Under the pieces are notes generated by a model. The model was not told the origin of the DNA, searched no databases, and saw only the letters and a program-made list of their open reading frames with translations. From Synechococcales cyanobacterium bin31.maxbin.ball.101 (GTDB lineage Bacteria > Cyanobacteriota > Cyanobacteriia > Leptolyngbyales > Leptolyngbyaceae), in assembly GCA_013298165.1 (NCBI GenBank), contig JAAFJU010000034.1:1-36746 (forward strand): a stretch of DNA of 36,746 nucleotides, read 5' to 3'. Shown one piece after another: positions 1 through 36,746 of the stretch (the stretch's first letter is position 1; each line of letters opens with the position of its first letter). The position numbers and the translations under genes are program-made.

Positions 1-1134
1 GATCGCTCCCACAGATGACTCCTCACGCAAGACCAGACCTTGGATTAGCCCCCAACCCCGTGACTTCTCTAGCACTTCAGGATAGGTTGCGACCAGATGA
101 GCCAGTCCTTGTGTCAGTTGTTCGCCCCGTTGACGTACATTGTCCAGCAGGTTTTCAGCTTCTACATGGTGGCAGACAGCCAAGGCAACACCACATACGA
201 AGGGATTACCCCCAAACGTACTAGCATGATCCCCAGGCTGGAAGACATTGCAGGATTCCTTACAGAGCAAGGCTCCAATGGGGATTCCACCCCCTAATCC
301 TTTAGCCGATGTGAAGATATCCGGCTCGATCCCCAGGTTTTCATAGCCCCAGAGTTTGCCCGATCGGCCCATGCCCACTTGAACTTCGTCGAGAATTAAC
401 AAAATCCCCTTTTCATCACAAATTTGGCGGACCCGTTGGAAGTAGTCCCGATCGCCGGGATTAACCCCGCCTTCGCCCTGCAACGGCTCTAGCATAATTG
501 CGGCAACCTGAGGCTGCTGGGCATCGAGTTCAGCGATTAAGGCTTCTAGGGCAGCAATATCGTTGTAGGGAACGTAGGAAAATCCTGGGACTAACGGCGA
601 AAAATTCTTTTGATATTTGGGCTGCCCGGTGGCTGTGACAGTTGCTAAGGTTCGACCGTGGAAGCTTGCTTGAGCTGTGATAACGACAGGATTTTCAATA
701 CCACGCTTGACGTGAGCATACTTACGAGCGAGTTTGATTGCGCCTTCGTTAGCTTCCGCACCGGAATTGCAGAAGAAGGCCCGATCGGCGCAGGAGCGAT
801 CGACCAGCCACTGCGCTAATTCTCCCTGCTGAGGGATGTAATAAAGATTAGAGACATGGTGCAGCGTTTGCATCTGTCGGGTGACAGCTTCGACCATGAC
901 GGGATGAGCATGACCCAGCGTACAGGTCGCGATCCCCGCTACAAAGTCCAGATACACCTTACCCCGATCGTCCCAAACACGACAGCCATCTCCGCGCACC
1001 AACGTCAGTGGAAATCGACCGTAGGTTGTCATCACATACTCGTCGAATTGAGTCGTGTTAAATGGGGCCGGAAACCCAAAGTCAGCGACAAGATTGGGTT
1101 TGACATCAGGGTTTACAAGGGGTTCTGAAATCAC
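1..1134 (-). CDS. argD: Acetylornithine aminotransferase, 3'-truncated by window edge
   Basis: PLP-dependent class III aminotransferase that converts N-acetylglutamate semialdehyde to N2-acetylornithine in cytosolic arginine synthesis. The reverse-strand frame is open from a GTG at 1134 to base 1, giving 378 codons; the family is usually about 400-430 residues, so about 50 C-terminal residues lie outside. Visible signatures are EYVMTTYGRFPL and FVAGIATCTLGHAHP near the N-terminus, CNSGAEANEGAIKLAR (cofactor phosphate region), ASFHGRTLAT, ILDEVQVGMGRSGK, and the Schiff-base lysine in SAKGLGGGIPIG (about K278). The GTG start is chosen because an in-frame TAA lies about 45 bases upstream, no ATG falls between them, and a GAGG sits about 9 bases before it. 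Related omega-aminotransferases (succinylornithine, 4-aminobutyrate) are less likely given the close match to cyanobacterial ArgD. Confidence 0.9.
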   Translation of the reverse strand, partial: MISEPLVNPDVKPNLVADFGFPAPFNTTQFDEYVMTTYGRFPLTLVRGDGCRVWDDRGKVYLDFVAGIATCTLGHAHPVMVEAVTRQMQTLHHVSNLYYIPQQGELAQWLVDRSCADRAFFCNSGAEANEGAIKLARKYAHVKRGIENPVVITAQASFHGRTLATVTATGQPKYQKNFSPLVPGFSYVPYNDIAALEALIAELDAQQPQVAAIMLEPLQGEGGVNPGDRDYFQRVRQICDEKGILLILDEVQVGMGRSGKLWGYENLGIEPDIFTSAKGLGGGIPIGALLCKESCNVFQPGDHASTFGGNPFVCGVALAVCHHVEAENLLDNVRQRGEQLTQGLAHLVATYPEVLEKSRGWGLIQGLVLREESSVGAI

Positions 1135-1195
1135 TGCTTTGGGGACCTCAAGGGATGGATATATGGAACATTTTTAGAACGATGAAACCCTTGAT

Positions 1196-1405
1196 TTACA
1201 GGGATTCTAGTGCGCCAGCGGGAACATCACGCCAAGATGCGACGATCGACATACGGACTGACCAACCCGCAGATTTCTGCTGTTGAGTGAGGTTGGATTC
1301 AAAGGAGTTTCGACAGTCGATCGCCTGTTGTTCATTACAACAGGCAATACAGGCATAGAGCAGTCCACTTGGATCCAACTGCTCATTGACCCAGATCTTT
1401 GCCAT
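1196..1405 (-). CDS. Small conserved cyanobacterial protein, unknown function
   Basis: A 69-residue soluble protein beginning MAKIWVNEQLDPSG, with a Cys cluster YACIACCNEQQ at about residues 17-27 and another Cys near 31. The ATG at 1405 follows a good GGAGG ribosome-binding site about 10 bases upstream, which supports it as a real gene. It lies between the sigma factor gene and argD on the same strand, 61 bases ahead of argD. The sequence resembles short conserved cyanobacterial proteins, but I cannot assign a function. The closely spaced cysteines could bind metal; this is inference. Confidence 0.7.
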   Translation of the reverse strand: MAKIWVNEQLDPSGLLYACIACCNEQQAIDCRNSFESNLTQQQKSAGWSVRMSIVASWRDVPAGALESL

Positions 1406-1480
1406 TAGCTTGCCCTCCAGAAATTGGTATGCGATATGACAATAACAATCTCTATTGTAGGACGGAATACAAGGCTTACT

Positions 1481-1500
1481 GTAGGAAATTGTAGGAAATT
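1481..1500. repeat. 10-bp tandem duplication GTAGGAAATT x2
   Basis: GTAGGAAATT occurs twice back to back between the sigma factor gene and the small downstream gene, and a related TTGTAGGA lies about 25 bases to the left. It may be a regulatory site or a replication-slippage product; nothing decides between them. Confidence 0.5.
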
Positions 1501-1546
1501 TAATCAGGCAGCCTTGTTTCTATCGAGGGAATTTAATAGCTATCAA

Positions 1547-2821
1547 TCAAGCTAACCAACCCTTTAAGCGTTCTGCAACCTGAGGACGACGGAGCTTTCG
1601 CATAGCTTTACTCTGAATCTGTCGAACTCGTTCACGGGACAAACTAAACGCACAACCAACTTCTTCAAGCGTACAGGGTTTGCTGGTTGATAAGCCGTAC
1701 CGAAGAGAAATCACATCTTTCTCCCGTTCCGTCAGAACAGTATTCAAAATCTCAGAGACCTCTTGGCGCATAGCCGATTCACTAATTTTCTCTTCAGGAG
1801 ATTGACCATTGTGGTCTTCCAATAGATCCAGAAGTTCTGTATCTTCGCCTTTACCAACGCGGTGGTTCAGAGAAAGAGACTGGCGTCGAATCTGCTGGAG
1901 GTATCGAAGTTGCTCGACAGTTGAGTCTAGGGCTTGGGCTAGCTCCTGTTCCTGAGGATTACGGCCAAGATCTCGGCGCAGTTCTCGTTGAGCGCGCTTT
2001 AGCTTATTGAGCTTTTCAACAATGTGGATGGGGAGGCGAATGGTACGAGCGTCGTTGGCGATCGTTCGGGTAATGCCCTGTCTGATCCACCAGTAGGCAT
2101 AAGTAGAGAATTTATAGCCCTTGTCTGGATCAAACTTCTCTGTGGCCCGATGTAATCCCAAAGCCCCTTCCTGGATCAAATCCAGAAAGGGAATGCCTCG
2201 ATTGAGATAACGTTTTGCAATGGAGACCACAAGACGAAGGTTCGATCGGACCATTTTGCGCTTGGCCACGCGACTGCTGTGTAGCTTAATCTCAAATTGT
2301 CGTTTACTAAGCTGGAAATGAGCAGCAAGTTCGTCTTGAGTGATAGACCGTCCGAGAGTTTCTGATTGTTCCTTCCGAACCTTTTCGACGTCAACGGCGT
2401 AACGAATTTTTCGAGCGAGTTCAATTTCTTCATCCCCGCGCAGTAGAGGGTAGCGAGCCATATCTTTGAAAAAAGCGCCCACTGCGTCATCACTAATATT
2501 GCGACTGTAGCCTTGGAGCGATCGTTTTTCAGTTGCTTCAGACTCTTCTCCAGGCTCATCTTCACGACTTTCTAGTAGCTCTAGTTCTACCTCTAGAAGC
2601 GTGTTCTCTATTTCTGAGGAAAAACTGTCAGGGACTGAATCGTCAAATGGTTCTGAAAGGATTTCAGGTTCGGACTCGACTGAATTTACTAAGAGTTGTG
2701 TGGATGACCAAAGTTTTTTTTCTGATTGTTGATTTAAGGGATGGGTATTGGCGACTTGTCCTTCTAAATCATCTAAAATAGCGATTGAATGGGTATCTTT
2801 GGCAAGTTTAATTGGGTTCAT
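1547..2821 (-). CDS. sigC: Group 2 RNA polymerase sigma factor, SigC-like
   Basis: Sigma-70 family factor of 424 residues that directs RNA polymerase to promoters. An acidic variable N-terminus (about 50-100, rich in Glu and Asp) is followed by region 1.2 (about 111-142, DDAVGAFFKDMARYPLL), regions 2.1-2.4 (about 190-265, including FLDLIQEGALGLHRATEKFD and YAYWWIRQGITRTIANDART), region 3 (about 266-345) and region 4 with the helix-turn-helix TLEEVGCAFSLSRERVRQI (about 384-402). The N-terminus is too short and different for the principal SigA. The LLDLLEDHNGQSPEEK stretch and DDAVGAFFKDMARYPLL resemble cyanobacterial SigC, so I favour that subgroup; SigB, SigD or SigE type is possible. The ATG at 2821 has AGAGGA about 9 bases upstream. 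It is divergent from priA. Confidence 0.85.
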   Translation of the reverse strand: MNPIKLAKDTHSIAILDDLEGQVANTHPLNQQSEKKLWSSTQLLVNSVESEPEILSEPFDDSVPDSFSSEIENTLLEVELELLESREDEPGEESEATEKRSLQGYSRNISDDAVGAFFKDMARYPLLRGDEEIELARKIRYAVDVEKVRKEQSETLGRSITQDELAAHFQLSKRQFEIKLHSSRVAKRKMVRSNLRLVVSIAKRYLNRGIPFLDLIQEGALGLHRATEKFDPDKGYKFSTYAYWWIRQGITRTIANDARTIRLPIHIVEKLNKLKRAQRELRRDLGRNPQEQELAQALDSTVEQLRYLQQIRRQSLSLNHRVGKGEDTELLDLLEDHNGQSPEEKISESAMRQEVSEILNTVLTEREKDVISLRYGLSTSKPCTLEEVGCAFSLSRERVRQIQSKAMRKLRRPQVAERLKGWLA

Positions 2822-3138
2822 TTTTCAAATTCCTCTATTAAAATGGGGCAACTGGCAAAGATAGATTGAGGGGGGTAATAATATTGGTTTTAGTTTTGTC
2901 GAAAGGGGTTGGATAATATGTGGTGTAGCTAAGTTGTCAACGATCGTGAAAATAGTTGGTGAAATGAGGATCTGATTTTCTCAGTCCTTATAGAATGAGT
3001 TTAGTAACGTCGAAGACGAAATTACCGATCGTATTTAAAGATTCCATAACTTTATTTAGCATTCTGTTCTGATTTAAAATTTCTTTTCTAGGTTTTCTTA
3101 AGGTTTGCAATGAAGTTTTAAGGTAGGAATACGTCTTA
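2822..3138. other. Divergent intergenic region sigC/priA
   Basis: This AT-rich spacer of 317 bases must hold the promoters of both divergent genes. TTAAGGT occurs twice on the plus strand (3098-3104 and 3118-3124), with starts 20 bases apart, just before the priA start. AGGA about 10 bases before 3139 could serve as ribosome-binding site. I see no ORF or RNA gene in it. Confidence 0.5.
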
Positions 3139-5592
3139 ATGGAGAGCGATCGGGGTGAGGTTCGAACCTGGGTTCAGGTGCTTGTAGACTGTCCAGGGGC
3201 GCAGGGACTCTATACCTATGAAGTTCCAAAAGATTTGATTGTGGCAGTGGGGGATGTGTTGTCGGTTCCGTTTGGGGCGCAACAGGTGGGGGCGATCGTT
3301 TTATCGGTTGGGGATCAGCCTGAGTTGGCTCAGGGGATGGATTTGGGGCAGGTCAAATTCGTTGAAGCGGTGGTGAGTTCGGGCTTTTTTCCAGAGCATT
3401 ATTGGGCGTTGCTGCATCAGGTGGCGGTCTATTATCAGACCCCGTTGATGCAGGTGGTGCGGGCCGCGTTGCCGCCAGGATTGTTGTCTCGATCGCAGCG
3501 ACGCTTGAAACTACGTTTGGATTTGGCGAAGGGTGAGTTTACTGTGACGCCGATCGCTCAGAAGGTGATCAATCTGCTATCTGAGAGTAAAACTGGCGAC
3601 TATTCTTGGCGATTTGTGCAGCAGAAGGTGAAGGGCTTAAGTAAGGCCGTGCAGGAGTTGGTGCGCTTGGGGTTGGTCGAGAGCTATCTGCAACCGCCGG
3701 AGTCTGTGAAGCCTAAACAGCAGATGGCAGTGACGTTGGTTTTGGATCCGGGGAGTGACGTTTGGGCGGAGTTGAGCGATCGGCATCGGGAGATTTTGGA
3801 TGGTTTAAAGCGCTTGGGCGGGGAAGCCTGGGTGAGTGATTTGAGTCAGCAGGTTAAAACTAGTTCTGGTGTACTGAAAACCTTAGAGAAAAAAGGCTGT
3901 GTGATTCTTCAGTTGCGAGAGGTGTTGCGGCAGGAGGTTCATCCTGTGGGATCAGACCTAAGTAAAGATTTGACGCCTGCGCAGCGATCGGTTTTGCAGG
4001 AGATTCATGGCTGCAAGGGGACGAAGAATTTGTTGCTCCATGGGGTGACGGGATCGGGGAAGACGGAGGTGTATTTGCAGGCGATCGCGCCGCTTTTGAA
4101 TCAAGGGAAGTCGGCGTTGGTGTTGGTGCCGGAGATTGGGTTGACGCCGCAGTTGACCGATCGGTTTCGGGCGCGGTTTGGCGATCGGGTGAAGGTGTAT
4201 CACAGTGCGCTTTCGGAGGGGGAGCGTTATGACACCTGGCGACAGATGCTAAATCGTGAGCCGCAGGTGGTGATCGGGACGCGGAGTGCGATTTTTGCTC
4301 CGTTGTCGAATTTGGGGTTGATTGTGCTTGATGAGGAGCATGATTCGAGTTTTAAACAGGATCAGCCTGCGCCTTGTTACCATGCGCGGACGGTGGCGAC
4401 TTGGCGATCGGAATTAGAACATTGCCCGTTGCTTTTGGGTTCGGCGACGCCTTCCCTGGAATCCTGGTGTGCGGCGAAGTCGGGGTATTTGTCTCTGCCG
4501 ACGAGGGTTTACGATCGGCCTCAGCCGCAGATTGAGGTGGTGGATATGCGGGCGGAGCTGAAGGAGGGGAATCGGTCGATTTTTAGCCGATCGTTGCGGG
4601 ATGGGATTTTGGAGATGAAGGCGAAGGGGCAGCAGGGGATTTTGTTTATTCATCGACGGGGACATAGTAGCCATGTGTCCTGTCGAAGCTGTGGCTATGT
4701 GATGGAATGCCCCAATTGTGATGTTTCGCTGTCCTATCACCATACCCATGAGACTGCGGCGGAGCTGTTGCGCTGTCATTATTGTGGGTTTACGCAGCTT
4801 CAGCCAAAGGTTTGTCCGGTGTGTAGTTCCATTTATTTCAAGCATTTTGGCAGTGGGACGCAGCGGGTGACGCAGGCGTTGGCGGCGGAATTTCCTGAGG
4901 TGCGGTTTTTACGCTTTGATAGCGATACGACGAGGACGAAGGGGGCGCATCGGAGTTTGCTGGATCAGTTTGGGCGTGGGCAGGCGGATCTGTTGGTGGG
5001 GACGCAGATGTTGACGAAGGGCTTGGATTTGCCGCAGGTGACGCTGGTGGGGATTGTGGCGGCGGATGGACTGTTGCATTTGCAGGATTTTCGATCGGCG
5101 GAGCGGGCTTGTCAGACGCTGTTGCAGGTGGCGGGGCGATCGGGACGGGGTAGCGATCCGGGGCAGGTGATTTTGCAGACCTATAGTCCGGAGCATCCGG
5201 TGATTGATGCGGTGGTGGCTCAGGATTATGGGGCGTTTGTGCGATCGGAGTTGGAGATCCGCAAGCTAATGCGATATCCGCCGTTGGGGTGGGTGATTTT
5301 GATTCGGTTGAGTAGTCCGGAGGCGATCGCGGTGCAGAAGGCGGCGGCGCGGGTGGCGGGGTTGTTGCAGAGTTCGGCGAAGGGACAGTATGAGGTGTTG
5401 GGTCCGTCTCCGGCGATGGTGTTACGGGTGGCGCAGCGCTATCGGTGGCAGGTGTTGTTGAAGGGAGAGACGGTGGGGAAAACCAAAGGCGCGACTTCCA
5501 CACCTGTGGAACTTTGTGTTGAGGAGTTGCGATCGGTCTGTGGTCAGGGGGTGAGTGTGACGATCGATGTGGATCCGGTGAATTTTATGTGA
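3139..5592 (+). CDS. priA: Primosomal protein N' (replication restart helicase PriA)
   Basis: An 817-residue superfamily 2 3'-5' DNA helicase that recognises abandoned replication forks and reloads the replicative helicase. The N-terminal DNA-binding domain starts within about 15 residues of the ATG (VQVLVDCPGAQGLYTY). The helicase core shows Walker A GVTGSGKT at 302-309, DEEH at 398-401, GSATPSLESW, and motif VI-like QVAGRSGRG. The PriA-specific zinc-binding insert runs from about 515 to 562 with CxxC pairs (CRSCGY, CPNC, CHYCG, CPVC), and LVGTQMLTKGLDLP follows. Length is somewhat greater than E. coli PriA (732) and typical for cyanobacteria. The ATG at 3139 is the first in frame, with AGGA upstream. 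Highly GATCG-rich, like core genes here. Confidence 0.96.
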   Translation: MESDRGEVRTWVQVLVDCPGAQGLYTYEVPKDLIVAVGDVLSVPFGAQQVGAIVLSVGDQPELAQGMDLGQVKFVEAVVSSGFFPEHYWALLHQVAVYYQTPLMQVVRAALPPGLLSRSQRRLKLRLDLAKGEFTVTPIAQKVINLLSESKTGDYSWRFVQQKVKGLSKAVQELVRLGLVESYLQPPESVKPKQQMAVTLVLDPGSDVWAELSDRHREILDGLKRLGGEAWVSDLSQQVKTSSGVLKTLEKKGCVILQLREVLRQEVHPVGSDLSKDLTPAQRSVLQEIHGCKGTKNLLLHGVTGSGKTEVYLQAIAPLLNQGKSALVLVPEIGLTPQLTDRFRARFGDRVKVYHSALSEGERYDTWRQMLNREPQVVIGTRSAIFAPLSNLGLIVLDEEHDSSFKQDQPAPCYHARTVATWRSELEHCPLLLGSATPSLESWCAAKSGYLSLPTRVYDRPQPQIEVVDMRAELKEGNRSIFSRSLRDGILEMKAKGQQGILFIHRRGHSSHVSCRSCGYVMECPNCDVSLSYHHTHETAAELLRCHYCGFTQLQPKVCPVCSSIYFKHFGSGTQRVTQALAAEFPEVRFLRFDSDTTRTKGAHRSLLDQFGRGQADLLVGTQMLTKGLDLPQVTLVGIVAADGLLHLQDFRSAERACQTLLQVAGRSGRGSDPGQVILQTYSPEHPVIDAVVAQDYGAFVRSELEIRKLMRYPPLGWVILIRLSSPEAIAVQKAAARVAGLLQSSAKGQYEVLGPSPAMVLRVAQRYRWQVLLKGETVGKTKGATSTPVELCVEELRSVCGQGVSVTIDVDPVNFM

Positions 5593-5597
5593 TCGGT

Positions 5598-5635
5598 TGG
5601 GGCGGTCTGAAATAATTTATTGGCGAACTGCCCCA
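5598..5635. terminator. Hairpin between convergent priA and Rpn-family gene
   Basis: TGGGGCGGT at 5598-5606 pairs with ACTGCCCCA at 5627-5635 (9 bp with one G-U) around a 20-base AT-rich loop, directly after the priA stop and before the end of the convergent gene. It could terminate in both directions. No clear T tract on the plus side, so confidence is moderate. Confidence 0.4.
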
Positions 5636-5652
5636 TTCGGCTATGCGATCGG

Positions 5653-6453
5653 CTATTTCTTCTTTGCCTTGTTTTGTTTCGCGATCGCTTTGACTTGCTC
5701 AACAGAAATACTGAATTTTCGGCCAATTTCTTCAGCGACGACCCCAGCTTCGAGCAACATCGGAATCGCAATCATCATGGTAGCTTCCCTCTCTTCCTCC
5801 TGAATCTCCTGGTAGAACCGGGTTTTCTTCAATTCTGCTTTAGTTCCCAACATGGTTTTAATCTCCTCGCGGCTGAGTTTGGGGAATTTGTGGACGAACA
5901 CCGTTACGATCCATTCTAGAATCCGTTTCTGCTCTATGGCATCCGAATTCTCAGTTTGGGCTTGCTCCAAGATGGCTTTAGCTCGCTCGAACGCCAAGGG
6001 TTTTTTCATGCTGAAGAGCTGAATCAGACTGACTTCTAACGACTGATCGGCGATCGCGGCAGGTAACTCATCCAAATAGACTACCTGAAGTCGTCCTGTA
6101 ACCAGGAAATCTTGATAGTGGATGGGCAGCCCTGGGTCGAACTTCCGCTGGGTGAACAGCATTACGGCACGCCAATCGTTGACTGGGGTTTGATCGCGCA
6201 GGTACATGAAAATCTTGGCGAAGAAGCTCGGGTAGACTTCATTTTTGCGATCGAGGTAGCCTTGAGCTTCGACAAAGGCGATCGGACTTTTGATTGATTG
6301 GGGGAGCAAGATACCATCGGCGCGGAGGCTGGTTTGTTTGATCTCGTAGCTTCCGAAGGTGTACGTGGCTTTGGGGGCTTTTTCACCCAGTAGCTCGAAC
6401 AGGACTTTGGGCTTTTCTGAGAAAAGTCGATAGAAGAGTGAATCGGTTTCCAT
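5653..6453 (-). CDS. Rpn/DUF2887-family PD-(D/E)XK nuclease-like protein
   Basis: A 266-residue protein of the cyanobacterial Rpn-like (transposase_31-related, DUF2887) family, which is often multicopy. The N-terminal part carries a restriction-endonuclease-like core: RADGILL with Asp46 and FVEAQGY with Glu62 and Gln64 (E-x-Q in place of E-x-K), followed by DWRAVMLFTQRKFDPG. The last 30 residues, EEIGRKFSISVEQVKAIAKQ, resemble a short helix-turn-helix or coiled tail common in this family. The ATG at 6453 opens METDSLFYRLF, a conserved start for the family. Known relatives (E. coli RpnA) are DNA endonucleases that promote recombination; activity here is inferred. It is convergent with priA. 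Confidence 0.8.
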   Translation of the reverse strand: METDSLFYRLFSEKPKVLFELLGEKAPKATYTFGSYEIKQTSLRADGILLPQSIKSPIAFVEAQGYLDRKNEVYPSFFAKIFMYLRDQTPVNDWRAVMLFTQRKFDPGLPIHYQDFLVTGRLQVVYLDELPAAIADQSLEVSLIQLFSMKKPLAFERAKAILEQAQTENSDAIEQKRILEWIVTVFVHKFPKLSREEIKTMLGTKAELKKTRFYQEIQEEEREATMMIAIPMLLEAGVVAEEIGRKFSISVEQVKAIAKQNKAKKK

Positions 6454-6545
6454 TCCAAAACTCTAGAGAGGAGCAGCTTGTAGGATATCGCTGAAAGCCG
6501 AACTTGTGGGTTATGTGTGAAAATGGCGATCGTACTTGAAAGGAA

Positions 6546-7136
6546 CTATCGTCCTGCTGTTAAAACTTGTTCTACTGTCAGGTTTAGCGCTGGAAACATG
6601 GGAGAAACAATTGGTTCATTGCCCACAAATTGCTCAACTTCGTAGATGTCCCCATTGAGTGTTAGGACTCTGACCCATTGACGATCGGGGTCCACTTGCC
6701 AAAACTCAGGAATGCCACGATCGGCGTACTCAATCGGCTTTTGAACGTAGTCGCGTTGGTAATTGTCGGTAGATTCGGTGCCGGGGGAGACGACTTCAAT
6801 GATGAGGAGTGGGTTGGGTTCGTTTTGTTTGAGGCAGGCTTCGGTGCGGTCGGCGATCGCGGTGGCAGAGTCTTCTGAATGGATGATTAGATCGGGGTCG
6901 CGAGCGGTGACATATCGACTTGGAACTTCAATTTTTTGTTTAAATCCGATGCGATAGCTAAGGATTCCCATTTGGATGAAGTACCCGAACAGAAACCCTG
7001 CAATCCAGTTATTAATCGTACTTTCAGCCCCCATCTCAACTAATACCCCATCCACGAGTTCATAGCGTCTTTCGGTTCCGTCATCGTAGGTGAGGAATTC
7101 GGTTAAGGTCATGCGTCGGTCGGTTGCGATCGTCAT
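6546..7136 (-). CDS. Uma2-family (DUF820) putative endonuclease
   Basis: A 196-residue protein of the Uma2 family, hugely expanded in cyanobacteria and built on a PD-(D/E)XK fold. Recognisable parts are MTLTEFLTYDD, YELVDGVLVEM (about 25-35), ARDPDLIIHSED with Asp82, LLIIEVVSPGT with Glu114, and KPIEYADRGIPEFWQVDP (about 133-150). These match the catalytic Asp and Glu and the conserved Tyr-Gly/Pro-Glu-Phe-Trp block. The ATG at 7136 is well placed. Biological role is unknown; members are presumed nucleases of mobile or defence origin, but none of that is shown here. It is 92 bases upstream of the Rpn-like gene on the same strand. Confidence 0.85.
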   Translation of the reverse strand: MTIATDRRMTLTEFLTYDDGTERRYELVDGVLVEMGAESTINNWIAGFLFGYFIQMGILSYRIGFKQKIEVPSRYVTARDPDLIIHSEDSATAIADRTEACLKQNEPNPLLIIEVVSPGTESTDNYQRDYVQKPIEYADRGIPEFWQVDPDRQWVRVLTLNGDIYEVEQFVGNEPIVSPMFPALNLTVEQVLTAGR

Positions 7137-7211
7137 CGTTCACCTCTCTAGATTGCGCTATTTCATCATATCTAAAACTCGATCGCTTGTTGTGTGGGAG
7201 GGACGATCGGT

Positions 7212-7327
7212 TGGGCTTCGGCTCAGCTCAGCCCGCAAAGACCTTTGTTGGTTTGATCCTAAGACGAGGGTTGAGCGGAGCCGAAACCCGGCTAGGTTCA
7301 CACTGAGCTTTGAGCAGAGTCGAAACC
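7212..7327. repeat. Dispersed palindromic repeat, copy A
   Basis: This non-coding element begins GGGCTTCGGCTCAGCTCA and contains GTTGAGCGGAGCCGAAACCC (7270-7289). The two blocks are near-perfect inverted copies of each other, so the ends can pair. A diverged third block, TGAGCAGAGTCGAAACCA, ends it. The same sequence recurs at 11716-11862. It resembles the short dispersed repeats seen between genes in many cyanobacteria. It lies between the Uma2 gene and the end of the next minus-strand gene and may act as a terminator. Confidence 0.75.
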
Positions 7328-7342
7328 AATATTTTTAAATCA

Positions 7343-8290
7343 TTAAATCGATCGATTGAGTTCTACTAATTCAGAGGCTGCTTGCTTGACTTGATCGTAA
7401 AATATTTGTCTCGTTCTTGATTGTGCTGATAGTGAGATTAAGCTGAAAATAGGAGACTGTACATATTTTGTCGTATATGGATAGGAACTCAAATATATAT
7501 TAAGAGTTCTCAGTTGAGAATGGTAAGGCTTGAGTTGCATATGTAAACCGTTTGCTCTCCCATCCTCCCTCATAAATTCAGGTTGATAATTTGGACTACT
7601 AGGATGTAGAAGACAATCCCACTGTTGACTTCGTTGAATGGTGATACCACTGCGAAACATACCCCAAAGCTCATGTATTCGTTCTACTAACCTAGGTTCA
7701 GCTTGTGATGGCACAGGAATAGCACCTGGAGATGCGATCGGTTTATTACTATAAAACCTTGTGGATTCTTCTAAGAATGTTCGTCTCTCCGCTGCTCTTT
7801 TTTGCTGATGTTTTCTAATACTTTCTTCTACAATGCTAGGACTAATATTTTCCTTTTTACCTACATCACGGACCTGATAGTAGAATGATGCGTCGAAATC
7901 TTGCTGACCTTTTAGGTTCATTGGATTATTCAGTAGTATAGGGTGCTCATAATAACAACTCTTGATATACTCCGTCATCCAGAGTTCCCACGACTCTAGA
8001 GTTAAACCTTGCGATCGTAGAGAGTGGTCGCCGTCTGAATGCTGATAATAAGTACTTGTCTGTAGGCCATCAATCTCTAGAACCCAAATTAGAAAATCAA
8101 TATGTGAGTTGTATTGGCATCCACATGACCAAGATGGTGATGCATCATCTACGTTAAAGGTAAAAAAGTTCATGACTTTACAACCTGTAAATAATTTTTG
8201 TCTACAAACATGGCAAATTTCAGTTTTTGAGCGATAAATAAATAGATCGTAATCCCTAGTATAACGCTCCGGACAGTTTTTGATTGGCAA
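7343..8290 (-). CDS. Unknown Cys-rich protein, uncertain start
   Basis: A 315-residue soluble protein that I do not recognise. The N-terminal 60 residues hold a likely zinc-binding set: CHVC at 26-29, Cys37, and CGC at 56-58. The middle (about 130-165) is charged and helical (SIVEESIRKHQQKRAAERR). The C-terminal third includes QWDCLLHPSSPNYQPEF. The only initiator at this position is TTG (8290) without a Shine-Dalgarno; the frame stays open about 20 codons further upstream to a TGA, with no ATG or GTG, so the real start is unclear or the 5' end is broken. Composition is AT-rich with few HIP1 words, unlike the core genes nearby, suggesting acquisition. Confidence 0.6.
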   Translation of the reverse strand: MPIKNCPERYTRDYDLFIYRSKTEICHVCRQKLFTGCKVMNFFTFNVDDASPSWSCGCQYNSHIDFLIWVLEIDGLQTSTYYQHSDGDHSLRSQGLTLESWELWMTEYIKSCYYEHPILLNNPMNLKGQQDFDASFYYQVRDVGKKENISPSIVEESIRKHQQKRAAERRTFLEESTRFYSNKPIASPGAIPVPSQAEPRLVERIHELWGMFRSGITIQRSQQWDCLLHPSSPNYQPEFMREDGRANGLHMQLKPYHSQLRTLNIYLSSYPYTTKYVQSPIFSLISLSAQSRTRQIFYDQVKQAASELVELNRSI

Positions 8291-8794
8291 CGTTAGAATA
8301 CGGTTCCCGACCTCTGAACCAATGCTTGCTCGAACTATAGAATGCGGGTTTCAACTCACAATTGAAAAATGTGCGGATTATTGCAATAGTCTTTGCTTAC
8401 GCTAGATTTCAGCGCTTGAGTCGAAATTCTGAAAGATTTTCAGTCTTGATTTATTGACAAAAGATTCTTGATTGTTAATGAATGAGGCATAAATTATGGA
8501 ATTATTAAAATAACTGAAATTCCAATGTATTGAAATATTTACTTTTATTAAACTGTCGCGCATCCAAACTGCATGATTACTGCTCTGAAGTCCTTGCTGT
8601 AAGGGGATTCGGTTTTGGAAATTCAAATGATGATTAGAGTAAACTACGTGTTGAACTGATTGACACAAATATAATGTTGTAGGTATTGTTTTGGGAGGCT
8701 TAGTATTTGAATTAATCCAGTATTTTTTAATTTAAATACTTTTAATTTCAATACTTAGTTTCTTAATTACTAAGTAAATGTTGCTGAGAGGTTC
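8291..8794. other. AT-rich non-coding stretch
   Basis: About 500 bases with very low GC and no HIP1 words. The longest frame (8402-8668, minus) has no ribosome-binding site and no recognisable family, so I do not call it. The right end carries two AT-rich inverted repeats listed separately. It may be a decayed gene or recombination scar. Confidence 0.5.
8719..8775. promoter_or_regulatory. Two consecutive AT-rich inverted repeats upstream of exported-protein gene
   Basis: AGTATTT (8719-8725) pairs with AAATACT (8734-8740), and ACTTAGT (8753-8759) pairs with ACTAAGT (8769-8775). They end 19 bases before the ATG of the next gene. They could be operator sites or weak hairpins; chance is possible in such AT-rich DNA. 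Confidence 0.3.
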
Positions 8795-9148
8795 ATGATG
8801 AAATCAAAGATTACTAATAGGTTCCTTCTGCTTTTTCCACTAATGGCTTTTGTCCTTCAAGTCTCCTCGCCTGCTCTATCAAATGAATTTTCAGGACAAA
8901 TTGCCAAAAATACATCTCTAAGTAATGGAAGGAAAATAGCTATTTATACAAAAGGAAAAAGGGCTGTTCTTCCTAACGGTGATGTTTTTGAAGCAGATGG
9001 GGTGATCGTGAAAAAAAATGGTGTCCGAATTAAGCCCATATGGAAAGATGGTCGGGTTGTTGGTGCAAAATTTTATAGGCCAGATGGGACGGAGATCAGT
9101 AAAGGGCGAGGTAAATTATCGTCAGGAGAAAGCTACCGCCTTCGCTAA
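8795..9148 (+). CDS. Small exported protein, unknown function
   Basis: A 117-residue protein with a signal peptide (about residues 1-29: basic start, hydrophobic FLLLFPLMAFVLQVSS, cleavage likely after PALS). The mature part is short, basic and beta-rich, with alternating charged and Gly/Asn turns (LPNGDVFEADG, VIVKKNGVRI, GRVVGAKFYRPDG), as in small secreted beta-hairpin proteins. GAGAGG lies about 6 bases before the ATG pair at 8795/8798; either could start. No family recognised. It sits in the AT-rich patch, just before another exported protein gene. Confidence 0.65.
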   Translation: MMKSKITNRFLLLFPLMAFVLQVSSPALSNEFSGQIAKNTSLSNGRKIAIYTKGKRAVLPNGDVFEADGVIVKKNGVRIKPIWKDGRVVGAKFYRPDGTEISKGRGKLSSGESYRLR

Positions 9149-9346
9149 AGTTCTCTTATGCATCTAGGCGTGGTTAATTATTCATAAAATTTTTGCAAGC
9201 GCCAATGATGTATTCCTTATCAAGAATAAATATATCAACTTTGAAAGTATGTTTATTCTTGATTTGCCTGGTAATTCTTGATGGATGTAAGAGTTGCTTT
9301 GATTTTGTAGTTTCAGATGTACCATTCATAAATTCTCCAAAAAATT

Positions 9347-10039
9347 ATGAACAAACTTCCTCTGTTTTCTGTAATTGGCAGTTTATTTTTGACGACATCG
9401 TCTCTATTTCCGGCTGTCACTAAGGCTGATTCATATACTAAGTATGGCGATGCTGCCATGTTACGAGTTACTTGTTACAAGCAATCCTCTGACTCGACAG
9501 CTTATCCTGGTTTTTTGATTGATACTCGGAATTACGGTAGCACAATGATAGTCGCTGTTCAAGGTGCTTATTATTATGATGGCGGCCTTAATCGCCCATA
9601 TGTTGACTTTAGTACAGGGACTAATTATTACTCTAGTGATCACTCAATTACTGCCGAAGGAATAAATACTTTTTCGACTCCTATATATGCTCAGGGATAC
9701 TTACCCAATGGAGCAGTCGTTTTTCTCGAAGAGGCAGATCCAAAAGTACTGTTAGCTTACTGTGACGATAAACCTACTCCCATAGACGATCCTGGTGGCG
9801 GTGGCGGTGGCGGTGGCGGTGGCGGTGGCGGTGGCGGTGGCGGTTGTGATCCGACTTATCTCAACAACTACTGTGCAGGGGCATCTAGTCTAGTTTCCCC
9901 TTCATCGGTTGTGAGCCGAGGAACGATCGGTCTCAATGATTCAGATACTTCCAAAGTGAAACTATTTGACCTAAAAGAACTGGAAGTTCAACTGGGTAAA
10001 TGGCAAGGCAAATCTTGGCAGCCTGAAGACCAAGGCTAA
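9347..10039 (+). CDS. Exported protein with 17-residue poly-glycine linker
   Basis: A 230-residue protein with a signal peptide (about 1-27, likely cut after VTKA). Mature residues 28-149 form a Tyr-, Ser- and Thr-rich domain (SYTKYGDAAMLRVTCYK, AVQGAYYYDGG) with Cys at about 43 and 139. An uninterrupted run of 17 glycines (150-166), encoded by GGTGGC units, separates it from a C-terminal domain opening CDPTYLNNYCAG. The C-terminal part (LKELEVQLGKWQGKSWQ) is helical. The ATG at 9347 has a poor ribosome-binding site. I do not recognise either domain. A strong hairpin follows the stop. Confidence 0.65.
   Translation: MNKLPLFSVIGSLFLTTSSLFPAVTKADSYTKYGDAAMLRVTCYKQSSDSTAYPGFLIDTRNYGSTMIVAVQGAYYYDGGLNRPYVDFSTGTNYYSSDHSITAEGINTFSTPIYAQGYLPNGAVVFLEEADPKVLLAYCDDKPTPIDDPGGGGGGGGGGGGGGGGGCDPTYLNNYCAGASSLVSPSSVVSRGTIGLNDSDTSKVKLFDLKELEVQLGKWQGKSWQPEDQG
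9794..9844 (+). repeat. GGTGGC hexanucleotide tandem repeat (8.5 units) coding poly-Gly
   Basis: A perfect run of alternating GGT and GGC codons, 51 bases, within the exported-protein gene. Perfect identity over eight units is typical of a slippage-prone simple repeat. Gain or loss of whole units keeps the frame and changes linker length by two glycines. Confidence 0.95.
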
Positions 10040-10069
10040 CTGACTTCCAATGCAGCTTCTGTAATCTTT

Positions 10070-10110
10070 AGGGCAAAGTGCAATCTATTTCGTGAGATTG
10101 TCTTTGCCCT
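10070..10110 (+). terminator. Strong hairpin after the poly-Gly protein gene
   Basis: AGGGCAAAG (10070-10078) pairs with CTTTGCCCT (10102-10110), and CAATCT (10081-10086) pairs with AGATTG (10095-10100), with a small internal bulge and an 8-base loop. It starts 31 bases after the stop codon. TTGTGATAATTT follows rather than a strict T run. It probably ends the transcript of the upstream gene. Confidence 0.7.
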
Positions 10111-10166
10111 TTGTGATAATTTCCAACCACAACTGTTTTTGTTCTCAATTAATTGAGTCCTGATTT

Positions 10167-10922
10167 ATGCTGCCACTCGTTTCAATTGTGATCACCGTCT
10201 ACAACCGCGAAAACTATCTTCCAAAGGCGATCGAAAGCATCCTCACCCAAACCTATTCCAACTTTGAATTACTCATTTGGGATGACGGCTCAACGGACAA
10301 ATCTCTAACGATCGCGCACCATTATGCCCAACAGGACGATCGGATTCGAGTCATTGCTGCACCACACCAAGGTCGAGGAATCAGCATCGCATCTGCCTGT
10401 GCTGAAGCCAAAGGAGAATACTTAGGGCTGGTTGATAGTGATGATCTTTTGGGCCAAACAGCGATCGAAGAAACGGTTCAAATTTTGGAAGCACAACCCA
10501 AAATAGGAATGGTCTACACGGACTATATCTTGATTGATAAAACTGCAAAATATCTAGGTGTCGGTGAAACTTGTAAAATTCCTTACGATCGAGAGAAACT
10601 GCTAACAACCTTCATGGTCTTTCACTTCCGGCTCAAAAGACGTGGCGTGTATGAATCTGTTGGTGGATTTGATCCAGACTTTAAATACGCTCAAGATTAT
10701 GATCTCTGTTTAAAAATTTCCGAAGTCGCCGAAATCTACCATCTGCCTCAAGTGCGATACTACTATCGTCAGCATGAAGATGCAATTTCAACTGAAAATC
10801 GTATTGAGCAATTACTTCATTCAAAACGCGCAATTCAAAATGCCATGACGCGGCGAGGAATGGATGATGAATACGGACTAGAATTCAAATTCTTTGCAAA
10901 TTGCACAATCTTTAAGAAATAA
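10167..10922 (+). CDS. Family 2 glycosyltransferase
   Basis: A 251-residue GT-A fold inverting glycosyltransferase that transfers a sugar from a nucleotide donor. The N-terminal block VSIVITVYNRENYLPKAIES, DDGSTDKS (about 39-46) for nucleotide binding, and the metal-binding DSDD (90-93) are intact. GGFDPDFKYAQDYDL near residue 175 fits the acceptor and catalytic-base region. No membrane segment is seen, so it is cytosolic or peripheral. Its substrate is unknown. It is 51 bases upstream of a SAM methyltransferase gene on the same strand, suggesting joint action on a cell-surface glycan; this is inference. Confidence 0.88.
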   Translation: MLPLVSIVITVYNRENYLPKAIESILTQTYSNFELLIWDDGSTDKSLTIAHHYAQQDDRIRVIAAPHQGRGISIASACAEAKGEYLGLVDSDDLLGQTAIEETVQILEAQPKIGMVYTDYILIDKTAKYLGVGETCKIPYDREKLLTTFMVFHFRLKRRGVYESVGGFDPDFKYAQDYDLCLKISEVAEIYHLPQVRYYYRQHEDAISTENRIEQLLHSKRAIQNAMTRRGMDDEYGLEFKFFANCTIFKK

Positions 10923-10973
10923 AGATCTCTAAAATCCCGTCAAATATCATTATCTAGTAAATTCTCAAAAAGT

Positions 10974-11696
10974 ATGTTTCGATCAATACGTTCTAAAATT
11001 GCGGTTAAGCGTCGTCAGATTTTAGAGCAATCAGCCGATCTCGACATGATGAAACGATCGGCCAATGATACGATCGCCCTACAAATCCTCGCACCCTTAA
11101 GCAATACTTATCAACCCTGGAATCCTTCAGCACTCCGCCCTAGCGCCTTAGTCAAGATTCTCAATGAAATCATGCTCAATCGTCGAAGTTGTATTGTGGA
11201 ATGTGGTGCTGGCATCAGTACGATTTACATTGCCAAAGTCCTTAAACAACAACGAAATGGTCATCTTTATACCCTTGAAGATAATCTCGACTGGATTGAA
11301 ATCTTAAAACCTCTCCTCGAAGAACAAGGACTCAGCGAATACGTCACAGTCATTCCTGCACCGCTTGTGACTTGTCAATGGGCAATGGAAGATAATCTTT
11401 GGTATGACTTGAGCCTTTTTCGATCGCATGTTGAAACTGGAACGATTGATCTGCTGATTGTCGATGGTCCCCCCGCTTATGACAAACCACGCCGCTTTGC
11501 ACGTTATCCAGCTTTACCTGCATTACGGGATTTTTTCGCACCGAATTTAACCGTTGTTTTGGATGATATTAACCGATCGAGTGAATCTGAAATTGTCGTC
11601 AAATGGGCAAATGAATTTGGATTAACCTTTGAGAAGTATTTGTATGATGGTGATATCGCGATCGCCCGGACTCAAGGTGGCTATCGTATTGGGTAG
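10974..11696 (+). CDS. Class I SAM-dependent methyltransferase
   Basis: A 240-residue protein with a Rossmann-type methyltransferase core: IVECGAGISTIYIA (74-87) is motif I for S-adenosylmethionine binding, YTLEDN (about 99-104) carries the acidic residue for the ribose, and LLIVDGPP (about 151-158) is the post-II region. The first 45 residues form a basic helical lead. The layout is similar to methyltransferases found in polysaccharide clusters, and it follows a GT2 glycosyltransferase gene, so a sugar or glycan acceptor is plausible. Target is unknown. The start ATG at 10974 lacks a strong Shine-Dalgarno. Confidence 0.8.
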   Translation: MFRSIRSKIAVKRRQILEQSADLDMMKRSANDTIALQILAPLSNTYQPWNPSALRPSALVKILNEIMLNRRSCIVECGAGISTIYIAKVLKQQRNGHLYTLEDNLDWIEILKPLLEEQGLSEYVTVIPAPLVTCQWAMEDNLWYDLSLFRSHVETGTIDLLIVDGPPAYDKPRRFARYPALPALRDFFAPNLTVVLDDINRSSESEIVVKWANEFGLTFEKYLYDGDIAIARTQGGYRIG

Positions 11697-11715
11697 CGTG
11701 AATTTTATGTGAGGT

Positions 11716-11862
11716 TTGGGCTTCGACTCCGCTCAGCCCCCGAAGATCTGGCTCAGTTCTTGAGAACTGTTGGTTTGATCCCAAGATGAGGGTTGAGCGG
11801 AGCCGAAACCCGGCTATGTTCTGATCCCAAGACGAGGGTTGAGCGGAGCCGAAACCCGCCTA
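11716..11862. repeat. Dispersed palindromic repeat, copy B, with internal 46-bp duplication
   Basis: It begins with GGGCTTCGACTCCGCTCA and contains GTTGAGCGGAGCCGAAACCC twice, once in each of two tandem 46-base units (from TGATCCCAAGA at 11776 and 11822). It matches copy A at 7212-7327, including GTTGGTTTGATCC. The element runs from just after the methyltransferase stop into the stop codon of the convergent DUF2330 gene: the TAG is read from CTA at 11860-11862. Confidence 0.8.
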
Positions 11863-13248
11863 TCTCACATAAGCGCGGAACCGATCGTACCAACTGACAT
11901 CCGCCAAATTCACAGAAGGAAGTTTCTTACGAATGTCTTCGATTTTCCAGCCTGTGAGTTTCGAGAGGGTTTGGGCTTCTTGGTCGAAGCGTTTTGGTAG
12001 GCTGGCGCGGTATTGTTTTCCGGCGTCGCAGTTGGTTTCGTTTAGGTAAGGATGCTGCATGATGTAGCGGCCTTGGAAGTTTTCTTGGTTATTGGTGTCT
12101 TGGAACATCAGGTCTTCGGGGAACTTGTCGCGGGTGTAACGGACATGCAGTCGAGTGATGAAGACGTTGGAACTTCTCGGCATGGGACGACGGCCACGGC
12201 CCCAGATTGAGTTTTGGGGCGGTTGGTTGGTGCCCATGGGTTGCTCTAGCCAGAAGACGCCTGCTTGCTTGAGTTCGTCGGGATTCAGTGGGTCGGCGGA
12301 GCAAGGATCGCAGTTGCCCATGTTCCAGGCGTACTCTAGGAAAGCGACGTTACGGTTTTCCCGATCGTAGCTGGTCGTAAACATGGATTTATAAAAGTTG
12401 CTGAATTCGCCTTTGACGTATTCGGGAATATTCACATCCGACGGAATGCGGACGGTGCGGTAGTTGGCGACTTCGGCGCGACCTTTGGGGGAGAGGATGT
12501 AGACGATGAGGTCCTGGGCATCTTGACCGTTGATCATGCCGAGACGGATAGGCAGCATGAAGCGTGGGGATTCGTAGGCGATTTGAATGGGACGGAGTTT
12601 GGTGAAGCCAGAGGTCTCAAATTTCTCTAGGTTGACTTTGGCAACGAAGAATTTGAGCTTTTGACGAATATAGGGTTTGAGCAAATCCCTTGCGCCGTTG
12701 GGAATTTTGTAGCCGCTTTCCTGAAGCCAGGTTTCGAGACCTCCGGATTCTTTGGCGCTTAAAATCACAATGTCATATTCGCCAACATTAAATTGCGCTT
12801 CGACTTCTACGCCTAGTGCGGAACCACGTGCGCGCTTCATCGCCTGAGGTGCGGCGGACGGTGCAACAGGCTGTGGCATCTCGAATCGATCGTATAGCTT
12901 CGGTGGATCGCAGGGATTTTCGTCGAAGTATTCTACGAGTCGGGGTGCGCTGAAGGCATCCAGGCGTTCCATGATGGCTGGGTTGGCGACTTTGACTTGC
13001 TCTTTGCTCAGCACGGTCGGAACAGGCACGACCATGGCAAAATCTTTGGCTTCGCCTTGGTAGTCGTTGGCCATGGTGAGAATGGTCCGATCGTCTGAAC
13101 GGGCGATCGCGACTTGGGAGGCTTTGTTATACAGTTTTGTATCAGCCTTGGCGACGTAGAACCCACAGAAGGCAAAGGCTGGCAATGTATTTGTAAATAC
13201 TAGAAGAATGGCTAGAAGTGAGGCGAAGAACGATCGGAGTAGTTTCAT
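11860..13248 (-). CDS. DUF2330-domain exported protein
   Basis: A 462-residue protein with a signal peptide (LLAILLVFTNTLPAFA, cut about residue 26) followed at once by CGFYVAKAD, the characteristic start of DUF2330. The domain continues with LYNKASQVAIAR, ILTMANDYQG and DFAMVVPVPTVL, then ENPCDPP. The central part has YDIVILSAKESGGLETWLQ and the C-terminal third has paired cysteines (GNCDPCSADP). No membrane segment other than the signal, so it is likely periplasmic or outer-surface. Function is unknown. It lies 24 bases downstream of the RnfD-like membrane protein gene on the same strand, so the two are probably cotranscribed. Confidence 0.85.
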   Translation of the reverse strand: MKLLRSFFASLLAILLVFTNTLPAFAFCGFYVAKADTKLYNKASQVAIARSDDRTILTMANDYQGEAKDFAMVVPVPTVLSKEQVKVANPAIMERLDAFSAPRLVEYFDENPCDPPKLYDRFEMPQPVAPSAAPQAMKRARGSALGVEVEAQFNVGEYDIVILSAKESGGLETWLQESGYKIPNGARDLLKPYIRQKLKFFVAKVNLEKFETSGFTKLRPIQIAYESPRFMLPIRLGMINGQDAQDLIVYILSPKGRAEVANYRTVRIPSDVNIPEYVKGEFSNFYKSMFTTSYDRENRNVAFLEYAWNMGNCDPCSADPLNPDELKQAGVFWLEQPMGTNQPPQNSIWGRGRRPMPRSSNVFITRLHVRYTRDKFPEDLMFQDTNNQENFQGRYIMQHPYLNETNCDAGKQYRASLPKRFDQEAQTLSKLTGWKIEDIRKKLPSVNLADVSWYDRFRAYVR

Positions 13249-13272
13249 GGCGATTACTAGAAAATAAATGAA

Positions 13273-14280
13273 CTAAACAGATTTGATGGCTGTGGGCTGG
13301 AACCAATCAAACCGATCGGCTTTAAAGACCCAGTCTAAAATCAATGTTAAAGGTGCTGATAAGAACAATGCAAAAAAGACAGCCGTGTTCATAAAGAAGT
13401 AATTTCTAAACACAAAGGTTAGAAGCGCGATCGTAAATGTCCAAATGAGTCGCGAGATTTTGGAATTGGGAATAGTGCGGGGGTCGGTAATCATAAAAAA
13501 TGAAAACATGATCAGTGAACCGCTCATCATGCGATGACTCCATACATCCCACGTCCAACCGAGATAGAGATTGCGTCCAGCTTCAAGGGCAAGGTAGAAG
13601 GCGAGAAAGGCGATCGTGGTGTCCCAGCGTCCGACCTTTCGTAGTACCAATCCACCACAGATAAAAAACAAGATGACATACCACATGGATTCTCCCCATT
13701 GACCTGGTGAAACCCAGGCTCCGTGACTGAAGAGAAGTGCGATGATAATGCCAAAGTTGCCGGGATTGAAAATATGTTTTTGATTGAATTGGATTAAAAA
13801 TTTAGATGAGATTGCGATCGTAACTGCCAATGCCATAATCCACCAATGTTCAACCCGAAGCAGGATGGACATGCCGAGGGCGGTGATCATGGGACTGTAG
13901 AAGGCGTCGATCGGCAGGTTATCTAAGAGTGATCCCCCTAAATCCCCCTTGGTAAGGGGGACTTTGAGGTTTTGAGAAGTATTGGGTGGTGGGGTGAACT
14001 TTAGGAAGAGGTATTGGGTGGTGAGGGCGGTGACGATCGCGGTGAGGATGATTTCGGGGTGGAGGGTCCAGTCGCGGGTGATGATGCCAAGGAGTAGGAA
14101 GAGGCTGAGGAACCCGATTTGGTAGAGGCGGGCGTCGATTCCCGCTCTTGGAGGCTGCGCTAACGATCGCATGTTAAGCATCATATGCAGGGGCCAAGGT
14201 AACGATGTTTGAATTATCGCGGTTGCGATCGGTTCTTCTGTGCTGGTTTCAGAAAATGAAACCTGTTGGAGAGCGGTCAT
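13273..14280 (-). CDS. Orphan RnfD/NqrB-like (UnbU-like) membrane protein
   Basis: A 335-residue polytopic membrane protein with about eight hydrophobic segments. FNPGNFGIIIAL (171-182), the Ser-Pro-Gly-Gln-Trp-Gly block near 191 and FFMITDPRTIPNS (261-273) match the NqrB/RnfD/UnbU family. I see no Ser-Gly-Ala-Thr flavin-attachment motif, so covalent FMN is doubtful. No other Rnf or Nqr subunit is nearby. Residues about 105-118 (LKVPLTKGDLGGSL), in a loop between segments, are encoded by a dispersed G/C-block repeat (13931-13970), an insertion not expected in the family. The next gene downstream encodes a DUF2330 exported protein, a likely partner. Electron-transfer function is only inferred. 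Confidence 0.8.
   Translation of the reverse strand: MTALQQVSFSETSTEEPIATAIIQTSLPWPLHMMLNMRSLAQPPRAGIDARLYQIGFLSLFLLLGIITRDWTLHPEIILTAIVTALTTQYLFLKFTPPPNTSQNLKVPLTKGDLGGSLLDNLPIDAFYSPMITALGMSILLRVEHWWIMALAVTIAISSKFLIQFNQKHIFNPGNFGIIIALLFSHGAWVSPGQWGESMWYVILFFICGGLVLRKVGRWDTTIAFLAFYLALEAGRNLYLGWTWDVWSHRMMSGSLIMFSFFMITDPRTIPNSKISRLIWTFTIALLTFVFRNYFFMNTAVFFALFLSAPLTLILDWVFKADRFDWFQPTAIKSV
13931..13970. repeat. G/C-block dispersed repeat within a coding sequence
   Basis: GATCCCCCTAAATCCCCCTT followed by GGTAAGGGGGACTTTGAGGT. The same core occurs at 28760-28794 upstream of the ClC gene. Here it lies in frame inside the RnfD-like gene and adds about 14 residues to a loop without breaking the frame. 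Confidence 0.8.
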
Positions 14281-14363
14281 TCCTTGGGTAGCCAGGTTGC
14301 ATAGGTCTATGATCGATAGAACGTACTAGTAGTTGTTTTATAATCCTGAGGTCATTTGACACT

Positions 14364-15335
14364 ATGATATGGCTCAATCTAGGGCACGGTGTTGCTGGCT
14401 TTGCCTCGATCGCCACCTTTCTGGGATTTGCCGGAAACCTGTGGTGGAAGTTTGAACTGTTAGATCATCCTAGGCCGCAGTATTGTCTAGGGTTGCTGGT
14501 TGGTTTGTTAGTGGGGTTGGGTTTAGGACAAGCTTGGAGTCTCCTTTGGCTTTTGCCTCTGTTGGTGAATCTTCTCTTGTTAGCGCCCTTGTTTAGGGTG
14601 AAGTCGTTTGGGGTTAGACCGCGTGGCGATCGCGGTGATTCCTCATCTCTGCGATTACTGCATTCCAATCTCGATCGCCATAATCCCACTCCCGATCGAG
14701 CTATCCAATATCTCCGGGAACAACAGGTCGATTTACTGCTCCTTCAGGAAATTACTCCGGCTTGGCTGACTAGACTGGAATCCGAATTGCCGAACTATCA
14801 GCTTTTGAAGGCGGAGGCGTTTGATAATACGCTGGGTAGTGCTGTTTTGGTTGCTAAGCAGAATTCCCAGGTCAAGATTGAACAGATTCAAACCATTCAT
14901 TTGCCAGCCAATAGCGATCGGCCATTACTGGAAATCATTATCCAAACTGGGAATCGCACCGTGGCCATCCTTTGCTTCCACGTAATCCGCCCTCGCAGCA
15001 CGCAAACCTCCAACTACCAAATCACGGAATTTAATGCCGCTGCCGATTGGAGTCAGCGGCAATTACAGCAGGGTCGTGAGGTTGTCATTATTGGCGATTT
15101 CAACAGTACATTCTGGTCGCAGCGACTGCGTCAATTAGAAAGAGACAGCCAATTAATCAATTCCCAGCGAGGCTTTGGGTTTCAGCCCACTTGGTCAGCG
15201 CACTTTCCACCTTTAATGAAAATCGCGATCGATCATTGTTTTTATAGTCGGGGATTGCGCGTAGGTCAACGATCGATCGGTCCTGATATTGGTTCTGATC
15301 ATCACCCATTGTTGGTTGAACTCCGCACAATGTGA
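14364..15335 (+). CDS. Membrane-anchored endonuclease/exonuclease/phosphatase-family protein
   Basis: A 323-residue protein. Residues 1-78 hold three hydrophobic segments (about 9-27, 41-55, 58-77); the rest is the metal-dependent DNase I-like fold. Catalytic positions are visible: Asn102 in HSNLDRHN, Glu129 in LLLLQEI, His206 in LCFHVIRP, Asp245 and Asn247 in GDFNST, Asp290 in IDHCF, and Asp312-His313 in GSDHHPL. All key residues are intact. The family hydrolyses phosphodiesters or phosphomonoesters (DNA, phospholipids, inositol phosphates); with this architecture, similar to bacterial membrane-bound members, a lipid or extracellular DNA substrate is possible. It ends four bases before the convergent SH3 gene. 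Confidence 0.85.
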   Translation: MIWLNLGHGVAGFASIATFLGFAGNLWWKFELLDHPRPQYCLGLLVGLLVGLGLGQAWSLLWLLPLLVNLLLLAPLFRVKSFGVRPRGDRGDSSSLRLLHSNLDRHNPTPDRAIQYLREQQVDLLLLQEITPAWLTRLESELPNYQLLKAEAFDNTLGSAVLVAKQNSQVKIEQIQTIHLPANSDRPLLEIIIQTGNRTVAILCFHVIRPRSTQTSNYQITEFNAAADWSQRQLQQGREVVIIGDFNSTFWSQRLRQLERDSQLINSQRGFGFQPTWSAHFPPLMKIAIDHCFYSRGLRVGQRSIGPDIGSDHHPLLVELRTM

Positions 15336-15339
15336 ACCA

Positions 15340-16479
15340 TCAGCGCTTAACTTCATACAGCTCGGTTCTGCAACGGATGGGTTCTCCTTCCGTTGTGAAT
15401 CTCTGCTGATCGCAGGTGTCCGCATACCCATCTTTAATTTTGATGCCTTCCATGGTCTCCTGGAATGGACCTTGGTAGACGGTGGAACTGCTCATGGTTC
15501 CATGCAGTTGAATGATGGTGTTGCCGTTGGATTCGATCGTGATGCTGTATCCCGTTCCTGAACCCCCTAGGAAATTGAAAGCGCGTCTGCCCACGAAGGG
15601 GAGATTGGATTGTTTCGCAGGGGGTGTCCGATCGACTTTCTCTTCCCACCATTTCTGGACCGTTGATTCGCGTCCACCTGTGACGATTACTAATTTTCGA
15701 TCGCCCGCTCCTGTGAATTCAAAGCGGCAAAATCCCATACCTGTACCGGAACAGGAAGTCACTTCGTTATAGCCCCGATCGCGTCGGGATTTGGTGCCGT
15801 CGTGGGGATTGTCAGTTGTGGTGAATAGGGGTTGCCAGCCAGCATTGATGATGAGTTGACGTGCTACTTCATAGGTCATTTCTTTTTTCAAGGCTGGGAT
15901 TTTCAGTGAGGTGGAAGATTGAGTGACGGGTGTTTCCTGGCTTTGGTTCCACAGGTTAATTAAGTCCCCACGGACCCAGCCGGAGGTGCCATTGGGATAG
16001 GTGATGTTATACCAGCGATGTCCGGTGCGTACGGCGTCTGAGCTTAAGGGGACAAACTTAGATTCCCCGACGCTAACCAAATCTCCGTTCTCACCCCTAT
16101 GGATCACTTGACTCCAAAGATTTGGGGTCGATCGAATGTTAATTACATCACCTTCGTTGCCTGCGAGGGTGCCATAGTTTTGGTTGCTGGATTTAAATCG
16201 GACCAAGCTGGATGTGATCCAACCCTCGGTGCGGAGAGTTCCCGTCGATCGGACGTAGTACCAAGTTCTCATATTATGGTTAGTCCCTACTACCATTCGC
16301 AGTACTTCCAGGGGTGTTCCTTCGGGTAGACTATCAATGCGATCGGACTCTGTGGATGGTCCCGATCGCAGATTGGCTTCAGAGTGAATGAATCCAGGCC
16401 GCGCCATGCTGGGTAATGCTGTTATGGCGATCGTGCCTAGGCTCAATAGTCCGATCGTCAACACTTTTGGGAACTTCAT
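15340..16479 (-). CDS. Exported protein with two bacterial SH3 domains
   Basis: A 379-residue protein with a signal peptide (1-26, ending ALPSMA). SH3b domain 1 covers about 30-95 (EANLRSGPSTESDRIDSLPEG and TEGWITSSLV), and domain 2 about 102-178 (GDVINIRSTPNLWSQVIHRG and TSGWVRGDLINLW). Both have the N-L/I-R-S/x-x-P core of SH3_3 domains that bind peptidoglycan stem peptides or other cell-wall parts. The C-terminal 180 residues are not recognised; they contain several Cys and a beta-rich segment (YSITIESNGNTIIQLHGTM). It probably acts in the periplasm. A 17-bp inverted repeat lies 46 bases upstream of the start. Confidence 0.82.
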   Translation of the reverse strand: MKFPKVLTIGLLSLGTIAITALPSMARPGFIHSEANLRSGPSTESDRIDSLPEGTPLEVLRMVVGTNHNMRTWYYVRSTGTLRTEGWITSSLVRFKSSNQNYGTLAGNEGDVINIRSTPNLWSQVIHRGENGDLVSVGESKFVPLSSDAVRTGHRWYNITYPNGTSGWVRGDLINLWNQSQETPVTQSSTSLKIPALKKEMTYEVARQLIINAGWQPLFTTTDNPHDGTKSRRDRGYNEVTSCSGTGMGFCRFEFTGAGDRKLVIVTGGRESTVQKWWEEKVDRTPPAKQSNLPFVGRRAFNFLGGSGTGYSITIESNGNTIIQLHGTMSSSTVYQGPFQETMEGIKIKDGYADTCDQQRFTTEGEPIRCRTELYEVKR

Positions 16480-16525
16480 AGGAATGACCTCAATTTCAAG
16501 GTTAGATTAGGTCGGCATTTCTGCA

Positions 16526-16592
16526 GTTTGGATAAAACTTGACTCCGTAAGCCTATGCAGGGCGATCGAGTTGCTTCAGGTTTTATCCAAAC
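16526..16592. promoter_or_regulatory. 17-bp inverted repeat between divergent envelope genes
   Basis: GTTTGGATAAAACTTGA (16526-16542) pairs with TCAGGTTTTATCCAAAC (16576-16592): 16 Watson-Crick pairs and one G-U, loop of 33 bases. It lies 46 bases before the SH3 gene start and 127 bases before the DUF4189 gene start. It could be a hairpin in a 5' leader, a terminator of a small RNA, or two half-sites for a regulator. Arms this long and clean are unlikely by chance. Confidence 0.65.
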
Positions 16593-16719
16593 GGTGATGA
16601 TGGTTTCCTACCAGGTCAAGGCGTCCGATTTCAGAAATTTACGGATTGTTTATTTGATGTCATGAATAGGGTATGTATTGCATAAGTCTGCTTGAGTTGA
16701 GATTAGGCAGTAGGAAACT

Positions 16720-17745
16720 ATGAAAATCGTTGTGAGGAACTCTAAGATGTTAGCGAGATGGGTTTTGGCGGGTGGAGTTGTTTTGGCTTCGTTGATGTAT
16801 GGCAATGCAGCGAAGGCAGAGGGGAGATGTCCAGAGGGTTACTTTCCGGTCGGTGGTGGTAATGCGGGTTGGATAGGCTGTGCTCCCTTTACTCCTCCTC
16901 CTCCAATTCCTGGTTCTGGTTCTACTGGACCTCGCCCTGCACCGCCACTTCCTCCAGGGAGTAAAGAGTACGGCACTAGCTACATTGCGGTGGTATGGCA
17001 TCCTAAGTCGAATGATGTCTGGGCTAGCTGGAATAATCGGACGAGTGAAAAGGCGACCTCCAAGGCTTTGTATGCCTGCACAAAAGCCATGGGGAATGGC
17101 TGCAAGATCCTCACCAATGGCTGGAATGGCTCCGTGTCGATCGCGCGCGGCAAAGATAATGTGATTTGGTCCGCCTGGGGAAACAACGCGAAAGATGCAA
17201 GTAAAAACGTACTAAAAGCCTGCCAAGAGAAAACTGAAGGCTGTTCAGTGATTCATGAATTTACGTCAGAACCGCTAAAACAACCCAAGATTCTGGATGA
17301 GTCAAAATACACAGACTTCCTCTATGATCCTGCCTATGACGTTTCTCAAAGTTATCCACCCACTCAATTAGGCCAATCCCCGGCTGATTGGGGATATTTT
17401 GCGATCGCTTGGCTGGGGGGCGAGCAAGCGGTGCCCTTGTCGAACTTCGTGATTGCATCGGGGTTTCCTTCAGCGAAAGATGCTCAGAAAGCCGCACTGG
17501 GGCTTTGTAAAGCTCAAAGTAGACAAGACTGCCTATCCCTGACGGATGTGGATGATCAAAAAAGTCCGATGTTTGGGGTTTACCTCGATAGTCAAAAGAT
17601 GATGCTGACCTATAGCGGTTTAACGGTCGAGGCGATCGAAAAGGCTGCTGCAAATGAATGCAGCAAAGCGGGTTCAACTTGCGAAAAAGTCGGCATTTTT
17701 GATGTGCGTCGAGCGGATGTATCCATTCATCGAATGAAGAAATAA
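16720..17745 (+). CDS. Exported protein with two DUF4189-like domains
   Basis: A 341-residue protein with a signal peptide (about 1-33, AARWVLAGG-like hydrophobic core ending AAKA). A Pro/Gly-rich linker (about 50-83, PPPPIPGSG and GPRPAPPLPPG) leads to a DUF4189 domain (about 87-180) with YIAVVWHPKSNDVWASW, paired Cys (ALYACTKAMGNGC) and a second half DNVIWSAWGNNAKDASK with CQEKTEGC. A second, diverged copy occupies about 225-330 (YFAIAWLGGEQ, LGLCKAQSRQDC, AANECSKAGSTC). The regular Cys pairs suggest disulfides in the periplasm. DUF4189 has no settled function. It is followed 14 bases later by an LprI-like gene. Confidence 0.8.
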   Translation: MKIVVRNSKMLARWVLAGGVVLASLMYGNAAKAEGRCPEGYFPVGGGNAGWIGCAPFTPPPPIPGSGSTGPRPAPPLPPGSKEYGTSYIAVVWHPKSNDVWASWNNRTSEKATSKALYACTKAMGNGCKILTNGWNGSVSIARGKDNVIWSAWGNNAKDASKNVLKACQEKTEGCSVIHEFTSEPLKQPKILDESKYTDFLYDPAYDVSQSYPPTQLGQSPADWGYFAIAWLGGEQAVPLSNFVIASGFPSAKDAQKAALGLCKAQSRQDCLSLTDVDDQKSPMFGVYLDSQKMMLTYSGLTVEAIEKAAANECSKAGSTCEKVGIFDVRRADVSIHRMKK

Positions 17746-17759
17746 CGGGATATAAAAAG

Positions 17760-18170
17760 ATGCGATATTCATTATTGGCTGCGGTTTTTACCATAGTTTG
17801 TAGCTTGGGTGCATTGCCTGCGATCGCCCAAGATGAAAAAGAAGAAACAGATTGTAAAAAGCCACGAGGCAACTACGAAATTACGATTTGTCTAGGACAA
17901 CTGGAACGTCAAAGTTATCAAGAGATGGAGGGTATTTATCAGACGTTACAACGACAGTATCAGTCTCAAAAATATCTATCCAAAGAACATCGCCAAAAGC
18001 GCATAGACTATCTGGTCAAATCCCAACAGGCTTGGTTAGACTATCGCACCGCCCAATGTCAATGGATCGCCAGTGGCTTTGAGGGTGGTTCGAGCCAGCC
18101 GATCGCAGGAATTTCCTGTCAACTGGAACTGAATCGGCAACGCATCGTAGATCTATCGAAGGATTTATGA
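17760..18170 (+). CDS. LprI/DUF1311-like exported protein (lysozyme-inhibitor family)
   Basis: A 136-residue protein with a signal peptide (1-23, ending PAIA). Mature cysteines are C32, C44, C100 and C120. The layout fits the LprI N-terminal domain (DUF1311): an early Cys pair, a central helix (EGIYQTLQRQYQSQ), the diagnostic VKSQQAWLDYRTAQC, and a final CQLELNRQRIVDL. Mycobacterial LprI and relatives inhibit lysozyme; many family members are uncharacterised. The ATG at 17760 lies 14 bases after the DUF4189 stop, so the two genes are probably one operon. A perfect 8-bp hairpin follows the stop. Confidence 0.8.
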   Translation: MRYSLLAAVFTIVCSLGALPAIAQDEKEETDCKKPRGNYEITICLGQLERQSYQEMEGIYQTLQRQYQSQKYLSKEHRQKRIDYLVKSQQAWLDYRTAQCQWIASGFEGGSSQPIAGISCQLELNRQRIVDLSKDL

Positions 18171-18177
18171 GATTAGG

Positions 18178-18200
18178 GTGGCGGTTAACATCACCGCCAC
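18178..18200. terminator. Hairpin between convergent lprI-like and HEAT-repeat genes
   Basis: GTGGCGGT (18178-18185) and ACCGCCAC (18193-18200) form a perfect 8-bp stem with a 7-base loop, eight bases after the lprI-like stop and 33 bases from the stop of the convergent gene. It could work in both directions, though no T run follows. Confidence 0.6.
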
Positions 18201-18233
18201 GATCTAGGACTCAAGATTTGATGAGACAAATGC

Positions 18234-20090
18234 CTAGCGTAATGAATCAAGAACCCCTTTAATAATCGATGCCTCATTAAAGTCAGGAACTTGAGGACGA
18301 TTGAGATTTTGGTAATGCTGTTCGAGTAAAGGAATATCGGTTTTTGTCCACTGACTAGAGCTAATAATCAGCGTAATGGCTTTAACTAACTCGACACGAG
18401 ATTTCTCAAAGCCCTCGCTATCAGGCCAAACTGTCAGGAAGACTTGTAATGTCTTCCGTCGATCGGCAGGCGTCATCTTCCCCAAATCGGGTAAAGCCGT
18501 AGGCCGACCCAGCCATTGCATCAACAATTGAATCTCCTCTGTACCTTGACCATAGAAATAGGCATTGAAACGCCCTGTCTGTACATTTCTTACACTATAG
18601 TGAGTGCTGCTAACAAATAGGAAAAGCTGACTGAGGGTTAGAGGCTGAAAAGCTCCGATTTTCTCAGCGATCAATAGGCGGACTTGGAGATCCTCTTTAG
18701 GATTATTGAGTATATCCAGTAAGATTTGTCGATCGCGTGGATTGCTTTTGGACCAATTGACTAATGCCTCGATCGCATTCTGACGTCGATCGAGGTTTGT
18801 CCATCGTTCTTTAGCGATCGCGGTGATCATCTCACGAATTCGTATGTTATTTCCTCCTAATTGTCCTAATTTAGAGATCGCCCTCTTGCCAAGCGCAAAT
18901 TCCGTTTTGGGTTCCACTCGCGGGTTCTTAGCAAAGTCAGATAAGACCTGGATGAGTGATGGATTCGTATCAAACAAGTTCGTCTTCACAATCGTATACA
19001 TAATCGAACTGCGAATGTTGGAGTTACTCTGTGGATTCACCAAAATATCCAGCATCAGGTTTTGATAGGTTGGATCGGTCGCACCCCATTTAATTAATGT
19101 ATCGATCGCGATGGTATCTAGCCATTCATGTTTATGAGGACTCTTCAAAGCCTGAATCAGCAATCGTGATAGGTCAGGATGATCAACCTTCACCAAATTG
19201 CTCACAGCATTTGCTGCGTCAGATCTGTACCAACTGTCCTCCGTTTCTGTTTGCATGAATCTCACTAAAGCCTGGATGGTCTGAGGATCAGCACTTTTGA
19301 GATGACCTAAGGCTTCGAGTGCCCTACTGCGGGCAATCAGATCGTTATTGCGATCTTGGGCTAGTTTGAGGAGAGTCGATTGTAAATTTGGACTGTTATC
19401 CCCTAGCTGGATTAAGGCGATCGCGGCCTGTCCTCGCAGAGTGGCATCGGTTTTAGGGCTATATAGCAAATTCTGAAGCACAGGCACAATCTTGCTGTCA
19501 CGCGGTTCTAATTGATTGAATGACTCAGTCGCGCAGGTGCGAACTTCTAATGGTTCTTGAGTATTTTCGACTAAAGCAATTAGCATTTGCGAGATTTGCC
19601 GATCGACTTGCCCAAGATTGCTTAATGACTGAACGGCACTACAGCGCACAGTCGCACTTTTCTGAGTATTATTTGCAATATCGCGCAGAAACTGAAGGAT
19701 TTCTGGGTCATTAGCAGCAAATTTTTCGAGAACCTGGCTCGCTCCCTTAAGCCTTCCGGTATAGATCGTTGTTTGGCGTAAGTCGGCGATCGCCTTTTCA
19801 ATAATCACTTTGGCATCTTGCCGATAAGTTACTAAGTCTAGCTGATTCAGGTGTCTGATTTGCTCAAATGCTAACCCATCTACATCATCTGGGAACGAAT
19901 CAAGATTGCGATTTTCTAAAGCCGCAACCAATCCATTAATTTGCCATACTGGTGATTTTGGCCGTTCTTTAGCATTTAAGCTTGACCAGCAGCATAGCGA
20001 GATTGAGCAACAGCTCAAAACCACAGTGCTCCCCAATAGTTGACAATAATAATTTAGACTAGATCGTCTGGGTGTAAAGAATTTAAGCAT
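18234..20090 (-). CDS. HEAT-repeat exported or membrane-anchored protein
   Basis: A 618-residue protein. An N-terminal hydrophobic stretch (about 15-36, LGSTVVLSCCSISLCCW) is a signal or anchor rich in Cys. Residues about 90-500 are a chain of roughly 30-35-residue helical repeats of the HEAT/PBS-lyase type (SATVRCSAVQSLSNLG, PLEVRTCATESFNQL, ATLRGQAAIALIQLGD, DLIARSRALEALGHL), an alpha solenoid for protein-protein binding. The C-terminal 100 residues differ (TPADRRKTLQVFLTVWPDSEG). Partner unknown. The ATG at 20090 has no Shine-Dalgarno: the region directly upstream is a 15-bp tandem repeat. Confidence 0.8.
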   Translation of the reverse strand: MLKFFTPRRSSLNYYCQLLGSTVVLSCCSISLCCWSSLNAKERPKSPVWQINGLVAALENRNLDSFPDDVDGLAFEQIRHLNQLDLVTYRQDAKVIIEKAIADLRQTTIYTGRLKGASQVLEKFAANDPEILQFLRDIANNTQKSATVRCSAVQSLSNLGQVDRQISQMLIALVENTQEPLEVRTCATESFNQLEPRDSKIVPVLQNLLYSPKTDATLRGQAAIALIQLGDNSPNLQSTLLKLAQDRNNDLIARSRALEALGHLKSADPQTIQALVRFMQTETEDSWYRSDAANAVSNLVKVDHPDLSRLLIQALKSPHKHEWLDTIAIDTLIKWGATDPTYQNLMLDILVNPQSNSNIRSSIMYTIVKTNLFDTNPSLIQVLSDFAKNPRVEPKTEFALGKRAISKLGQLGGNNIRIREMITAIAKERWTNLDRRQNAIEALVNWSKSNPRDRQILLDILNNPKEDLQVRLLIAEKIGAFQPLTLSQLFLFVSSTHYSVRNVQTGRFNAYFYGQGTEEIQLLMQWLGRPTALPDLGKMTPADRRKTLQVFLTVWPDSEGFEKSRVELVKAITLIISSSQWTKTDIPLLEQHYQNLNRPQVPDFNEASIIKGVLDSLR

Positions 20091-20124
20091 TGCAGTGTGA
20101 TTGATTGCAGTGTGATTGATTGCA
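20090..20124. repeat. 15-bp tandem repeat abutting a start codon
   Basis: TTGCAGTGTGATTGA occurs at 20090-20104 and 20105-20119, followed by a partial TTGCA. It fills the place where the ribosome-binding site of the HEAT-repeat gene should be. Confidence 0.8.
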
Positions 20125-20138
20125 TTGGGCGATCTGAA

Positions 20139-20792
20139 TTAAGTGCAGGAAGCTTCAGCGATGATACGACGATCGTCACCCGAGTTAAGATCTCTCAATC
20201 GCTGAGAATAAACACCACTGGCTGCAAACTCAGGATGCTTAATGTAAGGGATATTTTCTGGAGATGGGAGGGAACCTGTCTCTGTATAGGTGGTAATGGT
20301 CCCGCTTGAATCAATCCAGTAGCTTTGGTTATTGTCCACTTTGACAAGAATTCGACTGCCAGCGATCGCGATGACTTGGGAATCCACAGGTTTGGCCCAG
20401 CGTTGGAGCGTATTGTTTTGCGCATCCACTTCAACGACCTTATCAGGACTGAGCGAATCTTCCCCGGTGAGGCTGGGCATTTTCGATACCTTTGCCATGG
20501 ACCCAGCGCCGCAGGGAAGCCGTAGCACCCTCGTAATCCGAGGTTCTCTCTGTATCACTGCGGCCTCGCCCTGTTCACGGGCTACGTTCTCTAAGTCCTT
20601 GCGAAGGAAGAAGCGAAATTCAAACCTCTTGCTAGATTCTGGAGGTGCTATGGAGTCATTGGGAACAGTGGCTTGAGCATAATGACGTTGCACCACCGCA
20701 TGACTACTGGGTTGGTGATTATGACCGTTATAAATGACTAAACTGGCAACAGTACAAAGTCCGATCGTAAAAGGGATATATTTCAGCATCAT
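20139..20792 (-). CDS. Unknown exported or membrane-anchored protein
   Basis: I choose the ATG at 20792 (217 residues) over a GTG two codons earlier. A hydrophobic N-terminal segment (about 3-21, KYIPFTIGLCTVASLVIY) is a signal or anchor. The rest is soluble: RFEFRFFLRKDLENVAR, then a beta-rich part (KVVEVDAQNNTLQRW, VIAIAGSRILVKVDN, YWIDSSGTITTYTETG) that resembles one or two strands of a beta-propeller or PQQ-like unit. No family recognised. It sits 49 bases upstream of the HEAT-repeat gene on the same strand and may be cotranscribed with it. Confidence 0.6.
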   Translation of the reverse strand: MMLKYIPFTIGLCTVASLVIYNGHNHQPSSHAVVQRHYAQATVPNDSIAPPESSKRFEFRFFLRKDLENVAREQGEAAVIQREPRITRVLRLPCGAGSMAKVSKMPSLTGEDSLSPDKVVEVDAQNNTLQRWAKPVDSQVIAIAGSRILVKVDNNQSYWIDSSGTITTYTETGSLPSPENIPYIKHPEFAASGVYSQRLRDLNSGDDRRIIAEASCT

Positions 20793-20818
20793 TGTCACTT
20801 CAAATCATCATCAATAGG

Positions 20819-20858
20819 CCATAGCACCGCAGATGGGCTAACCTATGCAGTGCTGTGG
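20819..20858. promoter_or_regulatory. Imperfect 13-bp inverted repeat between divergent genes
   Basis: CCATAGCACCGCA (20819-20831) faces TGCAGTGCTGTGG (20846-20858), with 11 Watson-Crick pairs, one T-G and one mismatch, loop of 14 bases. It lies 27 bases before the start of the minus-strand gene and 98 bases before the plus-strand lipoprotein gene. A hairpin or operator is possible. Confidence 0.35.
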
Positions 20859-20955
20859 GGTTTCTTTAGGTTCGCACAATGTCTCTGCATATCTCTCCCA
20901 ATCAGGATAATATCTATGATTCATCTGTCCAATCATTGTGATACCTGGTAGTGAA

Positions 20956-21408
20956 ATGAAGAAAAGAATGACCGTTCTTTGCCTCCTGTTAGTCTCATCG
21001 TTTGGCTTCGGTTGCAGTCAAACCGATCGCTCCGATCGCAGCAAAATCAGTAAAGACCTTGAGACTCAAATTCAGAATAACAACTGGGAACGAATTGATC
21101 TGGCGCAAGTGGGGGGGGCTGCTTGGCGACGTGTTTGTGTCCTCGGACCCTATTCAGGCAATAACAGAGCTGAAGAAACGCTTGGCTTTAAATGGGACTT
21201 GGAGCAGAAAACCTCTGCATTGTCATCAGACGGTGCGACTCTTCTTGTCTTCGTTGAGGGAAAGGAGGTTGTCGCCTATGCCGAACATCCTAGGAATCTG
21301 GGTGATTTTTCGTCATTGTCCGATCAATGTTTCGATCGAGGAAAGGCTAAGTTCGTACGAGATAAAACCAGAAAGGACAACTGGGTAAGCTTTGTCGCTG
21401 AAAAATAG
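20956..21408 (+). CDS. Small putative lipoprotein, unknown function
   Basis: I choose the ATG at 20956 (150 residues, MKKRMTVLCLLLV) over a GTG six codons upstream, because it gives a standard signal peptide. A lipobox-like GFGC places the lipid-modified Cys at residue 20. The mature protein is short and mixed (WERIDLAQVGGAAWRRVCVLGPY, LLVFVEGKEVVAYAEHPR, SDQCFDRGKAKFVR) with a Cys pair that could form a disulfide. Similar small lipoproteins occur in many bacteria without known function. It is followed 43 bases later by a methyltransferase gene on the same strand. Confidence 0.65.
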   Translation: MKKRMTVLCLLLVSSFGFGCSQTDRSDRSKISKDLETQIQNNNWERIDLAQVGGAAWRRVCVLGPYSGNNRAEETLGFKWDLEQKTSALSSDGATLLVFVEGKEVVAYAEHPRNLGDFSSLSDQCFDRGKAKFVRDKTRKDNWVSFVAEK

Positions 21409-21451
21409 AGTATTTAATGAGGATAGACATCAGTAAAGGAGTAAATCAGCG

Positions 21452-22135
21452 ATGAGAACAGACTATGTCGCACACGATCGGAGTTATCAGAGTAAACGCA
21501 ATGATCCAGACTATGTTGGCTGGAGCAAACGCGATGAATTCGCTGAAGACTGGTCCCTCATTTGGCAACCGTTCAGTCAACGCAACGCATTTCCAAACCA
21601 GGGAAAGCTGCTGGAACTGGGGTGTGGTGCGGGAAACCTGAGTATTTGTTTGGCTCAAGCTGGATATGATGTCACGGGAATTGATATTGCTCCAACGGCT
21701 ATTGATTGGGCCATTGAAAATGCAACGATCGCAGGAGTTCAGGTTGATTTTTTACAGGGGGATGTACTGGAGTTAGCTGCAATTTCTGATGCGCCTTTTG
21801 ATATTGCTTTAGATGGCTGTTGTTTTCACTGCATTATTGGGGACGATCGCGCACATTTTTTACGCACGGCCCATCGAATTCTCAAACCCAATGGTATTTT
21901 AGGCATCAAAACAATGTGCAATGAGGTTCCAAGGACATCCTATTGGACTGATCACTTTGATTACGAAACCCGTTGTACTATGCAGGGTGATCTGGCAACC
22001 CGTTATATTGGCGATTCTAACGATATTCTGCAAGAGATTATCCATGCTAATTTTCGGGTTTTGGAGGTAGCCGTTTTACCCCCTAGAAATCACGAGGATT
22101 TAGCCGATTTACACGTTATTGCAGAAAAGAAATGA
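21452..22135 (+). CDS. Class I SAM-dependent methyltransferase
   Basis: A 227-residue Rossmann-fold methyltransferase. LLELGCGAGNLSICLA (53-68) is motif I, VTGIDIAPTAIDWA (about 74-87) carries the acidic residue for S-adenosylmethionine, and FLQGDVLEL is motif II. Its post-motif region reads DGCCFHCIIGDD, with a cysteine pair near the active site, and RILKPNGILGIKTM is motif III. AAGGAG about 10 bases upstream supports the ATG at 21452. The small, compact build and the Cys-rich active-site segment would suit a small-molecule substrate such as a thiol, halide or metalloid, but the substrate is unknown. It shares no obvious pathway with its neighbours. Confidence 0.82.
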   Translation: MRTDYVAHDRSYQSKRNDPDYVGWSKRDEFAEDWSLIWQPFSQRNAFPNQGKLLELGCGAGNLSICLAQAGYDVTGIDIAPTAIDWAIENATIAGVQVDFLQGDVLELAAISDAPFDIALDGCCFHCIIGDDRAHFLRTAHRILKPNGILGIKTMCNEVPRTSYWTDHFDYETRCTMQGDLATRYIGDSNDILQEIIHANFRVLEVAVLPPRNHEDLADLHVIAEKK

Positions 22136-22295
22136 TCACTGAAATTGGGGGCATAGTGATAAAGTTGCGATCGCTGAGTTTTCAAGCGTGTTGCGGATTG
22201 AGTTTTTAGGTTTTCTTAAGGGAAATTGGAGGGACGATCGGATATTGTACGATCGGGGTCAAGAAGACTTCGATCTGTCCATATTGAATGATGTG

Positions 22296-22320
22296 ATATG
22301 CGGAAATTTTCTGCATATCT
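22296..22320. promoter_or_regulatory. 25-bp near-perfect palindrome
   Basis: GATATGCGGAAA, a central T, then TTTCTGCATATC. It pairs end to end with one G-U in a 12-bp stem arrangement, leaving almost no loop if taken as a DNA dyad. It lies about 70-90 bases before the next ATG at 22389. A dimeric regulator site is the simplest reading. Confidence 0.5.
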
Positions 22321-22388
22321 ATCCAAATAGTATGATAGACAGAAAGTTTCCACCTACTAAACGTTAGGCCGTTTTAAACATCGCAAGT

Positions 22389-22754
22389 ATGTATGGAGTT
22401 CCAGCAGACCTACCGATACAGCGATTCGTCGGCGATTCGCTAATCCAATTGCGTATTGGCATGGATGGCATTCATTTCGTTTTTAGCCAGACAGGCATTA
22501 TCTCGATCTTTGGACTATGGCAACTTCATGATGCCGATCGTCAAATTATTGACCAAGCGCAGGAGCATTTCGATCGGCAATATTACCGTATTCATGTTCT
22601 CCTCAATGCTGATGTTAACGATTTCAGTATTAACCCACCGCATTCATTTGCGCTGAAGTTTTCCACAGGTCATCAGCTCACCATTTACGATGACACACCT
22701 CAATATGAATCATGCACGATTAACTTCGAGGAGGGCTTAATGATCGTCATCTAG
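22389..22754 (+). CDS. Small unknown protein, possibly DUF6188-like
   Basis: A 121-residue soluble protein with no signal peptide. Visible blocks are MYGVPADLPIQRFVGDSLIQLRI broken into short strands, ISIFGLWQL, and near the C-terminus FALKFSTGHQLTIYDDTPQYES. The last block, a beta hairpin followed by Tyr-Asp-Asp and Tyr-Glu-Ser, is similar to small bacterial proteins grouped as DUF6188, some of which sit in polymorphic-toxin immunity loci. No toxin gene is next to it. The assignment is tentative. Confidence 0.55.
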   Translation: MYGVPADLPIQRFVGDSLIQLRIGMDGIHFVFSQTGIISIFGLWQLHDADRQIIDQAQEHFDRQYYRIHVLLNADVNDFSINPPHSFALKFSTGHQLTIYDDTPQYESCTINFEEGLMIVI

Positions 22755-22831
22755 TCCGATCGCGCCACCGAAGCGATCGCCCCCTCCCAAAGCTATAATG
22801 GGGGCACTAAAGTCGCAGCGAGGTCAACCCG

Positions 22832-23104
22832 ATGGCAGTCCGACAGCCCCGATATAGCAAAGAAGAATTTGCCCAGCGCGGCGACGCCCTGTATGAGTCA
22901 GAAGTGCGCGCTCAGGTCGAAGAAGGCAATCATGGGAAGATCGTGGCGATCGACCTAGAAACTGGAGCCTTTGAAGTTGATGCCAGTGAAATAGCAGCTT
23001 GCGATCGGCTTGAAGCCCGTCACCCAGAGGCTCAAGTTTGGATGGTGCGCATTGGTTCTCGTCATGTGCGTCGATTCGGCGGACGCACTAAGAGAGTCGT
23101 ATGA
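22832..23104 (+). CDS. Small conserved protein partner of aspartic protease (antitoxin-like size)
   Basis: A 90-residue soluble protein: RYSKEEFAQRGDALYESEVR (helical, charged), KIVAIDLETGAFEVDASEIAA (beta hairpin), ARHPEAQVWMVRIGSRHVRRF and a basic end. It overlaps the following aspartic protease gene by ATGA (stop TGA at 23102-23104, start ATG at 23101), so translation is coupled. The pair is common in cyanobacteria. Its small size and coupling resemble a toxin-antitoxin layout, but I know of no proof; function unknown. Confidence 0.75.
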   Translation: MAVRQPRYSKEEFAQRGDALYESEVRAQVEEGNHGKIVAIDLETGAFEVDASEIAACDRLEARHPEAQVWMVRIGSRHVRRFGGRTKRVV

Positions 23105-23478
23105 TCACCGGAATTGTCAACCCAGATTTTGAGCCGATTATTCCACTTTCAATTTGTGGGTCAGATGGCAAAGTTTACACGCAAGATGCGATCGTCGATA
23201 CGGGTTTTAATGGCTGGCTTTCACTGCCTCCCGATTTGATCGCTCAGTTGGATCTGAAATGGAAAAGGCGAGGCAGAGCCATTCTGGGTGATGGCAGTGA
23301 ATGCGTTTTCAATGTCTATGAAGCAGTTTTAGTCTGGGATGGAAATTTCCTCACGATTCCGATCGATGAGGCTGATTCAGAACCTCTCGTTGGGATGTCG
23401 TTGATGGAAGGCTATCAACTAATGGTGCAAGTATTTGAGGGCGGTCGTGTCGAACTCAGTAAAGTAGCCACGGTCTAA
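23101..23478 (+). CDS. Clan AA (retropepsin-like) aspartic protease
   Basis: A 125-residue single-domain aspartic protease. The catalytic motif is AIVDTGFNGWLSLPP with Asp33-Thr34-Gly35, and PLVGMSLMEGYQLMVQV matches the second conserved block (hydrophobic-hydrophobic-Gly) of retropepsin-like proteins, which act as homodimers. No signal peptide or membrane segment is seen, so it should be cytosolic. It overlaps the upstream 90-residue gene by four bases. Substrate is unknown; the partner protein is an obvious candidate. Confidence 0.85.
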   Translation: MITGIVNPDFEPIIPLSICGSDGKVYTQDAIVDTGFNGWLSLPPDLIAQLDLKWKRRGRAILGDGSECVFNVYEAVLVWDGNFLTIPIDEADSEPLVGMSLMEGYQLMVQVFEGGRVELSKVATV

Positions 23479-23643
23479 CAACCCCAATGCACACCGACCG
23501 TCAAAGGTTATCGGTCAACATTCGAGTCTTTCCGAGGCGGGTGATGGGCAACGTTCTACGGCTTGAGTTGATGATGAGGCGAATCTTTAATATTGATCGC
23601 AGATAGGGAAGAATTAATACGAACTTCTAGTTAGTGAATAGCG

Positions 23644-24057
23644 ATGGTTGACGAAGAGAAGAATCGACGTATGGAACTTCGCCGAGAGATTGGGAATCGG
23701 AAAGTTAAGGAGATTCCGTCACCTTCTCCAAGACCAGCATATTTAGCGGCTCATGCTTGTTTTAACTGCCGGAAGAGTTTCAAGTTAAGTTACGAGAAGA
23801 GTCATGTTTGCCCAGAGTGCGGTGAGCCGATCTATTTGATGGGCAGAGCTTTTAAGGCACCGAAGCGGAGCGATGATGAGCAGTGGAGCAAAGTGCAGAG
23901 ATTGTATGCACTGGGTTTTCGGTTTCAGCGTTATGGTGGAGATTATCCGTCACTGCCTGAGCGACTTCGAGAAGTTGATCGGTTTGTGGAAGAGTTCCCT
24001 GATCATGAGCTAAGGGTTGCCGAGCCTAATTTATCACTACTCCCTAGAAAGCATTGA
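23644..24057 (+). CDS. Zinc-ribbon protein, unknown function
   Basis: A 137-residue soluble protein. CFNC (39-42) and CPECG (56-60) form a zinc ribbon with a 13-residue spacer (RKSFKLSYEKSHV), followed by a conserved-looking GRAFKAPKR. The C-terminal half is helical and charged (WSKVQRLYALGFRFQRYG, LPERLREVDRFVEEFP). It may bind nucleic acid or serve as a small adaptor; this is inference. The ATG at 23644 is used; Met10 is a possible alternative. Confidence 0.7.
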   Translation: MVDEEKNRRMELRREIGNRKVKEIPSPSPRPAYLAAHACFNCRKSFKLSYEKSHVCPECGEPIYLMGRAFKAPKRSDDEQWSKVQRLYALGFRFQRYGGDYPSLPERLREVDRFVEEFPDHELRVAEPNLSLLPRKH

Positions 24058-24339
24058 TCCTTGGAGGATGGAGAATCCAGAAATTCAAGTAAATTATCGC
24101 CGTAGAACGCAATCGTTAATAGGTAATTATTTAGAACATTAATTGTCCGATCGCATCTCTAAAAGATCAATCAATCCTAAACACGAATCAACGCAAACGA
24201 CTGAATAAACCAAGCGACCCATACAGCCGATCGCCCTTGTGCTTCGATCGTCTTCGCGTTCGAAACTTCAGTGCATAAGTTTTATCGCAGGTTGTCTATG
24301 TTTGGTGATTGCGATCGTTTGGCGACTTGAGGAGGCTTC
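24058..24339. other. Non-coding stretch between two zinc-ribbon genes
   Basis: About 280 bases with scattered GATCG words. I see no ORF with a plausible start, no RNA gene and no strong hairpin. GAGGAGG-like purines before 24340 serve as ribosome-binding site for the next gene. Confidence 0.4.
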
Positions 24340-24669
24340 ATGAGGATCGACTGCCATTGTGGCAAAATCATTTCCGACACGACCGATCACCTTGCCCACA
24401 AAGCCCACCTCACTCCTGATCAGGACATATATGAGGTGTGGGATGGGATTGACGATGAGGTCATCGATCGTGTTGCGTCGGGTGAATTAGCGGTAGGAGA
24501 TGCCTATATGAAATCGCGGCATATCATTAATTCTCCAACACGATCGATGTGGCAATGCTTCGAGTGCGGTCGGCTTTACATCGATGGACCAGACGGTGAA
24601 TTATATTGCTTCGTACCGGAGCATGAGGAAACCGAGAAGCGGATACTTCGCTCCCATATCAGCAAATAA
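24340..24669 (+). CDS. Small zinc-ribbon-like protein, unknown function
   Basis: A 109-residue soluble protein with CHC at 5-7 at the N-terminus and CFEC at 73-76 further on, able to make a split zinc site; Cys90 is also present. It opens MRIDCHCGKIISDTTDHLAHKA in type, that is, a short Cys/His-rich head, and is acidic in the middle (VWDGIDDEVIDRVASGEL). GGAGG lies 6-10 bases before the ATG. It resembles small conserved bacterial proteins annotated only as hypothetical. The gene after it starts 25 bases downstream. Confidence 0.7.
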   Translation: MRIDCHCGKIISDTTDHLAHKAHLTPDQDIYEVWDGIDDEVIDRVASGELAVGDAYMKSRHIINSPTRSMWQCFECGRLYIDGPDGELYCFVPEHEETEKRILRSHISK

Positions 24670-24694
24670 TGAGGCGTTGCACGCGACTGAGGCT

Positions 24695-25078
24695 ATGAAT
24701 TTAAAATTACTCCTAAAATTACTACTTTACTTTTTAATTCTTGTAGTGATGAGTCTCAATGGAGCATGGCTTGTAGCCTTGTTCCTGTCACCACCCAAAA
24801 GGGCGATCGGGCTGGGGATTTGGTATTGGCTATACTTCATGATTGTCCCCGCTTTAGCATTTTTGGGAATCACCGCCTTAGCGCTTAAAAAACCGCTTAA
24901 GCTCTCTTGGCGAGTCGGAGGCTTGCTGCTGCTGTACGTGGGCAGCCTAACCGTGGTACCAGTCTTCTTTGCTCCAGTGATAATATTCTTTTTTTCTGAA
25001 AGCGGTTTAGGTTTTTTTAATTTGCTTATGTTCACCATAACCTTGATACAGCTTCTTATAACCCTGTTCAGACGCTAG
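24695..25078 (+). CDS. Small integral membrane protein
   Basis: I choose the ATG at 24695 (127 residues), since the first 37 codons of the longer frame lie over the end of the preceding gene. The protein is almost all hydrophobic: segments at about 4-31, 38-60, 72-100 and 105-124 give four membrane helices, with KK and RR at the ends. No family recognised. Its last 11 bases overlap the end of the convergent scpB gene. Confidence 0.65.
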   Translation: MNLKLLLKLLLYFLILVVMSLNGAWLVALFLSPPKRAIGLGIWYWLYFMIVPALAFLGITALALKKPLKLSWRVGGLLLLYVGSLTVVPVFFAPVIIFFFSESGLGFFNLLMFTITLIQLLITLFRR

Positions 25079-25739
25079 GAATTTCTGGTTGCAGAACTCC
25101 ATCCCCCTCTTCTTCCAACAACTCCTCCGCCGCCAGCCGCTCATCCGAAAGCGTCCCAGCAATCACCTCTGGAATCTCCCCCTCTTCCGGCACTAGAACC
25201 GCCTCCTCCGGTTCCACCTCCACGTCCGCCGCCAAATCCGCCTCCGCCTTCGCCTTCGCAAAGGGATCAAACCCCGCCTGAAGCTGATTGAGTTGGAAAT
25301 ATTGTCGAAACTTCTCCGTCACCTGCAACCAGTACGATCGCCCATCCGATCGTCGCCGCTTCCGCACAAACCCCTGCTCCACCAACTCCTGCACCTGCTG
25401 GTACGCTGTCGAACCGCGTAGATTAATGAGATCGGTTTGCAGCAACGGACCCTTCATCGCAATTACCGCCAACGTCCGCAACGCCCCGACGCCAATATCC
25501 GCTGGAATAATTTGTTGCACCATACTTTGATAATCTGTCCGGAGCTGCAACACATAGCTGCCCTCTAGCTCCGCCACCTCCAACGCCGTATCTCTGTGGG
25601 AAAAGTCCGACATCAACTCCAGCAGCGCCTCCTCCGCATCATCCCGATCGCACTTCGCCAACTCCGCAAGTTCCGTCAAACTCAAGGGCTGGGCCTTGAG
25701 ATAGAGAATGGATTCAATGGTGCAGGAAAGTCGAGACAT
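25068..25739 (-). CDS. scpB: Segregation and condensation protein B
   Basis: A 223-residue subunit of the SMC-ScpA-ScpB complex that compacts and separates chromosomes. Two winged-helix domains are visible: about 4-75 (IESILYLKAQPLSLTELAEL and SYVLQLRTDYQ) and about 85-150 (LRTLAVIAMKGPLLQTDL, LRGSTAYQQVQELVEQGFV), ending with SYWLQVTEKFRQYFQL. An acidic tail (about 165-223, EVEPEEAVLVPEEGE) extends it beyond typical length, as in several cyanobacteria. The ATG at 25739 gives MSRLSCTIESILY. It overlaps the convergent membrane-protein gene by 11 bases. Confidence 0.92.
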   Translation of the reverse strand: MSRLSCTIESILYLKAQPLSLTELAELAKCDRDDAEEALLELMSDFSHRDTALEVAELEGSYVLQLRTDYQSMVQQIIPADIGVGALRTLAVIAMKGPLLQTDLINLRGSTAYQQVQELVEQGFVRKRRRSDGRSYWLQVTEKFRQYFQLNQLQAGFDPFAKAKAEADLAADVEVEPEEAVLVPEEGEIPEVIAGTLSDERLAAEELLEEEGDGVLQPEIPSV

Positions 25740-25872
25740 ACGCGAACCTAAGACAATTCAGACGAAATTCAGACAAATTAATTTAGATCAGATTCAAGCA
25801 ACACAACAGGATAGATCTATAGCACAGCCCTGAAGGAATGGCTCATTGTAAACGCAAAACCCCAATCAGCAT

Positions 25873-25908
25873 CAAACCCCCTCTTCCGATTTTGGAACAG
25901 GGGGTTTG
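25873..25908. terminator. Strong hairpin between rplY and scpB
   Basis: CAAACCCCCT continuing CTTCC pairs with GGAACAGGGGGTTTG: a 15-bp stem with one mismatch and a 6-base loop (GATTTT). It lies 32 bases after the rplY stop on the minus strand, so it probably terminates purA-rplY. T tract is weak on that side. Confidence 0.65.
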
Positions 25909-25940
25909 AGCATAATCGAACGACTGAGTGAGGTTTCAGA

Positions 25941-26240
25941 TTAGCCTTTTGCTGCGAAAAAGCTAACGTGATAAAGATGGCCCTTCCAAGGATGAGTCTG
26001 CACTTCTTGGATTTTTGCGCCTGTCTTGATCTTCAGTTCGGGAACGTTTAACTCGATTGTGCCGCCACGACCCGCATCACGGATCAATAGTTCAGCCGTC
26101 TTTTGGTCCACGGTCAACTGGATGGATTCCGCACCATTGTGACCATACATCGTCGCGGGAATACGGTTTTCACGGCGAAGTGCGTTGGCTTTGCTGCCTT
26201 CAGGACGCTTTGCTGCTTCGATCGAATATTTTAAGGCCAT
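25941..26240 (-). CDS. rplY: 50S ribosomal protein L25
   Basis: A 99-residue 5S rRNA-binding protein of the large ribosomal subunit. The sequence MALKYSIEAAKRPEGSKANAL, RRENRIPATMYGHNGAES and LTVDQKTAELLI follows the L25/TL5/Ctc fold; only the N-terminal domain is present, as in E. coli L25, without the long C-terminal Ctc extension. I start at the ATG at 26240 rather than a TTG two codons before. It lies 66 bases downstream of purA on the same strand, a likely operon. Confidence 0.92.
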   Translation of the reverse strand: MALKYSIEAAKRPEGSKANALRRENRIPATMYGHNGAESIQLTVDQKTAELLIRDAGRGGTIELNVPELKIKTGAKIQEVQTHPWKGHLYHVSFFAAKG

Positions 26241-26306
26241 GATCAACTCTACTTTCTCTGTTTTGACTAATTAAATGAACGCCGAACCTCAGAAACCTAG
26301 AAAAAT

Positions 26307-27653
<1,347 letters not shown>

Positions 27654-27806
27654 TCAAAAACAATGATAAAGTTTTCAACAGCCTACAATTATCATCAGCA
27701 AGTGGATCGCCTGTCAAATTATTTTTTGTGATCTGGATAGCGATCGTGATTGATTTAGGCTAGTTGATTCCATCCACCTCTATTTTGCGGCTCTGCCCCC
27801 AGACTT

Positions 27807-28718
27807 ATGGATAATTTTCTTCCGATCGCCTACTTCCAAAATCAGTTCGTGCCTTTTAAGGACGCGACGATCTCCATCGCAACCCACGCCCTGCACTATG
27901 GGACAGGGGCTTTCGGAGGATTACGCGGAATTCCGGATCCAGCAAACCCGAATCAAATCTTGCTGTTTCGGCTCGATCGTCACGCGGCCCGTCTCAGCAA
28001 CAGCGCCCGGTTGTTAAATTTTGATCTGCCCGCTGACAAGATTTTTTCGACGATCACGGACTTCGTGAAAAAAAATCAGCCCAAGACCTCTTTCTACATT
28101 CGCCCCTTTGTCTATACCTCCGGTCTGGGGATCGCACCTCGCTTGCACAATGTCGAGAAAGACTTCTTCGTCTATGGCATTGAGTTAGGGGATTATCTTT
28201 CTCCAGATGGCGTAAGCTGCCGGATCAGCTCTTGGTGTCGTCAAGAGGATCGCAGCCTGCCCTTGCGTGGGAAAATCAGCGGCGCGTACATCACCTCTTC
28301 CTTGGCCAAGACCGAAGCTGTGGAGTCGGGCTTTGATGAGGCGATTTTGCTCAATGCCAACGGTAAGGTCAGTGAAGCCTCGGGCATGAATATTTTCATG
28401 GTGCGTAATGGGGCGATTATTACCCCGGGATTTGAACAGGACATCTTAGAGGGAATCACTCGCGATAGCATCTTGACGATCGCTCGCAACATGGGCATCC
28501 CCGTCATCGAACGTCCCGTAGACAAATCGGAACTCTTCATCGCCGATGAAGTCTTCCTCAGTGGTACAGCGGCCAAAATCACGCCCGTCAAGCGAATTGA
28601 AACCTATCACTTCGGCACCGATCGGCCCATCACCGATCGTCTACGTGAGCAAGTCACCGCCATCACCGAAAACCGCGACCCCAACTACAAAGACTGGGTC
28701 TTCACGGTTCCGCTGTAG
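27807..28718 (+). CDS. ilvE: Branched-chain amino acid aminotransferase
   Basis: A 303-residue class IV PLP aminotransferase for the last step of leucine, isoleucine and valine synthesis. HALHYGTGAFGGLRG (27-41) is the substrate-side block, LRGKISGAYITSSLAKTEA contains the Schiff-base lysine (K156), KVSEASGMNIFMVR (187-200) carries the conserved Glu190, and ILEGITRDSIL (213-223) and FLSGTAAKITPV bind the cofactor phosphate. The overall match is to IlvE rather than D-amino acid transaminase or 4-amino-4-deoxychorismate lyase. It is divergent from purA with a 162-base spacer. Confidence 0.92.
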   Translation: MDNFLPIAYFQNQFVPFKDATISIATHALHYGTGAFGGLRGIPDPANPNQILLFRLDRHAARLSNSARLLNFDLPADKIFSTITDFVKKNQPKTSFYIRPFVYTSGLGIAPRLHNVEKDFFVYGIELGDYLSPDGVSCRISSWCRQEDRSLPLRGKISGAYITSSLAKTEAVESGFDEAILLNANGKVSEASGMNIFMVRNGAIITPGFEQDILEGITRDSILTIARNMGIPVIERPVDKSELFIADEVFLSGTAAKITPVKRIETYHFGTDRPITDRLREQVTAITENRDPNYKDWVFTVPL

Positions 28719-28753
28719 TTGAGGTTAACCCAACCCTTCATGGATCTCAATAC

Positions 28754-28840
28754 ACCCGATCCCCCTAAATCCCCCTTAAAAAGGGGGACTTTGAAGTCAT
28801 TTCATGTTCCCCCTTTTTAAGGGGGCTAGGGGGATCGGGT
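28754..28840. repeat. Long imperfect palindrome of the G/C-block repeat family
   Basis: Left arm 28754-28789 starts ACCCGATCCCCCTAAATC, and the right arm 28806-28840 ends GGGGGCTAGGGGGATCGGGT; the arms are near-complementary over about 35 bases, with a 16-base loop. Related to the copy inside the RnfD-like gene. It follows ilvE and could form a very stable hairpin, acting as terminator for ilvE. It also supplies an ATG at 28804 in frame with the next gene. Confidence 0.85.
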
Positions 28841-28869
28841 CTCTCGCAACTCACAAACTGGCTTTTCAA

Positions 28870-31566
28870 ATGCCTTCCCTTCTTTCCCTTCGCCCAAAAC
28901 AAATCGCCATTCTCGAAGCCTCCTTAATTGGGCTATTGTCGGGACTGGCGGCGGTGGTGTTGAAGGTCGGAGTAGGTTGGGTGGGCGGATGGCGATTGGT
29001 GGGGGCGGGGATGTTGCCGCCGATCGTCGCTCTACCCCTGTTTGGGGCGATCGCGGGGGGCTTGGCGGGAATCCTGATTCAACGCTTTGCACCGGAAGCC
29101 TCGGGCAGTGGCATTCCCCAGGTCAAAGCTGCACTCGCCTACCTGCCGATGCCCCTGACAGGCAGAATTGCGATCGTCAAACTGATCAGTACGATTTTGT
29201 CCCTAGGGGCCGGATTGACCTTGGGACGGCAGGGTCCGACGGTGCAGCTTGGGGCCGCGATCGCCTCGCAAGTCAGCAATTGGTTTCCCACCTCGCCCGA
29301 TCATCGACGACAGCTTTTAGCGGCTGGAGCTGCCGCTGGACTCGCGGCTGGATTTAATGCCCCGATCGCAGGTGTCTTGTTTGTAATCGAAGAACTCTTG
29401 CAGGATGTCTCGGGCTTGACCTTGGGCACGGCGATCATGGCCTCCTTTGTGGGAGCCATGGTGTCTCGGCAGTTGGGCGGGCAGGACTTTACCTTCAGTC
29501 CTAGCTCCATGAGCATTGACCCTTACTTTAATGCGATCGAAATCCCGTTTTTTATTCTACTAGGCGTATTAGCGGCTCTCCTGGGCGTACTCTTCATTCG
29601 CGGGATCTTGCTCAGCCTCAGACTGTACAAACGGCTCCACCTCAGCTTGCCGGGAAAAATTGCGATCGCCGGATTGCTATCCGGACTCCTCGTCGCGCTC
29701 TTACCGTCCGCCCTGCGCGACAATGCCAGTCTGCAAGAAGTCTGGCGCACGAGCGAATTTCCTTGGCATTTGATTTTGCTTATTTTTACGGTCAAGTTTG
29801 CATTAACGCTAGTGGCTGTTGGTTCCGGGGCACCGGGAGGCTTGTTTGCCCCGTCGCTGATCTTGGGATCCACCTTGGGCTATCTCGTTTGCTTTTTAGT
29901 CCAAACCCTCAATCTCTGGATGCATTTGCCCTTGGGGACAGGCAGCGGAGCTGGGTTTGCAGTGACGTTTGCGTTGGCGGGAATGGCGGCTTTTTTTAGT
30001 GCGGTGACGCGGGGACCGATGACCGCGATCGTGATTGTGTTTGAAATGACGCAAGAGTTTTCGATTGTGTTGCCGTTGATGATCTCCTCTGTGACCGCTT
30101 ATCTAGTCGCCGAAGCCATCTCTAGCGGTTCGGTTTATAAATATCTTTTAGCCTGGAATGGCATTTATTTAAAACCCTCTAAACAGTTTGAAAATCGCCT
30201 CAGCAAGCTCACGGCTGCCGACATCATGACCCGGCAACCGGAGACCATTAATAGCGATCTGTCCATTCCTGAAGCAAAGCTTTTCTTTGCCCGATCGGAC
30301 CACCATGGCCTACCTGTTTTAGAAGACGGCAAATTCATTGGCATCATCACGGAGTCCGACTTCGCCAAAGTAGATGCCTTTGAAGCCAATCTCATTATTT
30401 CGTCTAATCCTAGCTTTGACCCTAGCGCTGAAAATCTCGATCTGACGGCTCAAATCCCGTCTCAATCCCCCAACAAAAAAGGGATCACGGTCCATGACAT
30501 CATGACGCCAAAACCGATCACGGTCCGATCGCATGATCCCCTGCCCCAAGTGATCTACTGGATGAGTCGCTATCACATCGGCCATCTTCCGGTCTTAGAC
30601 CGATCGCAACTCGTGGGCATCATCACCCGCGCCGACATCATCCGAGTCGAATCCGACCAACTCAGCGGCAATATCCAAACCCACGACCCCCGCCTCGCCA
30701 AAAACGAAGCCTCCTACGTCGTCTACCAGACCCGCGATCCCGCCATTGGTCGTGGACGCATCTTAGTTCCCCTCTCCGATCCCACGACTGCCCTCACCCT
30801 CCTAGACTTCGCGGCCACGATCGCCCATCAGCGCCACTACGAGTTGGAATGCCTCATGGTGATCCCTGTCTCCCGCCTGCGATCGACCGCCGAAACCAGC
30901 GTCTCCACCCTGGATCAGCGTCGTCTCCTCCGCAAAGCCAAAGTCCTGCGGGAGCGCCATGGGATTTCGATTCATACTCAGATTCGGGTGTCCCATGATG
31001 TCAGTAGCGCCATTCTAGAAGTGGTGCAAAGTCGGCATATCAACCTACTCATTAGTAACTGGAAAGGCGGCACCACCACTCCCGATCGCATCTTCGGCGA
31101 AGTCGTAGACACCTTAATTCGACAAGTCCGCTGCGATGTCATGCTAGTCAAATGGGGACTCGAACCCATGCGCCGCGATCGTTGGTTAATTCCCACTGCC
31201 AGCGGTCGCAACTCCGCCAAGGCCATTGAATGGCTTCCGGGTCTGATGAAACAGTCCGAATCTCCCGAAGCCTTCCTCTGCCACGTCAGCGCCCCCAATG
31301 TCCAGCCAGACGTGACCATTCAAGCGCTGAACAAAGCCTGCAACCAAGTCCAACTCCGTGTCAGTTGTATCACCCACTCGATCGCCGTCTGCAACCGTTC
31401 CATCTCTGACGCCATCTTCGATCTGGCCGAACAAAACGACTGCGACGTGATTTTGCTGGGGGCAACCCAGGAAGGGCTATTAGAACAGGTGATCAAAGGC
31501 AATATTCCCGAAGAGATTGCGCGCCGATCGTCCCAGACCGTGATTTTGGTGCGAGGTTCGCTGTAA
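28870..31566 (+). CDS. ClC-family chloride transporter/channel with CBS pair and two Usp domains
   Basis: I start at the ATG at 28870 (898 residues), because the 22 codons from an upstream ATG are made of repeat DNA. Residues about 15-435 are a ClC pore: GSGIP (79-83), GRQGPTVQLGA with Gln121 where ClC exchangers have the gating Glu, IEELLQD keeping the inner Glu pair, GSGAPGGLFAP (318-328), and TRGPMTAIVIVFEMT. CBS domains lie at about 449-510 and 541-595 (ADIMTRQPETI and VHDIMTPKPITV), likely nucleotide sensors. Two UspA-like domains follow (about 628-765 and 768-898). It should move Cl- across the plasma membrane under nucleotide control. Confidence 0.9.
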   Translation: MPSLLSLRPKQIAILEASLIGLLSGLAAVVLKVGVGWVGGWRLVGAGMLPPIVALPLFGAIAGGLAGILIQRFAPEASGSGIPQVKAALAYLPMPLTGRIAIVKLISTILSLGAGLTLGRQGPTVQLGAAIASQVSNWFPTSPDHRRQLLAAGAAAGLAAGFNAPIAGVLFVIEELLQDVSGLTLGTAIMASFVGAMVSRQLGGQDFTFSPSSMSIDPYFNAIEIPFFILLGVLAALLGVLFIRGILLSLRLYKRLHLSLPGKIAIAGLLSGLLVALLPSALRDNASLQEVWRTSEFPWHLILLIFTVKFALTLVAVGSGAPGGLFAPSLILGSTLGYLVCFLVQTLNLWMHLPLGTGSGAGFAVTFALAGMAAFFSAVTRGPMTAIVIVFEMTQEFSIVLPLMISSVTAYLVAEAISSGSVYKYLLAWNGIYLKPSKQFENRLSKLTAADIMTRQPETINSDLSIPEAKLFFARSDHHGLPVLEDGKFIGIITESDFAKVDAFEANLIISSNPSFDPSAENLDLTAQIPSQSPNKKGITVHDIMTPKPITVRSHDPLPQVIYWMSRYHIGHLPVLDRSQLVGIITRADIIRVESDQLSGNIQTHDPRLAKNEASYVVYQTRDPAIGRGRILVPLSDPTTALTLLDFAATIAHQRHYELECLMVIPVSRLRSTAETSVSTLDQRRLLRKAKVLRERHGISIHTQIRVSHDVSSAILEVVQSRHINLLISNWKGGTTTPDRIFGEVVDTLIRQVRCDVMLVKWGLEPMRRDRWLIPTASGRNSAKAIEWLPGLMKQSESPEAFLCHVSAPNVQPDVTIQALNKACNQVQLRVSCITHSIAVCNRSISDAIFDLAEQNDCDVILLGATQEGLLEQVIKGNIPEEIARRSSQTVILVRGSL

Positions 31567-31580
31567 TAAACGATTCAAAG

Positions 31581-31596
31581 CCCCCAGAATTGGGGG
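31581..31596. terminator. Short GC-rich hairpin after the ClC gene
   Basis: CCCCCA (31581-31586) and TGGGGG (31591-31596) make a 6-bp stem with loop GAAT, 15 bases after the stop; a further TTGGGGG follows. This CCCCC/GGGGG pattern is also a common cyanobacterial intergenic repeat. No T run. Confidence 0.4.
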
Positions 31597-31706
31597 TTGG
31601 GGGCGGATTGTCAGGATTTGTGCTGGATTCCCCGATCGGTCAATCGGTAATTTCATCGAGAAATGGGAATTCTTAGAGTGCGCCCCCTTCCAATGTTTTC
31701 CTGACC

Positions 31707-33395
31707 ATGCCGAATAAAAAGCCCCCCAAGAATTCTTCTCCGAATTCCTCTGGTCAACCGCCTGAGAAAAGTAATAAAAAAAATAAGCCTAAAAAAAGTG
31801 CAGCCAAAAAAGGTCGTGCTAAAAAATCTAAAAAAAATGGGCCGATCGAGTCCTTAGAAACTTCGATCGAAGCCCCACCCCTCACCCTCAAAGAACAACT
31901 CGCCGAAAAGCGCAAAGCCGCAAAAGCGAAACAAGAATTGACGCAGTTCATGACGATCGCCGTCATGATTTCAGTGTTCATTGGCGGGATTGCTACGGCA
32001 GCAGGGGGAATCAAAGGAACCCTAGGCGGATTTTTAGGGAGCTTGATTTTGCTTAGTTCCTTCAAATACCCAGAACAAGCCTTGTATGGATTTTTGATCT
32101 ATTTGCCCTTGGGTGGGTCGATTACCTATGCGATCGGGGGTGGGAGTAACCCCATTTTACAACTCGCTAAAGACGCCTTTTACCTGCCCGCCGTCATTGC
32201 CGTCTACCAAACCTGCAAAGCCAAAAGCGCTCCCTTCATCCTCCCCGTCAATCTCAAAACGCCTCTGATGTTGCTGTTGGGATATTGCATTTTGGTGCTG
32301 CTTTTTGTGAATGGATCACAGCAATTCACCATGAAAGGTGAAAAACCGTTTTTGATGGGAGTATTAGGTCTCAAAGTTTTCCTAGGCTATGTTCCTTTAA
32401 TTCCCTGTTGCTACTATTTACTGAAAACAAAGCGAGATTTTTACTTTCTAATGCGGGTCACAACATCGTTAATCGTCCTCTGTTGTAGTCTCGGCTTTTT
32501 GCAATACATGTTTTTAAAAACAGGGCGCTGTCAAGGAACTGTGGGCAGTGGAGCCGAATTGTTTAAAGCGTCACTGGAGTCCCGATGTTTGGTCGGGGGA
32601 TCATTGCTTTACAGTCCAGAACAAGGTGTCATTCGATTACCGGGAACCTTTGTGGCACCTTGGCAATGGGGTTGGTATTTGATTGCGAGTGCCTTTATGA
32701 GTTTTGCGACTGCCTTCTGCGATCGCAAATGGATTTGGCGGATTATTGGCATGGTGGCGATGGCGTTGACCTTATCGATGGCGGTGCTATCCGGTCAACG
32801 AATTGCCTTAATCATTGTGCCGATCGCCATGATTGCATTGCTTTTCATCACAGGCCAAGTCGCCAATTTAAAACGCTTTCTGCCCATTGCGATCGGGCTA
32901 GGGGTAGCAGGAGTCGGAGCGATGGCGGCATTCCCCGACATTGTCAAAGAACGGGTTGATAGCTTCTCTTCGCGCTGGGAAGCCGCGCCCCCGACGGATT
33001 TTATTGCAGATCAGTTTGGGTTTGTGGGAGATCTCGCGGGGATCTTTGGGAAGGGATTAGGGCGAGCGACGAACTCGGCGCGGGCCTTTGGGGAAACTAA
33101 ACTGATTGAAACCTATTATCCCAAAGTGCTGTACGAAATTGGTCCGATCGGGGTGTTGCTTTTCTTGGCGGTTGTGACCACTCTAACGATCGCCACCTTT
33201 AAAGCGTACCGAAAAGTCAAGGACAAAAACCTGCGCGGTTCGGGGGCTGCATTATGGGTGTTTATTTTATTTATTAGTTACAACACCTATTACTATCCAT
33301 TGGATGTTGATCCAGTGGCGGTTTATTACTGGTTTATGGCGGGGGCGATTTTGAAATTGCCAGAGCTAGATAAAGAGATCGAACCCGAGACTTAG
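31707..33395 (+). CDS. hpsL: Polytopic membrane protein, HpsL-like (hormogonium polysaccharide)
   Basis: A 562-residue protein. The first 85 residues are very Lys-rich and cytosolic (KKNKPKKSAAKKGRAKKSKK), and a charged helix leads to about 11 membrane segments. The layout, a large loop after segment 6-7 (CQGTVGSGAELFK to LPGTFVAPWQWGW) and the end LDVDPVAVYYWFMAGAILKLP resemble O-antigen ligase/Wzy-type proteins, and specifically the cyanobacterial HpsL group needed for hormogonium polysaccharide. Two glycosyltransferase genes follow closely (45-base and 2-base gaps). The name is recalled from family likeness, not tested. Likely function: polymerisation or export of a surface polysaccharide. 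Confidence 0.6.
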   Translation: MPNKKPPKNSSPNSSGQPPEKSNKKNKPKKSAAKKGRAKKSKKNGPIESLETSIEAPPLTLKEQLAEKRKAAKAKQELTQFMTIAVMISVFIGGIATAAGGIKGTLGGFLGSLILLSSFKYPEQALYGFLIYLPLGGSITYAIGGGSNPILQLAKDAFYLPAVIAVYQTCKAKSAPFILPVNLKTPLMLLLGYCILVLLFVNGSQQFTMKGEKPFLMGVLGLKVFLGYVPLIPCCYYLLKTKRDFYFLMRVTTSLIVLCCSLGFLQYMFLKTGRCQGTVGSGAELFKASLESRCLVGGSLLYSPEQGVIRLPGTFVAPWQWGWYLIASAFMSFATAFCDRKWIWRIIGMVAMALTLSMAVLSGQRIALIIVPIAMIALLFITGQVANLKRFLPIAIGLGVAGVGAMAAFPDIVKERVDSFSSRWEAAPPTDFIADQFGFVGDLAGIFGKGLGRATNSARAFGETKLIETYYPKVLYEIGPIGVLLFLAVVTTLTIATFKAYRKVKDKNLRGSGAALWVFILFISYNTYYYPLDVDPVAVYYWFMAGAILKLPELDKEIEPET

Positions 33396-33439
33396 GGGAC
33401 TTGCATCAGAACGATAAACATTCATAATGGTCTACTTTT

Positions 33440-34438
33440 ATGGCATCTTCGGCACGATTTATTTCAGTCATCATTCCCACCTATGGTCGAGAACAGGCAT
33501 TGATCGATTCGATTAATGATGTTCTGAAACAAGATTATCCCGCCTTTGAAGTCATTGTCGTGGATCAAACGGCAAACCATGAACCGGAGACCGATCGCTT
33601 TCTGACTCAAATGGCAACCCAGGGCAAAATCAAACTCTTTAAACTCGATTGGGCCAGTTTGCCTGGAGCTAGAAACTATGCCGTGCGGCGCGCTCAGGGT
33701 GAGGTTCTATTGTTTCTCGATGATGATGTGGAATTGCCTGCGGGATTTCTAGCCGCCCATGCGAAGAACTACGATCGTCCTGAAGTGGGCGGTGTGGCGG
33801 GACGGGTATTCGATCGGATGAAGCTCGCGGACCATTCCAGTGATTTGGAAATTCAGGATCTTCCACCGGAAGCAATGGATCCCGGCATTGCTTGGTACCA
33901 CATCAATCTCGTCCATACGGTTAAACCTCAGCAAGTCCTAAGCGCTCGGGGTTGCAATATGTCCTACCGCCGCGAAATCTTCTTTGAAGAGGGCATTTGG
34001 TTTGATGAGCGCTATCGGGGCAGTGCGGTGCGGGAGGAGTCTGATTTTGGGCTGAAAATTCGTAAAACCAATTATTTGATTTGGTATGATCCGTTGGCGC
34101 ATTTGGTGCATTTGGGTGAGGAAACGGGCGGCTGTCACGACATCACGACGAAGTCTTTGAAGTATCAAATGACGTTCTATCACAACCATTTTCTGATGGG
34201 GTTGAAGCATTTGACGGTCAAGCAATGTCTGCGTTTTTATGGTCGGCTATTTGATTGTCATGTCTTAGGTCGTCCGCCCTGTCACAAGTCCGGTTCGCCG
34301 TTAAAGATTGCATCACGCCTAGTGTTTTATATCCTGGGCTTTGGGGATGCGCTGTGGTCGCAGGTCAAAGGGCTGTGGGATGACGGACAGTGGTGCAGCG
34401 ATCGGGATGAGCTTTATACCAAAAATCAAACTAACTAA
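33440..34438 (+). CDS. hpsN: Family 2 glycosyltransferase, HpsN-like
   Basis: A 332-residue GT-A glycosyltransferase: FISVIIPTYGREQALIDSI (7-25), the nucleotide-binding VIVVDQT (38-44), GARNYAVRRAQGEVLLF, metal-binding LDDDVE (93-98), and ARGCNMSYRREIFFEEG with EESDFGLKI as the acceptor-side and catalytic-base blocks. No clear membrane helix except a weak one near 290. It lies 45 bases after the HpsL-like gene and two bases before the next glycosyltransferase gene, so it belongs to the same polysaccharide operon. The N subgroup name is by likeness to the hormogonium set and is uncertain. Confidence 0.7.
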   Translation: MASSARFISVIIPTYGREQALIDSINDVLKQDYPAFEVIVVDQTANHEPETDRFLTQMATQGKIKLFKLDWASLPGARNYAVRRAQGEVLLFLDDDVELPAGFLAAHAKNYDRPEVGGVAGRVFDRMKLADHSSDLEIQDLPPEAMDPGIAWYHINLVHTVKPQQVLSARGCNMSYRREIFFEEGIWFDERYRGSAVREESDFGLKIRKTNYLIWYDPLAHLVHLGEETGGCHDITTKSLKYQMTFYHNHFLMGLKHLTVKQCLRFYGRLFDCHVLGRPPCHKSGSPLKIASRLVFYILGFGDALWSQVKGLWDDGQWCSDRDELYTKNQTN

Positions 34439-34440
34439 TT

Positions 34441-35604
34441 ATGAAAATTCTTGTTGTCAGCCATTCTTATATTGTTAAACTCAACTGCGAAAAGTTTCGA
34501 CTGCTTGCGCAATTGGATCCCAGTCTAGAAGTCACGATCGTCGTTCCTAAAAAGTGGCGTCCTGGTGGCGTAATGAAAGATACGATTTATCCCGAAGGTT
34601 GGCAAGATGGAAATTTTCGGGTGGTGCCGATCGCGAACTTTAGCGAAAATAATCAAGGCGCATTGTGTTTTGGGTTGGAATTGGTGGGATTATTAAAAAC
34701 GTTCCGACCTGATGTGATTCAAGTTGAACAAGGCTCCAAATCCCTGGCCTATGCTCAGCTTATTACGTTAAATAAGCTGCTGGGATTAAAAGCGAAAATG
34801 CTGTTTTTCACCTGGTGGAATCTTCCCTACAGTTTGAAATTTCCGTTTTCTGCATTGGAAAATTACAATCTTAAAAACACCAATGGCATTGTGGTGGGTA
34901 ACAAAGCAGGATTTGAAATCCTACGGGATAAGGGCTACGATCGGCCCATGGAAATCATGCCGCAGCTCGGCGTCGATGAAACATTATTCAAGCCCCAAGA
35001 TTCTACTAAAATTAGAACCCAGCTTGGAATTTTAGATCATGAGTTTGTGATTGGATTTGTCGGGCGGTTTGTCCCAGAAAAAGGATTGCATACCCTTCTG
35101 AAAGCCGTCGCAAAATTGGGAAACCGATCGTTTAAACTGCTTCTGCTTGGTCGAGGTGAGTTGAAAGATGAATTGCTAAAAATGGCTCAGGAAATGGGAT
35201 TGGGCGATCGGTTGATTCAACTTGATAGCGTAAAGCATGATGAAGTAGCGCAGTACATTAGTGCAATGAACACGCTTGTTTTACCGTCTGAAACTACTTA
35301 TCAATTCAAGACCTTAACAGCGATCGGCTGGAAGGAACAGTTTGGTCATGTATTAATTGAAGCAATGGCCGCGCAGGTTCCCGTCGTGGGTTCGGATTCG
35401 GGTGAGATTCCTAATGTGATTTCAGATGCGGGCTTAGTCTTCCCTGAAGGCGATGCAGAGGCATTATCCAATCGCTTGGCACAATTAATTGACGATCGCA
35501 GTTTTGCTGACAATATCGGACGATCGGGCTACCAACGCTGCATTGCCAACTATACCAATACGGCATTGGCGAAGGATTTGCTGGCGTTCTACCGATCGTT
35601 ATAA
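34441..35604 (+). CDS. hpsO: Family 4 glycosyltransferase, HpsO-like
   Basis: A 387-residue GT-B retaining glycosyltransferase. The N-terminal Rossmann half starts MKILVVSHSYIVKLN; FTWWNLPYSLKFP and the linker follow; the donor-binding half has FVGRFVPEKGLHTLL (about 202-216), LLLLGRGELKDELL, and the E-x7-E block EQFGHVLIEAMA (about 299-310) followed by PVVGSDSGEIP. All key GT4 blocks are complete. The start lies two bases after the preceding stop, so translation may be coupled. The HpsO assignment rests on overall likeness and position after HpsL- and HpsN-like genes. The acceptor is presumably a surface polysaccharide. Confidence 0.75.
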   Translation: MKILVVSHSYIVKLNCEKFRLLAQLDPSLEVTIVVPKKWRPGGVMKDTIYPEGWQDGNFRVVPIANFSENNQGALCFGLELVGLLKTFRPDVIQVEQGSKSLAYAQLITLNKLLGLKAKMLFFTWWNLPYSLKFPFSALENYNLKNTNGIVVGNKAGFEILRDKGYDRPMEIMPQLGVDETLFKPQDSTKIRTQLGILDHEFVIGFVGRFVPEKGLHTLLKAVAKLGNRSFKLLLLGRGELKDELLKMAQEMGLGDRLIQLDSVKHDEVAQYISAMNTLVLPSETTYQFKTLTAIGWKEQFGHVLIEAMAAQVPVVGSDSGEIPNVISDAGLVFPEGDAEALSNRLAQLIDDRSFADNIGRSGYQRCIANYTNTALAKDLLAFYRSL

Positions 35605-35616
35605 TGTTAGACCGAT

Positions 35617-36746
35617 CTACTGACTACAGGTGGCCCCGATCGGCGAACGCACAACTGAATGATTGGCAACGAGTTCGATCGACCCGTCTGGACTCTGGCG
35701 AAAGCTACTGGCTTCTAGAATGGGTGAATTGAGATGGGTGATGGGTGATGGGGTGATGGGTGATGGGGTGCGGCGGGGTGGACGGATATCGCCCCAACTG
35801 CGATTGATCTGAAACCGTTCGAGGAGACGTTTTGGCAGGCCACCCTGTCCGGTGATGATGAATCGACTGCTAGAATTCCCGTTACATTGATTAGATACCT
35901 GTTGGGCTGCATCGGAGAAGTCCACAGGCAGGACATTTAAGGAAGCACTGGGATCGATCGTTACTGTGTTGATTTGAACTGTTCCGCTAACCCCAAACTG
36001 AGAACTCGCCGTGATGTCATTGCCGATCGTTAACTCATCCCTAAATTTTAATCCAAATAATCCTTGCGTTTCAATTTTAATTTTTCCTCCCATTCCTGAC
36101 GTTGAAATGGCAATAATATCACTGTCGTTTAATCCCACAATCATATTTGAAATGATATTGATATTGCCACCATTATTGCTAATAGAGGACGTGAGAATAT
36201 CACCAGAGTTTCGCAGCAATAGAAGTGTGGAATGAACGATAATATTGCCGCCCTGTCCCACTTCCGAAGAGGCAGATATAAAGCCTGAATTGGCAACTTC
36301 GATCCGATCGACCTTCAAGTCCAAAATCCCCGCTGCCCCTGAACCCGTATTTTCAACCGCTATGAATCCTCGATTTAACACCTTTAACGATCGGGTATTA
36401 ATCACCACATCTCCCGAGTCTCCCGTTGCATTATCATCGGGAAGATTAAACAAACTCTTGTAGGGATCTAGCGGCGGTGCGACGGCTGAGGAAATTCCGG
36501 TTTGATAATTGTTGCCTTCTTGTCGCCTAACTCCAACCACCTCGACCGCTTCAGACGCATTGACAGCAATATTCCCCGCTTTGCCGGGACCAAAACTAAC
36601 GGATGACAGTGCGCCGCCTTCACGGATTGAGAGTTGGCGCGTATTAATCAGAATGCTTCCTCCTTTGCCTTTGCCACCTAAAGTTGGCACGGATAGAGAA
36701 CTGGCAAATGCAGTCGGAGATAAGCCACTAATCAAGACCCGATCGG
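35617..36746 (-). CDS. TpsA-type haemagglutination-activity exoprotein, C-terminal part
   Basis: The reverse frame is open to the window edge, so only the last 375 or so residues are seen; the first complete codon reads Asp-Arg-Val-Leu. It is made of short beta-helix turns (GKGKGGSILINTRQLSI, GKAGNIAVNASEAVEV, GDSGDVVINTRSLKVLN, GQGGNIIVHSTLLLLRN), the repeated G-x-G-G-x-I pattern of filamentous-haemagglutinin proteins secreted by two-partner secretion. The end is typical of cyanobacterial members (ILEASSFRQSPDGSIELVAN, closing GATCSQ) with a Cys pair. A Pro-Ser-Pro-Ile-Thr stretch near residue 330 is encoded by a short tandem repeat. Likely adhesin or surface protein. Confidence 0.85.
   Translation of the reverse strand, partial: DRVLISGLSPTAFASSLSVPTLGGKGKGGSILINTRQLSIREGGALSSVSFGPGKAGNIAVNASEAVEVVGVRRQEGNNYQTGISSAVAPPLDPYKSLFNLPDDNATGDSGDVVINTRSLKVLNRGFIAVENTGSGAAGILDLKVDRIEVANSGFISASSEVGQGGNIIVHSTLLLLRNSGDILTSSISNNGGNINIISNMIVGLNDSDIIAISTSGMGGKIKIETQGLFGLKFRDELTIGNDITASSQFGVSGTVQINTVTIDPSASLNVLPVDFSDAAQQVSNQCNGNSSSRFIITGQGGLPKRLLERFQINRSWGDIRPPRRTPSPITPSPITHLNSPILEASSFRQSPDGSIELVANHSVVRSPIGATCSQ
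35732..35770. repeat. GGTGATGG-type tandem repeat in the exoprotein gene
   Basis: GGGTGATGGGTGATGGGG recurs twice in tandem, giving a Pro-Ser-Pro-Ile-Thr repeat on the coding (minus) strand. Probably slippage-generated; units of 15 bases keep the frame. Confidence 0.75.

Follow-up and report, generated by a model that had tools for sequence, protein, structure and literature searches.

A conserved pair of an RnfD/NqrB-like membrane protein and an exported DUF2330 protein in Cyanobacteriota and other bacterial phyla

The closest described relatives of the membrane protein studied here, R, are RnfD and NqrB, and in the parent complexes RnfG or NqrC docks on these subunits. The accessible text of two reports places the riboflavin of the parent proteins at the cytoplasmic side (PMC9325719, PMC10643135), and that of a third relates the folds of RnfD, AmtB and urea transporters (PMC9588780). 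Another source states, in its available part, that it found no nqr operon in Cyanobacteria (PMC4014512). A literature search returned no publications on DUF2330 (COG4402), the family of the exported protein D, and the accessible portions of the literature found on RnfD/NqrB in cyanobacteria do not describe the R-D pair. The pair is very probably an undescribed membrane device.

The R-D locus and its distribution

The window, that is, the whole stretch of DNA analysed, comprises 36,746 nucleotides from a Synechococcales cyanobacterium. The sequence-only reading had described an RnfD-like protein followed 24 bases later by a DUF2330 exported protein, and the ORF coordinates agree, with both genes on the same strand (Table 1). 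They are transcribed in the order R, then D, and would form one operon, judging from spacing and conservation. Both matches exceed the Pfam cut-offs (27.7 bits for PF03116 and 24.7 bits for PF10092), which places D in DUF2330, and each is the only match of its family in the whole genome, so that there is no second PF03116 protein. None of the five scanned neighbours of the pair in the window is an Rnf/Nqr gene.

Table 1. Positions of the R-D locus features within the window
Feature	Position	Strand	Description
R, RnfD/NqrB-like membrane protein	13273..14280	-	ORF 335 aa; PF03116 match 51.9 bits
D, exported DUF2330 protein	11860..13248	-	ORF 462 aa; PF10092 match 238 bits
R-D intergenic gap	13249..13272	-	24 bases; operon inferred from spacing and conservation
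Palindromic genome repeat	13934..13965	+	In-frame insertion in the R TM2-TM3 loop

The palindromic repeat lies outside the conserved R-D unit.

In a scan of 339 cyanobacterial-phylum genomes, 64 of the 66 with a strong D also carry R, which argues that the pairing is not due to chance (hypergeometric P 1.4e-61 for the co-occurrence of strong D and PF03116, without phylogenetic correction). R lies directly upstream of D in 60 of the 64 genomes with both; no linkage of R to D is seen in Acaryochloris or in four genomes from a single cyanobacterial family (f6). In a broader scan, with about half of its loci outside Cyanobacteriota, R adjoins D in 77 of 80. Laboratory-type cyanobacteria also have the pair, for example Picosynechococcus sp. 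PCC 7117 (locus L108). The earlier reading had mentioned the same pairing in other cyanobacteria and proposed looking for a conserved neighbourhood; this proved correct, and the neighbourhood is conserved in further phyla as well. All seven strong D copies of Acidobacteriota adjoin R. Furthermore, the divergences of R and D are correlated (Mantel r 0.865, 71 pairs, 0/2000 permutations).

Membership in DUF2330 does not by itself imply a partner. In Myxococcota 142 of 235 genomes contain the family, the highest copy number being 11, and among the 29 loci examined there, scored against the cyanobacterial D profile, R stands beside D in 10 of the 11 above 500 bits and in none of the 18 below 430 bits; for one Myxococcota D, R was not found within about 6 kb. 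Two cyanobacterial genomes (G129 and G229) likewise have a shorter DUF2330 protein without R. The idea that every DUF2330 protein pairs with R was rejected on the basis of these two genomes and the low-scoring Myxococcota loci. When the 976 ORFs of 80 loci were clustered, no further gene that looked linked to R and D was shared across phyla, and the remaining clusters with at least four loci were lineage-specific or mixed families. The R-D pair therefore appears self-contained, and conserved neighbours were rejected as a clue to function. Among the Rhodocyclaceae loci listed, a common context between ruv-type and tol-type genes was read from the sequence.

The membrane protein R

The match of R to PF03116 covers only the final part of the profile, positions 173-295 in the protein scan, and PF03116 was matched by 23 of 23 R relatives (E up to 0.01). 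The R ORF shows no conservation over its first ~48 residues, the conserved part beginning at Asp49, and 22 of 81 relatives begin at the conserved region, so that translation of R probably starts at one of the internal ATGs around codons 33-38. In the predicted model, R is a ten-helix RnfD/NqrB fold. When the R half of a natural R-D fusion (L096) was modelled, it matched RnfD (8rbq_D) with a Z of 23.7 over 254 aligned residues, followed by NqrB as the second parent fold (Z 21.5) and by AmtB and urea channels (Z about 11).

R shares with RnfD/NqrB the NP and TDP motifs and, at the riboflavin/Na+ site, an Asn and an Asp. By alignment, on which these site equivalences are based, N172 and D266 of R correspond to RnfD Asn124 and Asp248, and both are invariant in 81 of 81 R relatives; the Ser/Thr and Phe of the riboflavin site are kept as well. 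Unlike the parent proteins, R has His169 in place of NqrB Asn200, as matched by motif, and has a DUF2330 protein as its partner. A further difference is that the five-helix linker is absent from R in the alignment to RnfD chains, and with it the FMN site. A short, nearly invariant W.SPGQWG loop occupies its position instead, and of the 80 R relatives (81 examined) that show both motifs, 79 have an NP-to-QWG spacing of 20-26 residues. On this alignment, R lacks the FMN-carrying linker. None of the 81 relatives has [STD]GAT at the linker site, and the single occurrence of the motif falls at residue 49 of a 259-residue protein, ahead of that site, in keeping with the earlier observation that no SGAT flavin motif is visible in the RnfD-like protein. 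No ApbE flavin transferase was detected in the source genome, and ApbE is missing from 63 of the 64 paired cyanobacterial-phylum genomes, G001 being the exception. An Rnf-like electron wire was rejected as the main reading on account of the missing FMN linker and ApbE: since the outer flavin is missing, R-D would not be a complete electron wire. The retained riboflavin-site residues would still allow R to bind flavin and to play a partial redox role.

Could R instead be a transporter for a small solute, flavin-like or other, with D as its periplasmic receptor or lid? The relatedness of RnfD to AmtB and urea transporter folds and the retention of binding-pocket residues without a covalent cofactor are consistent with such a role. 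However, no neighbouring gene points to a solute, and the best structural match of D, the viral protein P35, is no known binding protein. We regard transport as quite unlikely.

The exported protein D

The signal peptide of D ends with AFA just before Phe27-Cys28, and the protein carries Cys28, Cys113, the CDPC motif at 313-316, and Cys407. Cys28 and CDPC are invariant across all 63 D proteins. One alternative reading is a redox pair, in which R would bind riboflavin, and perhaps a quinone, and exchange electrons or disulfide equivalents with the CDPC/Cys28 thiols of D, linking them to the membrane in a DsbB-like manner. Such an assignment gains from the riboflavin-site residues of R, the conserved thiols and the export of D. 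On the other hand, the FMN bridge to the outer side is missing together with ApbE, the riboflavin of the parent proteins sits at the cytoplasmic side, far from D, and R has no conserved Cys. Taken together, a redox pair is fairly unlikely, albeit the best placed of the alternatives to the preferred reading given below.

No PDB chain matches the D profile at E up to 10, and the P35 Pfam family is not among the matches of D in a Pfam scan at E up to 1. At the structural level, the predicted model of D matches baculovirus P35, a caspase inhibitor of the P35 superfamily (MEROPS I50), with a Z of 10.8 over 218 aligned residues of the 281-residue chain (rmsd 4.6 Å), the next fold reaching only 5.9, and the modelled D half of fusion L096 matches P35 with a Z of 10.6. 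P35 is the top match in both structural libraries, with a probability of 0.96 in the viral library, although the Foldseek TM-scores are only 0.25-0.40. D is thus predicted to have a P35 fold. The likeness extends to a Cys near the predicted mature N-terminus and to a flexible, variable loop of 25-33 residues, in which R/K is present in 63 of 63 proteins. The differences from P35 are equally clear, in that D is an exported bacterial protein of ~10% identity to P35 with no sequence-level match, and its loop has no conserved bait site. The accessible text of the literature surveyed names no bacterial or cellular relative of P35.

The resemblance raises the question of whether R holds D at the membrane as a protease trap of the P35 kind. 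In favour, both libraries and the D half of the fusion give P35 as the best structural match, the predicted mature D has Cys at position 2, where P35 has a functional Cys2 according to the available part of its description (PMC7863939), and the D loop lies near the expected position of the P35 reactive loop, though an offset, and not a residue alignment, underlies the equivalences of loop and Cys2. Against a trap, the loop has no conserved site, and C14 peptidases (orthocaspases) were detected in only 59 of the 64 paired genomes, being absent from G001, G058, G083, G121 and G211. In addition, orthocaspases are mainly cytoplasmic, whereas D is exported. We consider a protease trap very unlikely. 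D as a dedicated partner of C14 peptidases was rejected as an obligate relationship in view of the same five genomes. Genome size confounds the presence of C14 in the other 59.

The R-D complex and its possible mechanism

R and D occur as single-frame fusions at four loci (L079, L096, L145 and L154), and at two more (L112 and L130) they share one frame with D incomplete. AlphaFold modelled a natural fusion as a single ordered body with a pLDDT of 85.9 and a pTM of 0.86, so that the interaction asked for in the sequence-only reading is predicted; with only 5 of the 101 alignment rows spanning both halves, the predicted arrangement rests mainly on AlphaFold itself. That R and D work as one device is very probable, because the pair stays together, sometimes fused, in many bacterial phyla, and we consider it highly likely that they are two subunits of one membrane complex. 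D would lie on the periplasmic side of R, on the face where RnfG/NqrC docks in the parent complexes, and probably takes the place of RnfG/NqrC. Like RnfG/NqrC, D is the exported partner of an RnfD-type protein; unlike them, it is predicted to fold like P35, has no known flavin site and matches no PDB chain by sequence. The two-protein system proposed earlier, with a membrane part and a periplasmic Cys-containing part, is thus supported by adjacency, by the fusions and by an exported D with invariant Cys28 and CDPC, while the redox or cofactor transfer suggested as its possible role stays hypothetical, the missing ApbE and FMN linker speaking against a full electron wire.

What, then, might the complex do? 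We infer a ligand- or ion-gated function rather than a through-membrane flavin wire. R may act in the membrane as a channel or a sensor that binds a flavin or a cation, and its outer mouth would be capped by D sitting on the face of the W.SPGQWG loop. The state of D may open or close R through the conserved thiols Cys28 and CDPC or, alternatively, through a ligand or target held by the P35-like body and the exposed flexible loop. Gating of R by D, as a mechanism, is somewhat doubtful. As a whole, a two-subunit complex with R gated by D and no full electron wire is our best explanation, held tentatively at a little under an even chance. A bolder version is unlikely, in which an RnfD-type protein without a flavin wire is gated by an exported D of P35 fold and DUF2330 is the cellular source or sister of insect-virus P35, whose Cys2 chemistry and exposed loop would have been inherited from a bacterial envelope protein. 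If true, the P35-like fold of DUF2330 would provide a cellular relative for this viral inhibitor family.

These results suggest that the RnfD/NqrB module has been reused widely without covalent flavin, with an exported partner replacing RnfG/NqrC, in cyanobacteria and several other phyla. The R-D pair offers a natural test of the role of the module apart from flavin electron transfer, be it the passage of an ion, a flavin or a signal.

Another orphan RnfD-like domain, related to R, occurs either in fusion with FG-GAP/UnbV-ASPIC proteins or next to them, which suggests that the module may work with more than one kind of exported partner and that R might do no more than anchor D in the membrane or help it mature. 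N172, D266, S129 and K160 of R are polar, lie inside predicted helices and are invariant across phyla, which is more than an anchor needs, and a purely supporting role is about as improbable as transport. The FG-GAP/UnbV-ASPIC (CRTAC1-like) systems resemble the R-D pair in combining an FMN-less RnfD-like module (H..NP, QWG, TDP) with a large partner, and differ from it in that the FG-GAP partner is found in cis in Cyanobacteria and in trans in Acidobacteriota, in genomes without a strong DUF2330 protein.

Distribution of the gene pair

R, the orphan RnfD/NqrB-like membrane protein, matched the RnfD/NqrB family (PF03116) with 51.9 bits, chiefly in the C-terminal part of the profile, and the NCBIfam RnfD models scored it far under their cut-offs. 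D, the exported protein encoded after it, matched DUF2330 (PF10092) with 238 bits. Each family had a single match in the genome itself (356 contigs, 5.4 Mb). The palindromic repeat within the R frame occurs in at least 82 copies in this genome (47 forward, 35 reverse), and a reversed-pattern control gave 0.

Coordinates of the R-D pair and nearby features in the window
Feature	Position	Strand	Length	Remark
ORF R	14280..13273	minus	335 aa	
ORF D	13248..11860	minus	462 aa	24 bases after R
Endonuclease/exonuclease/phosphatase family gene	14364-15335			divergent; start 83 bases upstream of R ORF
Palindromic repeat	13934-13965			in frame inside R; codes part of TM2-TM3 loop
Palindromic repeat, second copy	28761-28792			

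A survey of the same 339 genomes of the cyanobacterial phylum for both families detected PF10092 in 71 genomes and PF03116 in 68. Leaving out five genomes with only a weak, partial DUF2330 (G010, G016, G026, G038, G044), 66 carried a strong D, and PF03116 was present in 64 of these. The sequence-only reading had pointed to the same pairing in other cyanobacteria, and the survey bore this out: R lies directly upstream of D on the same strand in 60 of the 64 genomes. In the other four, all of family f6, both genes are unlinked. In the two genomes with a strong D and no R (G129, G229), the DUF2330 protein is divergent and reduced in length. Of the four with PF03116 and no strong D, G016 has a true RnfD (333 bits), and the remaining three carry orphan fusions of a second type, described below.

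We also scanned genome contigs broadly, using eleven aligned R sequences as the query. Among the best 80 of 477 relatives, D adjoins R in 77 loci; one exception (L095) is a contig that ends inside R, and two are Acaryochloris genomes with D elsewhere. By record titles and genus names, these best 80 span Cyanobacteria, Tanganyikabacteria, Alpha-, Beta- and Gammaproteobacteria, Deltaproteobacteria/Myxococcota, Verrucomicrobia, Acidobacteria, Rokubacteria, Eisenbacteria and Bacteroidetes. D precedes R in Rhodocyclaceae (L070, L072, L073; a 188-residue ORF intervenes in L070) and in the myxococcal locus L165. Seven strong D copies occur in six of 149 Acidobacteriota genomes, with R beside all seven. 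DUF2330 is strongly expanded in Myxococcota (142 of 235 genomes), where a genome may have as many as 11 copies and a single contig often bears several. When 29 myxococcal loci were scored with the cyanobacterial D profile, R accompanied 10 of the 11 above 500 bits and none of the 18 below 430 bits; in the single exception above 500 bits, R was not found within about 6 kb of D. The R-D pair is real and widespread. Neighbour clustering found no third gene conserved beside it, and no sign that the endonuclease/exonuclease/phosphatase family gene is conserved there. D is tandemly duplicated behind a single R in L144, L010 and G068. One Acidobacteriota-group genome (G375; loci L157/L208) carries a cyanobacteria-type pair with 62-65% (D) and 50-58% (R) identity to cyanobacterial ones, either by joint transfer or through a misplaced contig.

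R and the FMN linker

The alignment of the R profile to RnfD chains is split into two blocks, and some 76 residues of 8ahx_D that lie between the blocks are skipped. According to PMC9588780, this stretch of RnfD holds the five-helix linker covering FMN. In its place R has a short loop, conserved among 81 R proteins at W189 (81), S191 (81), Q194 (80), W195 (80) and G196 (81). N172 and D266 are invariant in all 81, position 133 is always Thr or Ser, and His169, which corresponds to NqrB Asn200 by motif spacing, is His in 80. A manual count on a printed alignment pairs N172 with Asn124, and D266 with Asp248, of Clostridium tetanomorphum RnfD. A Na+ site is postulated at these two RnfD residues, with Asp248 also at riboflavin (PMC9588780). 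The riboflavin contacts of Vibrio NqrB are Thr162, Asn200, Asn203 and Asp346, according to PMC9325719 and PMC10643135.

ApbE, which covalent FMN requires, was found in 12 of the 339 genomes and in only one of the 64 paired ones (G001). This scarcity agrees with a survey that describes extracytosolic flavinylation as underrepresented in Cyanobacteria (PMC8238504). The missing linker, the rarity of ApbE and the retained N172 and D266 together indicate that R is, as judged from alignments and predicted folds, an RnfD-fold protein without covalent flavin that retains the inner site. R is an RnfD/NqrB-kind protein of new form.

D and its predicted P35-like fold

DUF2330 proteins of the D type have five conserved cysteines. 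Cys28 and the CDPC pair Cys313 and Cys316 are never lost in 63 aligned D proteins. Three Verrucomicrobia (L074, L087, L105) lack both Cys113 and Cys407, and no row that covers the two positions has lost just one of them; two of the 63 rows end before Cys407. This joint loss suggests a Cys113-Cys407 disulfide, which would leave Cys28 and CDPC over. The signal peptide would end at an AxA-like motif just before Phe27, making Cys28 position 2 of the mature protein.

The AlphaFold model of D (63 sequences) had a pLDDT of 81.7 and a pTM of 0.79. Its best PDB matches were baculovirus P35, a caspase inhibitor, with a Foldseek E of 5e-4 and probability of 1.00 at TM-scores of only 0.25 to 0.40. VIA-align gave Z 10.8 and rmsd 4.6 Å over 218 residues of the 281-residue chain, as against Z 5.9 for the second-ranked fold, the N-terminal parts of M1-type enzymes. 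P35 was again top in a viral structure library (E 4.3e-3, probability 0.96), and the D profile found no sequence match among PDB chains. D and P35 probably share a fold, homology and function lying beyond what the prediction shows. Caspase trapping by P35 depends on its reactive loop at Asp87 together with an N-terminal Cys2 (PMC7863939). At about the place of that loop, judged by residue offset only, D also has a loop; it is variable, rich in Ala, Pro, Ser and Arg, 25-33 residues long and low in model confidence, with Arg or Lys in all 63 proteins. We consider caspase inhibition by D unlikely.

A candidate R-D complex and a second partner type

R and D share one open frame in L079, L096, L145 and L154; L130 joins R to about three quarters of D, and the fused frame of L112 meets the contig end inside D. 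In the fused frames inspected for it, the signal-peptide-like helix of D is retained within the frame, so that processing there is possible. Across 71 pairs, R and D distances were correlated (Mantel r 0.865), as they were within 37 cyanobacterial loci (0.861) and 34 non-cyanobacterial loci including Tanganyikabacteria (0.763), with 0 of 2000 permutations reaching the value in each case. This correlation shows joint inheritance and by itself is no proof of contact. The natural fusion L096 (708 aa; 101 rows, 5 spanning both halves) was modelled with a pLDDT of 85.9 and a pTM of 0.86, and its D half matched P35 at Z 10.6. We estimate that, for one domain near 265 residues and another near 400, such a pTM would be hard to reach unless their relative placement was predicted.

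In Rnf, the periplasmic FMN subunit RnfG is weakly associated with the five-helix linker of RnfD, as PMC9588780 describes. D may occupy the place of RnfG on R. In our preferred reading, the two proteins form a gated or sensing complex, in which the inner site of R would bind a flavin or cation and D would cap R from outside, answering periplasmic conditions via its thiols, loop or ligand. The analysis shows the genes, their conservation, the predicted folds and the missing FMN linker and ApbE; the contact face, the ligand and the direction of signal or flow are inferred. As a device of unproven function, the pair may be more than an RnfD/NqrB variant. In literature mostly outside subscription journals, we found none naming DUF2330 or COG4402, and no description of the pair in the accessible work on RnfD/NqrB and cyanobacteria.

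A second orphan RnfD-like type carries the same H..NP, QWG and TDP marks as R. In three cyanobacteria it is fused to FG-GAP/UnbV-ASPIC (CRTAC1-like) domains, with UnbV-ASPIC confirmed in G062, FG-GAP confirmed in the partial frame of G199, and the partial G053 assigned by similarity. Within a group of seven Acidobacteriota genomes, Pfam placed FG-GAP/UnbV-ASPIC genes beside it in L194, L196, L198 and L199, and no such neighbour was confirmed in L195, L197 and L200. RnfD-like modules lacking the FMN site therefore have partners of at least two kinds. Its loci are L065, L066, L067 and L194-L200; in L065 and L067 an ORF lies directly upstream of the fusion, with a weak, below-cut-off acetyltransferase match in L065.
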